Source: a bacterium (lineage in GTDB: Bacteria > Myxococcota_A > UBA9160 > SZUA-336). Taken from it: a stretch of 64,000 nucleotides of DNA. Where the stretch lies: positions 1 through 64,000 of the forward strand of contig JAAELY010000259.1 in NCBI GenBank assembly GCA_024226335.1, given 5' to 3'. How positions within the stretch are numbered: position 1 is the first letter of the stretch; each line of letters begins with the position of its first letter. A program made the translations under genes and the position numbers. The notes beneath the pieces are model-generated. The model did not search any database and was not told the DNA's origin. It saw only the letters and a program-made list of their open reading frames with translations. This document shows, piece by piece, positions 1 to 64,000 of the stretch.

Positions 1-202
1 GAGGATTCGAGCGAGAAGCGGGAGTCGCCGCCTGAGCAAGAAGCGTGATCCGATCGCAGATCCGTAGATCTGCAGAGGGTCGCGCGACGCAGCGCAGGCG
101 GATGCATCGAGCTTCGCAGCCGCAGCCTCCCTGTGCAGAGGTTCCCTAGCCCGATACTGGAGCAACCATGCGGACCCATCGTCCGGCCGAAACCCAGAGG
201 GC

Positions 203-580
203 TTAGCCGCCCGTAGCCTCGATTTTCAGAAACTCGGCGCAGGCCGGACAGCGCAGGGTCACAGGCAGGCTCAGCTCCGCGTCGGCGGGAAAACTCTGCT
301 CTTTCTGGCACGCCGGGCATTCGCCGGTCAGCGAATCCACACTTTCGTGCTGGCGAAGCCGCCGAATGCTGAAAAAGACGGACGCGGCCAGGAAGCCGGG
401 TATACCGAGTACATGACCGATGGCGGGAATGAAAAGGCTGATGAAAGCCCCGCCCAGTAACGGCAACCCGATCCGCGCGGCCCGACCGATACGCTCGCCG
501 CGCTCGTATTCGATCACCCGCAAGAGGATCCGCGTGGGTTCCTTGCCGTAGGTAGAGGCATTCAAGATACGTTCAGCCAC
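203..580 (-). CDS. Small membrane protein with C-terminal zinc ribbon
   Basis: 125 aa, function not recognised. A basic N-terminal part is followed by hydrophobic segments at about residues 38-70 (LPLLGGAFISLFIPAIG and GIPGFLAASVFF), probably two short membrane passes. The C-terminus has two CPAC knuckles (CPACQKE and CPACAEF, about 20 residues apart), which together make a classic four-Cys zinc ribbon. The gene ends in the same direction as, and 10 bp downstream of, the HAD phosphatase, so the two are probably co-transcribed. A membrane-anchored cytosolic zinc ribbon could bind a partner or nucleic acid, but nothing here says which. Confidence 0.65.
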   Translation of the reverse strand: MAERILNASTYGKEPTRILLRVIEYERGERIGRAARIGLPLLGGAFISLFIPAIGHVLGIPGFLAASVFFSIRRLRQHESVDSLTGECPACQKEQSFPADAELSLPVTLRCPACAEFLKIEATGG

Positions 581-590
581 GGACGTTCCC

Positions 591-1328
591 TCAGCTTTCG
601 AGAATCGAAAGGATCTCCCCGAGCGCCTCGATCACGTGATGGGGCTCGGCGCTGTCTCCCACACCGTGACCCGGAGGACTCGCACCGGCTTCGCGAATCA
701 ATGCGGTCCGCATGCCGACACCCAGCGCTCCGGCGATGTCCTGTTCCGGTGAGTCGCCGACGAAGAGCACCTGATCCGCCGTACAGCCCGCCTTCTCGCA
801 CGCGTAGTGATAGAAACCGGGATCGGGCTTGCAGGAGCGTGCCTCTTCAGAACTGGACCAGTGGTCCAGGAATTTTCCCAGCCCGGCCCGCTCGATCATC
901 GGAATCAGATAGTCGTCATCGATGTTGGAGACGATCGAAAGCACCCGACCGCGCTCCCGCAGCGCTTTCAGCGTCGCCAGACAGTCCTCGCGCAGCTCGA
1001 AAGTCGTGGTCACCAGTTCGCGCTGGGCTTCGTGGAACCAGTCCAGAAGCTCCGGGGTCACGACGCCGCCGAGCGCCTGCGCGTAGCGCCGAAAAGTGTC
1101 CTCGAAAAGGTCGCGATGCAGGAAATAGGGTCGTGGCAGGATTGCGGAATACGCGTCCTTGCTCGCGCGACGATATTGGAGCCCGATCTCCCTGGGCGCA
1201 GCCTCGATGCCCAGACGACGAGCGGCCTCGAGCAGGAGATTGAAGGTACCGCCGCCAATATCGTTGTAGCTGAACAGCGTCCCCCCGAAATCGAAGAACA
1301 CGTGCGAGATTTCAGCTGATGCTCCCAT
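591..1328 (-). CDS. HAD-superfamily hydrolase (putative phosphatase)
   Basis: 245 aa. HAD motifs appear in order: motif I DFGGT with nucleophile Asp13, motif II VSN near residue 134, motif III Lys in CKPDPGFY near 166, motif IV GDSPEQD near 190. The second Asp of the usual DxD is Gly (DFG), a variant found in several HAD phosphatase subgroups. The helical cap between motifs I and II fits subfamily IA, such as phosphoglycolate- or haloacid-type enzymes. The substrate cannot be read from sequence. A TTGACA / 17 bp / TAGCCT promoter lies just upstream with only 8 nt to ATG, so the mRNA is probably leaderless. Confidence 0.85.
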   Translation of the reverse strand: MGASAEISHVFFDFGGTLFSYNDIGGGTFNLLLEAARRLGIEAAPREIGLQYRRASKDAYSAILPRPYFLHRDLFEDTFRRYAQALGGVVTPELLDWFHEAQRELVTTTFELREDCLATLKALRERGRVLSIVSNIDDDYLIPMIERAGLGKFLDHWSSSEEARSCKPDPGFYHYACEKAGCTADQVLFVGDSPEQDIAGALGVGMRTALIREAGASPPGHGVGDSAEPHHVIEALGEILSILES

Positions 1329-1335
1329 GGGCGCG

Positions 1336-1364
1336 CAGGCTATGAGAACCGCCTCGGTGTGTCA
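1336..1364 (-). promoter_or_regulatory. Sigma70-type promoter of the HAD gene
   Basis: On the minus strand there is a perfect TTGACA -35, a 17-nt spacer and a TAGCCT -10. Eight nucleotides then separate the -10 from the ATG at 1328, with no Shine-Dalgarno. Transcription would start at or next to the start codon. The -35 overlaps the candidate -35 (GTGTCA) of the divergent FAD reductase gene, so polymerases may compete for this 66-bp gap. Confidence 0.6.
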
Positions 1365-1380
1365 AAAGCTGAAGCTGCGG

Positions 1381-1386
1381 TAGAAT
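1381..1386 (+). promoter_or_regulatory. -10 hexamer TAGAAT directly before the FAD reductase start
   Basis: TAGAAT sits 8 nt before the ATG at 1395, and a GTGTCA -35 candidate lies at 1359-1364 (16-nt spacer). There is no Shine-Dalgarno between hexamer and ATG. This argues for ATG 1395 over the in-frame GTG at 1359, which would lie inside the -35. Confidence 0.5.
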
Positions 1387-1394
1387 CGGCCTCG

Positions 1395-2669
1395 ATGGCT
1401 GAAGACAGAGTTTTCGCAGTGGCGATCGTCGGGGGTGCTACGGCAGGGGCCGAAGCAGCCGATATCTTCGCCGGTCACGGCATTCTCACGGTGGTGTTCG
1501 AACAGAACCCGCGCCCGTACGGGAAAGTCGAAGACGGACTGCCCAGATGGCACGTTGGATTGCGACGCAAGGAATACGATTCCATCGACCGCAAACTGAA
1601 CCAGGAAGATATCCGCTTCGTACCGTTGACGGCATTGAGCCGCGACGTGTCGCTTCCCGAACTCGCCAATGAATGGGGTTTTCACGCGGTCGTGCTGGCT
1701 CACGGTGCCTGGCGCGACCGCCCGTTGCCGATTGAAGGGGCAGACGAGTTCGTCCGCAAAGGCCTCGTCTATCAGAACCCGTTCATCCTGTGGTTCAACC
1801 ACCGCCACGAGAAAAACTTCGCGGGTGAGGTTTTCGAAGCCTTGAACGACACGATCGTGGTCGGCGGTGGATTGGCCTCGATCGACGTGGCCAAGGCCTT
1901 GAACCTGGAACTCACGCTCGCCGCGCTACGCGAACGCGGCATCGAAGAAGACCTGGTAGAACTCGAAGTGAAGGGCATTCCCAGGGTCCTGGAAAGCCAC
2001 GACCTGACATGGAAGGAGCTGGGCATCCAGCCCGCCACGATCTTCTATCGCAGACGCCCCGAAGACATGCCCTTGGTGAACATGCCGGACGGAGCCGATG
2101 ACAAGATGCGCGAGAAGATCGAGAAGAGTCGCGCGCGCGTCCTCGCCAAGTCACAGGAAAAGTACCTGTTCGAGATTGAGCCCTTGCGCGCACCCGTCGA
2201 TCTGATCGTCGAGAACGAACGGCTCACCGGACTCGTATTCGCAAGGACCCGACTCGAGGCAGGCCGTGTCTTGATCAGCGACGAAACCGTCGAGGTGCGC
2301 GGTTCGCAGATCATCAGTTCCATCGGCAGTATTCCGGAAGAGATCGCGGACATTCCCATGAAGGGTGAGCTCTACGCGTACGAGGACTGGGACCTCGGTC
2401 GCCTGCCCGGATTCCCCACGGTCTTCTCCGCCGGCAACGTCGTGACGGGCAAGGGGAATATCGTCGACTCTCGCAAGCACGCGCGACGGATCGGCACCCA
2501 TGTCAGCGAGCAATACCTTCGCATCGCCGACGAAGTGAAGAAGCTGAAGCCCTTGGCCGAAGCCGAGCGAAACAGCCTGCTAGCGCGCGTGCGCGAACGG
2601 CAGGAAAAGATCGGTTACAAGGACTACACCAGTTGGATCGAAGCTTCCTGCCCACCGGAATTCATCTAG
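1395..2669 (+). CDS. FAD/NAD(P)-dependent oxidoreductase
   Basis: 424 aa from ATG 1395. It has two Rossmann dinucleotide sites: an N-terminal FAD site (AIVGGATAGAEAA, residues about 10-22) and an NAD(P) site near residue 155 (VVGGGLASIDVAKA). A C-terminal FSAGNVVTGKGN segment resembles the FAD-closing motif of adrenodoxin reductase and GltD-like flavoproteins. No CxxC disulfide pair is seen, so it is not a classical disulfide reductase. It probably moves electrons between NAD(P)H and a ferredoxin-like partner; the partner is not in the window. It converges on prlC, with stop codons 12 bp apart. Confidence 0.75.
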   Translation: MAEDRVFAVAIVGGATAGAEAADIFAGHGILTVVFEQNPRPYGKVEDGLPRWHVGLRRKEYDSIDRKLNQEDIRFVPLTALSRDVSLPELANEWGFHAVVLAHGAWRDRPLPIEGADEFVRKGLVYQNPFILWFNHRHEKNFAGEVFEALNDTIVVGGGLASIDVAKALNLELTLAALRERGIEEDLVELEVKGIPRVLESHDLTWKELGIQPATIFYRRRPEDMPLVNMPDGADDKMREKIEKSRARVLAKSQEKYLFEIEPLRAPVDLIVENERLTGLVFARTRLEAGRVLISDETVEVRGSQIISSIGSIPEEIADIPMKGELYAYEDWDLGRLPGFPTVFSAGNVVTGKGNIVDSRKHARRIGTHVSEQYLRIADEVKKLKPLAEAERNSLLARVRERQEKIGYKDYTSWIEASCPPEFI

Positions 2670-2690
2670 CAGGAAATTCGTCTAGCAGGC
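2659..2690. repeat. 16-bp imperfect tandem duplication at the convergent gene ends
   Basis: Two 16-bp units (2659-2674 and 2675-2690) match at 14 of 16 positions. Each contains TCTAGCAGG. One unit supplies the TAG stop of the FAD reductase, and the other supplies the stop of prlC on the opposite strand. It looks like a small replication-slippage duplication. Confidence 0.6.
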
Positions 2691-4793
2691 TGCAGAAGAA
2701 CACTGGATCGCCAGACCCGAATGCCGTAGCAACGCCTCGGTCTTCGGTTCGCGACCGCGGAATTCGATGAACACCTCCATGGCTCGACGGCTTCCGCCGA
2801 GGGCCAACACGGTTTCGCGGTAACGCGCACCGATTTCGGCAATCGCCGCGTCATCCTGGAGGCCAGCTTCTTCAAACGCCGAGAACGCGTCAGCACTCAG
2901 CACTTCGGCCCACTTGTACGAGAAATACCCCGCGGCATAGCCACCTGCGAAGATATGGGAAAATGAGCATAGAAAGCGGTCCTCGGGCAGTGGTTCGAGA
3001 ACCATCGTCGCCCGAGCGACACGTCGCTCAACGTCCAGATAAGTCTCCGTCCCACCGGGCACATAGCAGTCGTGCAACTCCAGATCCGTCGAGGAAAAGA
3101 AGATCTGACGCAGCATGGCACTACCCGCGCGGAAAGTCCGAGAAGCGCAGATCTTCTGGAACAGATCCTCAGGCAGTACCTCTTCGGTGTCGAAGTGTTT
3201 CGCGATTCCCAGGAGAGTCTCACGGTGATAGCACCAGTTCTCCATGAACTGGCTGGCGAGTTCAACTGCATCCCACTCGACGTTGCGGATTCCGGAGGCG
3301 AGCCCATAGTCGACTCGCGTCAGGACGTGCTGCAACCCGTGACCGAACTCGTGAAACAGTGTTTCGACTTCATTGAAAGTCATCAGCGACGGCTTGTCTC
3401 CGACCGGCGGAGTCTGATTACACACCAGATAGGCGACCGGTAGGCGCACGCCGGATTCCTGCGCGACGCTGCTGCGTCCTACGCATTCGTCCATCCAGGC
3501 GCCACCACGCTTTTCCGACGGGCGGCTATAGGGATCCAGATAAAACGCGGCGATCGGATCGCCGCCATCGGTGAGCACTCGAAAAAACCGCACGTCTTCG
3601 TGCCAGACGGGGACCCCTCCATCGGCGGGTTGTATCGTCACGCCGAACAGGCGACGAGCCAGCGCGAACAGGCCATCGAGCACCCGCGGAAGCGGAAAGT
3701 AGGGACGCAGTTCATCTTCGCTGTACGCGTAGAGTTCCTCGCGTTGCCGTTCCGCCCAGAAACTGATGTCCCATTGTCGAAGATCGCTCGCCTCAGGAGC
3801 GCTTCTACTCGCGGCGAACTCTGCAAGCTCTGCGTGTTCCCGGTGGGCCGCTTCATGCGAGGCCGCGCGCAACTCTTCCAGCAGTTGCCGGACGGCGGCG
3901 ACGTTCGTCGCCATCTTGGGTACGAGACTCACCTCTGCAAAGCTCGAGAAGCCGAGCAGCTTGGCTTCTTCGAGACGAAGCTCGAGAATTCGTTCGATCA
4001 CGGGTCCGTTGTCCAGATTGCCGCTGCTCGCACGCGTGATGTTCGATCGGTACAGTGTTTCGCGCAGATCGCGTCGCCGACTGTGCTGCAAGAACGGCAA
4101 TAAGGAGGGATAGTCGAGCGTTACGCGCCAGGGCCCTTCGTCGGCGTTCGCACCCTCTTCGCCCGCTTCGAGCGCCAACTGGGCAGCGAACTGGAGCCAG
4201 CTTTCAGGAAGACCGGCTACCTCGTCCTTGTCTCGCAGGACGAGCGCGAACTCGCGGGTCGCATCCATTACGTGGTTGTCGAAGCGGGTGGCGAGCTCGG
4301 CGAGTTCCTGCTGGATCTCGTTGAAAGCGTCGCGCTCGGAGCCGTCCAAGCCCACGCCGGATAGCTCGGCATCGCGGATCGAGACTTCGACGATCCGCTG
4401 CTGTGCCGCATCGAGCTGCGCGAACACCGGCCCATCGCGCAGCGCGAGGAGTCCGTCGTAGATGCGCCGGCTCTGACCCATGCGAACGGATAGCGCGATC
4501 ACCTCCGGTTGCATGGCCTTGTGCGCGGCCCGTAGCTCGTCGGAATTCCGAACACCCATCAGATGGCCAACAATGCCCCAGCTGAAGCCGAGTCGGTCGC
4601 CAATGCGCTCGATCGGCTCGACGAGTCCAGACCAGGTCGGTTCGAGGGAGTTCTCGAGAGCCTCGAAATCAGCCTCGGCCTGCCTGAGCAACGCGCGCAT
4701 CCCGGGCTCGACGTGCTCGACGGCAATTGCGTCGAAACGCGGCAGTCCGCTCTGGTCCAGTAGCGGGTTGTCTCTAGTTTCGTCGACGGCCAT
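2682..4793 (-). CDS. prlC: Oligopeptidase A (M3 family zinc metallopeptidase)
   Basis: 703 aa, close to the usual size of OpdA/PrlC (about 680). It is a cytoplasmic peptidase that clears short peptides such as cleaved signal peptides. The zinc motif HEFGH is at residues 481-485, followed by a downstream Glu (NVEWDAVELASQF) in the place expected for the third ligand. The N-terminus (NPLLDQSGLPRFDAI, VEPGMRALL) matches the family. It lies upstream of, and in the same direction as, nothing else; the membrane-anchored unknown at 4809 is 15 bp upstream on the same strand and may share a transcript. Confidence 0.93.
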   Translation of the reverse strand: MAVDETRDNPLLDQSGLPRFDAIAVEHVEPGMRALLRQAEADFEALENSLEPTWSGLVEPIERIGDRLGFSWGIVGHLMGVRNSDELRAAHKAMQPEVIALSVRMGQSRRIYDGLLALRDGPVFAQLDAAQQRIVEVSIRDAELSGVGLDGSERDAFNEIQQELAELATRFDNHVMDATREFALVLRDKDEVAGLPESWLQFAAQLALEAGEEGANADEGPWRVTLDYPSLLPFLQHSRRRDLRETLYRSNITRASSGNLDNGPVIERILELRLEEAKLLGFSSFAEVSLVPKMATNVAAVRQLLEELRAASHEAAHREHAELAEFAASRSAPEASDLRQWDISFWAERQREELYAYSEDELRPYFPLPRVLDGLFALARRLFGVTIQPADGGVPVWHEDVRFFRVLTDGGDPIAAFYLDPYSRPSEKRGGAWMDECVGRSSVAQESGVRLPVAYLVCNQTPPVGDKPSLMTFNEVETLFHEFGHGLQHVLTRVDYGLASGIRNVEWDAVELASQFMENWCYHRETLLGIAKHFDTEEVLPEDLFQKICASRTFRAGSAMLRQIFFSSTDLELHDCYVPGGTETYLDVERRVARATMVLEPLPEDRFLCSFSHIFAGGYAAGYFSYKWAEVLSADAFSAFEEAGLQDDAAIAEIGARYRETVLALGGSRRAMEVFIEFRGREPKTEALLRHSGLAIQCSSAAC

Positions 4794-4808
4794 CCGGGCC
4801 TCCCGTTC

Positions 4809-6395
4809 TCAGAAGGTAAGCGTGTAGGAAACTTCCTGTCCGGGGTCGAGGCGCTGGGCAACCAACTCCACCCAGCTGCGATCCGAAGCAACTCGCAGTG
4901 TATTGCGCGGTCCAAAGAGCAGCGAGGGTTCCATCGGACGAGTGCGCGTGGAGCCTGGTGGCAAGTAGACTCGCACCGTGACACCGCGTACCGTCGTGCC
5001 GCCGTCATTGCGCAGTGAAAGAGACGCGATTCCGGGTTGATCGAGCGCGAGATCCACGCGGATCTTTCGGCGGCTCAACCACCATCTCGCCAGCTCATCA
5101 CCGCTCGCAAACCAGACCTCGTGCGCCGCGAGCTCTCCAATCAGTCGCTCGATTACTTCGACACCGTCGGGATCGGCGATCCAGGCGGGATCATAGGTGA
5201 GTGAATACAGGCCACCGAGGCGCTCGACGCGAAGATACTCGTTGAGCTCGCGGCGAATCAGCGAACGCGGATCGGAAACGTCCTCATCATCCGCAGTGCT
5301 TTCGAGCAGCGGCAGCAAGACGACTTTGGACCCGAGGATGGCCGGAATTTCCGGAGCAGAACTGCGCGCGGATTGCGACGCGACAAAGAGACAGCCGCGC
5401 AGTGAGAGTTCGTTTACGACCTCTTCATCGTCCAGGCCCTCAGCGCTACAACCGCGCAGCTTCGAAGCATCGACCAGCGGAACCTCATGCGTCCGGTGAA
5501 TTTGGCGGATGAGAAGTGCAGTTCTTTTGTCCGTTGCAGGTTCGCTGGAGATCAGGGCGGCCGCAGCCCGACCTTTTGGCCAGGTCTGTAACTCCACCAA
5601 CGGTCTGCGCGCTGTATAGACGAGCGCGTTCCGCAGTAGCACCCGGGACAGGTTTCCATCCTCGATCGTCTCGGGCGCAAGTCCCAGCCAGACCACCGGC
5701 GCGTGCAGGTGATGACCGTGCAGCAATGGCACATCGGGTGGTTCGCCAGCATCGCTCGACCAGAACAGGGCACCCCTGTCCCCGCGGGCCACTAACGCGC
5801 GATGTGCGGGTTCTACCTGGAAAAACCGCCCGGGCGCGAGATTTGCCACAAGTGGCCCCCGCAATCCCACCTGCAAAGTGGGCCGGGTCTTCGGCACGAT
5901 CTCGAAGCGATAACCGGGAAAGAAGCGTTCGTGGGGCGGAATCAGACGCAGTTCACCGTGGTCGTCGACCGTCCCCGCGTTCCCGCTCAGAACGACTCCT
6001 CCGCCACTGGCGAGGAACGCATCGAGCGCGTCGAGATCCTCGTCTGAAAGCACCGTTTGCCTGGGCAGGACCCAGCTGCCAAAACGTTCGCGCAGAATCT
6101 CGGAAAGAGCCTGGACTTCGACGTCTTCAGAGTCCAGATGGGCCAGGCGCGCGGCTTCGTGCCATAGCTCGTGTTCTGGCCCGATATTTCGATTGATGCG
6201 GCCATTGGCGGAAAGTGCGATCACTGCCACACGCGCTGGTCTGTGCGGCGCGAGAGTCTCGTAGGAAAGACCATCGGGGTCCAACGGAATCACGGCCAAC
6301 AGACCCAACCCGAGAACCGAGAGCAGGACTACGCCGATAGTCGCCAGCAGGCGCACGCCGGTCTTCGAACTTTCTGATCGATTGGGATCGCGCAT
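4809..6395 (-). CDS. Membrane-anchored protein with GATase-like and degenerate deacetylase-like regions
   Basis: 528 aa, not recognised with certainty. One N-terminal transmembrane segment (about residues 16-37) would place the bulk outside the cytoplasm. Residues 90-280 contain LDALDAFLASGGGVVLSGN, like the class I glutamine-amidotransferase-like fold of DUF4350/IFT52-type proteins. Residues 285-430 (AAALISSEPATDKRTALL, GLYSLTYDP) faintly resemble a polysaccharide deacetylase barrel without its metal ligands. A C-terminal beta-sandwich (SLRNDGGTTVRGVTVRVYLP) ends the protein. It may sense or bind glycans rather than cut them; this is inference. Confidence 0.55.
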   Translation of the reverse strand: MRDPNRSESSKTGVRLLATIGVVLLSVLGLGLLAVIPLDPDGLSYETLAPHRPARVAVIALSANGRINRNIGPEHELWHEAARLAHLDSEDVEVQALSEILRERFGSWVLPRQTVLSDEDLDALDAFLASGGGVVLSGNAGTVDDHGELRLIPPHERFFPGYRFEIVPKTRPTLQVGLRGPLVANLAPGRFFQVEPAHRALVARGDRGALFWSSDAGEPPDVPLLHGHHLHAPVVWLGLAPETIEDGNLSRVLLRNALVYTARRPLVELQTWPKGRAAAALISSEPATDKRTALLIRQIHRTHEVPLVDASKLRGCSAEGLDDEEVVNELSLRGCLFVASQSARSSAPEIPAILGSKVVLLPLLESTADDEDVSDPRSLIRRELNEYLRVERLGGLYSLTYDPAWIADPDGVEVIERLIGELAAHEVWFASGDELARWWLSRRKIRVDLALDQPGIASLSLRNDGGTTVRGVTVRVYLPPGSTRTRPMEPSLLFGPRNTLRVASDRSWVELVAQRLDPGQEVSYTLTF

Positions 6396-6496
6396 CGGGA
6401 GACTCCGAGGATCTCCCTGCTTATCGGTCGCGCAGCTTCCGCCCTACAGCCCCGAGAACATTGGCCCGGACGCTTCGCGAGCACGCGGGTCCGAAA

Positions 6497-7414
6497 TCAG
6501 CGTCGAAGGCTGCGGAAGCTCTCCTTCAGGCCGAAAAGGGGCCTGAAGCCAGTACTGTTCGCGAATCGCTCGCCATCGATGGTGCACGGGTACTTGATGT
6601 AGTCGATGGCGCCGGTGGGTACACCAAACAGCCCCAGACGAAACATCCGATCCAGGACGGGACGCGCCAGGGGTTCTGGGAGCGATAGCGCAGTGGCGCC
6701 GGTTTCCTGGATCGCGATGCGCAGCGGCACCTCCCCCGGACCGCACACGTTGTACACGCCGCGCAGATTCCGCTCGACCGTCAACGCGATGGCCTCCGAG
6801 AGGTCCTCTTCGTGCATGAATTGCAGCATGGGGTTGAACCCCATCATCACCACCACCCTGCGCTGTCGCAGGTAATTCACGATCGAGTTTTCCACGTAGT
6901 ACCCGAGCGTAGGAACCGGACGCAGAATCGAAGTCTGGACGTCGGGGTACCGCCACATGAACGCGCTGGAGATTGTGTCGACTTCGACCAGATCGCGAAT
7001 CTCGGGATAATTGCGACCCGCGAGCAGCGGGTAGTCCTCGTCCATGAAATTCGGGTTCTCCGGCAGAGCTCCGTAGACGTAGCTCGTCGAGAGCACCGAG
7101 ATTCTCTTCACGCCGTGGTTTCGGCAGTGGTCGAGCAGCTTCCGCGTGCCTCGCACGTTCACATCGTGCCGCTGATCGGGCTTGTCGCGGAAGTGACGCA
7201 CGAAGCCCAGGTGCACGACCGTGTCGGGTTGTTCCTTGCGCAGTACGTCTTCAAAGCCGCGCGTCCGCACATCGACGCGATAAAACGGGGTCTCGGCGGG
7301 GCGCCGACTCCAGTTCTCGGTATCGACGCCCACCACTTTGTGGTTGCGCGACAGACGGCGGGCCAGGAGACGACCCTGGCCTCGAGCAACCCCCACGATC
7401 AGAACCTTCTGCAC
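6497..7414 (-). CDS. NAD-dependent epimerase/dehydratase (extended SDR)
   Basis: 305 aa from GTG 7414, preceded by GAGGTAGGG. The N-terminal VGVARGQGRLLARRL is a GxxxGxG NAD(P)-binding loop. VVHLGFVRHFRDKP then matches the conserved strand-4 region, and SVLSTSYVYG provides the catalytic Ser region. The Tyr-x-x-x-Lys motif is not obvious: NYPEIRDLVEVD sits where YxxxK should be and lacks the Lys. The substrate may be a nucleotide sugar or another carbonyl compound. The questionable catalytic motif makes a binding or regulatory role possible. Confidence 0.72.
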   Translation of the reverse strand: MQKVLIVGVARGQGRLLARRLSRNHKVVGVDTENWSRRPAETPFYRVDVRTRGFEDVLRKEQPDTVVHLGFVRHFRDKPDQRHDVNVRGTRKLLDHCRNHGVKRISVLSTSYVYGALPENPNFMDEDYPLLAGRNYPEIRDLVEVDTISSAFMWRYPDVQTSILRPVPTLGYYVENSIVNYLRQRRVVVMMGFNPMLQFMHEEDLSEAIALTVERNLRGVYNVCGPGEVPLRIAIQETGATALSLPEPLARPVLDRMFRLGLFGVPTGAIDYIKYPCTIDGERFANSTGFRPLFGLKESFRSLRR

Positions 7415-7441
7415 GTCCCTACCTCGTCATCGCCCGAAACC

Positions 7442-7819
7442 TCACCGCCGGGAAGCCGGCCAGTTCGGTTTGCGGTCTTTGAGCTGTGTGCTCTTGCGGG
7501 CGATGTATTCACTATCGATCGCTTTCGGGCCCCGGTACAAGTCGGCGTACACCCGGCCGTCCGCCTCGGCGTACCAGAACGAGACCCAGGGGGTTCCATC
7601 GGCTCCGTGATACGTACCGCTGATCACCGCCTCGTCATCATCGAAGCTCAGGACCCAATAGCCCAGCTTCCGCTCGGCGAGGGCATGATTTTCGATCTCG
7701 CGGGTGGGTGCATTTTCATTGTAGCTCCACACCCCAAAGTACCGAACTGTATTGGCAAACGAGTCCGGGGCGATCAACAGGACGACCAGGGTGCAGATGA
7801 GAGTCCAAGAGCGTGACAT
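7442..7819 (-). CDS. Small secreted protein of unknown function
   Basis: 125 aa with a Sec signal peptide (MSRSWTLICTLVVLLIAPDSFA, cleavage after about residue 22). The mature part is rich in aromatic beta-strands (WVLSFDDDEAVISGTYHG, WVSFWYAEADGRVYADLY) and reads like a small periplasmic beta-barrel or sandwich. No family recognised. Its start is only 26 bp from the start of a divergent gene. TACCAT lies 7 nt before its ATG with no Shine-Dalgarno, so its mRNA is probably leaderless. Confidence 0.65.
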   Translation of the reverse strand: MSRSWTLICTLVVLLIAPDSFANTVRYFGVWSYNENAPTREIENHALAERKLGYWVLSFDDDEAVISGTYHGADGTPWVSFWYAEADGRVYADLYRGPKAIDSEYIARKSTQLKDRKPNWPASRR

Positions 7820-7826
7820 GAGCTTT

Positions 7827-7836
7827 ATGGTATAAG
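7827..7836. promoter_or_regulatory. Overlapping divergent -10 elements in a 26-bp gap
   Basis: TATAAG (7831-7836, plus strand) lies 9 nt before ATG 7846. On the minus strand TACCAT (7832-7827) lies 7 nt before ATG 7819. The two hexamers overlap by two bases. No room exists for two ribosome-binding leaders, so both genes probably start leaderless or use promoters inside each other's coding sequence. The -35 matches are weak. Confidence 0.45.
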
Positions 7837-7845
7837 AAGCCGCCT

Positions 7846-8550
7846 ATGAGCACGAACGTGAAGCTCGACGCGATCCAGATCCAAGTGACCCCTGAGATCA
7901 GCGTCACAGGTAATGTGGGTACCCCTGAATGGTGGCCCAGCGGGCAGCGTGTGGGCCTGATCCTGGCGCATGACACCGTCGGAGGCATGGATCTGCCCGA
8001 ACTGATGAGCCTCCAGCGCTCGATGGCCGAGCGGGGCCTCCTGACCCTGCGCTTCAACTTTCCCTTCGCGGAACTGTCGAAAAAGCGTCCGGATGCCGCC
8101 GAAATCCTCGAACGCACCTTCCGAGTCGCACTCAGTTCGTTGATGCTCGACCCGGAGAACGCGCCTGCGCGGCTCGTGGTGGGGGGCATCGGCCTGGGCG
8201 CGCGGGTCGCGGCGAATGTGGTTTCTCAGGGCCTCAAGGTCGACGGCCTGGCCTGCCTCGGGTTTCCCCTGCATCCGGCCGGCAAGCCGAACCAGCAGAA
8301 AGTCGATTCCCTGTACCGGATCATCTGTCCGATGCTCTTCGTCCAGGGATCGCGCGACACCCATTGCCGTGTAGATCGACTCGAAACACTCCTGCGCAAG
8401 ATCGGCGCCCCGACGCGACTCCACGTCGTTTCCGATGCGGGTCAGGGTCTGTCGCTGATCAAACGGACCCACCGGACGCACGAGGAAGTGCTGGGTGAAG
8501 TCACCGGGGTCCTGGATACCTTCATCCAGACGGTGATGGGGAACCTCTGA
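7846..8550 (+). CDS. Alpha/beta-hydrolase fold protein lacking the catalytic Ser and His
   Basis: 234 aa, similar in layout to the KANL3/Tex30-type hydrolase family: LILAHDTVGGMD near residue 40, LRFNFPFAE near 70 and VQGSRDTHCR near 167. The nucleophile elbow reads VGGIGLGARVA. The residue where the family has Ser (GxSxGG) is Gly116. The C-terminal His region reads DAGQGLSLIKRTHRTHEE instead of the usual DHSF. The Asp region (Asp171) is kept. It is therefore probably a non-catalytic binding protein. It is translationally coupled to the Yip1-like gene behind it. Confidence 0.7.
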   Translation: MSTNVKLDAIQIQVTPEISVTGNVGTPEWWPSGQRVGLILAHDTVGGMDLPELMSLQRSMAERGLLTLRFNFPFAELSKKRPDAAEILERTFRVALSSLMLDPENAPARLVVGGIGLGARVAANVVSQGLKVDGLACLGFPLHPAGKPNQQKVDSLYRIICPMLFVQGSRDTHCRVDRLETLLRKIGAPTRLHVVSDAGQGLSLIKRTHRTHEEVLGEVTGVLDTFIQTVMGNL

Positions 8551-9062
8551 GCCTATTTCCCGATTTATTCGCTCCGGAACGGCGCTTCATCGAGCGCCTG
8601 CGCGGCATCGCACGCCTGGATCCGGACGTCTACTCCGAGATCGCTCGCGACCCGCACAGCATCCCACAGGCCTTTGCGGTGGTCATCGGTGCATCGGTGC
8701 TCGCCGGGCTGGGACAGAGTTCGCTTTCTCTGATCTTTCTGTGGATCGCGCTCGCGATCATCCAGTGGATCGGCGTGAGCGGGCTGATCTGGATCGCCGG
8801 GCTGTTTACCGTGGAAGGCGACGTCGACTATGCGCGTCTGTGGCGCTGCACGGGCTTCGCATACGCCTGGTCCGGGCTGCAGGTGGCCTCCGGGCTGCCG
8901 CTGATCGGGGGCCTGGTCGCATGGGCGGGAACCGCGCTCTTCCTGTTCTCGATCGTACTGGCCACGCGCGAGGTCTACGGCAGTACGACGCTGAAGGCCG
9001 CTCTGATCTGCATCGTCGCGTTTGCGCTGCCCGCGATCCTGTTCAGCCAGCTCTTCGGTTGA
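8547..9062 (+). CDS. Yip1-family integral membrane protein
   Basis: About 171 aa. From GTG 8679 the protein would be only 127 aa, but the same frame is open and protein-like upstream. It contains FIERLRGIARLDPDVYSEIARDP, read here in two parts (FIERLRGIARL and DPDVYSEIARDP), the usual cytosolic N-terminus of bacterial Yip1 proteins. No ATG, GTG or TTG is available there. A CTG at 8547 overlaps the upstream stop (CTGA) and follows GGGGAA, so a CTG start by translational coupling is proposed. Four to five hydrophobic helices follow, within residues about 45-170. Confidence 0.6.
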   Translation: MSLFPDLFAPERRFIERLRGIARLDPDVYSEIARDPHSIPQAFAVVIGASVLAGLGQSSLSLIFLWIALAIIQWIGVSGLIWIAGLFTVEGDVDYARLWRCTGFAYAWSGLQVASGLPLIGGLVAWAGTALFLFSIVLATREVYGSTTLKAALICIVAFALPAILFSQLFG

Positions 9063-9123
9063 CACTGATTTCGCCGCGGAGTATCCGGAACCTCCGCCCA
9101 GGCGCCCCAAGGGGAGAATGAAA

Positions 9124-9807
9124 ATGTCCGAACCCGACGATCTGTTCATCGAGCAACTCGCGTGCGGCCCCATGCAGAACTTCGTCTACCTGGTCGGTTC
9201 GAACCGAACCCGCGAGGTGGTGATCGTCGATCCGGCCTGGAGCATCGCCGGACTTCTAGAACACATCGACAATCAGGGTCTGACGCCAATCGCGGCCCTG
9301 GTCACGCACTACCACCCGGATCACATCGGCGGCGCGATCTTCAACCAGGAGATCGAAGGGCTACCGGAGTTGATGACGCAGCGACCGATGAAGATCTACG
9401 CGAACAAGCTCGAAGCCGAAGGCGTGTGTCGCGTGACCGGCCTTTCGGACAACGACATGGTGAAGGTCGACTCGGGCGACAAGATGACAGTCGGCGACGT
9501 CGAGATCGAGTTCCTGCACACGCCTGGCCACACTCCGGGGTCGCAGTGCTTCAAGGCGCGCAACGCCCTGGTTTCGGGCGACACGCTGTTCATCCAGGGC
9601 TGCGGCCGGGTCGATCTTCCGGGAGCCAATCCGGACGATATGTATCGCAGCATCTGCCAACTGGCAGACCTGCCCGACGACACGATCCTGTTCCCGGGCC
9701 ACGATTACGGCGGCGGTGCGAACCGCAGCATGGCCGAGACGAAGAAGGTGAATCCCTATTTGCGGATTCCGGATCTCGAGACCTGGCGCCAGATGATGGG
9801 CGGTTGA
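9124..9807 (+). CDS. Metallo-beta-lactamase-fold hydrolase (glyoxalase II/persulfide dioxygenase-like)
   Basis: 227 aa from ATG 9124, which has GGGGAGA at good distance; the ATG at 9118 is too close to it. Metal motifs: THYHPDHIGG (HxHxDH), HTPGHTPGSQ, SGDTLF and FPGHDYGG. GCGRVDLPGANPDDMYRSI is typical of the glyoxalase II/ETHE1-type branch. It probably hydrolyses a glutathione or other low-molecular-weight thiol thioester, or oxidises a persulfide. It sits just upstream of etfBA but is separated from it by the etf promoter. Confidence 0.82.
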   Translation: MSEPDDLFIEQLACGPMQNFVYLVGSNRTREVVIVDPAWSIAGLLEHIDNQGLTPIAALVTHYHPDHIGGAIFNQEIEGLPELMTQRPMKIYANKLEAEGVCRVTGLSDNDMVKVDSGDKMTVGDVEIEFLHTPGHTPGSQCFKARNALVSGDTLFIQGCGRVDLPGANPDDMYRSICQLADLPDDTILFPGHDYGGGANRSMAETKKVNPYLRIPDLETWRQMMGG

Positions 9808-9875
9808 TCCGGGGCGAAAGTCGCTCTCCACCACTGCAGCACTTTGTGGCACCTGGAACTGACGGCCGCACGCGC

Positions 9876-9904
9876 TTGAAAAGGGGCAAGGCTTCCCGTA
9901 TCGT
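9876..9904 (+). promoter_or_regulatory. Promoter of etfBA
   Basis: TTGAAA (9876-9881), a 17-nt spacer and TATCGT (9899-9904). The predicted start is near 9911, giving a leader of about 65 nt that ends in CGGAG before ATG 9977. This is a conventional leadered promoter, unlike the leaderless-looking ones elsewhere in the window. Confidence 0.55.
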
Positions 9905-9976
9905 GCCCGCCGGTTCCCCCTTGCGCGCCAGTTTGCGCGCCTTCCCTTTTCACGTTTTTCAACGGAGATCCACCCC

Positions 9977-10753
9977 ATGAAGATCCTCGTTTGCCTAAAA
10001 CAGGTCCCGCACAAAGATGCGCGCCTGGAGATAGCAGCGGACGGCAAATGGATTTCGGACTCGAGTATCAAGTTCGAAATCAACGAGTACGACAGCTACG
10101 CACTGGAAGAAGCTCTTCGCATCAAAGATGCCGGCGACAGCGAAGTGATCGTTGCCAGTGTCGGCCCCGATCGCGTAGTGCAGTCCTTGCGCACGGCCCT
10201 GGGTATGGGCGCCGACCGCGCGATCCACGTCTGGGACGACGCGCTGGAAGAAGCGGACGCTCTAGGTGTTGCAAAGGTGCTTGCCGCAGTGGCCAAGGCC
10301 GAAGGCGCCGAACTCGTGCTCCTGGGCATGATGTCGGACGACTCGAACTTCGGCTGCATCGGACCGATGGTCGCCGAATTGCTCGACATCGCGCACGCCA
10401 CCGCAATCGTGAAGGCGACCATCAACAATGGCGCCATCGAGGTCGAGCGCGAGCTCGAAGGCGGTGCGCTCGAGGTGGTATCCGTTCCCCGTCCATGTGT
10501 TCTCACCGCACAAACCGGGATGAACGAAGTCCGCTACGCGTCGCTGAAGGGAATCATGCAGGCCAAGAAGAAGCCCCTCGACAAAAAGTCGCTCGGTGAT
10601 CTTGGACTGGATGCGGGAGCCATCGCTCCAAAGGTGACGATGGAAAAGATCTACGCACCGGTGAAGGGCGAAGGCGCAGAGATCCTCGAAGGATCCGCCG
10701 CCGAAGTCGCCGACAAGCTCACCGCCAAGATCAAGGAACTCGGCCTGCTCTAA
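9977..10753 (+). CDS. etfB: Electron transfer flavoprotein, beta subunit
   Basis: 258 aa. MKILVCLKQVPHKDARLEI and the N-terminal ADP/AMP-binding layout are typical of EtfB. VASVGPDRVVQSLRTALGMGADRAIHV and RPCVLTAQTGMNEVRYASLKGI (signature segments) identify the family clearly. With EtfA it accepts electrons from acyl-CoA and other dehydrogenases and passes them to ETF:quinone oxidoreductase. etfA follows 28 bp later with its own AGGAG-type site, so this is a two-gene operon. Confidence 0.96.
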   Translation: MKILVCLKQVPHKDARLEIAADGKWISDSSIKFEINEYDSYALEEALRIKDAGDSEVIVASVGPDRVVQSLRTALGMGADRAIHVWDDALEEADALGVAKVLAAVAKAEGAELVLLGMMSDDSNFGCIGPMVAELLDIAHATAIVKATINNGAIEVERELEGGALEVVSVPRPCVLTAQTGMNEVRYASLKGIMQAKKKPLDKKSLGDLGLDAGAIAPKVTMEKIYAPVKGEGAEILEGSAAEVADKLTAKIKELGLL

Positions 10754-10781
10754 CGAGCCGCGCCTTTAGGAGCACATCGAA

Positions 10782-11741
10782 ATGCCGAAGACACTCATCG
10801 TCGGTGAAATTCAGAACGGCGGCCTGCGTGAAAGCACGCTGGAACTCGTCGCACTCGCACGCAAGCTCGGCGGAGACGTCTCGTCCGTCGTCATCGGAAG
10901 CGGAATTGGCGGGGTCGCCGAAGAGCTTTCCTCGAAGGGCGGCGGCAAGGTCCTGGCCGCCGACGACGGATCGCTCGAGAACTACACTTCCGACGCTTTC
11001 TGCGCGGTCATCCAGAAGGCCATCGCGCAGGAAAGCCCGGAACTGATCCTGCTCTCCAACACGCCGATCGGCTGGGATGTGGCGGGCAAGCTCGCCGCCG
11101 CACTCGATGCAGGACTGGCCACCGACGTCTTCAACATCGAAGAAGACGGCGGAGACCTGGTCTTCCTGCGCCGCATGTTCAATGCGAAATTCGACGCTCG
11201 GATGCGAATCGCCGGTTCGCCGCGTATCGCGACTGTGCAGCCCGGTGCCTGTGAAGGCTACGAAGGCAGCGATGCGGGCTCCGTCGAAAGCCTCGATGCG
11301 AGTGGCACGACCGCGCGCACGAGCTTCGTAGAAACTCGTACGGCCGCATCGGGCGGTCACGATCTGACCAAGGCCGAGATCATCATCTCCGGCGGTCGCG
11401 GCCTGCAGAAGCCGGAGAACTTCGATGAGGTCCTCAAGCCCCTGGTCGAAGCCGTCGGCGGGCAGATGGGCGCATCGCGGCCGGTGGTCGACGCCGGTTG
11501 GCTCCCGCACGAATACCAGGTCGGAAGCTCGGGCCAGGTCGTCTCGCCGAAACTGTACATCGCAGTGGGCATCTCAGGTGCGATCCAACACCTGGTCGGG
11601 ATGAAGGGTTCGAACTACATCATCGCGATCAACAAGGATCCCGATGCCCCGATCTTCGAGGTCGCGGACATCGGTGTGGTCGCGGACCTGTTCGAGGTGG
11701 TCCCGGCGCTGGCGAGTTCCCTGGCGGCCGCCAAGGGCTAG
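10782..11741 (+). CDS. etfA: Electron transfer flavoprotein, alpha subunit
   Basis: 319 aa, normal EtfA size. The C-terminal FAD domain is intact: VGSSGQVVSPKLYIAVGISG (residues about 247-266), QHLVGMKGSNYIIAINKDPD and FEVADIGVVADLFEVVP. It carries the FAD of the ETF heterodimer. It is the second gene of the etfBA operon. A hairpin 10 bp after its stop codon may terminate transcription. Confidence 0.97.
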   Translation: MPKTLIVGEIQNGGLRESTLELVALARKLGGDVSSVVIGSGIGGVAEELSSKGGGKVLAADDGSLENYTSDAFCAVIQKAIAQESPELILLSNTPIGWDVAGKLAAALDAGLATDVFNIEEDGGDLVFLRRMFNAKFDARMRIAGSPRIATVQPGACEGYEGSDAGSVESLDASGTTARTSFVETRTAASGGHDLTKAEIIISGGRGLQKPENFDEVLKPLVEAVGGQMGASRPVVDAGWLPHEYQVGSSGQVVSPKLYIAVGISGAIQHLVGMKGSNYIIAINKDPDAPIFEVADIGVVADLFEVVPALASSLAAAKG

Positions 11742-11751
11742 CGGATCGCGC

Positions 11752-11776
11752 TGCAGAGGCGCTCAGTTCCTCTGCA
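11752..11776. terminator. Hairpin between convergent etfA and the metallophosphoesterase gene
   Basis: Perfect 8-bp stem (TGCAGAGG paired with CCTCTGCA) with a 9-nt loop, placed between the two converging genes and overlapping the stop of the minus-strand gene. No clear T-tract follows on either strand, so intrinsic termination would be weak. Confidence 0.4.
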
Positions 11777-12656
11777 ACTCCACAACGGCAATCTCTCCCG
11801 GTGCGCCCAGGCGTACCGGGAGAAAGCCGACTCCTGCTCCGCGCCCGACGTAGAGCTGTGAGCCTCCCGGGGCTTCGAAGCGCCCGGACCAGTAGCCCAG
11901 CTTGGTGTGACCGGTGAGCGCGCGACCGAAGGGCAGAATCTGCCCGCCGTGTGTGTGACCCGAGAGCATCAGGTCGACATCGGCAAGACAGGCTTCGCGA
12001 AAGAAGTCCGGGTGATGCGACAGGAGCAGGATCGGCTCGTCTCCCTTACGCCCCTCTACCGCTTGCTCCAGGTCGGGATGGCCTTCTGTGTAGTCATCGA
12101 CGCCGGCGATCCAGAGCGTGGCGGCCCCCCGCTGCACGCGTTCTCCGCGATTGATCAGGATGTTCACACCCATGTCCTGGAGCACGGAACGCCAGACGAG
12201 CAGACTCGACTCGGCGTGATATTCGTGGTTTCCGGGAACCGCGAATACCCCGAGCGGCGGACTCAGCAACGAGACCGCTTTGCGCAGCATCAACGCCTGG
12301 TGGTCGTAGTGATCAACCAGATCACCGCCCAGACACACCAGGTCGGGTTCCTGCTCGGCGACCTTCGCGAAGACGCGAGTCAGATCCTGTTCGTCCATGA
12401 AGCTGCCCGCGTGCACGTCGGACACAAAGGCAATGCGCAGACCGTGGAGTTCCTCGTGACCGCGCCGCAAGCGGATCTGCGGGCGCGTGAAGGTGCGGTT
12501 CCGATCCAGGAATCGGCTGATCTCGCGTTTGAAGGCACCCCGGTATGTGCTGTTCGTGAGGTTGGAGATGAAGCGCGAAAGCGCCACCTGCCGCTCTCGC
12601 ATGGGCGAATGCAACTTGGGCAGATAGGGCTCGGACTTGCCTTCGGAATCGCTCAC
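11763..12656 (-). CDS. Calcineurin-like metallophosphoesterase (YkuE/YaeI type)
   Basis: 297 aa from GTG 12656, two bases after the upstream stop; ATG 12602 is an alternative. Metal motifs: FVSDVHAGSF (DxH), LGGDLVDHY (GDxxD), PGNHEYH (GNHE), LLSHHPDF and GHTHGGQ. The family includes UDP-2,3-diacylglucosamine pyrophosphatase-like and cell-wall-associated phosphoesterases; the substrate here is unknown. It follows the alcohol dehydrogenase gene with a 2-bp gap and should be translationally coupled to it. Confidence 0.85.
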   Translation of the reverse strand: MSDSEGKSEPYLPKLHSPMRERQVALSRFISNLTNSTYRGAFKREISRFLDRNRTFTRPQIRLRRGHEELHGLRIAFVSDVHAGSFMDEQDLTRVFAKVAEQEPDLVCLGGDLVDHYDHQALMLRKAVSLLSPPLGVFAVPGNHEYHAESSLLVWRSVLQDMGVNILINRGERVQRGAATLWIAGVDDYTEGHPDLEQAVEGRKGDEPILLLSHHPDFFREACLADVDLMLSGHTHGGQILPFGRALTGHTKLGYWSGRFEAPGGSQLYVGRGAGVGFLPVRLGAPGEIAVVELQRN

Positions 12657-12658
12657 GC

Positions 12659-13657
12659 TCAGGGCTTGGGCTCCAGGGTCACCTTGATTGCACCACTGCT
12701 CTTGTCTTCGGCACAAGCAAATGCGTCCTCAAGTCGTTCGAGTCCGAAACTGTGCGTCTGCAGCCTGGCGATTTCCGCGGCGAAACTGGGCAGAAGTGAG
12801 ACCGCGTCCCCGAAATCCGAACGATTGGCATCCGCGCCATACGTATTGGACCCGATCAGGCTGACTTCATTCAGCGTCAGGACGGTTGCATTGATACTCG
12901 GCGCATACGAGAAGACACCGAGCACGACCACGCGGCCTCCCGGTCGGCACAGGAAGATCGCGTTGTTGAGCGTATCGCTGCTGCCCCCGACAGATTCCAG
13001 GATCACATTGGGCCGGTGCTCCCGCGCCCATGCCGGTGCATCGCCTTCCTCGAGAACCTGGAGACCAAGTTGCTTGGCGGCATCGCGCTGGTGCGGATGG
13101 CGCGCGGTGATCGCGACTTCCTCGACGCGATCGCGGGCCAGCATACCGCTCAGGAGACCGATCGTTCCCGCACCCAGAACCAGAACGCGATCGTTCGGAG
13201 CGAGCGTGGCGCGGCGCAGCCCGCGCACACACACGGCCAGGGGTTCGGAAATAGCCGCGACACGGGAGTCCACGGAGGCGTCGACACGATGAACCGCCGT
13301 CAGGGGAACATCGACGAAGTCGGCAATCCCACCGGGTCGCTGGATGCCGAAGAGTTCCCCCGTCTGGCACAACTGCCGCTCTCCTTCGGCGCAGGACGGA
13401 CAGGTGCCACACCAGATGCGCGGCTCGACCGCGTAGATCGCATCTGCGATACCGGCCGGTCCATCGAGAGGCACACCTGCAATCTCGTGTCCGGGAACGC
13501 CACCGGGAACTACGGGAAGCTCGCGGCGCAGCAGGTGCAAATCGGTTCCACATATCCCGCAAGCCGAAACCGCCAGCCTCACCCAGCTTTCCGGGAGAGG
13601 TGGCGGTTCGACATCTACGAGGGCGATCGACTTCTCAGTCCATCGAGCCTGTCGCAT
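12659..13657 (-). CDS. Zinc-dependent medium-chain alcohol/polyol dehydrogenase
   Basis: 332 aa MDR protein. Catalytic zinc ligands are in CGICGTDLHLL and GHEIAG. The structural-zinc lobe has four Cys (WCGTCPSCAEGERQLC). The NAD(P)-binding loop is VLGAGTIGLLSG. It is closest in style to threonine/sorbitol dehydrogenase-type MDRs. The substrate is not predictable. It lies directly downstream of gltA (6 bp) and upstream of the phosphoesterase, all on the minus strand. Confidence 0.85.
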   Translation of the reverse strand: MRQARWTEKSIALVDVEPPPLPESWVRLAVSACGICGTDLHLLRRELPVVPGGVPGHEIAGVPLDGPAGIADAIYAVEPRIWCGTCPSCAEGERQLCQTGELFGIQRPGGIADFVDVPLTAVHRVDASVDSRVAAISEPLAVCVRGLRRATLAPNDRVLVLGAGTIGLLSGMLARDRVEEVAITARHPHQRDAAKQLGLQVLEEGDAPAWAREHRPNVILESVGGSSDTLNNAIFLCRPGGRVVVLGVFSYAPSINATVLTLNEVSLIGSNTYGADANRSDFGDAVSLLPSFAAEIARLQTHSFGLERLEDAFACAEDKSSGAIKVTLEPKP

Positions 13658-13663
13658 TTCCGA

Positions 13664-14950
13664 CTAACGCTTGTCTTTGGGAACGTAGCTGCGCTCAGTC
13701 GGACCGGTGTAGATCTGACGCGGGCGGCCGATTGCCTGGCCTTCTTCGTGCAGTTCCATCCACTGGCAGATCCAGCCGGGTAGACGTCCCATCGCGAACA
13801 GCACAGTGAAGCTGCTGATGGGAATACCGAGCGCCTTGAAGATGATTCCGGAGTAGAAATCCACATTGGGATACAGGCGGCGCGTCACGAAGTAGTCGTC
13901 CTCGAGCGCGATCTTCTCGAGATCGACGGCGATCTCGAGCAACTTGTTATTGACCCCCAACTGGTCGAGCACGCTCCACGCGGCCTTCTTGATGATCTTC
14001 GCGCGAGGATCGTAGTTGCGGTACACGCGATGGCCGAAGCCCATGAGGCGCGAGGTGTCATCTCGGCTCTTCGCGCGATCCACGAACTCCTGCGCCGTGA
14101 GACCCTCGTCCGCGATAGCCTCGAGCATCTGGATGACCTTCTGATTGGCGCCGCCGTGGCGCGGTCCCCAGAGCGCATTGATTCCGGCCGAGATCGCGGC
14201 AAACAGATTCACGTGCGAGCTACCCACCAGGCGTACGGTGCTCGTCGAGCAGTTCTGTTCGTGATCGGCGTGCAGGATCAGCAGCGTATCGATCGCGCGA
14301 GCCACCACCGGATTGTGTGCGTACTCCTCGCATGGCGTACCGAACATCATGCGCAAGAAGTTCTCGACGTAAGTGAGGTTGTTGTCCGGATACAGAACCG
14401 GGTGCCCGATCGAGTGCTTGTGCGCGTAGGCGGCAATCGTCGGGAACTTCGCGATCAGTCGCTTGATCGATTCCTGGATCTGGTCTGGACTCTCAGGGTC
14501 GAGATACTCCGGGTAGAACGTCGAAAGCGCCGCGACCACCGCCGAGCTCACAGCCATGGGATGGGCATCTTTGGGGAAGGCCTCGAAGAAGGCCTTCAGA
14601 TCTTCGTGGAGCATCGTGTGATAGACGATCTCTTTGCTCCACTGGTCATACTGCGGCGCGGCCGGTAGCTCCCCGTTGATCAACAGGTAGGCCACCTCGA
14701 GAAAATCACTCTTTTCGGCCAGCTCCTCGATCGGATAGCCGCGGTAGCGCAAGATGCCCTGCTCGCCGTCGATGAAGGTGATCTCGCTGAGACAGCTACC
14801 GGTGTTCTTGTAGCCGCGATCCAGAGTGATCAGGCCGGTCTGGCTACGCAAGTCTGATATGTCGATGCCGCGTTCACCCTCGGACCCGGTTATCACCGGG
14901 AATTCGTGTGCCTTGCCGTCAATTTCCAGTCTCGCCATTTCGTCTTCCAT
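13664..14950 (-). CDS. gltA: Citrate synthase (hexameric, type II)
   Basis: 428 aa from ATG 14950, which has GAGGAGA 5-8 nt upstream; ATG 14938 is a less likely start. It condenses acetyl-CoA and oxaloacetate as the first step of the TCA cycle. Active-site segments are present: LHADHEQNCSTSTVRLVGSS, GPRHGGANQKV, MGFGHRVYRNYDPRA, and an N-terminal extension typical of the NADH-sensitive Gram-negative type. It heads a probable operon with the MDR dehydrogenase and the phosphoesterase. Confidence 0.97.
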   Translation of the reverse strand: MEDEMARLEIDGKAHEFPVITGSEGERGIDISDLRSQTGLITLDRGYKNTGSCLSEITFIDGEQGILRYRGYPIEELAEKSDFLEVAYLLINGELPAAPQYDQWSKEIVYHTMLHEDLKAFFEAFPKDAHPMAVSSAVVAALSTFYPEYLDPESPDQIQESIKRLIAKFPTIAAYAHKHSIGHPVLYPDNNLTYVENFLRMMFGTPCEEYAHNPVVARAIDTLLILHADHEQNCSTSTVRLVGSSHVNLFAAISAGINALWGPRHGGANQKVIQMLEAIADEGLTAQEFVDRAKSRDDTSRLMGFGHRVYRNYDPRAKIIKKAAWSVLDQLGVNNKLLEIAVDLEKIALEDDYFVTRRLYPNVDFYSGIIFKALGIPISSFTVLFAMGRLPGWICQWMELHEEGQAIGRPRQIYTGPTERSYVPKDKR

Positions 14951-15317
14951 CACTCTCTCCTCGGCCTTCGCTCCTTGCGACCGGGTGATTACCAACCGGA
15001 TTTTCGATGCCCTACTTCCGGACTCTTTTGCTTGCCGTGTACCGATCTGCCACCCGAGCCGAAACATCGGGATCTGCGAATGATTCACCGAGCCGAGATC
15101 ACGATGACGGTCTTCGGGCGTTGGAAGATCGAAACAGGGCTGCTTAGCCCGGATGCGCGATAGTCATAACGGCGAAAAGCCCAGGATGCAGCGCTGACGC
15201 TGTCGGCACCGCCGTTAGGATCATTGTACACCTTCCGGAAGACACACGCCCCGCCTGGGCCGATGCGAGCCGGGAGGCTCCCCGGCAGGCCGGAAGCAGT
15301 ACCGGCGCAGAAAAGGG

Positions 15318-15346
15318 TTCCCAGTCTGGGGGCAGATGTGCATAAT
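15318..15346 (+). promoter_or_regulatory. Promoter candidate for the secreted cytochrome gene
   Basis: TTCCCA, a 17-nt spacer and CATAAT (five of six matches to TATAAT), with TG bases just upstream of the -10. The start would fall near 15353, leaving a leader of about 105 nt. That leader contains a stem-loop with AGAAGGG/CCCTTCT arms 20 nt before the ATG. Confidence 0.4.
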
Positions 15347-15416
15347 TTCCCCTGCCCCTCAGGGAACGGAACTCGGCACATCTACCGGGGTCCGTGGGCG
15401 AAGAGGTTGGAATGGA

Positions 15417-15439
15417 AGAAGGGCTCTCCGCGCCCTTCT
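15417..15439 (+). promoter_or_regulatory. Stem-loop in the leader of the cytochrome gene
   Basis: Perfect 7-bp arms AGAAGGG (15417-15423) and CCCTTCT (15433-15439) with a 9-nt loop, ending 19 nt before ATG 15459. It could influence translation initiation, since no strong Shine-Dalgarno follows. No known riboswitch class is recognised. Confidence 0.3.
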
Positions 15440-15458
15440 GGGATGCTGCGGTACGATC

Positions 15459-18400
15459 ATGGCTCGAATTCGTGACTTTTTGTCTGCCCTTCTCTTGGCG
15501 AGCATGGCAGCGTTGGTTTCAACTGGTGCACAGGCCAAGGACTTCTGGTTTTTCGAAACCGGGCAAGTTCGGCCGCTCGCGCTTTCGCCCGACGGCGACC
15601 GCCTGTTTGCCCTCAATACCCCGGACAATCGGCTGGAAATTTTCAGCATCGGGCCGGGTGGTCTGAGCTTCGAGTACTCCGTTCCCGTGGGCCTGGAGCC
15701 GATCTCCGTGGCCGCGCGCAGCAACGCCGAAGTCTGGGTCGTCAATCATCTTTCCGACAGCATCAGCATTGTGGACGTCAGCAGCGACCCGCCCAGCGTC
15801 ACGCGTACCTTGTTGGTCGGTGACGAACCGCGCGACATCGTTTTCGCAGGTACGCCTCCCGATCCGAATCAGCCCTTCCCGCGCGCGTTCATCTCGGCCG
15901 CCCATCGCGGGCAGGTTCATCCGGCGGATCCCAACGGCGAAAAGTACGGCGACTTCTTCACCCCGAGTGTGGGACGCGCGGATCTGTGGATTTTCGATGC
16001 CAACAGTCTTGGATCGGCGTTGGGCGGAACCCCGGAAACCATACTGACGCTGTTTGGGGATACTCCACGTGCTCTGGCCGCAACGCCGAGTGGTGACAAG
16101 GTCTACCTGAGCGTATTTCACTCGGGCAATCGCACGACCGCGATTCCGAATCGAATCCTACCGATCGAACCGGGCTCGATCGATATCGGTGCGATCGCAG
16201 CATTCAATGGCTCGACCTGGACCGCGCGTGGCGGGATCGATGTGAGTTCGTACATCAAACTGGAATTGCCCGACTACGATGTCTTCTCGATCGATGCCGA
16301 CGCAGTGACGCCGGTCGAACTCGACCGCTTCTCCGGCGTAGGAACAATCCTGTTTGACATGCTCGTCGATCCGAATACCGGCGTGTTGTACGTGAGCAAT
16401 ACTGAGGCGAACAACGCGCAGCGCTTCGAATCCGAGGTCAAGAGCAAGATTCACCAGGCACGAATCACATTGATCGACGATCCGAACGTGGAGACGCGCC
16501 ATCTGAACACGCACATCGACTACGAAGTCGTGCCTTCTCCTGCGGGCATCGCGGAGAAGAGTCTGGCAACCCCCATGGGCATGGCTATCTCGGGCGACAC
16601 CCTGTACGTGGCGGCCTTCGGATCGAGCAAGGTTGGCGTGTTTTCGACCAGTGAACTGATCGCAGATGGCTTCACTCCAGATCCGAACAATCAGATATCT
16701 GTGAGCGGCGGCGGACCTACGAGCGTCGTGGTCGACGAGATCAACGACCGACTGTATGTGCTGACGCGTTTCGACAATTCGATCTCGGTCATCGACAAGT
16801 CCGCCGAGAGCGAAATCGATCACATCGCTTTGCACAATCCCGAACCGGCGGATGTACTGGCGGGCCGGCCATTCCTCTACGACGCGATTGCGACCTCGAG
16901 CAATGGCGAAGCTTCGTGTTCGGCGTGCCACGTTTTTGGCGACCTCGACAGCCTGTCCTGGGACCTGGGCGATCCCAATGGCTCGATCATCCCCCAGAAC
17001 AATCTCTTTGAACTCGGCTTCGGTACGTCGGTCCATCCCCAGAAAGGGCCGATGACTACACAGACCTTCCGCGGGATGGCGAACCACGGTCCGATGCACT
17101 GGCGCGGTGACAAGACCGGCGCGGACGACCCCAATGTGGGTACGCAGTTCGACGAGGAAGCAGCGTTCAAGGCCTTCAACCCCGCCTTTGTCGGCTTGCT
17201 GGGACGATCGTCACAATTGAACGCGATCGAGATACAGGCTTTCGCCGACTACGCACTGCAGATCGTTTCCCCGCCGAACCCGATCGCCAATCTCGACAAT
17301 TCGCTGAGCGCGGCAGAAGCCCACGGCCTCGTGGTCTTCAACACGCCATTCACCGATCAGGCGTCGAAATCGTGCATCCAGTGTCACGGCCTCGATTCGA
17401 GCCAGGGCTTCTTTGGTACCAAGGGCTTCCTGTCGATCCTGCCGGGCGCCGAGCCTCAGGACTTCAAGATCCCGCAGTTGCGCAATCTCTATTCGAAAGT
17501 GGGCATGTTCGGCGGCGTGTCGAACTCACTTTTTCCGAGATTGGGCGATCCGAACCAACCGCAGATACGCGGCTTCGGTTACTCGCACGACGGCTCGATC
17601 GACAGCGTGCTCAGCTTCGTCAATACCTTCATCTTCCAGCTCCCCATCGATCCCAACGATCCCAACGGGATGCCGGGCGAGGTTTCGCGCCAGGACACCG
17701 CGCGCTTGCTGATGGCCTTCCCTTCCGAACTCGCTCCGATCGTCGGTCAGCAGATCACTTTGACCGCAGCCAATCAGGTCGCAGCGGGTGCGCGAATCGA
17801 TCTGATGATCGCGCGCGCTCTCGTGTCCTATCCGAGCCCTGAAGATCCCAACCAGGTGGAATGCGATATCGTTGTGAAGGGCTCGGTAGCGGGCGAGGAT
17901 CGAGGCTGGACCATGAATGCCGCGCAACTCTTCGTACCAGATCGCGCCAGCGAATCAGTGCTAAATGACGCGAGCTTGCGGGCCGTGGCGACGGGCGGTG
18001 GCGACCCGTTGACCTACACCTGTGTGCCACCGGGCTCGGGTGTGCGCATCGGTATCGATCGCGACCGGGACCTGCTGCTCGACGCGGATGAGAAGTACTT
18101 CTGGTACAGCGATCCGGGCGATCCCGACAGCGACGACGACACGTTGCTGGACTCCGCAGACAACTGCCCGAAGTTCGCCAACCTGGGGCAGGCCGATACC
18201 GGCGGCGTCGCCTCGCTGGCGGACCCCAATGGTGCATTGCCCGACGGTTTCGGCGACGCCTGTCAGTGCGGTGATACCAGCGACAACGGACGCGTCACCG
18301 ATCTGGATGTAACAGAGTTACGCGACCATCTGGCCTGGATCGGACCGGCACTGAGTTCGGGAGGCCTGGGCAAGTGCGATACGCTCGCACCGGCAGGTTC

Positions 18401-18491
18401 CTGTGACGTTGGGGACTGGGTCGTTCTGGCCCGTGAACTCGCGCAACTCGGACCGGGTATCGAGCACGTGTGCGCTCCTGTCGTCCCCTGA
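15459..18491 (+). CDS. Secreted beta-propeller/di-heme cytochrome c protein with dockerin-like tail
   Basis: 1010 aa from ATG 15459, which begins a clear signal peptide (MARIRDFLSALLLASMAALV, cut near ALVSTGAQA). The first ~450 residues are YVTN/YncE-like propeller blades (VRPLALSPDGDRLFALNT, NDRLYVLTRFDNSISVID). Then come two heme c sites, CSACH at residue 487 and CIQCH at 639, in a MauG/cytochrome c peroxidase-like region. Next is a thrombospondin-3-like calcium stretch (DRDRDLLLDADEK, DPDSDDDTLLDSADNCP). A Cys-containing dockerin-like module begins at residue 935 (CQCGD). DPN motifs recur about a dozen times. It is probably a periplasmic or surface oxidoreductase; the substrate is unknown. 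Confidence 0.82.
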   Translation: MARIRDFLSALLLASMAALVSTGAQAKDFWFFETGQVRPLALSPDGDRLFALNTPDNRLEIFSIGPGGLSFEYSVPVGLEPISVAARSNAEVWVVNHLSDSISIVDVSSDPPSVTRTLLVGDEPRDIVFAGTPPDPNQPFPRAFISAAHRGQVHPADPNGEKYGDFFTPSVGRADLWIFDANSLGSALGGTPETILTLFGDTPRALAATPSGDKVYLSVFHSGNRTTAIPNRILPIEPGSIDIGAIAAFNGSTWTARGGIDVSSYIKLELPDYDVFSIDADAVTPVELDRFSGVGTILFDMLVDPNTGVLYVSNTEANNAQRFESEVKSKIHQARITLIDDPNVETRHLNTHIDYEVVPSPAGIAEKSLATPMGMAISGDTLYVAAFGSSKVGVFSTSELIADGFTPDPNNQISVSGGGPTSVVVDEINDRLYVLTRFDNSISVIDKSAESEIDHIALHNPEPADVLAGRPFLYDAIATSSNGEASCSACHVFGDLDSLSWDLGDPNGSIIPQNNLFELGFGTSVHPQKGPMTTQTFRGMANHGPMHWRGDKTGADDPNVGTQFDEEAAFKAFNPAFVGLLGRSSQLNAIEIQAFADYALQIVSPPNPIANLDNSLSAAEAHGLVVFNTPFTDQASKSCIQCHGLDSSQGFFGTKGFLSILPGAEPQDFKIPQLRNLYSKVGMFGGVSNSLFPRLGDPNQPQIRGFGYSHDGSIDSVLSFVNTFIFQLPIDPNDPNGMPGEVSRQDTARLLMAFPSELAPIVGQQITLTAANQVAAGARIDLMIARALVSYPSPEDPNQVECDIVVKGSVAGEDRGWTMNAAQLFVPDRASESVLNDASLRAVATGGGDPLTYTCVPPGSGVRIGIDRDRDLLLDADEKYFWYSDPGDPDSDDDTLLDSADNCPKFANLGQADTGGVASLADPNGALPDGFGDACQCGDTSDNGRVTDLDVTELRDHLAWIGPALSSGGLGKCDTLAPAGSCDVGDWVVLARELAQLGPGIEHVCAPVVP

Positions 18492-18504
18492 TCGCAACCC
18501 AGGG

Positions 18505-18510
18505 TAGAAT
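18505..18510 (+). promoter_or_regulatory. -10 hexamer TAGAAT upstream of the glutaredoxin gene
   Basis: TAGAAT lies 14 bp after the cytochrome gene stop, giving a predicted leader of about 55 nt that ends in CAGGAG before TTG 18573. The -35 is not convincing. Confidence 0.35.
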
Positions 18511-18572
18511 CAACCGCCGGCGTGGGTCGTCCGATGCAGGGACAACGCCCTTCCGCGTCCAGGAGACACGAA

Positions 18573-18947
18573 TTGAAGTCCCTCCCCCTGATTCTCTTTG
18601 CGCTCGCCGCCACCGCTGCGCTGGTCTGGGAAAAGGGTGGCGTGCGCGAATGGTCGGACGAGAACGCGCCCCGGGCACAGCTGGCCGCACAGGCGGAACC
18701 CACGGCCGCCAAAGTCACCCTGTACACGATGGTCGGCTGCCCGTACTGCAGGGCGGCCGTGAGCTATCTGGACGACATCGGCCAGCCCTATGTGAACCGC
18801 GACGTTCAACAGGATCCCGACGCCTACGCGGAGTACATGCGAAAGACCGGTGGCAACCCGGGTGTTCCAGTGATCGATGTGAATGGCCAGATCATGCAGG
18901 GATGGGACTCCCGTCAATTCGAGTCGATGTTGGTTTCGAACCGCTAA
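18573..18947 (+). CDS. Membrane-anchored glutaredoxin-like thiol-disulfide protein
   Basis: 124 aa from TTG 18573 (CAGGAG 8 nt upstream). An N-terminal hydrophobic stretch (LKSLPLILFALAATAALVWE) works as an anchor or uncleaved signal, so the glutaredoxin domain probably faces the periplasm. The active site is MVGCPYCRAAVSYL (CPYC), with the cis-Pro in GNPGVPVIDVNG. The cis-Pro loop and the final GWD match glutaredoxins. Substrates are unknown; the neighbouring secreted cytochrome is a candidate partner for reduction or heme ligation. Confidence 0.85.
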   Translation: MKSLPLILFALAATAALVWEKGGVREWSDENAPRAQLAAQAEPTAAKVTLYTMVGCPYCRAAVSYLDDIGQPYVNRDVQQDPDAYAEYMRKTGGNPGVPVIDVNGQIMQGWDSRQFESMLVSNR

Positions 18948-19075
18948 AGCCCGCGAAATTTCGTAATACCCTTTATTATCAAATAGATAGTCACCGAGTT
19001 GCACTCTGCTAAGTGCTTGCGGGTCGCGTCTGTTGCCTGTTGGGTTTTCCCATCGCATCGCCGATAGGCTCCAAC

Positions 19076-20947
19076 ATGACGGACGAATGCGACGTTGCCG
19101 CAGATCTGCACAACCCTGAGCGCAGTAGCGCCAGTGAAATGCGCCCCCCACTCACGCTCTCCGAACTCCTGGAGATGTTGACCCGGCGCGAACTGCTCAC
19201 CGCCCAGCAGGCCAAGGATGTGGAATCTCGCTCCACCACCTTGCACAGCCGAGTGCTCAAGGAGCGGGTCGGCTCGGTACGTTCGGCGGCCGCAGCACGA
19301 TACGAGGTATCCCCAGCCGAGACCGTTGCGGCCGCGGCCTTTCCTCATGCGAGCAAAGCGCATCGACGACTCGACGAGGATGCGATTGCGGAGGCGATCG
19401 CGTCCGAGAACGATCTGCCCTATCTGAAGATCGACCCGTTGCGGCTAGACAACGATCTGATCACCAAGACGTTCTCCCGACCTTTCGTGCGCCGTCACGT
19501 GGTCATCCCGTTGAGCGACGAAGGCGAGAGCATGCGCCTCGCCGTCTCCGATCCCTACGATTCGACGCTGCGCCAGACGATGCAGGACCTGGTTCACAAG
19601 CGGGTGGAATTCACGATCGCGTCCAAACGCGACATCCTGGGCGTGGCCGACCGCGTCTTCGGCTTCCGCACCAGCGTCAAGGCCGCGGTCGACGAGCTTG
19701 GCGACCAGAATTCGAACAGTGCATTGGCCGAACTGGTAGAGCTTCGATCGAACGAAGAACTGGCCACGAATAGCGATGCCCATGTGATTGCGGCCGTCGA
19801 CTTCCTGCTGAACTACGCCTTCGAGCAGCGCGCATCCGATATCCACCTGGAGCCGCGCGCCGGCGATTGCGTCGTTCGCTTCCGGATCGACGGCATCCTG
19901 CACGACATCGAGGCTCTGCCGTCCTCAGTCCATGCTGCGATCGTATCGCGCATCAAGGTCATGGCTCGTATGGACATCGCCGAGCGCCGTCGCCCCCAGG
20001 ACGGTCGTATCAAGACCGCTCGCGGCGACAAGGAAGTCGAACTGCGCGTTTCGAGTCTGTTCAGCGCCTTCGGTGAGAAAGTCGTGATTCGAGTACTCGA
20101 TCCGGGCATCCTGATGTCGGATCTGCAGGAACTCGGTTTCAATTCACTCGAGCGCGAACAATACGAGCGCTGGATCACGGCGCCCAATGGATTGATCCTG
20201 GTTACCGGCCCCACCGGCTCGGGCAAGACGACTTCGTTGTACTCGACACTGCGCTACCTGGCGGGCCCTGAGATCAATATCACCACGGTCGAGGATCCGA
20301 TCGAGATGATCGATCCGCGCTTCGTGCAGGTGCAGGTGCAGCCACAGATCGACGTGACCTTCGCGAACGCGCTGCGTTCGATCCTACGTCAGGATCCGGA
20401 CATCATCATGGTCGGTGAGATCCGTGATCCAGAGACCGCGCAGATGGCAGTGCAGGCCGCACTCACGGGACACCTGGTCTTTTCGACTGTGCATACGCGT
20501 GATGCTGCCGGAGCTATCACACGCCTGATCGAACTCAACGTCGAGCGCTTCCTGCTGTCCAGCGTGCTGCGCGGCGTGCTCGCCCAGCGACTCCTGCGCA
20601 AGATCTGTCCGCATTGCGCAGTCGACGGTTACCTGACGCCCGAGCAGGTGGCTGCGCTCGGTCTCAAGGTGCCCGTCGAGCGACGAGAGCGTCTGGGCGT
20701 GCGCTGGGGAGAGGGCTGCGTGGATTGCCGGCACACGGGCTTGTACGGAAGAGCGGGTGTGTTCGAGATGCTCGACGTCGGACGGCGTCTGCGCGAGATC
20801 ATCAAGAAGGGCGGAGACGCCAATGAACTCGCCCATGCCGCGCGGGTCGAAGGTATGGAAATGCTGCGCGAAAGTGCTCTTCGGCGCCTGGCCGACGGCA
20901 TGACCACATTTGAAGAGGTGGTCCGCCTGACTGCCGAGATAGATTGA
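19076..20947 (+). CDS. Orphan GspE/PilB-type secretion ATPase
   Basis: 623 aa from ATG 19076; TAGGCT lies 5-8 nt upstream with no Shine-Dalgarno. The N-terminal domain (about residues 20-230) resembles the T2SSE/MshEN region but lacks the paired RLG c-di-GMP motif seen in MshE. ATPase core: Walker A GPTGSGKTTS near residue 379, Asp box EDPIEM, Walker B IIMVGEIRDPETAQ and His box LTGHLVFSTVHTRD. A zinc site has CPHC and CVDC. It should power a pilus or type II secretion machine, but no GspF, pilin or secretin gene adjoins it. A Ycf46-type AAA ATPase follows after 16 bp. Confidence 0.88.
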   Translation: MTDECDVAADLHNPERSSASEMRPPLTLSELLEMLTRRELLTAQQAKDVESRSTTLHSRVLKERVGSVRSAAAARYEVSPAETVAAAAFPHASKAHRRLDEDAIAEAIASENDLPYLKIDPLRLDNDLITKTFSRPFVRRHVVIPLSDEGESMRLAVSDPYDSTLRQTMQDLVHKRVEFTIASKRDILGVADRVFGFRTSVKAAVDELGDQNSNSALAELVELRSNEELATNSDAHVIAAVDFLLNYAFEQRASDIHLEPRAGDCVVRFRIDGILHDIEALPSSVHAAIVSRIKVMARMDIAERRRPQDGRIKTARGDKEVELRVSSLFSAFGEKVVIRVLDPGILMSDLQELGFNSLEREQYERWITAPNGLILVTGPTGSGKTTSLYSTLRYLAGPEINITTVEDPIEMIDPRFVQVQVQPQIDVTFANALRSILRQDPDIIMVGEIRDPETAQMAVQAALTGHLVFSTVHTRDAAGAITRLIELNVERFLLSSVLRGVLAQRLLRKICPHCAVDGYLTPEQVAALGLKVPVERRERLGVRWGEGCVDCRHTGLYGRAGVFEMLDVGRRLREIIKKGGDANELAHAARVEGMEMLRESALRRLADGMTTFEEVVRLTAEID

Positions 20948-20963
20948 TCGGGACGGAGAAGCG

Positions 20964-22424
20964 ATGGCCAAGGAGTCTGCGCGCGAACTCGCGCTGATGA
21001 TCAAGGCGGGCTGGCGGCTCGTCGCATTCGAGAGCTTCGAGGAAGAGCGCGCCTTGCGCACCATCGAAGCGGCCGCCACTGCGTGTGAGCGTTCCGTCAT
21101 CAACTGGTCGGTGGCCTCGGGCCTGTCGAACACCAATCAAGGTGCAGGCTCCTTCGATGAAGGCGTTCGGGCGATTGCTGCAGTATCGGAGCCCGCACTC
21201 TTCGTCATCCTGGATGCCCATCGCGTGATCGACGACCTGGTAGCCGTACGCCGCCTGCGCGACATGCTTCAAATGCTGGCCGAGCGCAAACAGATTGTCG
21301 TCTTGTTGGGACCGACCATCGAGGTTCCCGCAGAACTGGCACGCGAGGTCGCACACATCGAGCTGGCTCTGCCACGCGCCCCCGAACTCGAATCCCTCTT
21401 CAAGCGGGCCATCGAGTCCGCTCCAGCAGATCTGATTGACGACGCGGTCAAGGCTGCGTTGGGATTGACTTCCGGGGAAGCCATGCGGGTACTGCGCAAG
21501 TCGTGCACGGCGGCCGACGGACTCAACACTTCCGCCATCTCGTTGATGATTCGCGAAAAGCGCCAGGCGTTGAGGCGTACACCATCACTCGCCTTTCATG
21601 AACAGGAAGCGGGACTCGCCGACATCGGCGGGCTCGATGAACTCAAGCGTTGGCTCGCTGAACGACGTCGTGCGTTCGGCGGAGAGGCGCGCAGCTTCGG
21701 CCTGCCTATGCCACGGGGCCTTTTGCTCCTGGGTGTGCAGGGCTGCGGAAAGTCGCTCTCCGCGAAAGCCGTAGCACAGGAATGGCAGTTCCCTTTGCTA
21801 CGGCTCGATCTTGCAGCTGCTTTCGGCGGCGGTGGGCAATCCCCCGAAGCTGCCATCCGCGAAGCGACTTCGGTCGCAGAATCCATCGCACCCGCAGTAT
21901 TGTGGATCGACGAGATTGAAAAAGGCTTTGCAGCATCTGGGCAAGACGGGCATTCGAGTCGAGTCTTCGGTTCGTTCCTGACCTGGTTGTCGGAGAAGAA
22001 ATCACCGGTCTTCGTGGTAGCCACTGCGAATGACGTCACCCAGTTGCCGCCAGAACTCCTTCGACGCGGGCGTTTCGACGAACTGTTCTTCGTGGATCTG
22101 CCGAGTCACGGCGAGCGAATGGAGATATTGTCGATCCACCTTCGAAAGCGCGGCCGGGATCCGCTCCAGTTCGATCTCGACGATCTGGCATCCCAGGCCA
22201 ATCGACTGTCCGGTGCGGAACTCGAGCAGGTCGTAGCCGCGGCCTTGTATACGGCATTCGCAGAACAGCGCGACGTGAGCTACAACGATCTTTCAAATGC
22301 AATCACCGAGACCGTACCGCTGTACGAAACATACGAAGAGAAGATCAAGGAACTGCGAGACTGGGCGCGCACGCGGGCGCGTTCGGCAACCATCGATGCG
22401 AAAGCCGTGAACCTCTTCTCTTAG
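20964..22424 (+). CDS. Ycf46/FtsH-like AAA ATPase without protease domain
   Basis: 486 aa. The N-terminal half ([32 protein letters not shown]) is the Ycf46-type degenerate P-loop domain. The C-terminal AAA module has Walker A GVQGCGKS (residues 257-264), Walker [12 protein letters not shown], sensor 1 VVATAND and arginine-finger region [12 protein letters not shown]. No zinc protease motif follows, so it is a remodelling ATPase rather than FtsH. The family is common in cyanobacteria and deltaproteobacteria with poorly known function. Its tight linkage to the GspE-type ATPase suggests a joint role. Confidence 0.85.
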
Positions 22425-22431
22425 TATCGAG

Positions 22432-22923
22432 ATGAAAAGCCCGCACGCGAACGCGCTCCTCTGCTGGCTCGCTCTCTTTTGCTTAGCCATGTTTCCAGGC
22501 TGCGCATCGATCCCACTCGATCCAGTACCCAGCGACGGCTGTGCGGACGCACCGGCCCCCGGTGGACGCTACCCCGACCCCGAGTACTGCGGACAGCGTC
22601 ACCTGGTCGTCGGCCTGTTTCCGACGGTCGGCGAGCATCACCTGAATGACCTCTCGACCAAAGGGATGCCTCTGACCCCGATGCGCCGCGCGATTGACTA
22701 CACGGTCTTCCCGGTGGTGATTTCGATCCTCAACCTGACCGGGTTTGGACTGCCGTCTCTGTACGCACTGATCTACGAAGGCTTCGAGGAATACCATCCC
22801 TCCCCTGGTGCCTGCTCGATGTCCTTGCTCGGTTTCTGCAAAGCACAGAAATCACATCCCAGGCCGGAGAGCAACGCGCAATCAACTCTGCCAGGTGAGA
22901 ACTTCACCGCCGGTCCCCAGTAA
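22432..22923 (+). CDS. Predicted lipoprotein of unknown function
   Basis: 163 aa. The signal sequence ends in a lipobox-like AMFPGC (Cys near residue 23). The mature part carries extra Cys (DGCADA, EYCGQRH, GACSMS, GFCKAQ) and one hydrophobic stretch (TVFPVVISILNLTGFGLPSL). No family recognised. It starts 7 bp after the AAA ATPase and is probably in the same operon. Its last 42 bp overlap the 3' end of the converging PNPOx-fold gene. Confidence 0.7.
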   Translation: MKSPHANALLCWLALFCLAMFPGCASIPLDPVPSDGCADAPAPGGRYPDPEYCGQRHLVVGLFPTVGEHHLNDLSTKGMPLTPMRRAIDYTVFPVVISILNLTGFGLPSLYALIYEGFEEYHPSPGACSMSLLGFCKAQKSHPRPESNAQSTLPGENFTAGPQ

Positions 22924-23361
22924 GACACCCCCGGGGAAAACACGTAGTCGCCAGGGATCGAGTCGCAGAGCCGCAAAGCTGTCGTCCGTGGGATGTTCCC
23001 ACACGGGGATCATTGCCGGATCGTAGCCCACGGGTGCGGGTGCATTCTTGTACGAATCCCAGACCATCGTGCAGGTATCGTCGTCGAATGCCCACGTTGC
23101 CTTGCATTCGGCGACGCAAGTATCCTGTGAAGGGGTCCAGTAGTTCAACGAGACATAGGGACTGGCGGCGATGTGCTCGCGCTTGGTCGGTGTGGGTCCG
23201 GTACCGATCCAGCCGACCAGCCGTCCGCCCTCCCATTTCCAGATTGGATGCAGAACCCGCGAGCGAGGGCGACCCTTCGCATCGACGGTGGCGGCCGTGC
23301 ACCACACGATGCTGTGCGCCATCTCTACGAAGGCCGGTGCGATCTTGATCAGCTCGGTCAT
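22882..23361 (-). CDS. Pyridoxamine 5'-phosphate oxidase-fold (FMN split-barrel) protein
   Basis: 159 aa from ATG 23361, with a strong GGAGG site 6 nt upstream; an upstream in-frame start is not needed. MAHSIVWCTAATVDAKGRPR and RSRVLHPIWKWEGG are typical of the PNPOx-like split barrel that binds FMN, F420 or heme. SPYVSLNYWTPS is the next core strand. The cofactor and substrate are not determinable. Its 3' end overlaps the lipoprotein gene by 42 bp. Confidence 0.8.
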   Translation of the reverse strand: MTELIKIAPAFVEMAHSIVWCTAATVDAKGRPRSRVLHPIWKWEGGRLVGWIGTGPTPTKREHIAASPYVSLNYWTPSQDTCVAECKATWAFDDDTCTMVWDSYKNAPAPVGYDPAMIPVWEHPTDDSFAALRLDPWRLRVFPGGVLLGTGGEVLTWQS

Positions 23362-23421
23362 GAAATCCTCCTGGTGGGTGACTGGTGAGAAGACACCTGA
23401 TCCCATCTTCCAGAAAGCATA

Positions 23422-23964
23422 TCACCGCCCGGAATCCGACTCCTCCGCGTTCCACTGCACTGCGAGCGCCAGTAGAACGGCACCCACCGCGTCCTTGTGT
23501 TCGAGCATCAATAGACGCGCCACTTGATCGGGGCCGAAAAGCACCCGACCGAGTACGTCTTGATCAACGGACAGGCGAAGAGCCAGAATTCGCGGGCCGT
23601 GTCTGCGCAGAAGTGACTCGACGCTGCGATAAAAGCGTTCGGCAGCATCGTCCGCCAGTACCAGGAGTCTGGAAACACGCACACCTCGGGCGACCCCGGT
23701 GCGTCGATCGACACTCTTCAGTCCGCGCTCCTCGGCCGCCAGGGCCTGCTGAGCGTTCTCCAGGCCGCGAACGATACGACCCGCTGAATAGGCACTCTTC
23801 AACGCTGCTTCGACGGCGGGTCCGAGGTTGGCTTGCGGCACACCCAGGTCGGCCTCCGCCCAAAGGGGCCGGGAATGCGACTCGAGTCTATCCACAAGAC
23901 GTTCAGCGGTTGCCGCGGCTTCGACGCTTCGGGGCAGACGTAGCGCATCCATTCCCTTTTCCAC
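23422..23964 (-). CDS. Conserved-looking protein of unknown function
   Basis: 180 aa, no family recognised. It is largely helical and Arg/Leu/Ala rich. Residues 18-100 (ERLVDRLESHSRPLWAEADL, AALKSAYSAGRIVRGLENAQ) could form a coiled coil. The C-terminal region (RVSRLLVLADDAAERFYRSV, LEHKDAVGAVLLALAVQW) reads like a small alpha/beta domain. No signal peptide or membrane segment. It lies 6 bp downstream of lspA on the same strand, so co-transcription is likely. Confidence 0.55.
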   Translation of the reverse strand: MEKGMDALRLPRSVEAAATAERLVDRLESHSRPLWAEADLGVPQANLGPAVEAALKSAYSAGRIVRGLENAQQALAAEERGLKSVDRRTGVARGVRVSRLLVLADDAAERFYRSVESLLRRHGPRILALRLSVDQDVLGRVLFGPDQVARLLMLEHKDAVGAVLLALAVQWNAEESDSGR

Positions 23965-23970
23965 GGCTCG

Positions 23971-24489
23971 CTAGTCCGGCTCGGGATCGGGATCGGGATC
24001 GTTGATCCGATGCAGACCCAGAAGGAACAGACCGACTCCGGCAAAGACGGCGACATCTGCCACATTGAAGATCCCCGTGTGCAGCGGACCAATACCGAGG
24101 CGTACGAAGTCGGTGACGGTACCGTCCTGGAGCAGGCGATCGATCCAGTTCCCTATTCCTCCGGCGGCGATCAGGGCGAGTCCGAGCGCCTGGAGCTTGG
24201 ATAGTGCGGGGTCGCGCAGGTTCACGACGCATAGAGCCAGCAAGAGAACGGGCACGCCGACCTGGAAGATGAGTACTCGTGCGATCTCCGGTAGAGCCGA
24301 CCCGAGGCTCAGGAAAGCTCCGGAATTCTGCACGAGGCGGAGTTCTACGGTTCCGAAGGCGAGCTGAATCGGCGCGAGCCCGCTCAGCTGGCTGCGGGCG
24401 ATTTCCTTGGAAATCTGGTCGCAGCCCAGACACCCGAATGCGGCGACTGCGAACACGATCCACGTGGCTGTGCGTTCCAGGATGCTCAA
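23971..24489 (-). CDS. lspA: Lipoprotein signal peptidase II
   Basis: 172 aa from TTG 24489. It removes signal peptides from prolipoproteins in the inner membrane. Four membrane helices are visible. Conserved motifs: GCDQISKEIAR near residue 22, NSGAFLSLG near 55, and the catalytic aspartates in GNWIDR near 112 and FNVADVAVFAG near 141. The C-terminus ends in a DP repeat (NDPDPDPEPD) made by a GGGATC hexamer repeated at 23979-24000. TATAAT lies 9 nt before the TTG start. Confidence 0.93.
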   Translation of the reverse strand: MSILERTATWIVFAVAAFGCLGCDQISKEIARSQLSGLAPIQLAFGTVELRLVQNSGAFLSLGSALPEIARVLIFQVGVPVLLLALCVVNLRDPALSKLQALGLALIAAGGIGNWIDRLLQDGTVTDFVRLGIGPLHTGIFNVADVAVFAGVGLFLLGLHRINDPDPDPEPD

Positions 24490-24498
24490 AGCCGAGCG

Positions 24499-24504
24499 AT
24501 TATA
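24499..24504 (-). promoter_or_regulatory. Perfect TATAAT directly before lspA
   Basis: TATAAT on the minus strand (24504-24499) is followed by 9 nt and the TTG start of lspA, with no Shine-Dalgarno. It sits in the 21-bp gap after the GST gene. The -35 would fall in the last codons of GST and matches poorly. Confidence 0.45.
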
Positions 24505-24510
24505 CCGAAC

Positions 24511-25155
24511 TCAGAAACTCGTGCGCCCGCGCAATTCTTCGAACGAGACCATCACGTTCTCTCGGTAGGGCGGACGCGAGGTCAAGCGATCAAACCAACT
24601 CTCGAGGAAGGGCAATACCGGGGTTTCGAGTCCCATTTCATAATAGCGATACAGAGAAGTCGCGATCGGAATATCGCCCATGCTGAAGACATCACCCGCG
24701 AGGAATCGGTGGCTCGCGAGATGCTTATCGACGATGCGGAGATGAGCTTCGACTCGTTTGCGTGTCGATTCAATCAGGTGCTCGTTTCGCTGTTCCTTCG
24801 GAGTCCTGAAGTAGCCCCAGAACAGGACCATGAAGTCCGGCTGATAAGTGGCCAGCTCCCAGTCCATCCATCGATCGGCCAACGAGCGATCGATGGGCGA
24901 TTCAGACCAGAGAGTGCCGGTGCCGTATTTCGCGGCCAGATACCGCACGATACTGTTCGATTCCCAGATCGTGTGCCCTTCGTCCACGAGCACGGGAACC
25001 CGGCGGTGTGGATTAACCGTCTGGAATTCACGCGAGTCCAGACCTCCGGCACTACCCCCCGCATCGATGTGCTCGTGCTCCAGCGAAAGTTCGCCGAGAG
25101 CCCATAGGACCTTCTGTACGTTGTGCGCGCTGCGGCGCCCCCATATCTGGATCAC
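24511..25155 (-). CDS. Glutathione S-transferase family protein
   Basis: 214 aa. The N-terminal thioredoxin-like domain has SAHNVQKVLWALGEL, a PVLVDEG cis-Pro loop and ESNSIVRYLA (GSH gamma-Glu binding). An all-helical C-terminal domain (residues about 85-214) includes RFLAGDVFSMGDIPIATSLY, the N-capping box of GSTs. It probably conjugates or reduces electrophiles with glutathione; the substrate is unknown. It lies just upstream of lspA on the same strand. Confidence 0.92.
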   Translation of the reverse strand: MIQIWGRRSAHNVQKVLWALGELSLEHEHIDAGGSAGGLDSREFQTVNPHRRVPVLVDEGHTIWESNSIVRYLAAKYGTGTLWSESPIDRSLADRWMDWELATYQPDFMVLFWGYFRTPKEQRNEHLIESTRKRVEAHLRIVDKHLASHRFLAGDVFSMGDIPIATSLYRYYEMGLETPVLPFLESWFDRLTSRPPYRENVMVSFEELRGRTSF

Positions 25156-25263
25156 TGATCGAACCCTCTTCGCTACAGAGAACCTACAGCGGATCGGTTT
25201 GCGAAGCCTATCCGTCCGACTCGGCCGTAGACATCGAGGCCCGTAGTGATCGCCTTCGCCACA

Positions 25264-26421
25264 TCAGTGGCCCCCCGGGCGAACTCGTTGCCGGAGAACC
25301 TTCTCCCGAAATTCCCTTACGACCGGAAGGCGACTGATCCACGCCGTAGCATCGGCTCGCGCAGGATCGACATCGCTGGGACGGCCGGCAAAACCCTGGG
25401 GAATCTGACTGTGAAGCTCGGGCGGATCGTAGGTCTGATCCAGATAGTGGTATTCGAAACCCGGAACGCAAAGGTCGTCGTCGACGTGGACATCGATCGT
25501 GCGCACTCCGTAGCGCATGATCTCTGTCGTCAACGCCTGCGGGGGAACGATCCAGACCCGCCGCGGACCCGTGATGAACTGGTACTGGATGGTGCGGTTC
25601 TTCGAAAGGATGCGGAACTTCCGGATATTGCCTTTGTACAAGCGACTGCGCGATCGGCTCATCTCCAGTACGCCGCGCGTAAAGTCGGGCTCGTAGCCTC
25701 TGACGAAGCGCAACGACTCCGGATCATTGTCGCGTGTGAAGAACGCCACTTTGCGAGCGCCGTTGACCAGATTGCGTTTGTCCGAACTCGCGCGCCTTCG
25801 CGGACCTTCGAAGTCCTCATAGGGCCGCAGCCGGTTGTCCGGTGCGTTGTGCAGGATGAGCGGTACCGCCTGCGTGTCGCGTCGGGGCCTGGATGCAATG
25901 CGGCTGAGTCCATCGAGCGCGGCTTGAATCTCGAAAGGCAGGTCCGTCGTTTCTTCCGCGCTCGAAAAGACCTGCTCGCCGTCCTCGATGTACGGCTTCA
26001 ACGCACCCTTTCCGACCCAGTTCTCCTCTTCCGTGCGGATTACATGCGAGGCGGAGCGCCAGACCAGAGAGATATCCTTGTAGAAAATCTGCGGATAGAG
26101 TTCACGACGGGGTCCGCGCGATCCGGATCGGCCGGGTTGAACGTAGGCGATGAAGAAACCCAGATCGTCATCGACGCGAGGGTCCGTCAGATAGTAGACC
26201 GTGTCGAACAGGCGGAGTTCGTACCTGGGCGTGTATCCGCGATCCAGCAGGATCTGCGGATTGTCCCTGGCCAGACCGGTTGGTTTGAGTTTGAAACCTT
26301 CCCGCAACCGCTTGCGAAACTCAGCTGCGACCTTTCGCGTCGTCTTTTCTTCGGGCGCGATTCCGGTGACGATCTCGGTCTGGAGCAAAGCGCTACCCCG
26401 ATCGGTTGAGGAATTCGGCAT
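25264..26421 (-). CDS. Large cytoplasmic protein of unknown function
   Basis: 385 aa, not recognised. No signal peptide or membrane segment. The N-terminal 110 residues are mixed and charged (EKTTRKVAAEFRKRLREGFK). The middle contains SLVWRSASHVIRTEEENWVG, which would suit a lipid- or acyl-binding fold. The C-terminal part is aromatic- and beta-rich (YHYLDQTYDPPELHSQIPQG). It overlaps the small membrane protein gene upstream by 29 bp, so the pair is translationally linked, and follows the HAD hydrolase gene at 26747. Confidence 0.55.
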   Translation of the reverse strand: MPNSSTDRGSALLQTEIVTGIAPEEKTTRKVAAEFRKRLREGFKLKPTGLARDNPQILLDRGYTPRYELRLFDTVYYLTDPRVDDDLGFFIAYVQPGRSGSRGPRRELYPQIFYKDISLVWRSASHVIRTEEENWVGKGALKPYIEDGEQVFSSAEETTDLPFEIQAALDGLSRIASRPRRDTQAVPLILHNAPDNRLRPYEDFEGPRRRASSDKRNLVNGARKVAFFTRDNDPESLRFVRGYEPDFTRGVLEMSRSRSRLYKGNIRKFRILSKNRTIQYQFITGPRRVWIVPPQALTTEIMRYGVRTIDVHVDDDLCVPGFEYHYLDQTYDPPELHSQIPQGFAGRPSDVDPARADATAWISRLPVVREFREKVLRQRVRPGGH

Positions 26422-26737
26422 CTCGTTGCGTTGCAGCCAACTGTCCCCCGAAACAAGCGGCCGCCACTCCCAACGCTAGCGAGAACAGAAACTCGGGATC
26501 CTGAAGTGCCTTGGCAACTGGTTCCTGCAGGCCGATGACCAGGAAGCTGAGGCAAGCAGAACAAGCTCCGAAGACGAATGCATGTTCGACTTCGGCCCGT
26601 CGTGCGATCCGACCCGCGGCAAAACCGGCCAGAATCGGCCCGGTGCACAGTCGACCCGCAGACTCGACCGCGGGCACACCCAGGTAGGCCTGTGGGGGCG
26701 AATAACGCGGATCCGACTTCTGTGCGGGGCTCGACAT
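26393..26737 (-). CDS. Small integral membrane protein
   Basis: 114 aa with Gly/Ala-rich hydrophobic segments at about residues 30-45, 52-70 and 85-103 (ILAGFAAGRIARR, FVFGACSACLSFLVIGL, FLFSLALGVAAACFGG). That predicts two or three membrane passes. No family recognised. Its 3' end overlaps the next gene (start 26421) by 29 bp. The HAD hydrolase starts upstream at 27403 and ends 9 bp before it, so the three genes form one unit. Confidence 0.55.
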   Translation of the reverse strand: MSSPAQKSDPRYSPPQAYLGVPAVESAGRLCTGPILAGFAAGRIARRAEVEHAFVFGACSACLSFLVIGLQEPVAKALQDPEFLFSLALGVAAACFGGQLAATQRDAEFLNRSG

Positions 26738-26746
26738 CTTGCAGGG

Positions 26747-27403
26747 TCAGACTATCACGCCGGATCGGGTGAGGTCCGCCGCACCCTCGAGAATCAGCTC
26801 GGCACCGGCCTGCTGCAGCGCAGCCCGGCTCGTACCTCCTGATAGCACTCCAACACAGTACATCCCGAGCTGGACACCGGCCATCATGTCCAGCCGACCG
26901 TCTCCGACCATCATCGAAGCCTTCGCGCTGCAGTTCAATTGCTCGAGTGCGAGTGTCAGGTGACGAGGATCGGGCTTGAGGTGCACGACCCGATCTCGCG
27001 TCAACAAGGCGGCGCAGAACTCGTCCACATCATCGAACATGATGCGAACCGCAGCTTCACAGTTGCGAGTGACAATCCCGATCGCAACGCCGCGGGCTCG
27101 AATCTGGCTGAGTAGCTCACGCATACCGGGAAAGAGCTGTGTGGTGCGCGCAGCCTCGAGTTCAAACTCGAGAATCAGCTGGTCGGCGCGCAACCTGTAG
27201 GCTCGAGCTTCATCCGGATTGCTCACCGATAGCCAGTTCTCCGCGTGCTCGGCCAACTCGACGATCAGGCGACCTTCGACCTCGGGCTGCGGAACACCGG
27301 ACTCGAGCGTCATTTCGATCAACTGGCGCTTCATTTCAGGCAGGTCCAGATTGGGCGCGAGAGTGCCATCGAAGTCGAACAGAATGCCCTCGGGACGCTC
27401 CAT
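26747..27403 (-). CDS. HAD-superfamily hydrolase (beta-phosphoglucomutase/phosphoglycolate phosphatase-like)
   Basis: 218 aa. Motif I FDFDGTLAPN (DxD at residues 10-12), motif II IVTRN near 113, motif III Lys in HLKPDPRH near 145 and motif IV MVGDGRLDMMAG near 168. A helical cap (residues 20-85) is present. All four HAD motifs are intact, so an active phosphatase or phosphomutase is expected. Likely substrates are small sugar phosphates, but this is inference. Confidence 0.87.
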   Translation of the reverse strand: MERPEGILFDFDGTLAPNLDLPEMKRQLIEMTLESGVPQPEVEGRLIVELAEHAENWLSVSNPDEARAYRLRADQLILEFELEAARTTQLFPGMRELLSQIRARGVAIGIVTRNCEAAVRIMFDDVDEFCAALLTRDRVVHLKPDPRHLTLALEQLNCSAKASMMVGDGRLDMMAGVQLGMYCVGVLSGGTSRAALQQAGAELILEGAADLTRSGVIV

Positions 27404-27409
27404 CGCGTT

Positions 27410-27613
27410 TCAGGAGTGCCGGTCGGCCAGGACGAAGTCGATTCGAATCGCGATGGCACCGCGGTCATCGAGGTCACGTCGTCCGACGAGGACTGCGATC
27501 AGTTTCCGCGAGCAGGTCCAGGCATTAGGGAACGCGGCTTCGAGCTCTCGGCTCGGGGTTTCCCAGTGGTCAAACCGCTGCTTCGAAATTCGTGCGAGAA
27601 AATTCCAGATCAA
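27410..27613 (-). CDS. Possible small gene upstream of the HAD hydrolase, start unresolved
   Basis: About 67 aa from TTG 27613. The frame remains open upstream to 27734 and looks protein-like close to this start (RQQIYDCFLIWNFLARISKQ). It includes RELEAAFPNAWTCSRKLIAV and GAIAIRIDFVLADRHS, which read as alternating strands and helices. It stops 6 bp before the HAD gene on the same strand, as expected for an operon. It has no recognised family or good ribosome site. The rest of the 27404-27770 stretch holds only the amidohydrolase promoter. Confidence 0.35.
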   Translation of the reverse strand: MIWNFLARISKQRFDHWETPSRELEAAFPNAWTCSRKLIAVLVGRRDLDDRGAIAIRIDFVLADRHS

Positions 27614-27758
27614 GAAACAATCATAGATCTGTTGCCTGTCGGAATCTACCGATCTTGGGGAGCGAACGAGTCGGCGTCGGCGATCTCGCGCTGTCTCAGT
27701 ACCGCGTTCAAGTCGTGTCCCCAGGGCCCAACATCAGACTTCCCGAACTTCTGTAGTG

Positions 27759-27764
27759 TATTCT
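27759..27764 (+). promoter_or_regulatory. -10 hexamer TATTCT directly before the amidohydrolase start
   Basis: TATTCT ends 6 nt before GTG 27771, with no Shine-Dalgarno. This supports GTG 27771 rather than the in-frame GTG at 27756, which would overlap the hexamer. The -35 is poor. Confidence 0.4.
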
Positions 27765-27770
27765 CCGGGT

Positions 27771-29381
27771 GTGAAGCTGGATACCCTGTACACGAACGCC
27801 ACGATTCTGACCATGGACTCCGACGATCGCCGGGTAGACGCAGTCGGTGTATCTGGCGATCGCATCGCAGCACTCGGCTCGCTCGATGAGGTGCGCGAAC
27901 ACGCCACTCCCGAGACGCGCGAGATCGACCTGGCGGACCGGACCTTGATCCCCGGATTCATCGACTCGCACAGCCATCTGGCTATGGCGGGAGACGTGGA
28001 ACTGCGCAATGCGAACCTCAATTCGCCACCCATCGGTGACGTGAAAACCATGGACGAACTGGTCGAGCGCCTGCGCAATCGCGCCGATCACACTCCCCAG
28101 GACGACTGGATCCTGGGCATGGGTTACGACGACACACTGCTGGCGGAAAAGACTCACCCGACACGCCGGGACCTGGATCGAGTCTCGACGACACGACCGG
28201 TCATCGCTCGCCATGTCTCTGGCCACATCGCTGCGGCGAACGGGCGAGCACTGAATCTCTGTGGGATCACACGCGATACACCCGATCCCGTTGGCGGCGT
28301 GATCCGTCGCGAAGCCTCGGGCGAACCAAACGGTGTGCTCGAAGAATCCGCGATGTTCGCGTTAATGGGCAAGCTGCCGCAGACCAGCGAGGAACAGGCC
28401 ATCCGCGCGATCGAACACGCAGCCCGAAGCTACAGCGCCCGGGGTGTGACTACGGCGCAGAACGGCTTTACGAGTTCTCGCGAGTTGCAGCACTTCGATG
28501 CCGCATTCTCCTCTGGACGCGTCCCTATTCGCGTCGTAGCGTGGCCCGGACTCGGCACCATGGGAAGGTTGGTCAACGGTTCGCTGAAACTCGAAACTCC
28601 CGATGAGTTTCTGACAGTGGGCGCGATCAAGCTATTCGCAGACGGATCGATCCAGGGCTACACCGGTCATCTGAGCCAGCCATACCATGTGCCGTTCAAC
28701 GATCAGCCGGAATACCGTGGCTACGCAATGGTGCCGCGCGAAATGCTCGCAGATCAGATCGCCCAGATCTATGCGGCGGGCTATCAGGTAGCGGTACACA
28801 CGAACGGTGACGCGGCGATCGACGACTTCCTTCACGGTGTCGAAAAGGCCAATGCGGCCTACCCGCGCCCGGATGCGCGCCCCATCGCCGTACATGCACA
28901 GATGTCGCGCGAGGACCAGCTGGAAAAGATGCGCGAACTCGGCGTGGTGCCTTCTTTCTTCTGCCTGCACACCTATTACTGGGGAGATCGACATCGCGAT
29001 ATCTTTCTTGGACCTGATCGCGCCAGTCGCATCAGTCCGCTGCGATCGGCCGCAAAGCTCGGGATACGCTTCACCATCCACACCGATTCACCGGTCGTCC
29101 CCATGGATCAGCTACTGCTGATGTGGTCAGCGGTGAATCGACGGACGACTTCTGGTCGGATACTGGGCGAAGAACAGTGCCTGACTCCGCTCGAAGCATT
29201 GCGCGCGACGACGATCGATTCGGCCTGGCAGATGCACCTGGAACAAAGCAGAGGATCGATTGAAATCGGCAAACTTGCGGACTTCGCGGTACTCGACCGC
29301 AATCCGCTCGACGATCCCGAAGCGATACGTGAGATCCAGGTCGAAGCGACAATCGTCGCTGGGCGAGAACTGAGCTCGTAG
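27771..29381 (+). CDS. Amidohydrolase family 3 (YtcJ-like) metal-dependent hydrolase
   Basis: 536 aa from GTG 27771. The N-terminus (LDTLYTNATILTMDSDDRRV) is the composite beta-sandwich of the family. GFIDSHSHL supplies the HxH metal ligands near residue 67. FADGSIQGYTG and VAVHTNGDAAIDDFL supply further ligands. TIHTDSPVVPMDQLLLMWSA supplies the catalytic Asp region. Members act on N-acyl or cyclic amide substrates; the real substrate is unknown. It converges on the antiporter gene. Confidence 0.88.
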   Translation: MKLDTLYTNATILTMDSDDRRVDAVGVSGDRIAALGSLDEVREHATPETREIDLADRTLIPGFIDSHSHLAMAGDVELRNANLNSPPIGDVKTMDELVERLRNRADHTPQDDWILGMGYDDTLLAEKTHPTRRDLDRVSTTRPVIARHVSGHIAAANGRALNLCGITRDTPDPVGGVIRREASGEPNGVLEESAMFALMGKLPQTSEEQAIRAIEHAARSYSARGVTTAQNGFTSSRELQHFDAAFSSGRVPIRVVAWPGLGTMGRLVNGSLKLETPDEFLTVGAIKLFADGSIQGYTGHLSQPYHVPFNDQPEYRGYAMVPREMLADQIAQIYAAGYQVAVHTNGDAAIDDFLHGVEKANAAYPRPDARPIAVHAQMSREDQLEKMRELGVVPSFFCLHTYYWGDRHRDIFLGPDRASRISPLRSAAKLGIRFTIHTDSPVVPMDQLLLMWSAVNRRTTSGRILGEEQCLTPLEALRATTIDSAWQMHLEQSRGSIEIGKLADFAVLDRNPLDDPEAIREIQVEATIVAGRELSS

Positions 29382-29484
29382 ACGCACTCACGAGTTTGAG
29401 CGTCACGCCAGCCCGAGCGGAACGGACCAGAAGCGTGCGAGAGCCGCAAGACAGATCGCGATGGCGCCGAAGCTTCCCCGGGAA

Positions 29485-31383
29485 TCAGGATTCCGGAGTC
29501 TCTGGGCTCTGTGACGTCTCCGGTTCCTTGGGCATCCAGCCGAGTTTGCGCAGAAGCAGGTCGACCTCTTCAAACTCGGGACAGTGGATTGCCACGGCTG
29601 CAACATCTCTGGCCTGGATCTTGAAGCCGCTATGCATCGGTCGGATCTTGTCACCGCGCTGGATCGTCAAGATCACATAGTCTTCACCGGTGGCGCTCTT
29701 TGCGGGCTCCACTCCCCCGTCAGACTCCTCGGCTTCAGCAGGCGGCTCCCAGACTCGGTACTCGATCGCCATTTCGTCGTGTCGGGAACGCACGTCCCAG
29801 CGTTCGATATCCTGTAGATCGTCGAAGAGCAGATGTGACTGCTGCCCCTCGAGAATCTCCTTCGTCACTCCGGATTCTGTATTGACCAGGGCGACGTATC
29901 CGTTGGGTACGTGAAAACTATTGCGCGCGCGGTCCACGAAGAGACCGTTCAAGGCTTCGTTTGGTGTGGCACCGATCGCGGTTCCCACGGACTCAAAACG
30001 AGCCCGTTGCATCGTGCGATCTTGCAAGGCATTTCCAAATACGACGGGCAGATCCATTTCCTGCGCTTTCCGTGCATTCGTCGGATTGGAGTCGAGCATC
30101 ACGACAGGTACTCCGCCCTTGCGGATTTCCTTGGCGAGGGCCAGGCCCAACCCGTGTGCTCCGAGGATCGCCACGGTCTGGCGACCCGGCAGTCGTTGAC
30201 CGAGCAGGGCCGCCACCGGCAGAGCAGTTACTCCGGCCAGAACGACCGTTCCGGTGATCGTCAGAAAGACGAGCGCGCGAAGTTCGACACCGCCGGGGTA
30301 GTTGTGAGTTTCGAGAGCAGCCGCGACGAGCGAAGCGATCGCAGCCGCAACGATTCCGCGGGGTGCGATCCAGCCGATCAATATGCGTTCACGCCAGTTC
30401 AGACTACTGTTCATCGTCGACAGCCATACGTTCAAAGGCCGGACTGCCAGGACCAACGTCGCCACGACGGCGATGCCACGCCATCCCAGGCCCTGGACAT
30501 CGGCGGCGCGCACGTCAGCGGCCAGGAGTACGAACAACAATCCAATCAACAAAACAGTCAGCTGGTCCTTGAACTCACGCAGGTCGCGATCGACTCGGGT
30601 CCCCAGGTTTCCAACCGCTACCCCGGCGAGAGTGACCGCCAGAATGCCGCTGTCTTCGACGTATGCCTCACAGCCCTGAAAAAGGAGCAATACGAAGACC
30701 AGTGCAAAGACATTGCCGAAACCCTCGGGAATCAGAGAGGGCAAGCGCAGGAGCATGCCGAGGATCAGTCCACTGACGATTCCCATACTCGCACCGAAGC
30801 CAATGCCAGTGGCCAGATGCAAGGCGCTTTCCGCAAGCGCGTCGGCGTCGGGTTCGAGCACGATACGCAGCATGAGAACTGCGAGAATCGCTCCGATCGG
30901 ATCGATCAGAACTCCTTCCGCTTCGAGGACGGTCGAAACCTTCGGGCGCAGACGCAACTCGGCGACCAGCGGTCCGATCACCGTTGGACCCGTCACCACG
31001 ACGAGCGAACCGTACAGGAGCGCGAGGCGCCAGTCCCAATCCAGCCAAGCAAATGCAGCCCAGGCACCACCGATCAAGGTGATGATTGCACCGGAGGAGA
31101 TCAGTCTGCGGATCGCTGTTTGCGCGCGCAGGAGCCGCGAACGCTCCAGGTTCAAGCCACCTTCAAAAAGAATGACTGCAACCGCCAGATCGACGATCGC
31201 GAACAGGCCTTCTTCACCGAGGGCGCGTGGTCGAATCCAATCGAAGCCATCGGGACCCAGACCAACCCCGAAGACCAACAGGAGCATGATGCCAGGCAGA
31301 CGCAGGTGGCGAGCCATCGACTGGGCCAGGACGCCAGCGGCCAACGCCAGCACGAGAATCAGGGCCGGGTTGTCTGCTCCCAA
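29485..31383 (-). CDS. Cation:proton antiporter (CPA1 type) with C-terminal TrkA-N domain
   Basis: 632 aa from TTG 31383. About 12 membrane helices fill residues 1-400. DLAVAVILFEGGLNL and the following GPTVIGPLVAELR carry conserved ion-path residues. A cytosolic RCK/TrkA-N Rossmann domain follows (TVAILGAHGLGLALAKEIRK, residues about 400-415), with a further C-terminal domain for ligand control. It should exchange Na+ or K+ for H+ and be regulated by nucleotide binding. It starts 7 bp after the GT2 glycosyltransferase gene on the same strand. Confidence 0.9.
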   Translation of the reverse strand: MGADNPALILVLALAAGVLAQSMARHLRLPGIMLLLVFGVGLGPDGFDWIRPRALGEEGLFAIVDLAVAVILFEGGLNLERSRLLRAQTAIRRLISSGAIITLIGGAWAAFAWLDWDWRLALLYGSLVVVTGPTVIGPLVAELRLRPKVSTVLEAEGVLIDPIGAILAVLMLRIVLEPDADALAESALHLATGIGFGASMGIVSGLILGMLLRLPSLIPEGFGNVFALVFVLLLFQGCEAYVEDSGILAVTLAGVAVGNLGTRVDRDLREFKDQLTVLLIGLLFVLLAADVRAADVQGLGWRGIAVVATLVLAVRPLNVWLSTMNSSLNWRERILIGWIAPRGIVAAAIASLVAAALETHNYPGGVELRALVFLTITGTVVLAGVTALPVAALLGQRLPGRQTVAILGAHGLGLALAKEIRKGGVPVVMLDSNPTNARKAQEMDLPVVFGNALQDRTMQRARFESVGTAIGATPNEALNGLFVDRARNSFHVPNGYVALVNTESGVTKEILEGQQSHLLFDDLQDIERWDVRSRHDEMAIEYRVWEPPAEAEESDGGVEPAKSATGEDYVILTIQRGDKIRPMHSGFKIQARDVAAVAIHCPEFEEVDLLLRKLGWMPKEPETSQSPETPES

Positions 31384-31389
31384 GGCTCC

Positions 31390-32091
31390 TCAGCGGCGCA
31401 GGAGATTGTATTTGATCAGACAGAGCAGAGCCTGGAAGCCGTCGCGCCAGCCGATCTTCTTGCCTTCCTCGTAGGTACGCCCGTAGTACGAGATCGGAAC
31501 CTCATAGATCCGCCAGTTTCCCCGCGCCACTTTGGCAGTGACCTCGGGTTCGAAGCCGAAACGATCTTCTTCGAGAGTGATCGATTCGATGACTTCTCGG
31601 CGAAATGCCTTATAGCAGACTTCCATATCCGTCAGGTTCAAATTGGTTAACAGATTGGACAGGAAGGTCAGCCCTTTGTTCGCGATCGAATTCCAGAAAT
31701 ACAAAACTCGGTGCGGACCGATCGAAAGAAAACGACTGCCGTAGACCACGTCAGCGATGTCGCGTTGAATCAAATCAATCAGCCGCGGAATTTCCTCTGG
31801 ATCGTACTCGAGGTCGGCGTCCTGCACGATCATCATGTCGCCCGTCGCTTCCTGAAAGCCGCGTCGAACTGCAGCGCCCTTGCCCCTATTCTCGGGTTGT
31901 AGCACTGCACGAACGTTCTCGTGTCCCGCTTCGATCTCTTCGATCAGGTCAATCGACCCATCTGTGGATCCATCGTCCACGAGAACCAGTTCGACATCGC
32001 AGCCGTAGTCCACGGCCAATGCGCGGCGCACCAGTTCCTCGAGCGTGTGTCGCTCGTTATAGACCGGGATCACGACCGAGAGCTTCTTCAT
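31390..32091 (-). CDS. Family 2 glycosyltransferase (dolichyl/polyprenyl-phosphate sugar transferase-like)
   Basis: 233 aa from ATG 32091. [23 protein letters not shown] and the metal-binding DAD in [14 protein letters not shown] define GT2. [13 protein letters not shown] and [12 protein letters not shown] match the DPM1-like branch that transfers a hexose to a polyprenyl phosphate. No membrane helices are evident. TAGAAT lies 7 nt before the ATG, so the mRNA is probably leaderless. The gene is divergent from the glutamine amidotransferase gene (61 bp between starts). Confidence 0.9.
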
Positions 32092-32098
32092 CGAGAGG

Positions 32099-32104
32099 AT
32101 TCTA
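32099..32104 (-). promoter_or_regulatory. -10 hexamer TAGAAT directly before the GT2 gene
   Basis: TAGAAT on the minus strand, then 7 nt, then ATG 32091; no Shine-Dalgarno. It selects this ATG over the upstream GTG-type start that would place the hexamer inside the coding region. Confidence 0.45.
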
Positions 32105-32139
32105 ACCCGCATTTCCCGCCACGGCGCGTCAGCTGTCGC

Positions 32140-32145
32140 TATACT
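32140..32145 (+). promoter_or_regulatory. -10 hexamer TATACT directly before the amidotransferase gene
   Basis: TATACT (five of six consensus), then 7 nt, then TTG 32153; no Shine-Dalgarno. It is the divergent partner of the TAGAAT before the GT2 gene. Confidence 0.45.
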
Positions 32146-32152
32146 GGCGGGC

Positions 32153-32845
32153 TTGGCGCCAACTGTCGGAATTCCTCTCTGTCTGGACGCGATCGGACGC
32201 TGGCGTGCGGGCCGCGTCTACCAGTACATAGACACGAAGTACGCCCGAGCCGTGGAGGCCGCCGGGGGAGTACCGGTATACCTGCCGCTGCAATCGGACG
32301 CCACTCGTTTGATTCAACAGGTGGATGCGCTTCTGCTCCCCGGGGGTGATGATTTCCCGCCGCCCGAACCCTACCCGGAAGGCGTGGAGTTTGAACTGGT
32401 TCCTCCTGAACAACTGGTTTTCGACCGCGAGCTTCTGGGAGTAGCTCTCGAAAGAGGAATCCCCGTTCTCGGTATCTGCTATGGCATGCAACTGATCGCG
32501 TTGCACTACGGCGGGAGTCTGCACTACGACCTGTCGACTGACCGGCCATCCGCAAACGAACACCGCCTCGAAGAAACGTCAGGACGTCATGAAGTGAAGC
32601 TCGTTGGCGGGAGCAGGCTCGCGTCCGTACTCGGAGTACCCCACGTTCAGGCGAATAGCCTGCACCATCAGGCAGTCGCTGAACTCGGAACGAAACTCCG
32701 TGCTTGCGGCCATACAGAGGACGGTGTGATCGAGGCCATCGAACGGGACACCGGATTTTGCATCGGCGTACAGTGGCATCCGGAGAAACTGCCTGGCGCT
32801 GAAGAAGATGCGCTGTTTCGCGCACTGGTAGATGCGGCGAGCTAG
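32153..32845 (+). CDS. Gamma-glutamyl-GABA hydrolase-like class I glutamine amidotransferase
   Basis: 230 aa from TTG 32153. [14 protein letters not shown] and [13 protein letters not shown] (Cys nucleophile near residue 111) with [10 protein letters not shown] (His, Glu) give the peptidase C26 triad. [20 protein letters not shown] and NSLHHQAV are the PuuD-type linkers. It probably cleaves gamma-glutamyl amides such as gamma-Glu-GABA from polyamine breakdown, though no other puu genes are nearby. Confidence 0.87.
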
Positions 32846-32911
32846 CCGACTGGCGGAAGTGCCTCGCTCATTGGCGAGACCACTGGGCCGATCGAAGACA
32901 ACCTCCGATCT

Positions 32912-33874
32912 TCAATCGAGATTCTCCGCACCCCGCGAAGAATCGTCCAGGCGCAGCCAGGCGAGCGTCGCACCCCAGCCACCGCGTTGGGGTGGCGCGT
33001 CTTCGTAGCGTTTCACGCGTGGATGCGCGGCGAGAATTCCCTGAACTCGCTCGCGTTGTATCCCCTTACCTTTGCCGTGGATGAGCCGCACCTCGGCAAA
33101 GCCTGCATCAGCGGCGGCCTCGAGGTATGCCTCGACTACCTTGGGGATCTCTCGTGGGCGAAACGTATGCAGATCGATCGCCTGTTCGATTGGCATCTCG
33201 ACGGGTTCATCTTCCACCCAATCGTCTTCTTCTCCGTCCGGTTCCGATTCGGTTGAGTCCTTCGCGGGGCGATCAGACTCTTGGCGTCGGAAGCGGCCAA
33301 AACGAGTCGCGAACAAGCCTGCGAGAATACCGGTGTAGATCAACGGTACGAAATTGTCGGCCTTCACGAGCCATAGGTAATGGGCAGCAGCGGCGGCGCC
33401 CGCGACATAGGCCAGTCGGTGCAGAATCTCCCAGCGCCGACCCAGGTATCTGATCCACGCGCGCGTCGATGTGATTGCGAGAGGGAGCATGCAGAGAAAT
33501 GCGGTGAATCCGGCCAGAACGAATCTCCGCTCCAGCACGTCTTCGATCAAGGCATCCCATTCAAAGAAGAGATCCAGGCCGACATAGGTGCTCAGGTGCA
33601 GAGACGCGTAGAAGAAGGCGAATAGGCCAAACGTCCGACGGTACGGCGCCAGATACTGCCAGGCCAGGATCACCCGAATCGGCGTGATTGCGAGCACCAA
33701 CCAGAGGAAGCGTAGTGCCCAATCGCCAGTTTCATGAGTGATCTCTTCGATCGGGTTGGCGCCGAGTTCATCAAAGGATGCGCGGACCGCGAGAACGAGG
33801 AGCGGAAGCAGGCCGAAGAAAACCACGGCCGCGTGAACTGGAGAAACTCGCTTTCGTCTAGTGGTCTGGCTCAC
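32912..33874 (-). CDS. msrQ: MsrQ heme membrane subunit fused to a C-terminal Smr domain
   Basis: 320 aa. Residues 1-200 are MsrQ/YedZ: about six helices with heme-ligand candidates in FYASLHLSTYVG, ILHRLAYVAG and AAHYLWLV, at the positions of E. coli His91, His151 and His164. After an acidic linker (residues about 205-230), residues 233-310 form an Smr domain: AIDLHTFRPREIPKVVEAYL and LIHGKGKGIQRERVQ. MsrQ passes quinone electrons to MsrP. The Smr domain usually binds or cuts nucleic acid, and its link to MsrQ is unexpected. msrP ends 18 bp upstream on the same strand. Confidence 0.87.
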   Translation of the reverse strand: MSQTTRRKRVSPVHAAVVFFGLLPLLVLAVRASFDELGANPIEEITHETGDWALRFLWLVLAITPIRVILAWQYLAPYRRTFGLFAFFYASLHLSTYVGLDLFFEWDALIEDVLERRFVLAGFTAFLCMLPLAITSTRAWIRYLGRRWEILHRLAYVAGAAAAAHYLWLVKADNFVPLIYTGILAGLFATRFGRFRRQESDRPAKDSTESEPDGEEDDWVEDEPVEMPIEQAIDLHTFRPREIPKVVEAYLEAAADAGFAEVRLIHGKGKGIQRERVQGILAAHPRVKRYEDAPPQRGGWGATLAWLRLDDSSRGAENLD

Positions 33875-33892
33875 GAGTTTCCAGTACGGGGG

Positions 33893-34888
33893 TCAGTAGA
33901 ACCTCGAAAGGTTCATACCGCTGTACAGATGTGCGACCTGCTCTCCGTATCCATTGAACGGAAGGGTCTTTCGCTTGCGGAACTCACCAATTCGACGCTC
34001 CCGCTTCTGGCTCCAGCGGGGATGATCAACTTCGGGATTTACGTTTGAGTAGAAACCGTACTCCTTCGGCGAAGACACGTTCCAGGAGGTCTGGGGTTGA
34101 GTCTCCATCAGCTTGATGCTGACGATCGACTTGATGCTCTTGAAGCCGTACTTCCAGGGAACGACCAGACGCAGTGGAGCGCCATTTTGATTGGGTAGTT
34201 CGCGCCCAAACATCCCCACCGCCAGGAATGCGAGCGGATTCATGGCTTCGTCGATACGAAGACCTTCGCGGTAGGGCCAGTCGAGCACCTTGCGACTCAA
34301 GGCTGGCATCTGTTCGGGATCACTGAGGGTACGAAACTCGACGAATCGGGCTTCGGGAGCGGGTTCGAGTCGCTTCAAGACCTCGGCCAGCGGAATACCC
34401 ACCCATGGAATGACCATCGACCAGGCTTCCACACAGCGCAGACGATAGGTCCTTTCCTCCAACGCGTGTGGTTTCAGAAGGTCTTCGAGCGGAATCGACC
34501 CTGGCTTCTTGAGCATTCCTTCGATGCTCACCGACCAGGGCCTGGTGAGCATCCCTCCGGCGTATTGGACGGGATCAGCCTTCTCGCTGCCGAACTCGTA
34601 GTAGTTGTTGTAGCTGCTCGCGTCCTGGAAATCGGTGAGTTCCTCTTCCGTTCCAAAGACACCCTTCGGCAGGTCCCCGTAGACTGCCGTGGAGGCGGTG
34701 TCTTTCCCGGCAGGAGATGAAGCATCTTCCGCTGCGCTACATCCGGGTAGCCATGTGATGCCCGCGAGCATGCCGGTAGCGGCGGCGCCCCTTTTCAGGA
34801 AATCTCGGCGACGCAGGTAGAGAGCTTCGTCGGTGATCTCACCCGAGGGAAGTTCCCAAGGGCGACGAAATCGAACTACTACGGACAT
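33893..34888 (-). CDS. msrP: Periplasmic methionine sulfoxide reductase, molybdopterin subunit
   Basis: 331 aa from ATG 34888 (AGGAAGG 6 nt upstream); a longer open frame upstream is not coding. Tat signal [14 protein letters not shown] leads to an apparent second lipobox-like stretch ([10 protein letters not shown]), so the mature protein may be lipid-anchored. The molybdenum-ligand Cys is in [20 protein letters not shown], nearly identical to E. coli MsrP. It repairs oxidised methionine in envelope proteins with electrons from the MsrQ-Smr fusion encoded next. Confidence 0.94.
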
Positions 34889-35058
34889 TGGGCCTTCCTG
34901 TACCGGTTCCATCCCGGCTATATGGGGTCTCCCGGGCAAGTCTGCAGACTCGAGCATGGAGTTTGTGACCCGCCCACGTCCCCAGCGATGCACGTGTCGC
35001 TCGAGAACGACGAGTGTACCCCAGTTGCAAGTGCGTGACCGGCGGGAACCGACAACTC

Positions 35059-35253
35059 CTACGGCTTGAAGCCAGTAGAGAACCTTCCCGTGCAACTGGC
35101 GAGCTGAACAAAACCCTCCTCCGTTTGTGCTCGTGCAAACAACGATTGGAGCTCTTCAATGACGACATGCGACAGATCGTCCGCCTTACCGTCGGCAATA
35201 CGAAGCACCGCAATCTCATGATCGAATTCACCGGACAGCGCCTTTGTTGGCAT
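35059..35253 (-). pseudogene. N-terminal remnant of an enoyl-CoA hydratase/isomerase
   Basis: 64 codons from ATG 35253, with GGAG 9 nt upstream, ending in TAG at 35059. It reads EFDHEIAVLRIADGKADDLS then [13 protein letters not shown], which matches the crotonase start (VAVLRLDDGKANALS ... GRFSAGFDL). A normal crotonase has about 250 residues; here the frame stops right after the first active-site region and no continuation is found in the next 170 bp. It is therefore a decayed fragment with an apparently intact initiation site. The remaining 34889-35058 stretch shows no gene. Confidence 0.6.
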
Positions 35254-35370
35254 TAGTCTGACTCCTTCACGTATTGAAGGCAGCACGCGCGCAGCTTGAT
35301 CGGAAACGTGTGCTCCACACCTCGGTCTTTCTCAAGTCCTGCAGTCGGCAGGTCGAATTTCGAGATACAA

Positions 35371-36423
35371 ATGGCCTCCAATTTCGCGTCGACTACGACA
35401 GCGCGTGTGCTACGACACGCGCGCTTGTTCGCGCAGAAGCACTCGTTGCCGCTGTTCAGGCAGAAGCACCAAGAGCAGAGCGTGACTGGTGTTTGCCTTT
35501 TCAGCGATGGATTCGGAATCGCACGTGTATCTCGTGATGAAGACGGGGTACCCATTCTCGAGGCCTGCGAGTATCGGGAACATCAGAATCCAGATGAGAT
35601 CCCAAATGCTCTGAGCGAGGTCGTGGGCGAACTCGGCCTGCGAGGCAGCGAGTGCGTGTGTATTCCCAAGCCAGGCACCTATACAGTTCGCCAGATTGAA
35701 CGACCCAAGGTGGAGCCGGCAGAACTGCGGGATGCAGCTCGTTGGGCGATCGCCGATTTGATCGACTTCAACGCCGCGGACGCCGTAATTGATACGTTTG
35801 ACATCCCGGCGTGCGAAACTCGCAAAAACGCTCCAGAGCGCTTGTACGTCGTAGCGGCTCGCAAGATGGACATCGACTCGGCGGCGACCACGATTCGGCG
35901 TGCTGGACTCGAACTCAAAGCGATTGACATCACCGAACTCGCGTTGAACAACGTCGCCGCCCTTCTCCCAGAAGACGAACCCGGAGTCGCGCTGATGTAC
36001 CTGTCAACAGATCCCGGACTGATCGGTGTGACGCGAAATGGCGCGCTGCTGCTCACGCGGAGCATCGAAGCCGATCCACTGGCCATCGAGGATCTTTCCA
36101 CCCACGAACTCGACGAAATCAAGGCAGACCCATCAGCGGAAGGCCAGCAGGTCCTGGAGGGCTTCCTCCTGGAAGCTCAGCGATCTCTTGACTACGTCGA
36201 GCACCAGCTCGGCCAGCCGGTGATTCCCAATCTGGCGATCGCACCTCTCGAGTGGCCGACACCGGCTCTGCCCGAATTCCTGTCTCAAAACCTATTCTCG
36301 ACCGAGGTGAGCTGCCTGGACGTAAACGACCTGCTCACATGTCGGAATAAGGTCGGACCTACCGCACAGGCGCGCAGCCTACCCGCCATCGGAGCGGCCC
36401 TGCGCGTAGATGAGGACGGGTGA
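35371..36423 (+). CDS. mshI: MshI/PilM-like pilus inner-membrane assembly protein
   Basis: 350 aa from ATG 35371; TTG 35446 (LPLFRQKHQEQSVTGVCLF) is an alternative that fits the usual MshI start better. The actin-like fold of PilM is visible in VTGVCLFSDGFGIARVS, RDAARWAIADLIDF and LYVVAARKMDIDSAATTIRR. It should bind the N-terminal tail of the PilN-like protein encoded next. It is the first gene of the msh operon. The next gene starts within its stop codon (TGATG). Confidence 0.8.
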   Translation: MASNFASTTTARVLRHARLFAQKHSLPLFRQKHQEQSVTGVCLFSDGFGIARVSRDEDGVPILEACEYREHQNPDEIPNALSEVVGELGLRGSECVCIPKPGTYTVRQIERPKVEPAELRDAARWAIADLIDFNAADAVIDTFDIPACETRKNAPERLYVVAARKMDIDSAATTIRRAGLELKAIDITELALNNVAALLPEDEPGVALMYLSTDPGLIGVTRNGALLLTRSIEADPLAIEDLSTHELDEIKADPSAEGQQVLEGFLLEAQRSLDYVEHQLGQPVIPNLAIAPLEWPTPALPEFLSQNLFSTEVSCLDVNDLLTCRNKVGPTAQARSLPAIGAALRVDEDG

Positions 36424-37025
36424 TGCAGCAAGTCAACCTGTTTCAAGCCTCGTATCGCTGGGAAGAAGACGCACTTCCTTCCGAACAGATTCTCAAGATC
36501 GTCGGCACTGCAGCCGCGTTGGCGCTCCTTTTGTACGGGGTAGCCTGGCTGCGTTCCTCGGGATTCACCGGGGAACTCGGGGCACAGCTGGAGCACATGC
36601 GCCAGCTGAATTCGCAGATGATCGATTCTTCAGAAAGAGTTGCGAGCCGCGTAGAAGACAGGACGCTATCGGGCCGCGTGGCAGAACTGCGGGAACGCTT
36701 GAACGCCAAGAAACGCCTGCTCTCGGCGTTGTCTGGCCGAGGCGAGGGCAACTCCGAGGGATTCTCCTCGTATCTTGCCGGTCTGGCTCATCGCAAGGTC
36801 GACGGTGTCTGGTTGCGCTCGATCCATCTTGGGAAAGGTGGCGATAGCCTCAAGGTAGTCGGGAGCGCGCTCGCTCCGGAAGGCGTTGCCGAACTACTCG
36901 ATCAACTCGGCAATGAGCGTTCCTTTGATGGTCGTCAATTCCGAACCTTCAAGATGAAGACCTCGGACGAGCGCCTCGGTGCGATCGACTTCGTGATCGC
37001 GACAGAAGCGGAGAACCCATCATGA
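36423..37025 (+). CDS. PilN/MshI2-like pilus assembly protein
   Basis: 200 aa from ATG 36423, overlapping the mshI stop (TGATG). The N-terminal MQQVNLFQASYRWEEDALPS contains the conserved NLF motif that docks into PilM/MshI. One membrane helix follows (IVGTAAALALLLYGVAWL), then a coiled-coil stretch (ELGAQLEHMRQLNSQMIDSS) and a small periplasmic ferredoxin-like domain. It probably pairs with the MshJ/PilO-like protein next door. Confidence 0.85.
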   Translation: MQQVNLFQASYRWEEDALPSEQILKIVGTAAALALLLYGVAWLRSSGFTGELGAQLEHMRQLNSQMIDSSERVASRVEDRTLSGRVAELRERLNAKKRLLSALSGRGEGNSEGFSSYLAGLAHRKVDGVWLRSIHLGKGGDSLKVVGSALAPEGVAELLDQLGNERSFDGRQFRTFKMKTSDERLGAIDFVIATEAENPS

Positions 37026-37687
37026 TCGATCGAGTACGGGAGTTCATGGCTCTGCTCGATGAACGTTCGTCTCGTGAACGCTTCATGATCTGCCTGACTT
37101 TGCTGGCGACTGTCTTCGTGGTCTGGAACTCGTTCTTGATGAACCCACTCGAACAGCGGAAATCCGACGCTGCCGAGAAACTCGAAGCCAACAAGGAGAC
37201 AGTCGCGCGACTCGAGGAAGAGGCCGCGGCGATCGAGTCCAAGCTCAAACTCGATCCAAACGAGCTCAATCGGGTGGCGAAGACGAACCTCGAGCGGGAA
37301 ATCCGGCGAGCCGACGAAGAGATCAGCGATGAAACGGCTGACCTGATTCCTCCCAATGAGATGGTGCAGGCCCTGCGCGCACTACTTGATGGAAGGAAGG
37401 ATCTGGAACTCGTGCGAATGGAGGCACTCACTCCAGCTCCGCTGTACAGCCGCTCCGAAAAGACCAAGAAGGCGGTGGATGTACAGGCCCAGGTATGGCT
37501 GCACTCTGTCGAACTCGAATTCGAAGGCAGCTACTTGAGTGCGCTCCGCTATGTGCGTGCGATCGAATCGATGGAATGGAACCTGCTCTGGGACCGGCTC
37601 GAGTACACGGTAATCGAGTACCCGCGTGGCCGCATCAGCCTGCGCGTTCAGTCCGTGAGCACGGAGGAGGGCTGGATCGGTGCGTAA
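37022..37687 (+). CDS. mshJ: MshJ/PilO-like pilus assembly protein
   Basis: 221 aa, overlapping the PilN-like gene by 4 bp (ATGA). A short cytosolic N-terminus (MIDRVREFMALLDERSSRER) leads to one membrane helix (FMICLTLLATVFVVWNSFLM). A long coiled coil follows (RKSDAAEKLEANKETVARLE, about residues 45-85), then a PilO-like domain (LELEFEGSYLSALRYVRAIE). It should form a heterodimer with the PilN-like protein and align the pilus machine with the secretin. Confidence 0.85.
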   Translation: MIDRVREFMALLDERSSRERFMICLTLLATVFVVWNSFLMNPLEQRKSDAAEKLEANKETVARLEEEAAAIESKLKLDPNELNRVAKTNLEREIRRADEEISDETADLIPPNEMVQALRALLDGRKDLELVRMEALTPAPLYSRSEKTKKAVDVQAQVWLHSVELEFEGSYLSALRYVRAIESMEWNLLWDRLEYTVIEYPRGRISLRVQSVSTEEGWIGA

Positions 37688-38054
37688 ACTCTACGTGACC
37701 CGCATTGCAAGTGGGTTTTTCCTGATGTTCATATTCTGCGGAAGCGAGTTCGCACGCGCCGCGGAAGAACTGATCGATCCGACGCGCCCACCGCTGTACT
37801 CAGCGAAGCCCGGTTATGACGAAATTGAGGATTCCGATGCGCTGTTTCTGAGCGCGATCCTGATCTCGGAAGAGAGGCGAATCGCGATCATCAACGGCAA
37901 AGTGGTCCGCAAGGGTGACCTGATTGCCGGATCGCGCATCCTCACTATTGGACCTTGGGGTGTAACTCTCGATGGTGTCGACGGCCAGCCGCTCGAACTC
38001 CGCTTGAGTCGGCGGATCATGATGTCCGCTGGCCCCCCTCCGGAGAAACCATGA
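37680..38054 (+). CDS. mshK: MshK/PilP-like periplasmic protein
   Basis: 124 aa. Signal peptide or anchor at residues 5-25 ([20 protein letters not shown]). The mature part begins with the MshK hallmark [10 protein letters not shown], followed by [20 protein letters not shown], a small HR-like beta domain similar to GspC/PilP. It should link the inner-membrane PilNO-like complex to the MshL secretin. It overlaps mshJ by 8 bp and mshL by 4 bp. Confidence 0.85.
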
Positions 38055-39802
38055 TTCTGCGCAAGACTACTGCAGCTGCCGCTTCTGGCCTGTTGTTTCT
38101 GGCCGGTTGCATGACCTCATCTGATCCGGTCAATGGACCGGCTCCAGTTTCGGCTGCATCGGACACCAGCGAATCTGATGATGCGATCAGCCGCGCCTTG
38201 TGGGACGCCATCTCGGCAGCAGATCAGGCGATGCAGTTGGATTCGGCGGATGAGTCGAAGCAAGAGACCGGCGAAATGTCTGTAAACCCGTCGAATCGGA
38301 GTTCGCAACAGCGCTTCGACATCGCCGTAAATGACATACCCGCCCATGACTTCTTTCTGGGACTGGTCGAGGGAACCAACTACAACGTGATCGTTCACCC
38401 GGCGGTCGATGGCACAATCTCCCTCGCTCTGCGCAACGTCACGATCGAAGACGTCCTCGACGCGACTCACGACGCGTACGGTTACTCGTATAGCAAGACC
38501 GACTACGGCTACCACATCCGCCCGCGAGGGCTTCAGACACGCATCTACCAGGTGAACTACCTGGATGTGAAGCGCACCGGCCAGTCGCAGACGCGCGTCA
38601 GTTCGGGTCAGATGAGTGAGGGGGGTGGCTCTGACTCGAGTAGCTCAGGGACGGGTTCGTCGAGTGGGTCGAGTTCGCCTACTTCCGGAAGTAGCGTATC
38701 GACAGATACGCTCGCCGATTTCTGGAATAGCATATCGGCGAGCATCAAGAGCCTTGTTGGTTCGGCTGAAGGTCGAAGCGTCGTCACGAACCCGAATACG
38801 GGTCTGGTGATCGTACACGCCCTCCCAGAAGAACATCGTACCGTTGCCGATTTCATCGAGCGAGTCGAAGGGAACCTACACCGCCAGGTGATCCTCGAAG
38901 CCAAGATTCTCGAGGTTTCACTGACCGACGGCTTCCAGTCGGGAATCAACTGGTCCTATCTGCTCAGACTGCGCGGTGCCAACTCTGCAATCGCCAGCCA
39001 GATCGGCGGAGGTTCGATCCTGAGCGGAACCGCATCCGGGATCAGCGGAAACTCGGGCACGCTCGACCCGACCGCCCTGAGTCCAATCACAGGCAGCGAG
39101 GCACAAGCTTTCGGAGGCGTGTTCTCTCTGGGCGTTGATCTGGAAGACTTTGCAGCTTTCATCGAACTGCTGGAGACACAAGGCGACGTGCGCACGCTGT
39201 CGAGTCCTCGCGTCTCGACTGTCAACAACCAGAAAGCGGTCATCAAGGTCGGTTCTGATGAGTTCTTCGTAACCGATGTATCGAGCACGACCGTCACCGG
39301 TACGACGACGACCACGACCCCTGACATCACACTCACACCGTTCTTCTCCGGGATCGCACTCGATGTGACGCCGCAGATCAGCGAGCAAAACGAGATCATC
39401 TTGCACATTCATCCGTCGATCAGCGAAGTCACTGATCAGACCAAGAACATCACCGTGGGCGGAGTAAGCCAGTCGCTTCCCATGGCGCTGAGCACGATCC
39501 GCGAGTCAGACAGCATCGTGCGAGCGCAGAGCGGTCAGGTGATCGTGATCGGCGGTCTGATGCAAGACATCGCCAGACACGACCACGCAGGCACTCCTTG
39601 GATTTCGCGAATCCCGTTGCTCGGATTCTTGTTCCGGCATCAGGAGGAACTCGACAAGAAGACCGAGCTCGTGATCCTCCTGCGCGTATCGACCGTCGGT
39701 ACCGGCACGTGGAAGCAGGAACTCGAATCCACCCGGTCTCGCATTGGCTCGATAAGCCCCGACCACATCCCACATGAACCAGTGATGGAGCCGGCGAACT
39801 GA
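38051..39802 (+). CDS. mshL: MshL secretin (outer-membrane pilus pore), lipoprotein
   Basis: 583 aa from ATG 38051 (ATGA overlap with mshK). Signal sequence ends in the lipobox FLAGC. Residues about 80-160 form the secretin/TonB short N-domain ([20 protein letters not shown]). A long Ser-rich linker ([20 protein letters not shown]) follows, then an N1-type domain ([20 protein letters not shown]). The secretin core includes [19 protein letters not shown] and [20 protein letters not shown]. It forms the multimeric channel through which the pilus leaves the cell. Confidence 0.93.
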
Positions 39803-39827
39803 CGCTCCGGTTTCCGAGGACTCCCGC

Positions 39828-40685
39828 ATGTATCTGGAACACTTCGGCCTGAAGCAACTGCCATTCGCACTCACTCCCAATACGGGATTCATGTGGAAGG
39901 ATGGCGGGCACCGCGAAGCCTTGAACGTGATGATGGTCGCACTGCGCAGCGGTGAAGGCTTCGTCAAGATCGTAGGCGAAGTCGGCACCGGCAAGAGCCT
40001 TCTGTGTCGCGCGCTGCTCAACCAGCTGGGAGACGACTTCGTAACGGCCTATATCCCCGATCCCTTCTTGACTCCCCTTGGCGTGCGCCTCGCCGTTGCA
40101 GAGGAACTCGGCTTGAAACCGAAGCCCGACGCAAAAGGCCACCTTCTGATGAAGGCGATTACCCGGCGCTTGCTCAGCCTGCGCGGTGCCGGAAAGCGGG
40201 TCGTGATCGTCGTCGACGAAGCACAGGCCCTGCCGATGGAGAGCCTGGAGGCGCTTCGCTTGTTGACAAACATCGAGACGGAGACGACCAAGCTGCTACA
40301 GGTGGTTCTCCTCGGTCAGCCGGAACTCGACGAACTTCTGAATCGAAAGGAATTGCGCCAGCTCAAGCAGCGCATCGCCTTCTCTCACCGCCTCACCCCG
40401 GTGGACCCTCTTGGACTGAAGGCCTACGTCGGGCATCGCCTGCGCGCTGCAGGGCGCAACGCGCCCGGTCTTTTCGAACCCACCGCTCTTGTGGAACTCC
40501 ATCGCGCAACCGGGGGAGTACCGCGTCTGGTCAACATCCTGTGCCATAAGGCGCTGATGCTCGCGTATGGACGCGGCGAAAACCGCGTTTCGCGCGCACA
40601 CGTGCGTCTGGCTGCGAACGACACAGAGGGTACGCGTCGTACCTGGCTTCAGAGCCTCGGCACATTGAGGGGCCGACGCGCATGA
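39828..40685 (+). CDS. mshM: MshM/ExeA-like AAA ATPase
   Basis: 285 aa. YLEHFGLKQLPFALTPNTGF is the family start. Walker A is GEVGTGKSLLCRAL near residue 47. Walker B is VVIVVDEAQALP near 126. RLVNILCHKALMLAYGRGE is the C-terminal winged-helix-like segment. ExeA-type proteins help secretin placement through the peptidoglycan, but no peptidoglycan-binding tail is present here. It lies 25 bp after mshL and overlaps mshN by 4 bp. Confidence 0.9.
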   Translation: MYLEHFGLKQLPFALTPNTGFMWKDGGHREALNVMMVALRSGEGFVKIVGEVGTGKSLLCRALLNQLGDDFVTAYIPDPFLTPLGVRLAVAEELGLKPKPDAKGHLLMKAITRRLLSLRGAGKRVVIVVDEAQALPMESLEALRLLTNIETETTKLLQVVLLGQPELDELLNRKELRQLKQRIAFSHRLTPVDPLGLKAYVGHRLRAAGRNAPGLFEPTALVELHRATGGVPRLVNILCHKALMLAYGRGENRVSRAHVRLAANDTEGTRRTWLQSLGTLRGRRA

Positions 40686-42169
40686 GCGTGATCAACGACA
40701 TGCTTCGCGATCTGGAGAATCGGCGCGAAGAGATTCGGCCGATGGATCCGGGCGTTCTCGAAGGTCTGCGTTCGACGACCCCGCGCGAGAGTGAGCCCAC
40801 TGGCGGATCGCACTGGATGTCCGTGTTGTCGACCATCTGCATCGTCGGTACGACGATCCTTGGATTTGCACTCCTCGAACGGCGCATCGGCGACTCAGCG
40901 ATCATCTGGCAGTCCGCAGGCTCTCTACCCGCCGCCGCCGCAGAACCGAGCACGATACTGGTCAGGGAAGCAGCCTTGGCCCTGCTCGATGTCCCGCATC
41001 CAGAGCCTCATATGCAGGGGAGCTCCGGGACGATCCGGCCGAACATGAGCACGGCGATGCCACCCGCTCCCTGGGAAGAGGTTCGCCTGGTTGGAACTCA
41101 CCTGGAGCAAAGCGAAGAAAGAACGCAGCTCACATTCGAACTCTCCGCTGAAACCACGCATGTGGTCGAACGGGACGATGCAGACGACATCGAACTGGTA
41201 CTGCTCGATACTCGGCTCACCGACGCACCTGCCCAGCTAAAACTGGGTGGCACCCTTTTGCGTTCCGTGCATGTTTCAGGCGGGACAGAGGACGTGCGAA
41301 TCCTGCTCGAGCCAGCAGTTCCTGTGCGGGTACAGAGCACAATGGTTGCCGAGGCTGGTGCGGCACGACTCGTGCTGACCTTTGAGCCGTCACTGGAACA
41401 AGAAGCGGATGGCTTTCGCTCGCGAGACCCACTGGCTCGTTTCGAAATGGGCTACGAATCCTACGATGATGGCGAGTACGTGTCTGACGATGATTCGCCA
41501 TCGAGCAGACCGGAAACCTCGCAAAATCGATCGAATGAGGGAGTTCCAGCTTCTGACGGTTTCCGCAAGACAGCAGTCGCTATAGCGGAGCCTTCTCCGG
41601 CGGAACGCGCGTTTCTTCGAGCGGCCAAGCTGATCGCAGCGGGGATCGACGGCATCGGCGTTGAGAGTCTGCGCGAAGCGGCAGCCTACGACCCTATGCA
41701 CATCGGAGCACGAAATCTCTTGATCTCCACGCTGATCCGGCTCGACCGACTCGAAGAGGCCTCGGTGGAAATCGAGAAGGGGCGCGCGATCGCACCCGGG
41801 GATCCGAGCTTCGCAAAGCTCGAAGCTCGCTTGCTGATCGAGAGAGACGAACCCAGCAAGGCTCTTGCGGTCCTCGTCACATCACCGCCCGCCATCCTGA
41901 AAGATCCCGAGTATCACGCCATGATCGCGGCTCTGTATCAGCGCGCTGGAGACCACGTGCGTGCCGCGAATAGCTTCCGAAAGCTCCTTTCGTTGCGTGC
42001 AGATCGCGCACCGTGGTGGATGGGTCTCGGGATCTCGCTCGAAGGAGCGGGGCAGCCGAATGAGGCTCTGATCGCCTATCGCAACGCCGTGCGCCTTGGC
42101 AGCATGGGTGAGGAGTCTCTTGATTTCACGCGCGGGCGCATCGCGATGCTCGGCGAAGGGACTGGCTAG
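40682..42169 (+). CDS. mshN: MshN-like TPR protein
   Basis: 495 aa. It starts MSVINDMLRDLENRREEI, typical for MshN. One membrane helix (WMSVLSTICIVGTTILGFAL, residues about 40-60) follows. The middle holds an AMIN-like segment (THLEQSEERTQLTFELSAET, residues 135-240), then an acidic linker. TPR repeats at the C-terminus (LREAAAYDPMHIGARNLLIS, ALYQRAGDHVRAANSFRKLL) probably bind pilus components in the periplasm. The AMIN-like region suggests contact with cell wall or secretin. Confidence 0.83.
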   Translation: MSVINDMLRDLENRREEIRPMDPGVLEGLRSTTPRESEPTGGSHWMSVLSTICIVGTTILGFALLERRIGDSAIIWQSAGSLPAAAAEPSTILVREAALALLDVPHPEPHMQGSSGTIRPNMSTAMPPAPWEEVRLVGTHLEQSEERTQLTFELSAETTHVVERDDADDIELVLLDTRLTDAPAQLKLGGTLLRSVHVSGGTEDVRILLEPAVPVRVQSTMVAEAGAARLVLTFEPSLEQEADGFRSRDPLARFEMGYESYDDGEYVSDDDSPSSRPETSQNRSNEGVPASDGFRKTAVAIAEPSPAERAFLRAAKLIAAGIDGIGVESLREAAAYDPMHIGARNLLISTLIRLDRLEEASVEIEKGRAIAPGDPSFAKLEARLLIERDEPSKALAVLVTSPPAILKDPEYHAMIAALYQRAGDHVRAANSFRKLLSLRADRAPWWMGLGISLEGAGQPNEALIAYRNAVRLGSMGEESLDFTRGRIAMLGEGTG

Positions 42170-43962
42170 TGCGCAAGAAGATCCGAATCGGCGAGTTGCT
42201 TGTCGCAAATGGCATCATCACCCAGGAAAACCTGGACGATGCACTCGCACAGCACAAGAAGCTGGGCAAGCGCCTCGGGCGCACTCTTGTCGACCTGGGT
42301 TTCGTCGAAGAGCAGAAATTCCTGACTTTCCTCGCTAGCCAGCTTTCGATCCAATACGTGAACCTCAAAGAGTTCAAGGTCGATCGTGAACTGGTCCTGA
42401 AGCTGCCGGAAACCCACGCCCGACGACTGCGGGCGATCGTGCTCGAAGACCACAGCAAGAACTACCTGGTGGGCATGGCGGATCCGACGGATCTGTTCGC
42501 TTTCGATGAGCTTCAGGGCCTCTTGCGACGTTCCGTCGAAGTCGCCGTCGTTCGCGAGGCCGACCTGGTTCGAAGTATCGATCTGAGCTACGGCCGCACC
42601 GAAGAGATCGAACAGCTTGCAGGAGAGCTGCACGAAGAACTGGCCGATCGCGATTTCGACGCCGAGCAACTCGAGATCGCTGACGATCCGACCGACGCAC
42701 CGGTTGCGCGTCTGCTCCAGACCGTCTTCGAAGAGGCCGTTCGCCTTGGCGCGTCCGACGTGCACATCGAGCCCGACGAGAACGTGCTGCGAATTCGTCA
42801 TCGCGTAGACGGCGTACTGCAGGAGCAGATCGTAAACGAAAAGCGTATCGCAAATGCGCTCGTGCTCCGGCTCAAGCTCATGTCGAACCTCGACATCTCG
42901 GAAAAGCGACTTCCACAGGATGGTCGTTTCAATATTCGTGTGCGGGGGAGCAGCATCGACGTACGTCTATCGACCATGCCCGTGCAGTACGGTGAATCGG
43001 TCGTCATGCGTCTTCTGGACCAATCCAACGAAATGGAGAGCCTGGAGCAGCTCGGAGTTCCCAAGCACATCTTGTCTCGTTTGATGAACCTGATCCATCG
43101 ACCACATGGATTGATCCTGGTGACCGGCCCGACAGGAAGCGGAAAGACCACCACACTTTACGCGTGTCTGCGCGAACTAAATAGGCCACAGCGCAAGATG
43201 ATCACCGTCGAAGATCCGATCGAGTATCGGCTTCCGCGAATCCAACAGGTTCAGGTTCACGCCCGCATCGGTCTGAGCTTCGCGAGTGTACTGCGCTCCG
43301 CACTGCGGCAGGACCCCGATGTACTCATGGTCGGCGAAATGCGGGATCAGGAAACTGTAGAGATCGGACTTCGTGCGGCCATCACCGGTCATCTGGTGTT
43401 CTCGACCCTGCATACCAACGATGCAATCACGACCGCCAATCGACTGGTCGACATGGGTGCGGCGAGCTATCTGGTTGCCTCGGCCTTGCGAGCGGTGATC
43501 GCGCAGAGACTCGTGCGTCGCATCTGTGTCAAGTGCCGCGAACGCTATCAGCCTGGCGATCAGGAGCGGATTTGGCTGGCTTCGATTGCGGGGCCGGCAG
43601 CGGCGAAGCTCGAGCTCTATCACGGTAAGGGCTGCAATCGTTGCGGCGAGACGGGTTTCCGCGGTCGCATCGGTGTCTACGAGATGCTCGAGATCGATAC
43701 CGCGTGTGCGGACGCTCTCCGTCGCGGCGATCAGGCGGCATTCGCGGCGGCTGCGCGCAGGAGCAAGGGGTACCGACCACTCACTCTCTGTGCGCTCGGA
43801 TATGCGAGTCAGGGAATCACCAGCCTGAGTGAAGTCTTTCGCGTCGCTGAAACCCTCGAAGATGGTGTGCTTGCATCACCTGCGACCAGTAAAGCACTCG
43901 CGACACAGGCAGCCCCCACTCCAGCGACTACGGCGGGAACGCCGGCCACTAGCAACGGCTAG
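42169..43962 (+). CDS. mshE: MshE pilus extension ATPase with c-di-GMP-binding MshEN domain
   Basis: 597 aa from GTG 42169, overlapping the mshN stop by one base. The N-terminal MshEN domain carries two tandem copies of the c-di-GMP motif: RIGELLVANGIITQENLDDA at residues 5-24 and RLGRTLVDLGFVEEQKFLTF about 30 residues on. The ATPase core has Walker A GPTGSGKTTT near residue 320, EDPIEY, VLMVGEMRDQETVE and TGHLVFSTLHTND. Zinc Cys pairs are CVKC and CNRC. The last ~30 residues are an unusual Ala/Thr/Pro-rich tail. It powers pilus extension. Confidence 0.94.
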   Translation: MRKKIRIGELLVANGIITQENLDDALAQHKKLGKRLGRTLVDLGFVEEQKFLTFLASQLSIQYVNLKEFKVDRELVLKLPETHARRLRAIVLEDHSKNYLVGMADPTDLFAFDELQGLLRRSVEVAVVREADLVRSIDLSYGRTEEIEQLAGELHEELADRDFDAEQLEIADDPTDAPVARLLQTVFEEAVRLGASDVHIEPDENVLRIRHRVDGVLQEQIVNEKRIANALVLRLKLMSNLDISEKRLPQDGRFNIRVRGSSIDVRLSTMPVQYGESVVMRLLDQSNEMESLEQLGVPKHILSRLMNLIHRPHGLILVTGPTGSGKTTTLYACLRELNRPQRKMITVEDPIEYRLPRIQQVQVHARIGLSFASVLRSALRQDPDVLMVGEMRDQETVEIGLRAAITGHLVFSTLHTNDAITTANRLVDMGAASYLVASALRAVIAQRLVRRICVKCRERYQPGDQERIWLASIAGPAAAKLELYHGKGCNRCGETGFRGRIGVYEMLEIDTACADALRRGDQAAFAAAARRSKGYRPLTLCALGYASQGITSLSEVFRVAETLEDGVLASPATSKALATQAAPTPATTAGTPATSNG

Positions 43963-43967
43963 AGCCG

Positions 43968-45197
43968 ATGACTGTCTTTGCCTACCGCGCCCGAGGTCAG
44001 AACGGGCAGATGATTCGTGCGGAGATGGACGCGACTTCCGAAGCCGCGGTCGCATCCCGACTTCTGGAAGTCGGCGCGACTCCTCTGAATATCACAGCGA
44101 TCCTGGAGTCGACTGATCCTCTCGAGAAATTCGTCAAGCGTTGGCGTCCAGCCAAGGTGAAGACCGAAGATCTGATCGTTTTCAGTCGACAGATGTTTCG
44201 CCTGGTCAAGTCCGGTATTCCGATCGCCAACGCGATTGTCGGACTGGCCGAAACGACGAAGCAGCCTGCACTTGCAACGGCGTTGCGAGATGTATCCGAT
44301 GGACTGCGTTCCGGGCGGGAACTCTCGTCCGCGCTGGCGATGCATCGGAACATCTTCCCCGATATCGTGATCAACGTCGTGCGGGTCGGCGAGGAGACCG
44401 GTCACCTCGAAGCAGCTTTCGATCGCGTCAGTTCCTACTTGGAGCTTGAGGTACAGACTCGACGACGCATCAAGAGCGCTACGCGTTATCCAATGATGGT
44501 GTTAGCGGCAATCGTGATGGCCATGCTGGTGATCAACGCGTTCGTAGTTCCAGCATTCGCCCAGGTTTTCGAGGGATTTGGAGCCGAGCTACCCTGGGCA
44601 ACTCGAACATTGATCGCGAGTTCGGACTTTCTGATCGCTTACTGGTACTTGCTGCTCGGTCTTGCGATGGCTTCGGTCATCGGCGTTCGCATGTGGCTCG
44701 ACACACCAGACGGCCGACTGACATGGGATCGCTGGAAGCTGAGCATTCCTGCGGTCGGAAACATCCTGGAACGGGCGACCATTGCCCGCTATGCGCGCGC
44801 CTTCGAGATGACCTTCAGCGCCGGTGTACCGGTAATCCAGACCATGCAGACGGTGGCGCTGGCGGTTGAAAACTCCTACGTCACGAAGAAAGTCCGCGAG
44901 ATGAGCGGGAACATCGAGCGAGGCGAAACGTTCAGCAAAGCGGCGGCGTCTTGTGGTCTGTTTGATCCAATCGCCCTCCAGATGTTGAGCGTAGGTGAAG
45001 AGAGCGGTGAACTCGCCGAGATGCACCGCGAGATTGCAGAAACCTACGAGGCCGAGGTCGATTACGATCTGCGCCGACTCAGCGATCTGATCGAGCCGAT
45101 GCTGATCGTGGCGATCGGCGGGATCGTGCTGGTGCTTGCACTCGGTGTGTACCTGCCCATGTGGGACTTCTCTTCCGCCATCAAAGGCGGCGGCTGA
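43968..45197 (+). CDS. mshG: MshG inner-membrane platform protein (PilC/GspF family)
   Basis: 409 aa. It contains two T2SSF domains: FSRQMFRLVKSGIPIANAIV near residue 70 and ARAFEMTFSAGVPVIQTMQT near 275. Three membrane helices are present (YPMMVLAAIVMAMLVINAFV, LLLGLAMASVIGVRMW, MLIVAIGGIVLVLALGVYL). GEETGHLEAAFDRVSSYLE and GEESGELAEMHREIAETYEA are the conserved helix turns. It couples MshE to pilin insertion. No mshF follows; instead there is a 205-bp gap before the pilin gene. Confidence 0.94.
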   Translation: MTVFAYRARGQNGQMIRAEMDATSEAAVASRLLEVGATPLNITAILESTDPLEKFVKRWRPAKVKTEDLIVFSRQMFRLVKSGIPIANAIVGLAETTKQPALATALRDVSDGLRSGRELSSALAMHRNIFPDIVINVVRVGEETGHLEAAFDRVSSYLELEVQTRRRIKSATRYPMMVLAAIVMAMLVINAFVVPAFAQVFEGFGAELPWATRTLIASSDFLIAYWYLLLGLAMASVIGVRMWLDTPDGRLTWDRWKLSIPAVGNILERATIARYARAFEMTFSAGVPVIQTMQTVALAVENSYVTKKVREMSGNIERGETFSKAAASCGLFDPIALQMLSVGEESGELAEMHREIAETYEAEVDYDLRRLSDLIEPMLIVAIGGIVLVLALGVYLPMWDFSSAIKGGG

Positions 45198-45213
45198 ATC
45201 GGGAACCGGCAGC

Positions 45214-45253
45214 CAGGCCATCCGGGCCTGTGTTCAGTCGGATCTTTTCCGAC
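45214..45253 (+). promoter_or_regulatory. Two tandem stem-loops between mshG and the major pilin gene
   Basis: First hairpin: CAGGCC/GGCCTG with a 5-nt loop (45214-45230). Second: GTCGGA/TCCGAC with a 5-nt loop (45237-45253). Neither is followed by a T-tract. They may mark an mRNA processing or attenuation point that lets mshA be expressed at a different level from the upstream assembly genes. The rest of the gap shows no certain promoter. Confidence 0.4.
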
Positions 45254-45402
45254 CTCGACGCTGTCCTGATCCCCTGGAGATATTCAAGATTTCGCTGTGT
45301 GAGCCGACTACATCAATAACGGATTTTTCCTAGAGAGACGGAACCCGGCATCCCCCTGCCCACAGACGGCAGCGACCGGTGGATCGGAAGGAGACGAGAG
45401 CC

Positions 45403-45858
45403 ATGAGCAACCAAAAGCAGCAGGGTTTTACGATCATCGAACTGGTGGTCGTCATCGCGCTTCTCGGCCTTCTGGCCGCGGTGGCGTTGCCCAAATTTGC
45501 AGACATGACCACTGAGGCGCGCACAGCTGCCTTCGAAGGAGTCAAGGGCGGTTTCGCGAGTTCCGTCCAGATCGTTCACGCCAAGTGGCTTGCACAGGGC
45601 GGAGGCAGCACGGTCGCAGTTTCGGGAGCGACCATCGAGGTCAATTCGACGACCGGCTGGCCGACCATCGACACGACCAATGCAACTCAGGACACGGGTT
45701 CGGAACTTTACGGAGTCCTGATGTCGGGTCCGCTTCCCTCCACCTGGGGCGCAACGCAGGTGGCCACAAGTGGTACCGACGTGGGAACGGCGACCTTTAC
45801 CCTCACGGCCAGCGGTTCGGCCTTCACCTACAACGCCGCGACCGGCATATCGAACTGA
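45403..45858 (+). CDS. mshA: Type IV pilin, MshA/MshB-like (probable major pilin)
   Basis: 151 aa from ATG 45403, with GGAAGGAG 9-12 nt upstream. The prepilin leader MSNQKQQG is followed by FTIIELVVVIALLGLLAAVA, with Glu at position +5 and the N-terminal helix. KFADMTTEARTAAFEGVKGG continues the alpha-1 spine as in MshA. No Cys pair is seen at the C-terminus, so there is no typical D-loop disulfide. Its strong ribosome site and separate leader region support a role as the main pilin. Confidence 0.88.
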   Translation: MSNQKQQGFTIIELVVVIALLGLLAAVALPKFADMTTEARTAAFEGVKGGFASSVQIVHAKWLAQGGGSTVAVSGATIEVNSTTGWPTIDTTNATQDTGSELYGVLMSGPLPSTWGATQVATSGTDVGTATFTLTASGSAFTYNAATGISN

Positions 45859-45883
45859 CCGGCGTCCTGATCAGGGGATACTC

Positions 45884-46396
45884 TTGACTCTCCGGCGCAG
45901 CCTGATTGCAAGCGGTGCGAAGCTTGCGCGCTGCGACGGAACGACCCTGGTCGAACTGATCGTCGCCGTGCTCTTGCTCGGCCTTTTCGCAGCGGTCGCA
46001 GGACCGCGCTTCTTCGGCGCGCTCGCCGGAGATATGGGCGATGGCCTCTTCACACAAGAGGTCGTCACCGCTGTGCGTTACGGACAGAAGCTGGCAGTGA
46101 CAAGCGGTTGCAGAGTTCAACTCGACTTCACTTCGTCGAGCTACGCGGTGACACAAGAATCAGGCTGTAGTGGTGGATCGTTCAGTCTCGCGGTGCGCAA
46201 TCCCGGAACGGGAAGTTCTCCCTACTCGGGAACTGCGGGAACAGGCATCACGCTGGCCAGTACAGTGGATCCGCTGCTATTCGACGCACTCGGTCGAGCA
46301 ACCACTTCCGCCGGTGTCGTCAGCGATGCAACTCTGACGATTGGCAGCAAGACCATCAATGTTTCGGGAGAAACGGGCCTTGCCTGGACTCCTTAG
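45884..46396 (+). CDS. mshC: MshC-like minor pilin
   Basis: 170 aa from TTG 45884 with CAGGGGAT just upstream. The leader ends CDG and the mature part begins TTLVELIVAVLLLGLFAAVA, with Glu at +5. GQKLAVTSGCRVQLDFTSSS and a Cys pair (GC, SGCSGGS) give the H-type minor-pilin look. It probably belongs to the tip or priming complex. The end overlaps the next pilin gene. Confidence 0.82.
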   Translation: MTLRRSLIASGAKLARCDGTTLVELIVAVLLLGLFAAVAGPRFFGALAGDMGDGLFTQEVVTAVRYGQKLAVTSGCRVQLDFTSSSYAVTQESGCSGGSFSLAVRNPGTGSSPYSGTAGTGITLASTVDPLLFDALGRATTSAGVVSDATLTIGSKTINVSGETGLAWTP

Positions 46397-46889
46397 TCGA
46401 GGACATCGCGCCTGCTTGAATCGCGAAGCCGGCGTCACATTGATCGAGCTGGTGCTAGCCGTCTCGATCATCGGCATCGCCTTGAGCGGAACTCTGGCGG
46501 TCATGCAACGTACGGTCATGGGGAGCGCAGATCCGATGCTCTCGGAACAGGCACTCGCGATCGGGGAGGCCTATCTGGAAGAAGTACTGGCGAAGCCGTT
46601 CTACGATCCCGATCTCGGTTCGGGCGGTGGAGTCTGCCCCACGGCTGAAGCCTCACGGACGCTGTACGACAACATCTGTGACTTCTCCGGTCTGGACGAT
46701 AGCGGAGCCCGCAATCAAGCAGGAACTCTGATCACCGGCCTGGGAACCTATCGCGTGCGCATTGCCGTGGATACGAGTTCGAATCTGGGGGCGTTAACCG
46801 GATCGAGCACTGTCATTCGCGTAGACGTCCGAGTCACGTTCACCAACCAGGTCGATCAAACCCTCAGCGGCTACCGGACGCAGTTCTGA
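46380..46889 (+). CDS. mshD: MshD-like minor pilin
   Basis: 169 aa from TTG 46380; an in-frame ATG at 46359 is the alternative, and both lie inside the end of mshC. After the leader (ending EAG) comes VTLIELVLAVSIIGIALSGT with Glu at +5. ALAIGEAYLEEVLAKPFYDP is characteristic of MshD and PilV-like proteins. A Cys pair (GGVCPTAE, DNICDFSG) may form a loop disulfide. It overlaps mshO through TGATG. Confidence 0.83.
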   Translation: MPGLLSRGHRACLNREAGVTLIELVLAVSIIGIALSGTLAVMQRTVMGSADPMLSEQALAIGEAYLEEVLAKPFYDPDLGSGGGVCPTAEASRTLYDNICDFSGLDDSGARNQAGTLITGLGTYRVRIAVDTSSNLGALTGSSTVIRVDVRVTFTNQVDQTLSGYRTQF

Positions 46890-47791
46890 TGCACGTCATA
46901 CGAGCATCTCGAGCGCGCGACGAATCCGGTTTTACCCTGATCGAACTGGTGCTCGTCATGGTGATCAGCGCGATCCTCTCCGGATTGCTCGGCAGCTTCG
47001 TCAGCCGACCGATGGAAGGCTATCGCGACCTGACCCTGCGAGCCGCGCTGGTCGACGAGGCCGAAGTCGCAATCCGACGAGTGGCGCGCGATGTACGCGC
47101 GGCGGTCCCCAATAGCCTGCGCGTGTCCACAGACGGCTTGAAGCTGGAACTCCTGCACGCGGTGGACGGTGCGCGCTATCGCGCGGGCCCCGGTACGAAC
47201 CCGTCCACCTCAGTGGTTCACACCGCAGCCAGTGACCTGCTCAGCCTCACTGGAGACACCCAGTTCAACGTGACGGGTCGTCTCAACAACCTCAGTTATA
47301 CCTACGGGTCGGCACTGGCGTCGGGCCATCGGCTCGCGATCTACAGCGCCGGTAGCTGGGTCTGGTCGGATGCGGCGACCAGCGCAAATCCCGGAGTCAT
47401 CACGCCATCTGCGACGACCATCACGGTGCAAGACGACAGCGATGAAGACCAGTTCCTGCTCGACAGCTCGTTCACATTCCGCTTCGGATCGCCTCGGCAG
47501 CGCGTCTTCGTGGTCGATACACCCCTCAGCCTGATCTGCAACACGACGGCGGAAACACTCACCCGTTACACCAGCTATGCGATTGCCTCCACGCAACCCG
47601 AGAACCCGGCGCTGGCTCCGCTTTCTACGGCAAGCTCGGCCCCGCTTTCGCGCGACATCAGCGCATGCTCTTTCCTCTACGACCCCGGCACGCCTTCACG
47701 GGCCGGTCTGCTCACGATTTCCTTGACCCTGACACGCTCCGGGGAACAGGTCCGCCTGCTCCACCAGGTGCACGTGAACAACGCGCCATGA
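46889..47791 (+). CDS. mshO: MshO-like minor pilin
   Basis: 300 aa, about twice the size of the other pilins, as usual for MshO. The leader ends ESG and is followed by FTLIELVLVMVISAILSGLL, Glu at +5. DEAEVAIRRVARDVRAAVPN is the MshO signature (PilW-like). A Cys pair (LICNTTAE, SACSFLYD) near the C-terminus suggests one disulfide. It should sit with MshC, MshD and MshP in the initiating tip complex. It overlaps mshP by 4 bp (ATGA). Confidence 0.86.
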   Translation: MHVIRASRARDESGFTLIELVLVMVISAILSGLLGSFVSRPMEGYRDLTLRAALVDEAEVAIRRVARDVRAAVPNSLRVSTDGLKLELLHAVDGARYRAGPGTNPSTSVVHTAASDLLSLTGDTQFNVTGRLNNLSYTYGSALASGHRLAIYSAGSWVWSDAATSANPGVITPSATTITVQDDSDEDQFLLDSSFTFRFGSPRQRVFVVDTPLSLICNTTAETLTRYTSYAIASTQPENPALAPLSTASSAPLSRDISACSFLYDPGTPSRAGLLTISLTLTRSGEQVRLLHQVHVNNAP

Positions 47792-48198
47792 CACGCGAGG
47801 GAAGACAGGACGGATTCGGGCTCGTGCAGGCGATCTTCATACTTGTGGTGATGGCCTCGGTCGGTGCGCTGATGGTGACGATCAGCGGCGCGCAACGCAA
47901 CACCGGATCGATGGGCATCCTGGGCGCCCGCGCGTACCAGGCGGGTGCCAGCGGTGTTCAGTGGGGCATCTACCAGGCTCTCACAGGAGGTTCCTGCCCC
48001 GCGACCACAACCCTCAGTCTGACCGAAGGCGGTCTGGCCGGGTTCTCCGTCGGTGTGAGCTGCGCCAGCACTCAGCATCAAGAGAGCGGCACGACGCTGA
48101 CCGTCTACGAACTCGTGGCCACCGCCAGTTACGGAAGTCTCGGAGATCAGGACTATGCGAGGCGGGTGCTTCGAGGGAGTGTGACCAATGCTCCGTAG
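47788..48198 (+). CDS. mshP: MshP-like minor pilin-like protein
   Basis: 136 aa from ATG 47788. The leader ends QDG and the helix is FGLVQAIFILVVMASVGALM. Position +5 is Gln rather than Glu, as in MshP/PilX-type proteins, which fits a tip-initiating subunit that need not dock onto a preceding pilin. SGVQWGIYQALTGGSC shows the PilX-like second segment. The next gene (mshQ) begins 11 bp before its end. Confidence 0.83.
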   Translation: MTREGRQDGFGLVQAIFILVVMASVGALMVTISGAQRNTGSMGILGARAYQAGASGVQWGIYQALTGGSCPATTTLSLTEGGLAGFSVGVSCASTQHQESGTTLTVYELVATASYGSLGDQDYARRVLRGSVTNAP

Positions 48199-51100
48199 CC
48201 TGATCGCGCTGATCGTCGTCCTGGCGGCACTCCTGGCTCCAGCCGTCGTTCAGGCGGCCTGCGGATTGATCCCTGCGGATTATCCGATCTTCGGTGGGAA
48301 CGAGGTCGATATCAATAGCAATCCGGATATGAACGGGACCCAGATCTCATCCGGCTCGACCTACGGAGATCAGGTCGTCGCCATCGACGCAACGCGGAGC
48401 ACACAAGCGCTCGCCTTTCCCAATCTGGAGCCGGCCACATTCCCGACTAATTCGTCGAGCCTGGATCAGAACGAGAATGATAGCCCCTTCACTTCCTCGA
48501 CTGACGTCTACTACGACAAGATCACGATCAACAACAACAACTCCGCCACGTTCTCAGGCGGCGGCCCGTTTCACATCAATGAACTGGAAATCCACAGGAA
48601 CGCCACCGCGAACCTCGAAGCCGGAATCTACTACATCGGCATACTCGACATGCACCGATCTAATGCCACGCTGAACGTGGTTTCAGACACGGTCATCATC
48701 CACATCGGCAACACAGTTGATGCACATGCCCAACGGGCCAGCATCAACTCAGGCGGTTCAGTCACAGGATTGCAGATCTTCATGCATTCCGGCACATCAG
48801 GAATGCATGGCGAGAATAGTGATTTCACGGGAATCATCTACGGGTTCACCAACGCCAAGTACGAGATCAAACAAGACAGCACATTCCACGGCGTCTTGTT
48901 GGTTGAGGATGAAGCAGAAGTCGATGGCAACGTGGACTGGACCTACACCACCGCGGACAAAGCGCTGGTTGCGGCCGTCAGCACCTGCCAGGCTGGCCCA
49001 GCTGATCACTTCGATATCGCGCACGACGGGACGGCTGAAGACTGTGTACCGGAGTCGATCACGATCCGCGCCGAGGATTCCGGCGGCAATACGGTCGCCG
49101 GCTATACCGGCGCGGTCACGCTCAATACCTCCACTGCAAACGGAGACTGGCAGAAGGGTTCAGGCGGCGCTCTGGGAACCTTGACCGCAGGTGCATCCGA
49201 TTCCGGGAACGCGACCTATACCTTTGTGGCCGGTGACAACGGCGTGGTCGTGCTGGACCTGGCCAATACCAACCAGGAGACCCTCAGCATCAACCTAAAC
49301 GCGTCGGGAGTCACCGAGTCCGGAGGTCTCGACCCGAGTCTCACGGTCGGCGCGTGCGCGACGATACTCATGTCGTGTTCAACCTGGGACGACTCTAGCT
49401 GGACCTATCGGAAACCGATCATCATCGACGCCTCGAAGGTGCCGAGTGACCAGACCGGCTTCCCCGTCCTGGTCTCGACCGTCGACTCTCATTTGGCTGC
49501 GAACGCACAGTCGGACGGAGATGACATCTACTTCACCGATAGCGACGGAACGACCAAGCTCGACCACGAGATCGAGTACTGGAGTTCCAGCACCGGTGAA
49601 CTGGTTGCCTGGGTCGAGGTCCCCACCCTGACCTCGTCTTCCAATGACGTGCTCTATATGTACTACGGCAACGGAACCGCGGTGGATCAGTCCAATGCGG
49701 CTGGCGTCTGGGATTCGAACTACAGCGGTGTCTGGCACCTTAGCGAGAGCGGAACCGGAAACAGAGCAGATTCTACTTCGAATAACAACCATGCAACAAC
49801 CAGCGGATATGAAGGTGACGAGGCGACTTCCAGTGGAATGATCGCCGGTGCCGATCATTTCGATGGAACTGACGACTATCTGGAAACGACGAACAACATC
49901 GGCATCACCGGAGGCTCCGCTCGCACGATCACCTACTGGGCTTATCTGGACAACACTATTGATCGGCAGCCGATGGTCATCTGGGGCGTCGACGGCAACA
50001 ACAATCGCTTTGGAACAGACGGCCGAGGCAGTAATTGGTATCTGTGGGGCTGGAGTAGTTCAGCCGACTGGGACACTGGGGTCACAGTCTCCACCGGGAG
50101 TTGGGTACATCATGCGGTCCGCAACGACGGAACTCTCTCGCGATGGTTCGTCAATGGCACCGAGCTGGGTACGGGTTCGACCCACACTTACAACACGACC
50201 GATTCGCACGCCCGGTTTGGATACCAGTTGGACATCTCGAATTCAAGCTACTACGACGGGTTGATTGACGAAGTCAGGATCTCGGACATCTCTCGCTCTC
50301 CCGACTGGTTCACGACCGAGTACAACAACCAATTGAACCCCAGCACCTTCCACACGATCGGCAATGCCGTCACAGCCTGCGGCGCTGACCACTACGCGAT
50401 CAGCCACGATGGAACGGGAATCAATTGTCAGGCAGAGACGGTCACGATCACAGCCCACGATACTTCCCACTCTGCGTTCACCGATACCTCGACGATCACA
50501 CTTTCCACAAGCACCAGCCACGGCGACTGGACGAAGATCACCGGCGCCGGAACCCTGGTGAATTCGGGAAGTGGAGCGGGAACCTACACTTTCGATTCAT
50601 CCGATGCGGGTGTCGTCGTCCTGGGACTGCGAGACACCTATGCCGAAACCACCAATATCAACATCACCAACGGCACCAATAGCGAGTCCGCAAGTGAGGA
50701 CTCGAATCTGGTCTACGCTGCGGCGGGCTTCAACTTCCTCGCCGACTCCACGAAGAGCGCGATCGGCACCCAGATCGGCGGCAAGGCGTCCAACATCGCG
50801 CCTGGCTCGCAGACCCTCGAACTCCAGGCCGTGAGGACCAGTGATGACACGGGCCAGTGCGAGTCCTTCCTCACCGGATCCAATACCATTCAACTCGCCT
50901 TCGAGTGCGAGAACCCGACGACGTGTACGACGAACGACGTGACCATCAATGGCACGGCGATCCAGGACAATGGTAACGGCGCGTCGCTGACCTATACCGA
51001 TGTGAGCCTTGACTTCGGAACGACCAGCGACACGACCGCGACCCTGGTCTTCTCCTATCCCGATGTCGGCCAGCTGCAACTCCACTCCAAGCTGACCCTC

Positions 51101-52516
51101 TCTCCCTCCGGCGAGAACCTTCTGGGATCGAGCAATTCATTCGTCTCTCGGCCTTTCGGATTGCGGATTGCGGCGACCGGAAACACAGGCACGACGACCG
51201 CAGCCGGAACGATCTATCGCAGCGCGGGAAGCGACTTTCCGGTGTCGGTGGGAGCCGTTCTGTGGCAGAGCGCGGATGACTCGAACTCAGATGGCATACC
51301 CGACGGGCACAACGACACGACCGCCACGAACAACGCGACGCTATCGGACAACACCGCCGCGCTGAATTTCGGTCAGGAGACGACCGCGGAAGGCGTGGCC
51401 GTCTCGGCGACACTGCTCGCTCCCAGTTCGGGAAACAACCCCGGACTCGGCGGAGGCACGACGATCTCCAGCTTCACCAGCGGAGTCGGCAGCAACTCGA
51501 ACATCTACTGGGATGAGGTCGGACTGATCGAGATCACCGGCACCCCGGCCGACGGAAACTATCTGGGCATTGGAACGACCGAGACCGCGAAGATCGTCGG
51601 TGCGTCCGGTTACGTGGGCCGCTTCACACCCTACGACTTCGCGATGTCCTATAACACCCCCCAGTTCGCGACGACCTGCAATGCGGGCGGATTCTCCTAT
51701 CTCGGTGCGAGTTTCGGCTACACGACCGATCCGGTCCTGACGGTCACGGCGCAGAGCCTGCACTCCACCACAACGCAAAACTACACGGGTTCCTGGTTCA
51801 AACTAACGGGTGGGGCCCTGACCGGATTGAGCTACGCCGCAGGAAGCGGCACGCTACTGGGCGGAAACCCGAACACACCGACCATCGCCGACGCGGGATC
51901 CGGTGTCGGCACTCTGACTTTCGACAACGGGCCCTCTCTGAGTTTCCAGCGTGGGTCTCCGATCACACCGTTCAACGCCGAGATCAGTCTGTCGTTGAAT
52001 GTGATCGACAGCGATTCCGTGGCCTTCAGTAGCAACCCCGCGCGCTTTTCAAACACGACGACCGGCATGGCTTTCGACGCCGGTAAAGAGATGCGCTTCG
52101 GGATTCTGATACTGGAAAATTCACACGAATCCGAACTCGTCGCCCAACAGGTTCCGTTCCAGAGTCAGTACTTCAATGGGTCGTATTTCCTTTCGAACAC
52201 CAGCGATAGCTGCACGACTGTATCGACGGCGAATCTGAGTCAAACTCCCAGCCCCGGCACACTTTCCAGCACTCCCAGCATCGCGAACAGCCCGCTCCTT
52301 TCAGGAAATGCGGGTCTTCAGATGAGCGCACCGGGAGTGGGCGTCACCGGCTACACCGATCTCGTGTTCGACCTCTCGGTGACGGGAGCCGATATGAGCT
52401 GGCTAGCCATCGACAGCGACGGTGACGGCACCTACGCGGAAAACCCCGGCTCGCGCGTCACCTTTGGCGTGTACCGGGGATCCGACTCCATCATCTACGT
52501 GCGCGAGATCTACTGA
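48188..52516 (+). CDS. mshQ: MshQ-like giant secreted adhesin/tip protein
   Basis: 1442 aa with a signal peptide (LIALIVVLAALLAPAVVQAA). N-terminal beta-helix-like region (residues 30-265). Two Ig-like repeats of about 110 residues share DHFDIAHDGT / DHYAISHDGT and GDW...GAG...YTF...GVVVL...; one lies before and one after a DUF2341-type segment (SWTYRKPIIIDASKVPSDQT) and a LamG-like lectin domain (DHFDGTDDYLETTNNIGITG, DEVRISDISRSPDWF). The C-terminal half resembles the MshQ-specific DUF6701 region. It is the last gene of the operon and likely the surface-exposed binding subunit of the pilus. Confidence 0.85.
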   Translation: MLRSLIALIVVLAALLAPAVVQAACGLIPADYPIFGGNEVDINSNPDMNGTQISSGSTYGDQVVAIDATRSTQALAFPNLEPATFPTNSSSLDQNENDSPFTSSTDVYYDKITINNNNSATFSGGGPFHINELEIHRNATANLEAGIYYIGILDMHRSNATLNVVSDTVIIHIGNTVDAHAQRASINSGGSVTGLQIFMHSGTSGMHGENSDFTGIIYGFTNAKYEIKQDSTFHGVLLVEDEAEVDGNVDWTYTTADKALVAAVSTCQAGPADHFDIAHDGTAEDCVPESITIRAEDSGGNTVAGYTGAVTLNTSTANGDWQKGSGGALGTLTAGASDSGNATYTFVAGDNGVVVLDLANTNQETLSINLNASGVTESGGLDPSLTVGACATILMSCSTWDDSSWTYRKPIIIDASKVPSDQTGFPVLVSTVDSHLAANAQSDGDDIYFTDSDGTTKLDHEIEYWSSSTGELVAWVEVPTLTSSSNDVLYMYYGNGTAVDQSNAAGVWDSNYSGVWHLSESGTGNRADSTSNNNHATTSGYEGDEATSSGMIAGADHFDGTDDYLETTNNIGITGGSARTITYWAYLDNTIDRQPMVIWGVDGNNNRFGTDGRGSNWYLWGWSSSADWDTGVTVSTGSWVHHAVRNDGTLSRWFVNGTELGTGSTHTYNTTDSHARFGYQLDISNSSYYDGLIDEVRISDISRSPDWFTTEYNNQLNPSTFHTIGNAVTACGADHYAISHDGTGINCQAETVTITAHDTSHSAFTDTSTITLSTSTSHGDWTKITGAGTLVNSGSGAGTYTFDSSDAGVVVLGLRDTYAETTNINITNGTNSESASEDSNLVYAAAGFNFLADSTKSAIGTQIGGKASNIAPGSQTLELQAVRTSDDTGQCESFLTGSNTIQLAFECENPTTCTTNDVTINGTAIQDNGNGASLTYTDVSLDFGTTSDTTATLVFSYPDVGQLQLHSKLTLSPSGENLLGSSNSFVSRPFGLRIAATGNTGTTTAAGTIYRSAGSDFPVSVGAVLWQSADDSNSDGIPDGHNDTTATNNATLSDNTAALNFGQETTAEGVAVSATLLAPSSGNNPGLGGGTTISSFTSGVGSNSNIYWDEVGLIEITGTPADGNYLGIGTTETAKIVGASGYVGRFTPYDFAMSYNTPQFATTCNAGGFSYLGASFGYTTDPVLTVTAQSLHSTTTQNYTGSWFKLTGGALTGLSYAAGSGTLLGGNPNTPTIADAGSGVGTLTFDNGPSLSFQRGSPITPFNAEISLSLNVIDSDSVAFSSNPARFSNTTTGMAFDAGKEMRFGILILENSHESELVAQQVPFQSQYFNGSYFLSNTSDSCTTVSTANLSQTPSPGTLSSTPSIANSPLLSGNAGLQMSAPGVGVTGYTDLVFDLSVTGADMSWLAIDSDGDGTYAENPGSRVTFGVYRGSDSIIYVREIY

Positions 52517-52566
52517 CGCACGGTATTCCAGATTTTCTGCGAAACCACGTAGCTCCCCCGGACGTG

Positions 52567-52572
52567 TAGAAT
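52567..52572 (+). promoter_or_regulatory. -10 hexamer TAGAAT upstream of an MBL-hydrolase gene
   Basis: TAGAAT lies 27 nt before TTG 52600. The short leader ends with GGAGG 5 nt before the start, so this mRNA is leadered. No clear -35. Confidence 0.35.
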
Positions 52573-52599
52573 CCTCGGACTCAGAGTCTGGAGGATGAG

Positions 52600-53730
52600 T
52601 TGGCGAGAAGACAGGAACAGGAAACAGCACGGGGTGAGGTCACGGAAGTCGACCGCAACATCTTGCGGATGGAACTTCCGATTCAATTGCCCGGCCTGGG
52701 TCATGTGAACTGTTATGCCATCGTGGATTCAGAAGGTGCGGCCATTGTGGATCCGGGCCTTCCGGGTCCATCATCGTGGCGCGCGCTACAGGATCGCTTG
52801 AAGCAGGCGGGCCTGGCGACGCGCAATATCCACTCGGTGATCATCACGCATTCACACCCGGATCACTTCGGTGGAGCGGCGCGCTTTGCGAAGGAGGCCG
52901 GCGCACAGGTGATCGCGCATCGGCAGTTTTCTTTCGGTCCCATGGCAGCCGCCGAGCAGAAGCCGGAAGTCTCGGTCGAAGATGTGACCGCACAGAGCGA
53001 GGCCCGGGAGCAGGACGTCGAGAACGACGAAGACAGCGATACCCGCGATCTCCCTTCGACACCTCACTCCCATTCGCACTCCGGTGGATCCACGATGCAA
53101 TGGAGTGAAAAGACGCCCTGGGGTGGCGTGCGTCCGCGTCCACCCCTCAAGACCCGTCTGCGCTGGCGAGTACTGAAGGCGTTCGGTCGCACATCCATCG
53201 TTCCGAATATCTCCCATCCGGTCGATCACGGCGACGTCGTGCACCTGGGCGGGCGTGAATGGTTCGTGGTGCACACACCCGGCCATACGCCGGATCACTT
53301 CTGCCTGCACGATCCGGTCGACGGTGTGTTCCTGGCCGGGGACCACGTCCTGCCGACCATCACACCCCATATCTCGGGCCTCGGTGGATCGGAAGACAAT
53401 CTCAGTTCGTTCTTCTACTCGCTGGACCGCGTCAGCGAACTGTCCCATGTCCAAAAGGTTCTTCCGGCACACGGCCACCCGTTCTCGGATCTGCGCGAGC
53501 GCAGTCTGGCCATCAAGCGCCACCACTTCGATCGGCTCGACAAGATCAAGGAGATCGCTCGCGAGATCGGCCCGGGTACCGTCGAAGCCTTCTCCAAGCA
53601 GTTGTTCAAGGAGCGAAGCTGGGGCCCCATGGCGGAAAGCGAAACCTTCGCGCACCTGGAGCATCTGCGAATCGCCGGGGAAGCGGAGCGCCATAGCGAT
53701 GAGGAAGGCTGCTACGTGTATGTAATCTAG
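52600..53730 (+). CDS. Metallo-beta-lactamase-fold hydrolase with His-rich insert
   Basis: 376 aa from TTG 52600, GGAGG 5 nt upstream (the nearby ATG is out of frame). Metal motifs: IITHSHPDHFGGA, VVHTPGHTPDHFCLHD, AGDHVLP and LPAHGHPFSD. Between residues about 115 and 190 there is an insert that is acidic (REQDVENDEDSDTRDLPS) and then His-rich (TPHSHSHSGGSTMQWS). A C-terminal helical segment (residues 305-376) resembles the winged-helix LACTB2/MBLAC2-like tail. It is probably a thioesterase- or lactonase-like enzyme. The 3' end overlaps convergent msrB by 4 bp. Confidence 0.82.
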   Translation: MARRQEQETARGEVTEVDRNILRMELPIQLPGLGHVNCYAIVDSEGAAIVDPGLPGPSSWRALQDRLKQAGLATRNIHSVIITHSHPDHFGGAARFAKEAGAQVIAHRQFSFGPMAAAEQKPEVSVEDVTAQSEAREQDVENDEDSDTRDLPSTPHSHSHSGGSTMQWSEKTPWGGVRPRPPLKTRLRWRVLKAFGRTSIVPNISHPVDHGDVVHLGGREWFVVHTPGHTPDHFCLHDPVDGVFLAGDHVLPTITPHISGLGGSEDNLSSFFYSLDRVSELSHVQKVLPAHGHPFSDLRERSLAIKRHHFDRLDKIKEIAREIGPGTVEAFSKQLFKERSWGPMAESETFAHLEHLRIAGEAERHSDEEGCYVYVI

Positions 53731-54125
53731 CCCTCTTGCTTCAGCAGAAGAGCTGCGGAATTCATGCAGTAGCGCATCCCCGTCGGCTGGGGGCCATCGG
53801 GAAAGACATGCCCCAGGTGGGCTTCGCAGCGCTTGCATTTTACTTCGATGCGTACGATTCCGCGGCTATGGTCTTCGTGTTCCGCGACGCATCCCGGCTC
53901 AATCGGCTCGAAGAAGCTGGGCCATCCCGTTCCAGAGTCGTACTTCGCTTCCGAACTGAACAACTCGGCACGGCAGCCCACGCACTCGTAGGTTCCCGGA
54001 ATCTTGCAGTCGTGGTACTTGCCCGTGAAAGCCTGTTCGGTTCCCTGCTGGCGCGTGACTTCGTACTGGTCTGGAGTCAATTCAGCACGCCACTCTGTAT
54101 CCGACTTTTCGACTTTGTCTGCCAT
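53727..54125 (-). CDS. msrB: Peptide-methionine (R)-S-oxide reductase
   Basis: 132 aa from ATG 54125 with GGAGG 7 nt upstream. It reduces the R epimer of methionine sulfoxide in proteins. Two CxxC zinc pairs (ECVGCRAELF and VKCKRCEAHLGHVF) are present. The catalytic Cys is in GMRYCMNSAAL. GTGWPSFFEPIEPG is the substrate pocket. The resolving Cys usually found in the middle (GWPSF...RxDC) is not obvious. It complements the periplasmic MsrPQ encoded elsewhere in the window. Confidence 0.95.
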   Translation of the reverse strand: MADKVEKSDTEWRAELTPDQYEVTRQQGTEQAFTGKYHDCKIPGTYECVGCRAELFSSEAKYDSGTGWPSFFEPIEPGCVAEHEDHSRGIVRIEVKCKRCEAHLGHVFPDGPQPTGMRYCMNSAALLLKQEG

Positions 54126-54176
54126 GTAGATAACCTCCAATCACATTCGCGTCAGAAACTCGCACATCGGAATCCG

Positions 54177-54875
54177 CTAGAAAGTGATCGTTCTTACGAC
54201 CTCGAACTCATAGATCAGGGCGGCCCCACCGGGTACGAGCGGCGGCTTCCCTACGTCCCCGTGGGCGAGGTCCGCTGGGCAAAACAGCTTGTACTTGCCT
54301 CCAACGCGCGTTCCCGGAAGGCCGTAGGTCCAGCAGGGGATCGCGGTCTCCAGATTGATCGTAGTGATCCCGTCGACTCCCCTGCCCTGACTCGTATCGA
54401 TTCGCTTGCCGGTTCGAAGCGTGCCTTCGTAGACGACGGACACGATGTCCTGTTTGCGGATCACTGACCCGGTACCCTCTTTGACCGTCTGACGGACCCA
54501 GCCTTCATCCCCTTTGATGGAACTCGGATCCGATGCGCGCAGCGACAAGAACACCGCCGAGCGTTTGCGCTCTTCGGCTGCCGCCGTCGCCCTTCTCTTC
54601 TTGAGCATCGCATTCAGTTTTCCGCCGTACCCTTCCCCGGATACGACGGGCTCTTTGCCCAGAGTTCCATCGCGAAAACCCATTTCAACGAGGGGAAGCT
54701 CTTCTTCGGTCAGATCGAACTGAGAAAACGTCTGGGCAATATGCAGTCCGAGTGCGTAGAAGGTCTTCTCCTCATCGGTCGTAGGCGACTGTGTTACAGG
54801 CTGAGGCGAACAGGCCCCGCATGCGAGAACCGCCGCAAGGAGGATCCGGGAGTTGATGGTTCGAGGTTGACTCAT
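54177..54875 (-). CDS. FKBP-type peptidyl-prolyl isomerase, lipoprotein
   Basis: 232 aa. The signal sequence has lipobox-like LACGAC near residue 22. Residues 30-125 are the FKBP N-terminal dimerisation helices (EEKTFYALGLHIAQTFSQFD). The catalytic FKBP domain covers residues about 135-232: VVYEGTLRTGKRIDTSQGRG, AIPCWTYGLPGTRVGGKYKL and GGAALIYEFEVVRTI. Core aromatic positions are partly changed. It probably aids folding of envelope proteins, like FkpA or Mip. GGAGAG precedes ATG 54875. Confidence 0.88.
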   Translation of the reverse strand: MSQPRTINSRILLAAVLACGACSPQPVTQSPTTDEEKTFYALGLHIAQTFSQFDLTEEELPLVEMGFRDGTLGKEPVVSGEGYGGKLNAMLKKRRATAAAEERKRSAVFLSLRASDPSSIKGDEGWVRQTVKEGTGSVIRKQDIVSVVYEGTLRTGKRIDTSQGRGVDGITTINLETAIPCWTYGLPGTRVGGKYKLFCPADLAHGDVGKPPLVPGGAALIYEFEVVRTITF

Positions 54876-54896
54876 TTCGGCTCTCCTGCAATCGGA

Positions 54897-55745
54897 CTAT
54901 GCGTCGAGTCGGTAGGCACGGCCGTCACGCACGATCCGCCCTGCGGTAGGCGTGGCGAAATGCGTACCGACGATCAGAACCGAGCCATCCGCGTAGCGCT
55001 CCAGAAACTTGAGGCGCGTCTTCCTGGCCTCCTCGGCGTCGTAATCGAAAGCACATGCCCAATCGGGGCGGGCCATCTGACAGGGATGGTGAATCATATC
55101 GCCGGTGATAACCGCTTGTTCGCCACGCGATGAGATACCGACGCTGACGTGTCCCGCCGTGTGTCCCGGAGTCGGCACGAGCCGGACTTCGTCGGTGAGG
55201 ACGTGATCCGCTTGCACGAGGTCGACGAGTCCCGCGTCGAAGACGGGTCGCACCGAGTCGGCCATGATCTCCTGGAATTCCTCGCCTTGTTCCTTGTCCC
55301 AGTACTCCCACTCCTTTTCCCCGATCAAATAGCGGGCATTCGGGAAGGTCGGCACCCACTTCCCATCGAGCATCATGGTATTCCAACCCACGTGATCGAC
55401 ATGAAGATGAGTACAGACGACCCGGTCGATGCTCTCCCGAGCGTGACCGGCCGCCGCAAGATCCTGAAGAAAGGGACCCGTGCGCATGTTCCAGTCGCGC
55501 ACCCCGCGCTTCTTGTCGTTTCCCAGGCAGGTGTCTACGAGGATTCGCTTCCCCTGGCTCTCTACGATGAGAGCATGGATGCTCATGATGAGCTTGCCGT
55601 CGGCATCCAGAAAATTCGGTTTCAACCAATCGATCTTCTGCACGCTTTCGGGAACGGCATCGGGTAGCACGAATGAACCGATGCTGGCGGTCTCGAGTTC
55701 GATCACCCGCGTGATCGTCACGTCGCCGATTCTCCACTGGTTCAA
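54897..55745 (-). CDS. Metallo-beta-lactamase-fold hydrolase (lactonase-like)
   Basis: 282 aa from TTG 55745, which has AAAGGAG 6 nt upstream; the in-frame ATG at 55781 has only a weak site. Metal motifs: VVCTHLHVDHVGWN (HxHxDH), PTPGHTAGHVS, ITGDMIHHP and VGTHFATPTAG. The arrangement fits the AHL-lactonase/methyl-parathion-hydrolase branch, but no substrate evidence exists. It lies in the same direction as the CoA-transferase upstream (46 bp gap) and the FKBP gene downstream. Confidence 0.82.
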   Translation of the reverse strand: MNQWRIGDVTITRVIELETASIGSFVLPDAVPESVQKIDWLKPNFLDADGKLIMSIHALIVESQGKRILVDTCLGNDKKRGVRDWNMRTGPFLQDLAAAGHARESIDRVVCTHLHVDHVGWNTMMLDGKWVPTFPNARYLIGEKEWEYWDKEQGEEFQEIMADSVRPVFDAGLVDLVQADHVLTDEVRLVPTPGHTAGHVSVGISSRGEQAVITGDMIHHPCQMARPDWACAFDYDAEEARKTRLKFLERYADGSVLIVGTHFATPTAGRIVRDGRAYRLDA

Positions 55746-55790
55746 TTCAGACTCCTTTGGCCGGTTGGGAAGCGCCGGCATGATACGCCT

Positions 55791-56984
55791 TCAGACCGGG
55801 TCCGGGGGGCTCAGTACACCGCGCTCTTCGAGCTCGCGAACGGTCTCGCTATCGTAACCGAGCCACTCGGAAAGAACGGATTCGTTGTGCTCGCCGCGCC
55901 GTGGAGCCGGTCCACGCACTCGATTCTCGGCGGCCGAAAAGCGCGCCGGTGGCCGCACGACGGGTCGTGTGCCTCCCCGGCGATCGTCGACCTCGACGAG
56001 CAATTGGCGTTCTTTCGCGAGGCTTCCGGTCGCCGCATCGACGAGCGAGACGACGGGGGCACAGGCAATGCCCGATTCGGCGAGACGCTGCAGCGCACTC
56101 TCGCGTGAGGGCCGGCGCGTCATCCACGCCTCGATGGCCTGGTGGCGAACACGCACCTTGGTTTCGAGATCCGCACCCTCCGGAGTCGGGTCCTCGAGAT
56201 CCGGCTGTGCATCGGCGAGCAGCCGCCACACGTGTTGCACCGATCCGGCAGTTGCAATCGCTCCGTGAGCACCCGCGTCGTAGATCGGATTCATGATGCG
56301 ATCCTCGGGCGGATCCAGAAATGCGTTCGCCAGGGAGTTGTAGGTGCTCAACACCGCATCGAACATCGGCACCTCGACGCGCTGACCGACCCCAGTCGCC
56401 TCGGCCGTCCGAAGGGCAGCGAGAGCAGCAACCGCGGCGTGCAATGACGCGATCGTATCGGCGTGCGCCTCGTTGCGCTGCACGACGGGCTGACCAGAGA
56501 ACCGACTCTGATCGTCGAGGATCCCGGACACCGCGTGAACGATCGGCGCATACGCTCGCCGATTCGCCCAGGCCGAGTCGCTTCCAAAACCGTTGATCGA
56601 AACGAGCACCGCACGGGGATTGGCCGTGTGGATCTCGTCCCAGCCGAGTCCGAGTCGTTCCAGCACACCGGGGCGGAAGTTTTCGCACACCAGTTGAGAG
56701 CTCGCGATCAGGTCGAGCACGATCTGCGAAGCGCCCGGTTTTTGGAGATCGATCGAGAGCGAACGCTTGCCGACATTGGCAAAGGTCCAGAGGCCGGAGT
56801 CTCCGCGGTCGTGCTTCGGCGCAATCTGCCGTACTTCATCGCCGTCGGGCGGCTCGATTTTCAGGACTTCGGCACCCATGTCGCTGAACAGTCGACCGAC
56901 ATACGGCCCCGCGATCACACGGGACAGGTCGACGATTCGGACACCGGAAAGAGGCCCGGGTTCCAACTCCACCACATCTGTCAT
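55791..56984 (-). CDS. Family III (CaiB/BaiF-type) CoA-transferase
   Basis: 397 aa. GVRIVDLSRVIAGPYVGRLF, DMGAEVLKIEPPDGDEVRQI and KRSLSIDLQKPGASQIVLDL are the signature N-terminal blocks. VVQRNEAHADTIASLHAAVA stands where family members carry the catalytic Asp. C-terminal GTRPVVRPPARFSAAE is also typical. It moves CoA between carboxylic acids; the acid is not predictable. TAGAAT lies 7 nt before the ATG with no ribosome site. Confidence 0.92.
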   Translation of the reverse strand: MTDVVELEPGPLSGVRIVDLSRVIAGPYVGRLFSDMGAEVLKIEPPDGDEVRQIAPKHDRGDSGLWTFANVGKRSLSIDLQKPGASQIVLDLIASSQLVCENFRPGVLERLGLGWDEIHTANPRAVLVSINGFGSDSAWANRRAYAPIVHAVSGILDDQSRFSGQPVVQRNEAHADTIASLHAAVAALAALRTAEATGVGQRVEVPMFDAVLSTYNSLANAFLDPPEDRIMNPIYDAGAHGAIATAGSVQHVWRLLADAQPDLEDPTPEGADLETKVRVRHQAIEAWMTRRPSRESALQRLAESGIACAPVVSLVDAATGSLAKERQLLVEVDDRRGGTRPVVRPPARFSAAENRVRGPAPRRGEHNESVLSEWLGYDSETVRELEERGVLSPPDPV

Positions 56985-56991
56985 CGCGTAG

Positions 56992-56997
56992 ATTCTA
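56992..56997 (-). promoter_or_regulatory. -10 hexamer TAGAAT directly before the CoA-transferase gene
   Basis: TAGAAT on the minus strand, then CTACGCG (7 nt), then ATG 56984. TTGAAA on the same strand (57022-57017) lies 19 nt further upstream and is a fair -35. No Shine-Dalgarno is present. Confidence 0.5.
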
Positions 56998-57199
56998 CCC
57001 GACCGGAGCGGAGGGTTTTCAACTCACACGGCCGACCTATCCGACGGCACTCGAGTGGAAAACACAGGAGAGGGCCAGAAACGTTCGCAGTTAGCATTTC
57101 AGGGGGGGTACCACTGAGCTCCAGGGCGACGGTTCTGACCCTCTACTCCTTAAGTGTCGCCACAGGGGTTTTCGTGACCCGGATTTGTTCAGAACTTGC

Positions 57200-58096
57200 T
57201 CAGCACTCAGCGCAGGTCTGACCGTCGCCTGTGCAGCGGGCGCACTCACCCGGGCGCTCACTGCAGTCAGTCCCTTCGGGAGCGGGACCAAACTCCGTGA
57301 AACACTTCGAATTCGCCGCGACGCAAAGGCCCTTTCCGTCGCAATAACCACTACCGTCGCTACACATCGTCCAGAGTGGCGCAGGGTACACCGTATTGAG
57401 TCCATCGTAGAGCCGCTTGATGTCTTCGTACAAACACTGGGTCGTACCTTCAATCGTCTGTGCTGCACGACGATAGGCCTTGCACTGGAAGTCGACCGCA
57501 ATCCGCATGCCGCGGCACCCGTCGGCGAGCTTCCCGTAACTCATCAACTGACACGGCGCGCCCCCGCGCACGTCGAGATGCTGCAACCCGGCCATGTGTC
57601 CGTGTTCATGGGCGAGTGCCCATCCTGCGCTAGTTGAGAGTCGACTCCAGCGCCTTTTAACCCAGACGTAGATGCGGGAGTCCAGACTGAACGACGGCCC
57701 GGGGCTCGGAGCCAGGTAGACCCCGGGGAAGGAACCTGGAAAAGCAATCTCGCCGCGCGCTCGGTCCGCGCGCGGAAAACGGGGATCCCCTACGCTGTAG
57801 TAGGAAACCTCGCCCGCGGCCAGGCGAACCGCACAGGGAACATCGCCATCCCTCGATTCGTCCTGGAGAATGGCCGTTGCCCGCTGAAGGAGCTTGCTCA
57901 ACGCGATACGCGTTTCTTCGTCGCTCCCCAGCTTGAGATCGTCGCGCAGGTAGTAGTCCAGGAACCAGACGTATTCACGCGCGAATCGGGATGAGGTTCC
58001 GGGGTCTTCGAGCCGTGCAGCGCGAACCGGCAGCGCGGTGAACACCGGCAGAAGAACGAGCAGGCAGGCTGCCCACCTGCCCAAGGGGGTAGGCAT
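57200..58096 (-). CDS. Secreted metzincin-like metalloprotease with Cys-rich tail
   Basis: 298 aa. Signal peptide RWAACLLVLLPVFTALPVRA. The zinc motif HEHGHMAGLQH at residues 163-173 fits HExxHxxGxxH exactly. CQLMSYGK follows about 15 residues later and can serve as the Met-turn. The C-terminal ~60 residues hold eleven or so Cys (SGYCDGKGLC, DCSERPGECARC, QTCAEC), a knot-like tail. No pro-domain Cys switch is evident. ATG 58096 is 27 nt after the 3' end of tRNA-Arg on the same strand, with AGGA between. Confidence 0.75.
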   Translation of the reverse strand: MPTPLGRWAACLLVLLPVFTALPVRAARLEDPGTSSRFAREYVWFLDYYLRDDLKLGSDEETRIALSKLLQRATAILQDESRDGDVPCAVRLAAGEVSYYSVGDPRFPRADRARGEIAFPGSFPGVYLAPSPGPSFSLDSRIYVWVKRRWSRLSTSAGWALAHEHGHMAGLQHLDVRGGAPCQLMSYGKLADGCRGMRIAVDFQCKAYRRAAQTIEGTTQCLYEDIKRLYDGLNTVYPAPLWTMCSDGSGYCDGKGLCVAANSKCFTEFGPAPEGTDCSERPGECARCTGDGQTCAEC

Positions 58097-58122
58097 CGGC
58101 TTGGAGATCCTCGCTACAAAAC

Positions 58123-58199
58123 TGGCGCGCCCAGCACGACTCGAACGTGCGACCTTCAGGTCCGCAACCTGACGCTCTATCCATCTGAGCTATGGGCGC
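58123..58199 (-). tRNA. tRNA-Arg (anticodon GCG)
   Basis: 77-nt cloverleaf with encoded CCA. Acceptor GCGCCCA pairs with TGGGCGC, discriminator G. Anticodon stem TCAGG/CCTGA encloses the loop TTGCGGA, giving anticodon GCG (codons CGC, CGU). T-arm GCACG-TTCGAGT-CGTGC. Most bacteria use ACG (inosine) for this codon box. Confidence 0.95.
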
Positions 58200-58284
58200 G
58201 CGAGAAGAAATCCCGTCGATCCGGAAGCTGCTTGGTCCGTATGACGAAAACACCCTTTCCGACGGGGCGGCCAGGGTAGCAAAA

Positions 58285-58374
58285 TGGCGGAGAGAGTGGG
58301 ATTCGAACCCACGGTACGCGTAAACGCACACACGGTTTCCAACCGTGCGCCTTCAGCCACTCGGCCATCTCTCC
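58285..58374 (-). tRNA. tRNA-Ser (anticodon GGA)
   Basis: 90-nt class II tRNA with long variable arm and encoded CCA. Acceptor GGAGAGA pairs with the TCTCTCC side. Anticodon loop TTGGAAA gives GGA, reading UCC and UCU. T-loop TTCGAAT. It lies between tRNA-Ser GCT and tRNA-Arg on the same strand. Confidence 0.96.
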
Positions 58375-58432
58375 AACTCGTTACGAACGATGCCGATCCG
58401 GCCCAGTCCAGTAAGACCCCCGGTCATCGCAC

Positions 58433-58524
<92 letters not shown>

Positions 58525-58589
58525 AGATGCCCGAAAGATGCCCGCGACCGGGCCCCAATACAAGGGGGACCCACCTCCAGGAGAGCGGG

Positions 58590-60676
<2,087 letters not shown>

Positions 60677-60723
60677 GCGTCGTCATATCGTGCACTTACT
60701 GGACTTCCTGCGCATGCCCTTGA

Positions 60724-60747
60724 GGCACAATCAAGCTGAGTTGTGCC
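60724..60747. promoter_or_regulatory. Inverted repeat between tRNA-Ser and the integrase gene
   Basis: Perfect 7-bp arms GGCACAA (60724-60730) and TTGTGCC (60741-60747) with 10 bp between their inner ends. It is placed between the tRNA 5' end and the integrase start. It could be an operator, an arm-type integrase site or part of the tRNA promoter region. The spacing of one helical turn suits a dimeric DNA-binding protein. Confidence 0.4.
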
Positions 60748-60795
60748 CTTCCGATAAAGCCCACAGGTCACGGGCGATTACCCAGGAGGTTGCAC

Positions 60796-61848
60796 ATGTC
60801 GAAGGCACAGGTCGTGCCCCAGGTCCGAGTCTACCAGCGGGGACACAAATGGTGGTACGACATTCGCCTGGAGGGTCGCCGGATTCGACGGCCCGGGGGT
60901 CGGAGTCGGAACGAGGCGCAAGCGTCGGGGGCACAGTTTCTGGCATCCGGGGCACAGCGCTCCCCAGCCGGGACCCTTGGCGCCATCCTCGATTCGTGGG
61001 TTGCCTATCAGAGCATCTACGGGCGCAAAGAGAGGACCGTGAAGACCACAACCAATTGTTGTGAGCGGCTGAAGGTCCATTTTGGAGCCGATCGGCAGCT
61101 CATCGAGATAGATACGGATGCCCTCGCCGGTTTCGTGCGCTGGCGGCAGTCCGGTGAGCGGAAGGTCGGCGCGTACGCGATCAATCGCGATCTCGCCACG
61201 ATTCGCGCCGCCTGGAGACACGCCCATGAGGACGGGAAGGCGCCGGAGCCCCCGCGATTCAGGTTGCTGACGACGGACGAACCCAACCCGAAACCGGTCA
61301 TGCGCGAGGAGTTCGCCCTGCTGATGCTGCATGCCGACAGACGGTTGAAGGCAATTTTCGCTCTGGCCGGTGTCCTAGGTCTCCGGAACTCCGAGATCCG
61401 GCGTCTGAAATGGCGGGACGTCGACCTGATCAACCGACGTCTTCGCGTCGACATGCTCCATTCGAAAAATCGCAGCGAGCGGACGCTACCAATCCCAGGT
61501 GCAGTCTTGGAGATCCTCCAGGAACACCGCGCAGATCGTTCGGAGTCCGGCCCGTCGGATCTGATCTTTGTCAACCGATTCGGAAGGATGTACACGGACT
61601 ACGGCCTCGCAAAGGTGGCGCGTCACGTCTGGGAGCAGACGGGTCTATTGGAGGATCGCCCGGGTACAAAGGTGCTTCACGATCTACGTGCGACGGCAGC
61701 TACCTTCATGGTCGAGGCCGGAGCATCGACCGAGACACTGCGTTCCAACCTCGGCTGGAAGAGCCGCGACGTAGTAGAGCGTTATGTCAAGGCGTTTGAG
61801 CAGAGCCGGAGCAAGGCGGTTGAGGCCGTCGCCGACGCACTTCTGTAG
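60796..61848 (+). CDS. int: Tyrosine-family site-specific integrase
   Basis: 350 aa from ATG 60796, with AGGAGG 6 nt upstream. An N-terminal AP2-like/arm-binding part (VYQRGHKWWYDIRLEGRRIR) is followed by a SAM-like core-binding domain (ESGERKVGAYAINRDLATIR region). The catalytic domain has Arg in LGLRNSEIRRLKW near residue 197, HDLRATAATFMVEAG near 295 and the Tyr in VVERYVKAFEQS near 330. It probably integrates an element at or near the adjacent tRNA-Ser gene. The gene appears intact. Confidence 0.93.
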   Translation: MSKAQVVPQVRVYQRGHKWWYDIRLEGRRIRRPGGRSRNEAQASGAQFLASGAQRSPAGTLGAILDSWVAYQSIYGRKERTVKTTTNCCERLKVHFGADRQLIEIDTDALAGFVRWRQSGERKVGAYAINRDLATIRAAWRHAHEDGKAPEPPRFRLLTTDEPNPKPVMREEFALLMLHADRRLKAIFALAGVLGLRNSEIRRLKWRDVDLINRRLRVDMLHSKNRSERTLPIPGAVLEILQEHRADRSESGPSDLIFVNRFGRMYTDYGLAKVARHVWEQTGLLEDRPGTKVLHDLRATAATFMVEAGASTETLRSNLGWKSRDVVERYVKAFEQSRSKAVEAVADALL

Positions 61849-61922
61849 CGGCCGGCTCCGGCTCCGTCTGAATCGCCGTCAGGAGAATCCAAGGCAGGCC
61901 GGGGACCCGCTACACAACGCCC

Positions 61923-63599
61923 TCAGGCAGGGCTGGCGAGGCAGAAGGTGCTGATATCTTCCATCTCGCGTATTCCGGGGACATCGAGGAAGTGTTGTTT
62001 CAGTTCCGTCGCATCGAAGCTCTCCACCCGGAAGCCGTGACTCTCGAGCAGCTTCCGGAATTCCTGCCGACTCCAAGCGTTCTGATGGTTGAATACATAG
62101 GATGGCTCTCGATCCACAACTGCTGTGCGAAGACGAGAGGCGATCTCATGAGGGGAGTCGAGAGCCAGGAGGTCGTCCCGCATGGCCGCGATCTGGGTCG
62201 GTGGCCCATGGTAGGCGTCGCTCCCATCTCGCCGATCCTTCGAGAAGTGGTCCCCGTAAACGTCATTCCAGAAGCCGCAGAAGACCATCGCCGCCCGACT
62301 ATCAAGGCAGTCAGCAACCTTGCGGCTTGGCCAAGTCGTACTCACTGCTTCGAAGTCCCATTGCTCACCGAAGAAGCTGGGGTCCCCACTCCTCCAGCAG
62401 TCCAACGCCCGGTCGAAGTCTGGGATCTTCAGAAGGAGCGTCCCGTCAGAGCGGATCACTCGCCGCGCCTCGTCGAGGGTACGATCTACCGTAGCGTCGT
62501 TCAGGTGTTCGAGACAATGGGAAGAGTACACGAGTTTGACGGACGAGGACGGCACGGGGAACACCGCTCGCTCGTCGAAGGTGAAGGGGAAGGGGTTGAG
62601 GATACTCGGTGCGGCTTCCAGGTTGATCCACCCTGGCGATTGGAAGTGCGGACCGCCTCCCAGATTGACTCGACCGGAGAGGTTGGTGATAACCGGCAAC
62701 TCGGTCCGAGTGCGTGTCCGCTTCTTCAGACGCTTTCGCAGCTTCTTGGAGGCCTTCCGCATCCTTCGCAAGAGGTTCGGCCGTTGTGTGACCGAAGGGG
62801 CTGGCGGCACGAACTTCGTAGCTTCCAGTTCGCGAACCACGTCCCCGGCGCAATCGAGCGGCACGCGGGCGTTCTGACCCGCGAACACACACACACTCGA
62901 TGTCTCGTTTGCCGGAACGATCAAGACCTCGATGATCGGTCGGAGGTCTTGGGGCGAGGGCCGGCCGCGATGCAGTAGAACCGAGGGGTCGATCAATGCA
63001 CACACAGGGCGAGTCTCCTCGAGTCTGACGAACTCACCTCCGCGCGTGAGCATCTCGAAACTGCCGTTTGCATAGTTCGGCGGGCACAAGAAGAACATCA
63101 GCTTCCGCACGTAGCGAGAGAATCCATCGAAATGCCACGCGTTGGGACCTTCGCTCCCACCGGGCATGGCGGACCAAGCGCGCACGTTCACGACTCGCCA
63201 GGGGTGCGCGAGTTGCATCTCGATCTCATCTTCCATGGAACCGAGGAACTCCTCGAGAACCCGCGAGGCAAAGGAGTCGGGCGGCGGGTAATAGCGGTTC
63301 TGGGCGTTCAGTATCCGTTCGGTATCCATTTGTAGATCCGAACGCAGGTAGCCAGGCTTGCAATCAGAAACAGAGAAGGGAGCTGCGCGATCTTCGGCAA
63401 CAAAGCCACGGAGTCCGTCAACCACATCGTCTGGGATGTACTTAACGAAGACTCCGCGCTCGAGGAACTCGCTTTTGTGGCCCTGCTCGTTCCGATCGCG
63501 CAACCACTCGGTCTCGCAACGCGCCCCGTAGAGATTCAGAGCGTGCTCGAGCGGTTGTCCAGAATCGCCTGCCGGGAGGTCACGATATCGATCTGTCAT
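61923..63599 (-). CDS. Fe(II)/2-oxoglutarate dioxygenase-like domain fused to a SAM methyltransferase-like domain
   Basis: 558 aa. The N-terminal half (residues about 45-250) has the double-stranded beta-helix metal motif of phytanoyl-CoA-type oxygenases: WHFDGF (His156, Asp158), LLHRGRPS (His210) and RPIIEVLI (Arg220). A basic linker (RRMRKASKKLRKRLKKRTRT, residues 275-297) joins it to a class I methyltransferase-like domain: NLGGGPHFQSPGWINLEAAP, VKLVYSSHCLEHLNDATVDR and DGTLLLKIPDFDRAL. It probably tailors a sugar or peptide. It lies next to the integrase in accessory DNA. Confidence 0.72.
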   Translation of the reverse strand: MTDRYRDLPAGDSGQPLEHALNLYGARCETEWLRDRNEQGHKSEFLERGVFVKYIPDDVVDGLRGFVAEDRAAPFSVSDCKPGYLRSDLQMDTERILNAQNRYYPPPDSFASRVLEEFLGSMEDEIEMQLAHPWRVVNVRAWSAMPGGSEGPNAWHFDGFSRYVRKLMFFLCPPNYANGSFEMLTRGGEFVRLEETRPVCALIDPSVLLHRGRPSPQDLRPIIEVLIVPANETSSVCVFAGQNARVPLDCAGDVVRELEATKFVPPAPSVTQRPNLLRRMRKASKKLRKRLKKRTRTRTELPVITNLSGRVNLGGGPHFQSPGWINLEAAPSILNPFPFTFDERAVFPVPSSSVKLVYSSHCLEHLNDATVDRTLDEARRVIRSDGTLLLKIPDFDRALDCWRSGDPSFFGEQWDFEAVSTTWPSRKVADCLDSRAAMVFCGFWNDVYGDHFSKDRRDGSDAYHGPPTQIAAMRDDLLALDSPHEIASRLRTAVVDREPSYVFNHQNAWSRQEFRKLLESHGFRVESFDATELKQHFLDVPGIREMEDISTFCLASPA

Positions 63600-63731
63600 G
63601 GCCGATCTCCTGCGAACACAATCCCGGCTGAGAGCGTGCCCGTCGTCTGCGTGGTGCTACAGAGAGACCCGATAGTAGGGCAGGGTTCAGGGCTGGGAAA
63701 GGAGCTTTCCTCTCGAACTCAGGCGCCCACA

Positions 63732-63812
63732 CGCGAGCGCCTGAACGTCCATTGGTTCGAGACACTGGCTGAAGCAGAAGAGAGGATCGAAACTTGGAGG
63801 GCGGACCGGGAA
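63732..63812 (+). pseudogene. IS3-family transposase C-terminal fragment
   Basis: One frame reads RERLNVHWFETLAEAEERIE followed by TWRADRE. This matches the end of IS3-type OrfB integrases (usually RDECLNxHWFxSLAEARxxIEAWR), just after the last catalytic Glu. Only about 27 residues survive. The expected YNxxRPHSALG continuation is replaced by histidine-kinase-like sequence. No IS ends or target duplications are seen. Confidence 0.55.
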
Positions 63813-63935
63813 CCGGCCTCGGTCTGTCCGTCGTTCACGAAATCGTTGTCGACCACGGCGGCAAGCTGGAAGTCGAGCCCCCCGTGCGCGGGCACAGTTG
63901 TTCGTGTGCTGCTCCCCCTGCGAGCACTCCTATTG
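63797..63935 (+). pseudogene. Frameshifted histidine kinase ATPase-domain fragment
   Basis: From 63797 one frame reads EGGPGTGLGLSVVHEIVVDH then GGKLEVE, the G2 box and following strand of HATPase_c. The next conserved block (AGTVVRVLLPLRA, from 63888) is in a different frame, so a single indel near 63880-63888 has broken it. No upstream H-box or N-box is found; the fragment is joined directly to the IS3 remnant. The remaining 63600-63731 stretch shows no gene. Confidence 0.5.
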
Positions 63936-64000
63936 CCGCTCGCTTTCGAACCTCGAGCGGCCCCGATTGACACCCACCCCGGCTACGGGCTCGACCTTAC

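Follow-up and report, generated by a model that had tools for sequence, protein, structure and literature searches.

How is translation begun at the divergent pair of genes near the left end of the window (the whole stretch of 64,000 nucleotides analysed here), where a HAD phosphatase and an FAD reductase each have a -10-like hexamer only 8 nt before the start codon, and how far does this arrangement extend over the genome? A sequence-only reading had named eight such hexamers in the window and had proposed that leaderless initiation is used as a rule for the first genes of transcripts. All eight were found in the sequence at the gaps given for them, and the gene names attached to them are consistent with Pfam (Table 1). 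The hexamer of lspA is present, but the gene is not plainly the first of its transcript, as had been claimed, because the end of a GST gene on the same strand lies 21 nt ahead of it. Similarly, the hexamer before the GspE-type (T2SSE) ATPase gene exists, but the start codon from which its gap is counted is weaker than supposed; an upstream GTG at 19013 is preferred both by the coding-only call and by the mixture model described below.

Table 1. Promoter-like elements before start codons in the window, with the posterior of a leaderless-type start from the mixture model.
Element	Position	Strand	Placement	Gene	Posterior	Remark
TAGAAT (-10)	1381..1386	+	8 nt before ATG 1395	FAD reductase (Pyr_redox_2)	0.83	
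TAGCCT (-10)	1337..1342	-	8 nt before ATG 1328	HAD phosphatase	0.82	
TTGACA (-35)	1360..1365	-	17 nt from the -10	HAD phosphatase		
TACCAT (-10)	7827..7832	-	7 nt before ATG 7819		0.97	not among the eight named earlier
TAGGCT (hexamer)	19065..19070	+	5 nt before ATG 19076	T2SSE/MshEN ATPase		start uncertain; weakest of the eight
TATAAT (-10)	24499..24504	-	9 nt before TTG 24489	lspA (signal peptidase II)	0.89	
TATTCT (-10)	27759..27764	+	6 nt before GTG 27771	amidohydrolase	0.99	
TAGAAT (-10)	32099..32104	-	7 nt before ATG 32091	family 2 glycosyltransferase	0.97	
TATACT (-10)	32140..32145	+	7 nt before TTG 32153	glutamine amidotransferase-like (Peptidase_C26)	0.98	
TAGAAT (-10)	56992..56997	-	7 nt before ATG 56984	CoA-transferase family III	0.93	

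The TACCAT site lies between two divergent starts, 7819 (minus strand) and 7846 (plus strand), that are separated by a spacer of only 26 bp (7820-7845). The opposite strand of this site reads TTATGGTATAA before ATG 7846, and the resulting near-palindrome, TTATGGTATAA/TTATACCATAA, could serve as overlapping -10 elements for both strands. Farther along the window, positions 58123-60676 hold four minus-strand tRNA genes (Arg-GCG, Ser-GGA, Ser-GCT and Ser-TGA). A long minus-strand ORF (58590-60353) lies between the last two of them and reads GTSYCAPVVAG just upstream of 59105, a string that we take to resemble the subtilase active-site motif.

The window comes from contig C259 of assembly GCA_024226335.1, which comprises 5.75 Mb (5,753,568 bases) in 556 contigs and is 97.4% complete and 3.7% contaminated. 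The RpoB of this genome is at most 72% identical to named records, and the nearest are metagenome assemblies (Myxococcales bacterium B22T1B5 and Deltaproteobacteria bacterium OFTM73 and OFTM280). The genome sample consisted of 965,471 bases, namely the window and sampled stretches taken largely from long contigs, in which a purpose-written small gene caller found 858 genes; 380 first, 165 intermediate and 296 internal genes were scored, and 11 edge genes were left out. A gene was called first when it was divergent from its neighbour or when 100 nt or more separated it from a neighbour on the same strand. An earlier sample of 568 kb contained 223 first and 181 internal genes. All start codons were computed, most genes offering several plausible ones; in the coding-only version, the start was picked by coding signal and codon type alone.

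The sequence-only reading had predicted a -10 peak upstream of first genes that would exceed shuffled sequence, and both the peak and the excess were found. With coding-only starts over the 965,471 bases, TANNNT occurs at gaps of 6-8 nt before the 380 first genes at 36 sites, compared with an expectation of 8.0 derived from gaps 14-40; there are 14 sites at gap 6 and 15 at gap 7, versus 0-6 at each gap from 11 to 44. In the 568-kb sample, TANNNT stands 5-9 nt before 28 of the 223 first genes, whereas 200 dinucleotide shuffles gave 5.3 ± 2.1 (maximum 11). The sharp contrast drawn earlier between first genes with a -10 hexamer and operon-internal genes with a Shine-Dalgarno (SD) site holds in part: first genes are richer in the -10, but the difference is one of degree, since the 296 internal genes also have 11 TANNNT sites at gaps 6-8 (2.9 expected), and core SD words in the 568-kb sample precede 80 of 223 first genes as well as 88 of 181 internal genes.

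The frequency of such starts was estimated with a three-way mixture model (SD, -10-type or neither) that allowed flexible starts and learned a GGAG-type and a TAnnnT matrix. The -10-type share was about 29.5% for the 380 first genes, 24.7% for the 165 intermediate genes and 7.8% for the 296 internal genes; the bootstrap range of the first-gene share (25.8-32.9%) resamples posteriors only and is hence too narrow. When the learned matrices were kept constant, the -10-type share of first genes in six shuffled runs was 0-7.9%, and confident first-gene calls (posterior >0.8) numbered 66 in the real sequence versus 0-1 in the shuffled ones. Free EM on shuffled sequence yielded large "TA" shares made up of other motifs (nCGAnn and the like) and not of TANNNT; such shares are meaningless, and therefore the fixed-matrix null alone was used. 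The figure of 29.5% depends on a learned matrix that is degenerate and on start codons that were free to vary, and the strict motif with coding-only starts gives an excess of about 28 sites per 380 first genes (7%). We regard 7% as the floor of the leaderless share of first genes and 25-30% as its best estimate. The mixture model assigns the 23 first genes of the window to the -10 type in 10 cases and to the SD type in 13, although the posterior is as low as 0.60 and 0.70 for two of the ten and another (15504) is without TANNNT. So leaderless initiation "as a rule", as first proposed, is rejected, because the majority of first genes appear SD-led.

The reading that we prefer, with a probability of roughly 85%, is that sigma-70-type -10 elements are set for leaderless mRNAs at about a quarter of the first-of-transcript genes, with SD initiation at most other genes and at internal genes above all. 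Ordinary -10 elements of this kind would cause transcription to begin at the start codon or within 1-2 bases of it, the resulting mRNAs would be without a 5' untranslated region, and ribosomes would recognise the 5'-terminal AUG or GUG together with the initiator tRNA. The transcription starts and the translation step are proposed on the strength of promoter geometry and of studies of other bacteria. Promoters with a start slightly further up might instead produce mRNAs with short leaders (about 5-15 nt) that are not truly leaderless, and part of the signal, at gaps 8-10, would suit them. However, the learned gap shares (6, 0.28; 7, 0.27; 8, 0.13; 9, 0.10; 10, 0.13) have their mode at 6-7, so that transcription would be expected to begin exactly at the first nucleotide of the start codon, and a 5-mer SD was found before none of the 66 confident leaderless first genes but before 105 of the 207 SD-type first genes, a difference that is partly by construction because the model gives each gene one signal. 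Short leaders are thus an unlikely explanation of the pattern. For leaderless initiation alongside SD initiation, the canonical 16S tail GGATCACCTCCTTT is present in 6 of the 39 genomes searched, including G008 of the same family (the 16S gene of the study genome itself is truncated at a contig end), which fits an intact SD system beside the leaderless mode.

The hexamers are also retained in related genomes. For four genes of the window, 77 orthologues (self excluded) gave 34 TANNNT matches over gaps 6-9, or 8.5 per gap, versus 1.0 per gap (single maximum 5) at decoy gaps 14-45 in the same orthologues. The FAD reductase has a correctly placed TANNNT at 13 of 30 loci, and at 8 of 11 same-family loci (including self) it lies 6-9 nt before the start. 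After loci below 40% identity (below 50% for the CoA-transferase) were dropped, and with self included, TANNNT was kept in 11 of 20 orthologues of the HAD phosphatase, several of which also have TTTGACA upstream, in 8 of 11 of the CoA-transferase, and in 6 of 20 of the family 2 glycosyltransferase, for which the signal is mostly missing. Where the start codon is shifted in the protein alignment, as in the HAD orthologues L216, L219, L220 and L230, the hexamer shifts along with it. In the same-family FAD reductase orthologues L108 and L111, TAGAAT lies about 30 nt upstream and a GGGGA-type SD is found between hexamer and start, an apparent switch between leaderless and SD-led initiation as judged from the upstream regions; more distant HAD orthologues have AGGAG. 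The divergent HAD phosphatase/FAD reductase pair itself (591-2669) is conserved in at least four genomes of the same family (G001:C237, G002:C203, G007:C98 and G010:C39).

Control genomes were processed alike, using the matrices learned from the study genome. The small control samples are rough, because shuffled first-gene shares rose to 0.107 (G003), 0.166 (G019), 0.213 (Thermus) and 0.334 (Oryzomonas), and the -10-type shares of first genes to be read with this in mind were 0.469 in the positive control, Thermus pTT27 (study genome, about 0.296), 0.272 and 0.181 in G019 and G037 of the same class, 0.217 and 0.210 in G010 and G003 of the same family, 0.095 with a diffuse gap distribution in E. 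coli, and 0.000 in both Oryzomonas (Geobacteraceae) and the delta MAG bin40. Sorangium gave 0.239 on 34 first genes with no strict-motif match, and is uninformative because too few genes (53 in 140 kb) were called and there was no strict-motif peak. Another possibility is that the pattern stems mostly from how start codons were chosen, together with AT-rich hexamers that arise by chance in GC-rich sequence; the computed starts, and the several plausible starts of most genes, give some room for this. However, the peak persists with coding-only starts and is missing at other spacings, the hexamer is kept in orthologues, and under the same processing E. coli, Oryzomonas and bin40 show no gap peak. 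Chance hexamers are in the main ruled out by the shuffles and decoy spacings, and an artefact of this type is very improbable.

The sequence farther upstream bears on the promoter character of the hexamers. At 7 of 74 confident sites (gaps 6-8), at least five of the six bases of TTGACA are matched at a spacer of 16-18, compared with 0.6 expected after shuffling, although at the majority of sites the -35 is weak (three or fewer bases matched in 61 of 74). A TTGACA-like peak with an unchanged offset also occurs ahead of first genes labelled as SD-type (spacer 17 in 16 of 207), and the division into leaderless and SD classes is therefore blurred; this peak suggests that some SD-labelled first genes are in fact leaderless but have a degenerate -10, in which case the leaderless share could be higher than estimated. 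That TANNNT acts in translation, as an A/U-rich element for ribosomal protein S1 or one that lowers structure, is the least credible explanation, for although S1 binding is offered by Nakagawa et al. 2017 (PMC5397173) as an alternative reading of AT-rich upstream bias, the excess of TTGACA-like sequence 16-18 nt further up, the stronger enrichment at first than at internal genes and the sharp spacing of the hexamer all fit a promoter. Support for leaderless initiation at many of the first genes comes from the spacing peak, the higher frequency at first than at internal genes, the -35 excess, the orthologues and both controls. The position, enrichment, context, -35 excess and orthologue conservation of the hexamers are direct observations.

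Leaderless-type starts are frequent where two genes diverge from a short spacer, as in the pairs 1328/1395 and 32091/32153, whose starts are 66 and 61 bp apart. In divergent pairs less than 120 bp apart they were assigned to 45 of 88 genes, and in wider pairs to 33 of 156 (p 2e-6); with coding-only starts the counts were 29 of 84 and 11 of 162 (p 7e-8; 3 and 6 at a decoy spacing), and in four relatives pooled they were 12 of 44 and 10 of 144. Wrongly called downstream starts would mimic such an enrichment, so that start choice confounds the comparison. Among genes with one plausible start, a small sample, the effect was not significant (3 of 12 versus 1 of 15, p 0.29); a start-robust version of the test, in which only six genes were surely short, did not reproduce it, and it was not seen in Thermus (3 of 16 versus 6 of 26). 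It is a tentative and rather doubtful idea, then, that leaderless promoters in this class are favoured at very short divergent spacers, since two promoters could interleave within 50-120 bp if their -10 elements lay close against the start codons. If it were true, genome compaction, and not ancestry alone, would help to maintain leaderless initiation.

The arrangement resembles that of the TA-led genes of Zheng et al. 2011 (PMC3160421), in which a TANNNT some 12 bp upstream of the start codon is read as a sign of leaderless genes. As TA-led genes require, the leaderless-type starts of the study genome lie mainly at single or first-of-operon genes. According to that survey, such genes are predicted in 207 of 953 bacterial genomes, among them 8 of 33 deltaproteobacterial genomes with an average of 15.8% of genes (5.7-20.6); the posteriors summed here correspond to 175.7 of 841 genes (21%), which is about the top of this range, by a different method. 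Because leaderless genes had already been predicted in deltaproteobacteria by these authors, leaderless use in the study genome is a known mode and not a new one, and its extension to a new lineage is a sound prediction. In Mycobacterium tuberculosis, too, a TANNNT -10 occurs with SD genes alongside, and about one in four genes that have a primary TSS are reported as leaderless (Cortes et al. 2013, PMC3898074). However, those starts were TSS-mapped and are described as having no -35 motif, whereas the present ones are predicted and show a weak -35 excess. In Deinococcus-Thermus (PMC12340547, 2025), a -10 near the start codon is likewise said to give leaderless mRNA, for about 30% of ORFs on average; unlike here, the arrangement was reporter-tested there, and the Thermus plasmid exceeds the study genome in our processing (0.469 versus about 0.296). 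In the literature on leaderless genes in Myxococcus, Sorangium and Geobacter we could not find any transcription-start study of this class, which does not prove that there is none.

For this uncultured class, the consequence is that gene finders that expect an SD will misplace many starts, and that many promoters should be readable straight from the genome sequence. The apparent leaderless/SD switches among close relatives, in the FAD reductase and the HAD phosphatase, offer natural pairs in which the conversion of one mode of initiation into the other can be studied.

Follow-up and report, generated by a model that had tools for sequence, protein, structure and literature searches.

A dockerin-type module with predicted disulfides shared by unrelated exoproteins of a Myxococcota-like bacterium

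Introduction

Two genes within a 64,000-nucleotide stretch of bacterial DNA (the window), one for a cytochrome and one for a subtilisin, encode otherwise unrelated proteins with similar tails, raising the question of what this tail is and what it does for its carriers. A sequence-only reading had described it as dockerin-like, preceded by an acidic stretch resembling thrombospondin type 3 (TSP3) repeats, and had proposed a common sorting or docking module. Dockerins with no matching cohesin are a long-standing puzzle.

Results

The two tails are homologous and of probable dockerin type

In a full-length alignment, the cytochrome (15459–18491) and the subtilisin (58590–60584) are homologous over their last ~105 residues, where the sequence-only reading had placed the tails and along their whole length. 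A tblastn-type search of the 5.75-Mb genome (556 contigs) with the subtilisin tail recovered the cytochrome tail at E = 2.8e-15, among many further matches, so the likeness is not due to chance. The motifs described for it (CPxxxNxGQxDxGG, GDACQCGD, a calcium loop, C...C, DWVV..R.L and GPGI..VC.P..P) are all present; the segment C...C...DWVV..R.L, which had been taken as a motif of its own, is instead a degenerate second dockerin repeat. The features of the two genes are as follows.

15459..18491, + strand: carrier 1, an exported YVTN beta-propeller / di-haem cytochrome (CSACH, CIQCH) with a C-terminal module (ORF; signal peptide MARIRDFLSALLLASMAALVSTGAQA)
18120..18239, + strand: TSP3-like acidic linker, DPDSDDD...DNCP... 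(weak TSP_3 match)
18165–18167, + strand: codon of the TSP3 Cys, predicted partner of the first Cys of the CQC motif (co-occurrence of DxC and CQC Cys across modules)
18240..18488, + strand: dockerin-type module with predicted Cys staple (profile E = 4.2e-31, from profile A2, which contains that very sequence; E = 2.8e-15 with the subtilisin tail alone)
18273..18308, + strand: calcium loop 1, D-T-S-D-N-G-R-V-T-D-L-D (ligand statistics; Dockerin_1 match at 18270–18353)
18375..18404, + strand: degenerate, Cys-bracketed loop 2, C-DTLAPAGS-C, ligands 3 and 5 lost (Cys spacing, ligand statistics)
58590..60584, − strand: carrier 2, a subtilisin-family protease with a C-terminal module (Peptidase_S8, E = 2.4e-23)
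58848..58943, − strand: TSP3-like linker NSDGDPLLDAWDNCP... (weak TSP_3 match; alignment)
58593..58847, − strand: dockerin-type module with predicted Cys staple (profile E = 5.5e-28, from a profile containing that very sequence; AF2 model and Foldseek)
58779..58814, − strand: calcium loop 1, D-A-S-G-D-G-Q-V-D-L-S-D (partial Dockerin_1 match, below cut-off)
58677..58718, − strand: degenerate, Cys-bracketed loop 2, C-NVVGASDEGVSD-C (Cys spacing, ligand statistics)

A profile of the module matched solved dockerins over both repeats (8x39, E = 9e-10; 4fl4, E = 3.4e-6). The AF2 model of the subtilisin tail shows two loops, each followed by a helix, with a core pLDDT of 80–95, and in a Foldseek search of the PDB its ranks 1–17 were all dockerins (probability up to 0.98, TMt up to 0.76, best E 0.09). 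The cytochrome-tail model is weaker, and its Foldseek list, led by dockerins, also includes COMP type 3 repeats. Structure prediction, which had been suggested as the check for a true dockerin, gave a divided answer: dockerins head the list, but the models are of moderate confidence (pLDDT 74 and 66) and every Foldseek E-value is 0.05 or higher. Two tandem F-hand (loop-helix) repeats are present, the internal repeat being plain in locus L091. Based on the profile matches and predicted structures, we assign the shared tail to a dockerin-type domain of two F-hand repeats, here with predicted disulfides, in agreement with its earlier description as dockerin-like.

The PF00404 gathering score of 22.9 bits was not reached by either tail (subtilisin 14.3 bits; cytochrome unlisted by hmmscan, 12.5 bits at the DNA level), because the second repeat is degenerate. 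Of the ligands that define type I dockerins, at positions 1, 3, 5 and 12 of both loops, loop 1 carries the full set and loop 2 of the window-type modules does not. By loop 2 and by score, the module thus falls outside the Pfam dockerin family, strictly taken, and with no cohesin found it does not qualify as part of a cohesin-dockerin system. For TSP_3 (PF02412), scores in the window were 9.8 and 13.3 bits against a cut-off of 25; the motif DxDxDG...DNCP is present, and the cut-off is exceeded in L103 and L107.

The module is carried by many, mostly exported proteins

A profile search of the window genome detected 15 modules at E <= 2e-3 on about 14 mostly exported, mostly unrelated proteins, which excludes a tail confined to the two window proteins; the profile had 13 rows, and the 13 modules at E <= 4e-17 are the rows from which it was built. 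Carriers with known families are two YVTN-propeller cytochromes, the subtilisin, a reprolysin-like metalloprotease, a LamG lectin, a DUF7452 protein, a DUF1800 protein and an RHS/SpvB/TcB-like protein, alongside several without a known family. Of 13 carriers, 10 gave an export signal in a simple signal-peptide scan; the other three are the second cytochrome, a protein cut by the contig end and the subtilisin, which has a visible hydrophobic start and no standard start codon. Together with 88–95 modules in OFTM108, a genome of the same family, these carriers make up the large set of exoproteins that the sequence-only reading had anticipated. Modules in the window genome are ~32–52% identical to the reference tail.

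The module does not always end its carrier: in the window genome it is C-terminal in 7 of 13 cases, N-terminal in 2 and internal in 4. Across all genomes sampled, 87 of 111 modules (~78%) lie <=25 residues from the frame end, while copies directly behind the signal peptide (L104, L119, L133, L144), internal copies and two modules on one protein were also seen, and one carrier (L105) is a likely lipoprotein. The module occurs in 21 of 40 relatives and, across the phylum, in 27 of 284 genomes, the 27 all belonging to the same class; the named loci come from metagenome-assembled genomes labelled as Myxococcota, Deltaproteobacteria and, for a few, Gammaproteobacteria. One internal copy lies in an RHS/YD-repeat protein of 2356 residues with SpvB and TcB-middle domains (L102, 4277–11347). 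The cytochrome match in genome G009 (L118) contains one in-frame TGA, and some copies may be decaying or mis-assembled.

Conserved cysteines predict three disulfides

The module has the cysteine pattern C(x)C-GD ... C ... C ... C, giving six Cys when the upstream TSP3 Cys is counted. All 84 modules compared follow one rule: the CxC motif has its first Cys if and only if a D-x-C occurs in the TSP3 segment upstream (72 with both, 12 with neither). In an enlarged set the association held in 108 of 110; of the two that departed from it, one has its D-x-C match ahead of a signal peptide and the other is a truncated or broken module. Orthologues of the window cytochrome in relatives (L118, with two copies, and L125) have lost both the TSP3 Cys segment and the first CQC Cys, CQC being changed to NQC, QQC or SQC (DANQCGD, DQQQCGD, DASQCGD). 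Since the two cysteines occur together and are lost together, the covariation argues that the TSP3 Cys and the first CQC Cys very probably form a disulfide linking the TSP3 segment to the dockerin.

The remaining four module cysteines are invariant or nearly so. In known dockerins the two ends are joined by a clasp (PMC4728124, PMC5934362), and, by analogy, the last Cys likely pairs with the second CQC Cys as an end-to-end clasp disulfide. The third predicted pair comprises the two Cys flanking loop 2, which would act as a staple. Loop 1 carries D, N or E at positions 1, 5 and 12 in 95–99% of modules. In loop 2, modules with a Cys spacing of 9 (the window type) have D, N or E at positions 1, 3 and 5 in only 23%, 3% and 17%, compared with 88%, 56% and 62% for a spacing of 8 (CDVNGDGxCNxxD); ligand positions 3 and 5 are gone in both window modules. 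Because the Cys pair occurs with both states of loop 2, the staple likely arose first and calcium was lost later.

A module-rich relative holds two constrained subtypes

In OFTM108, one profile detected 95 modules and another 88, belonging to two subtypes: the window-like type i, and a type ii (CECGDQ...NVxDILGxNAKIFG...CxRYP) that keeps both calcium loops and nearly always ends C-x-R-Y/H-P in this genome. Uniform type-ii modules with a C-terminal CxRYP made up 36 of 50 sampled (L176, L180, L183 and others), corresponding to perhaps 70–80 genome-wide. In the L180 2863 frame the module is broken after helix 2, which may reflect decay or mis-assembly.

Modules from 37 OFTM108 frames, nearly all type ii, have a median identity of 70%, while their fourfold sites are saturated (0.463 observed vs 0.439 expected). 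The OFTM108 modules are therefore old and held by selection; recent duplication as the cause of their uniformity was rejected, since silent sites are saturated.

Helix position 17/18 is nearly fixed, as R in type i (92%/89%) and as N17 in type ii (94%/94%), whereas its exposed helix neighbours vary in type i (entropy about 3 bits). Lys or Arg is the usual dockerin residue there, and the fixed residue might alternatively serve an internal salt bridge. The position aligns with Lys18/Arg19 of the Clostridium thermocellum dockerin, which contact cohesin (PMC4728124). We read this conservation pattern as the mark of a predicted binding face.

No cohesin is detected in module-bearing genomes of the family

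The receptor expected to co-occur with the module was not found: neither PF00963 nor a class-specific cohesin profile identified a cohesin in the window genome or in module-rich relatives. PF00963 gave 0 candidates in the window genome and 0 matches at E <= 0.1 in all same-family genomes, about half of which are > 90% complete. The class-specific profile, built from four class-level cohesin-domain proteins, gave 0 matches in G000, G005, G007, G009 and G011, and only one at E 0.27 in OFTM108 (G010). In other families, with L150–L153 excluded, PF00963 matches included one cohesin-TSP3-dockerin protein as well as lone domains that carry PEP-CTERM-like tails. In a class relative (L155/L193; G034 contig C79, about 91823–92904), a cohesin-TSP3-dockerin-like protein adjoins a frame of 2935 aa that holds another cohesin-like match, a pair resembling the proposed planctosome adaptor and scaffold.

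Discussion

Our data suggest, with an even chance of being right, that the tail is a position-tolerant docking module for a common extracellular partner. The exoproteins of this uncultured Myxococcota-like lineage would carry a dockerin-type domain behind a TSP3 calcium repeat (some carriers without TSP3), held by one disulfide from the TSP3 Cys to the first CQC Cys, a second from the second CQC Cys to the last Cys as a covalent version of the dockerin 'clasp', and a third across loop 2 as a staple in place of the second calcium. Such a protease-resistant module could bring unrelated exoproteins (protease, cytochrome, lectin, hydrolases) to one partner, docking through the same helix face as classical dockerins, with a partner that would not be a recognisable cohesin. 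Docking is favoured because the OFTM108 modules remain ~70% identical on different carriers although their silent sites are saturated, and because the exposed position 17/18 hardly varies within either subtype but differs between them. Of the sorting or docking role first proposed, docking thus stands as the best guess from the conservation pattern, as a prediction, and sorting does not. A fuller version, in which each cell would have tens of exoproteins with stapled dockerins, divided within one genome between two subtypes whose recognition residues differ, and these would bind a non-cohesin surface receptor in uncultured Myxococcota-like bacteria, is tentative and rather doubtful.

Several observations count against docking. 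Cohesin is missing from module-bearing same-family genomes; type-i modules vary at loop positions 10/11, where the specificity of type I dockerins is set; the likely lipoprotein L105 needs no further anchor; and the module can be internal, even in an RHS protein. Many of the same observations would suit an autonomous structural cap, in which TSP3 and the stapled dockerin make up a rigid end-piece or spacer, stabilised by calcium and disulfides, that guards against proteolysis and has no dedicated partner. This reading, to which we attach a substantial probability short of even, accommodates the absence of cohesin in the family, placement at N-termini, internally and at C-termini, carriers such as the likely lipoprotein and the RHS protein, three predicted disulfides that suit extracellular stability, and the low identity of window-genome modules to the reference tail (about 32–52%). 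It gives no reason for a single exposed helix residue to be fixed, and to differ between two subtypes within one genome, or for ~70% identity to persist over 37 OFTM108 frames with saturated silent sites; a dedicated partner is the better bet than none.

A cellulosome-like cohesin-dockerin system, its scaffoldin missed through assembly gaps or divergence, would fit the true dockerin homology, the strong divergence of cohesins and the cohesin-domain proteins of class relatives outside the family, several with PEP-CTERM-like tails. We consider it improbable given zero cohesin matches at E <= 0.1 in all same-family genomes, about half > 90% complete, and carriers that are proteases, cytochromes and lectins rather than glycoside hydrolases. 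The position of 87 of 111 modules <=25 residues from the frame end, and the nearly constant C-x-R-Y/H-P ending of type ii in OFTM108, could point to a C-terminal signal for sorting or secretion that a dedicated transporter or sortase recognises, as for T9SS CTDs or MYXO-CTERM. Against such a tag, copies occur internally, twice on one protein and directly behind signal peptides, and one carrier is a likely lipoprotein; the module also has no hydrophobic tail or sortase-like motif, making a sorting signal very improbable. MYXO-CTERM was rejected as a real sorting route, TIGR03901 matches being few, weak and at other loci, with none on modules.

Among known systems, type I dockerins (PF00404; C. 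thermocellum 4fl4, 1ohz) share with the module the duplicated loop-helix F-hand, loop 1 ligands 1/5/12, a basic residue at helix 17/18 and domain ends lying close together. Unlike them, the module has six conserved Cys, a window-type loop 2 that is Cys-bracketed and without ligands, broken two-fold symmetry, TSP3 in front, no cohesin and scores below the Pfam cut-off. Its best PDB sequence match is the double-dockerin of a C. thermocellum serine protease (Clo1313_0689, PDB 8x39/8x3a), which, like the subtilisin's module, sits on a protease, a non-glycosidase, and has been proposed to anchor it at the cell surface (PMC12484212); unlike the module, it lives with the cohesin ScaD, has no conserved Cys in the aligned part and consists of two tandem dockerins. 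The putative 'planctosome' of freshwater Planctomycetes, put forward as a hypothesis only, likewise has peptidases bearing non-cellulosomal dockerins, and TSP3 repeats as part of the complex proposed, but there a cohesin is present and co-encoded, and no description of a Cys-stapled module was found there (PMC6461901). The clasp of the Ruminococcus flavefaciens ScaA dockerin, as summarised from Slutzki 2013 in PMC4728124 and PMC5934362, also joins the N- and C-terminal ends, by an intramolecular stacking contact rather than a predicted disulfide. Thrombospondin type 3 repeats proper (PF02412; COMP signature domain 3fby) share the DxDxDG...DNCP linker, with its calcium and Cys ladder, whereas the module's TSP3 is a short piece whose Cys is apparently tied to the dockerin. 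In the open literature we found no account of a dockerin stapled by Cys or linked to TSP3.

With up to ~90 strongly constrained modules per genome, in two subtypes differing at the classical contact position, this lineage turns what orphan dockerins bind into a directly testable question, and the type-ii carriers of OFTM108 offer a rich set for receptor hunting. If true, the covalent clasp and the replacement of one calcium site by a disulfide would show a way in which highly stable docking tags for the extracellular space can arise naturally.

Genomic surroundings of the two genes

The domains of the cytochrome include a TIGR02276 beta-propeller repeat (E = 9.7e-10) and a weak CCP_MauG match. 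A glutaredoxin-like protein (CPYC), exported or membrane-anchored, begins 30 bases past the gene (18522–18947) and could have a role in the haem or disulfide chemistry of its Cys-rich neighbour. Directly downstream lie a MshEN-T2SSE type II/IV secretion ATPase (19013–20947), possibly linked to export or a pilus, and then an AAA+ ATPase.

The subtilisin frame runs into a tRNA-Ser(tga) gene (from 60586 to 60676/60695), and since no ATG, GTG or TTG occurs between this tRNA and the signal-peptide region, the start codon is uncertain; a CTG at about 60578, or a fusion, is possible. Across the tRNA-Ser from the subtilisin lies a phage-type integrase ORF, identified by eye (60790–61848), and the region may be an integration site. 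Three further tRNAs are located at 58123–58524.

Follow-up and report, generated by a model that had tools for sequence, protein, structure and literature searches.

MsrQ (YedZ) is the haem subunit of the periplasmic methionine sulfoxide reductase MsrPQ, and in E. coli it is established that this subunit carries electrons from the cytoplasmic side via its haems to periplasmic MsrP. The protein requires a cytoplasmic electron donor (PMC11031084). MsrQ-type cytochromes have also been described in fusion with a second domain: in MamZ (NF040998) the MsrQ-like domain is located at the C-terminal end and its partner is transporter-like, and in another MsrQ fusion the partner is an electron carrier, an FMN-binding domain (PMC11334425). 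Bacterial Smr domains occur in three described architectures (SmrB type, MutS2 and KOW-SMR), none of which is membrane-bound. SmrB and its relatives use the DxH and GxG motifs to bind RNA and cleave mRNA at collided ribosomes; DxH is often missing from MutS2, and nuclease activity is absent from some Smr domains (PMC10897456). Pairing of MsrQ with an Smr domain is not mentioned in the literature searched.

We identified such a pairing in the 64,000-nt stretch of DNA analysed here (the window), which belongs to a draft genome of 556 contigs (97% complete). One gene, a 320-aa ORF on the minus strand (32912-33874) with a GTG start and no internal stop, joins a complete MsrQ to a complete Smr domain, and the fusion is genuine. 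Compared to MamZ and the MsrQ-FMN fusion, the partner in this protein is a nucleic-acid-type domain placed at the C-terminus. The ORF starts 18 nt after the end of msrP (Table 1). The msrP product matched NF003767 with 453 bits from residue 74 of its ORF; the TTG that opens this ORF is too early, and the true start lies later at an uncertain position, with a Tat motif (RRRDFLKRG) inside the ORF.

Table 1. Parts of the fused gene and neighbouring genes in the window
Feature	Position	Strand	Description and evidence
MsrQ part, residues 1-200	33275..33874	-	six-helix b-type cytochrome; NF003831, PF01794, conserved His, pLDDT
Acidic linker, residues 201-232	33179..33274	-	probably disordered; alignment, N-terminus survey, low pLDDT
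Smr domain, residues 233-308	32951..33178	-	PF01713, full profile; conserved columns; Smr fold
msrP	33893..35095	-	catalytic subunit, directly upstream of the fused gene; NF003767
Peptidase C26	32153..32845	+	gamma-glutamyl hydrolase-type, convergent, other flank of the insertion site; PF07722
Family 2 glycosyltransferase (GT2)	31390..32112	-	in the syntenic block common to G009; PF00535

The N-terminal half belongs to the MsrQ family and shares with it the order after msrP, six helices and the haem-ligand histidines (His47, His93, His152 and His165), which were invariant in 25/25 unfused MsrQ relatives. Profile searches gave a PF01794 match in this half and a match of residues 7-200 to the MsrQ equivalog NF003831 (167 bits, cut-off 130). 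When the two halves were aligned separately, 44 of the 45 columns in which at least 90% of the 25 unfused proteins agree were intact in the fused MsrQ. In a full-length AlphaFold2 model, most of the helical membrane part reached a pLDDT of 91-98. The structures that this model matched best, though weakly, were STEAP1 and the membrane domain of NOX5, which is what an MsrQ protein should give. Alignment of relatives showed that unfused MsrQ stops just past the last helix, as the initial annotation had stated, whereas the fused protein adds a C-terminal Smr domain on its predicted cytoplasmic side (about 120 residues including the linker). Loop charges predicted an N-in/C-in topology by the positive-inside rule, which would place the Smr domain in the cytoplasm, the compartment in which known Smr relatives work.

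The C-terminal half matched PF01713 at residues 233-308 (74.3 bits, cut-off 25.7) over profile positions 1-77 of 77. It contains DLHTF at 234-238 (DLH, 234-236) and HGKG at 266-269, and the DxH and HGxG motifs were invariant in the surveyed stand-alone copies. At a conservation threshold of at least 80% across the stand-alone copies, 27 columns qualified, and the fused Smr retains every one of them (28/28 with a slightly different column set); only 18/73 stand-alone Smr copies reached the full score on the same columns. Conserved columns are thus kept in both halves, with no sign of decay in either. AlphaFold2 prediction of residues 200-320 with an Smr alignment gave a confident Smr fold at 232-308 (pLDDT about 91-97 for most of its residues), and all seven PDB matches with E<=0.001 were Smr-domain proteins (MutS2, YdaL and SmrB). 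The original observation of MsrQ and a full Smr domain with DLHxF and HGKG motifs in one ORF was therefore confirmed, both by profiles (167 and 74 bits) and by the structure prediction that had been proposed as a check.

Among described Smr proteins, MutS2 showed the best general resemblance (61 bits, equivalog cut-off 400), which was confined to its C-terminal part; the fused protein has no MutS2 ATPase architecture and lacks the clamp and KOW parts. SmrB (E. coli YfcN), a ribosome-collision mRNA endonuclease, has the same DxH and HGxG motifs and likewise has an extension ahead of a C-terminal Smr, but its equivalog was matched with only 26.7 bits (cut-off 128) and its N-terminal hook region is absent here. 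Moreover, separate members of both families were present: besides the fused protein, the source genome encodes two Smr proteins, MutS2 and an SmrA/SmrB-like protein of 188 aa whose gene lies beside aroC. It has no MsrQ and no small Smr other than those in the fused gene, and so no separate copy of either. The gene of the 188-aa protein (L001:1204-1770, contig C183) directly precedes chorismate synthase, and this genome thus has Smr proteins of three kinds. We know of no activity for the small Smr subfamily.

The two halves are connected by an acidic segment (15 D/E vs 4 K/R at residues 195-232) with low pLDDT at 217-230 in the full-length model. Stand-alone Smr copies open with a short acidic tail followed by EPVxxPIE...DLH, and the second half of the linker is alike. 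This resemblance suggests that the fusion is a relocated native gene, and a part for the acidic linker in docking or electron transfer is not supported, since similar tails precede Smr proteins that stand alone. There was no start codon within residues 195-219. Production of free Smr from an internal start was considered (GTG220 and ATG227 exist, with GGAG ~14 nt before GTG220) and rejected as weak.

Comparison with related genomes revealed the empty site. G009, a member of the same family, has the order GT2-C26-msrQ-msrP as in the window, with an unfused msrQ that overlaps or abuts C26 and no Smr between them. The related genome G007 has the same msrP-msrQ/C26 junction, in which the stop codons of msrQ and C26 overlap by a few bases. 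The window differs from both only by the Smr extension between msrQ and C26; a misjoin is therefore unlikely, as it would need one gene inserted exactly there and in frame. The initial annotation had also considered misassembly unlikely, a conclusion that holds; what makes it convincing is the empty site and not, as argued there, the adjacency to msrP. Relatives have separate genes, and no frameshifted fusion was found among them. Contig C40 of G001 carries a Smr gene facing the C26 orthologue in convergent orientation, but this contig ends inside Smr and the upstream part is cut off. The fused Smr is 73% identical to a stand-alone Smr from another family of the same class, and it grouped with the stand-alone copies of its own class on a tree of few columns (support 84/86, weak), indicating a native origin. 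The simplest history suggested by these sequences is that a native smr gene was relocated behind msrQ and the msrQ stop was lost.

We further checked the occurrence of this domain pair. In a class sample of 91 genomes, 41 had both MsrQ and a small Smr, and in 41/41 the two genes were on different contigs. No match spanning both domains was among the matches listed for a 379-genome phylum sample, for ~395 genomes from the phylum of an Acidobacteria locus or for ~395 genomes from the phylum of a Desulfobacterales locus. Altogether, among the matches listed from about 1,350 genomes, near the top of which a true two-domain match is expected, there was no other complete MsrQ-Smr fusion or adjacent pair, G001 being incomplete. 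The complete fusion thus occurs in one genome and looks specific to its lineage. The initial annotation had named many related genomes with the fusion or a neighbour pair as what would support its reading; none appeared among the matches listed, and a nucleic-acid link to methionine repair is not supported. Two candidates for a second fusion were rejected: G001:C226 (match to residues 184-271) looks like a stand-alone Smr preceded by an acidic tail of its own, and G679 (match to residues 146-307) is a two-helix anchor joined to Smr. A separate observation is that G077 has two MsrQ genes on one contig (C135:19362-19928 and 272344-272907).

Additional fusions of the small Smr were detected in a survey of the N-termini of 142 loci, a biased sample partly picked for long frames and for matches to the MsrQ helix region. 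One example, in the same class (G036), involved a complete MFS transporter joined to Smr through an acidic linker in a single ORF from ATG to stop (L073:5112-6668, +). Another, in the same phylum (G181), was a histidine kinase (HisKA and HATPase_c) with N-terminal helices joined to Smr (L189:581-2101, -), whose frame starts at the edge of the sequence examined there. In the Acidobacteriota sample, two N-terminal helices preceded Smr in five genomes (L165, L166, L167, L184 and L216) and a one-helix anchor in a sixth (L168). A soluble MutT-like NUDIX-Smr protein was present in the Desulfobacterota sample (G950, L209:415-1152, -). In GC-rich genomes, many Smr genes were preceded by long open frames (e.g., L191-L195 and L199-L203); these were Arg-rich or antisense-looking by eye and were not accepted as fusions. 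The fusions were scattered among stand-alone copies on the tree and had unrelated partners, indicating that the joins were independent. All partners except NUDIX were membrane-bound, and Smr was cytoplasmic wherever topology could be guessed from sequence. Membrane proteins make up ~30% of a proteome; on this basis, five different membrane partners against one soluble partner have a chance of ~1% (a post hoc binomial estimate from small numbers and a biased sample). What recurs is a membrane protein with Smr, not MsrQ with Smr. However, most copies of this small Smr stand alone and have no predicted helix, so the family does not require tethering, and the independent membrane anchors are few, some of them having come to light because matches that extended into the helix region of MsrQ were followed.

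Our preferred reading, to which we give a probability of about 50%, is that a nuclease-type Smr module is tethered to the inner membrane, here by MsrQ. The genome's own small stand-alone smr gene would have come to lie at the 3' end of msrQ, with the convergent C26 gene on its other side, and to be read in frame with msrQ; the product would be a bifunctional inner-membrane protein. By analogy with E. coli MsrQ, the MsrQ half probably continues to relay electrons via the haems from the cytoplasmic side to periplasmic MsrP. The Smr half may hang in the cytoplasm on the flexible acidic linker as an endoribonuclease-type domain (with its DxH and HGxG motifs), its targets being mRNA or stalled ribosomes close to the membrane, with a presumed benefit from tethering. 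MsrQ would chiefly serve as an anchor and expression platform, not as a partner in methionine repair. The fusion itself thus stands as first described, and its interpretation shifts from methionine repair to Smr as a membrane-tethered module.

The chief rival, to which we assign a substantial minority chance, is that a chance relocation joined two working proteins that kept their old jobs, so that sharing one chain and one membrane is meaningless. It agrees with the single complete case, with the separation of MsrQ and Smr genes in the rest of the class and with the many different neighbours of stand-alone Smr, but the independent joining of the same Smr to several other membrane proteins and the conserved residues of both halves speak against it. 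Redox coupling, in which oxidative stress sensed or relayed via the MsrQ haems controls the Smr nuclease and envelope damage alters mRNA turnover, is improbable: the shared chain and msrPQ operon favor it, as does an oxidation-damage-type enzyme (MutT-like NUDIX) fused to Smr in another phylum, but the pairing with MsrQ is conserved nowhere else among the matches listed, the flexible acidic linker offers no conformational path, and the MFS and two-helix anchors lack a redox centre. Still less probable is an Smr domain without nuclease function that now docks a cytoplasmic flavin reductase (a Fre-type donor) or another protein to MsrQ; although MsrQ needs an electron donor in the cytoplasm (PMC11031084), unfused MsrQ of relatives does without Smr, and the domain retains DxH, HGxG and every other conserved residue. 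We scarcely credit an assembly or sequencing artefact joining two genes, since, despite the draft state of the genome and the lack of a close relative with the full fusion, both flanks keep the gene order of G009 with the Smr part alone added, the reading frame runs unbroken into the Smr tail, and G001 also has a Smr gene convergent with C26.

In a broader and doubtful extension of the tethering reading, the small DLHxF/HGKG Smr subfamily could be an unrecognised RNA endonuclease module tethered to the membrane. It would have been grafted, repeatedly and independently, onto the cytoplasmic ends of inner-membrane proteins that are not related to one another (MsrQ, an MFS transporter, a sensor kinase and short helix anchors), and in the phyla that have it would parallel the membrane compartment of RNase Y and RNase E. 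RNase Y, a membrane-anchored endoribonuclease, offers a possible working likeness, as it also holds an RNA-cutting domain at the inner membrane (PMC7029143, PMC11313650); its catalytic domain and anchor are unrelated, and RNA cutting by the Smr protein is presumed. If small Smr proteins are nucleases held at the membrane by many anchors, RNA surveillance at the inner membrane would be wider than RNase E and RNase Y.

Genes adjacent to stand-alone Smr were varied overall, with several recurrent arrangements. In one family of the class, an ApaH-like gene was adjacent to or overlapped Smr on the same strand at six loci (L072, L074, L076, L077, L085 and L086), forming an apparent operon; ApaH is an Np4-cap decapping enzyme, and these ApaH-like proteins scored slightly under the equivalog cut-off. 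At eight loci, these six included, stand-alone Smr of the same family lay opposite conserved DHH-family genes. In Desulfobacterales, stand-alone Smr followed NYN_YacP (10 loci) and IspH (9 loci) within about 1-3.5 kb. Judged by gene content, these neighbours suggest a role in RNA or nucleotide metabolism, not methionine repair, and the relatives beside ApaH, NYN/YacP and DHH genes make the membrane-nuclease idea directly testable. In addition, a fusion of IspH (LytB) with a UbiA-type prenyltransferase domain was observed between NYN_YacP and the small Smr at L018:4165-5904 and at eight other Desulfobacterales-type loci.
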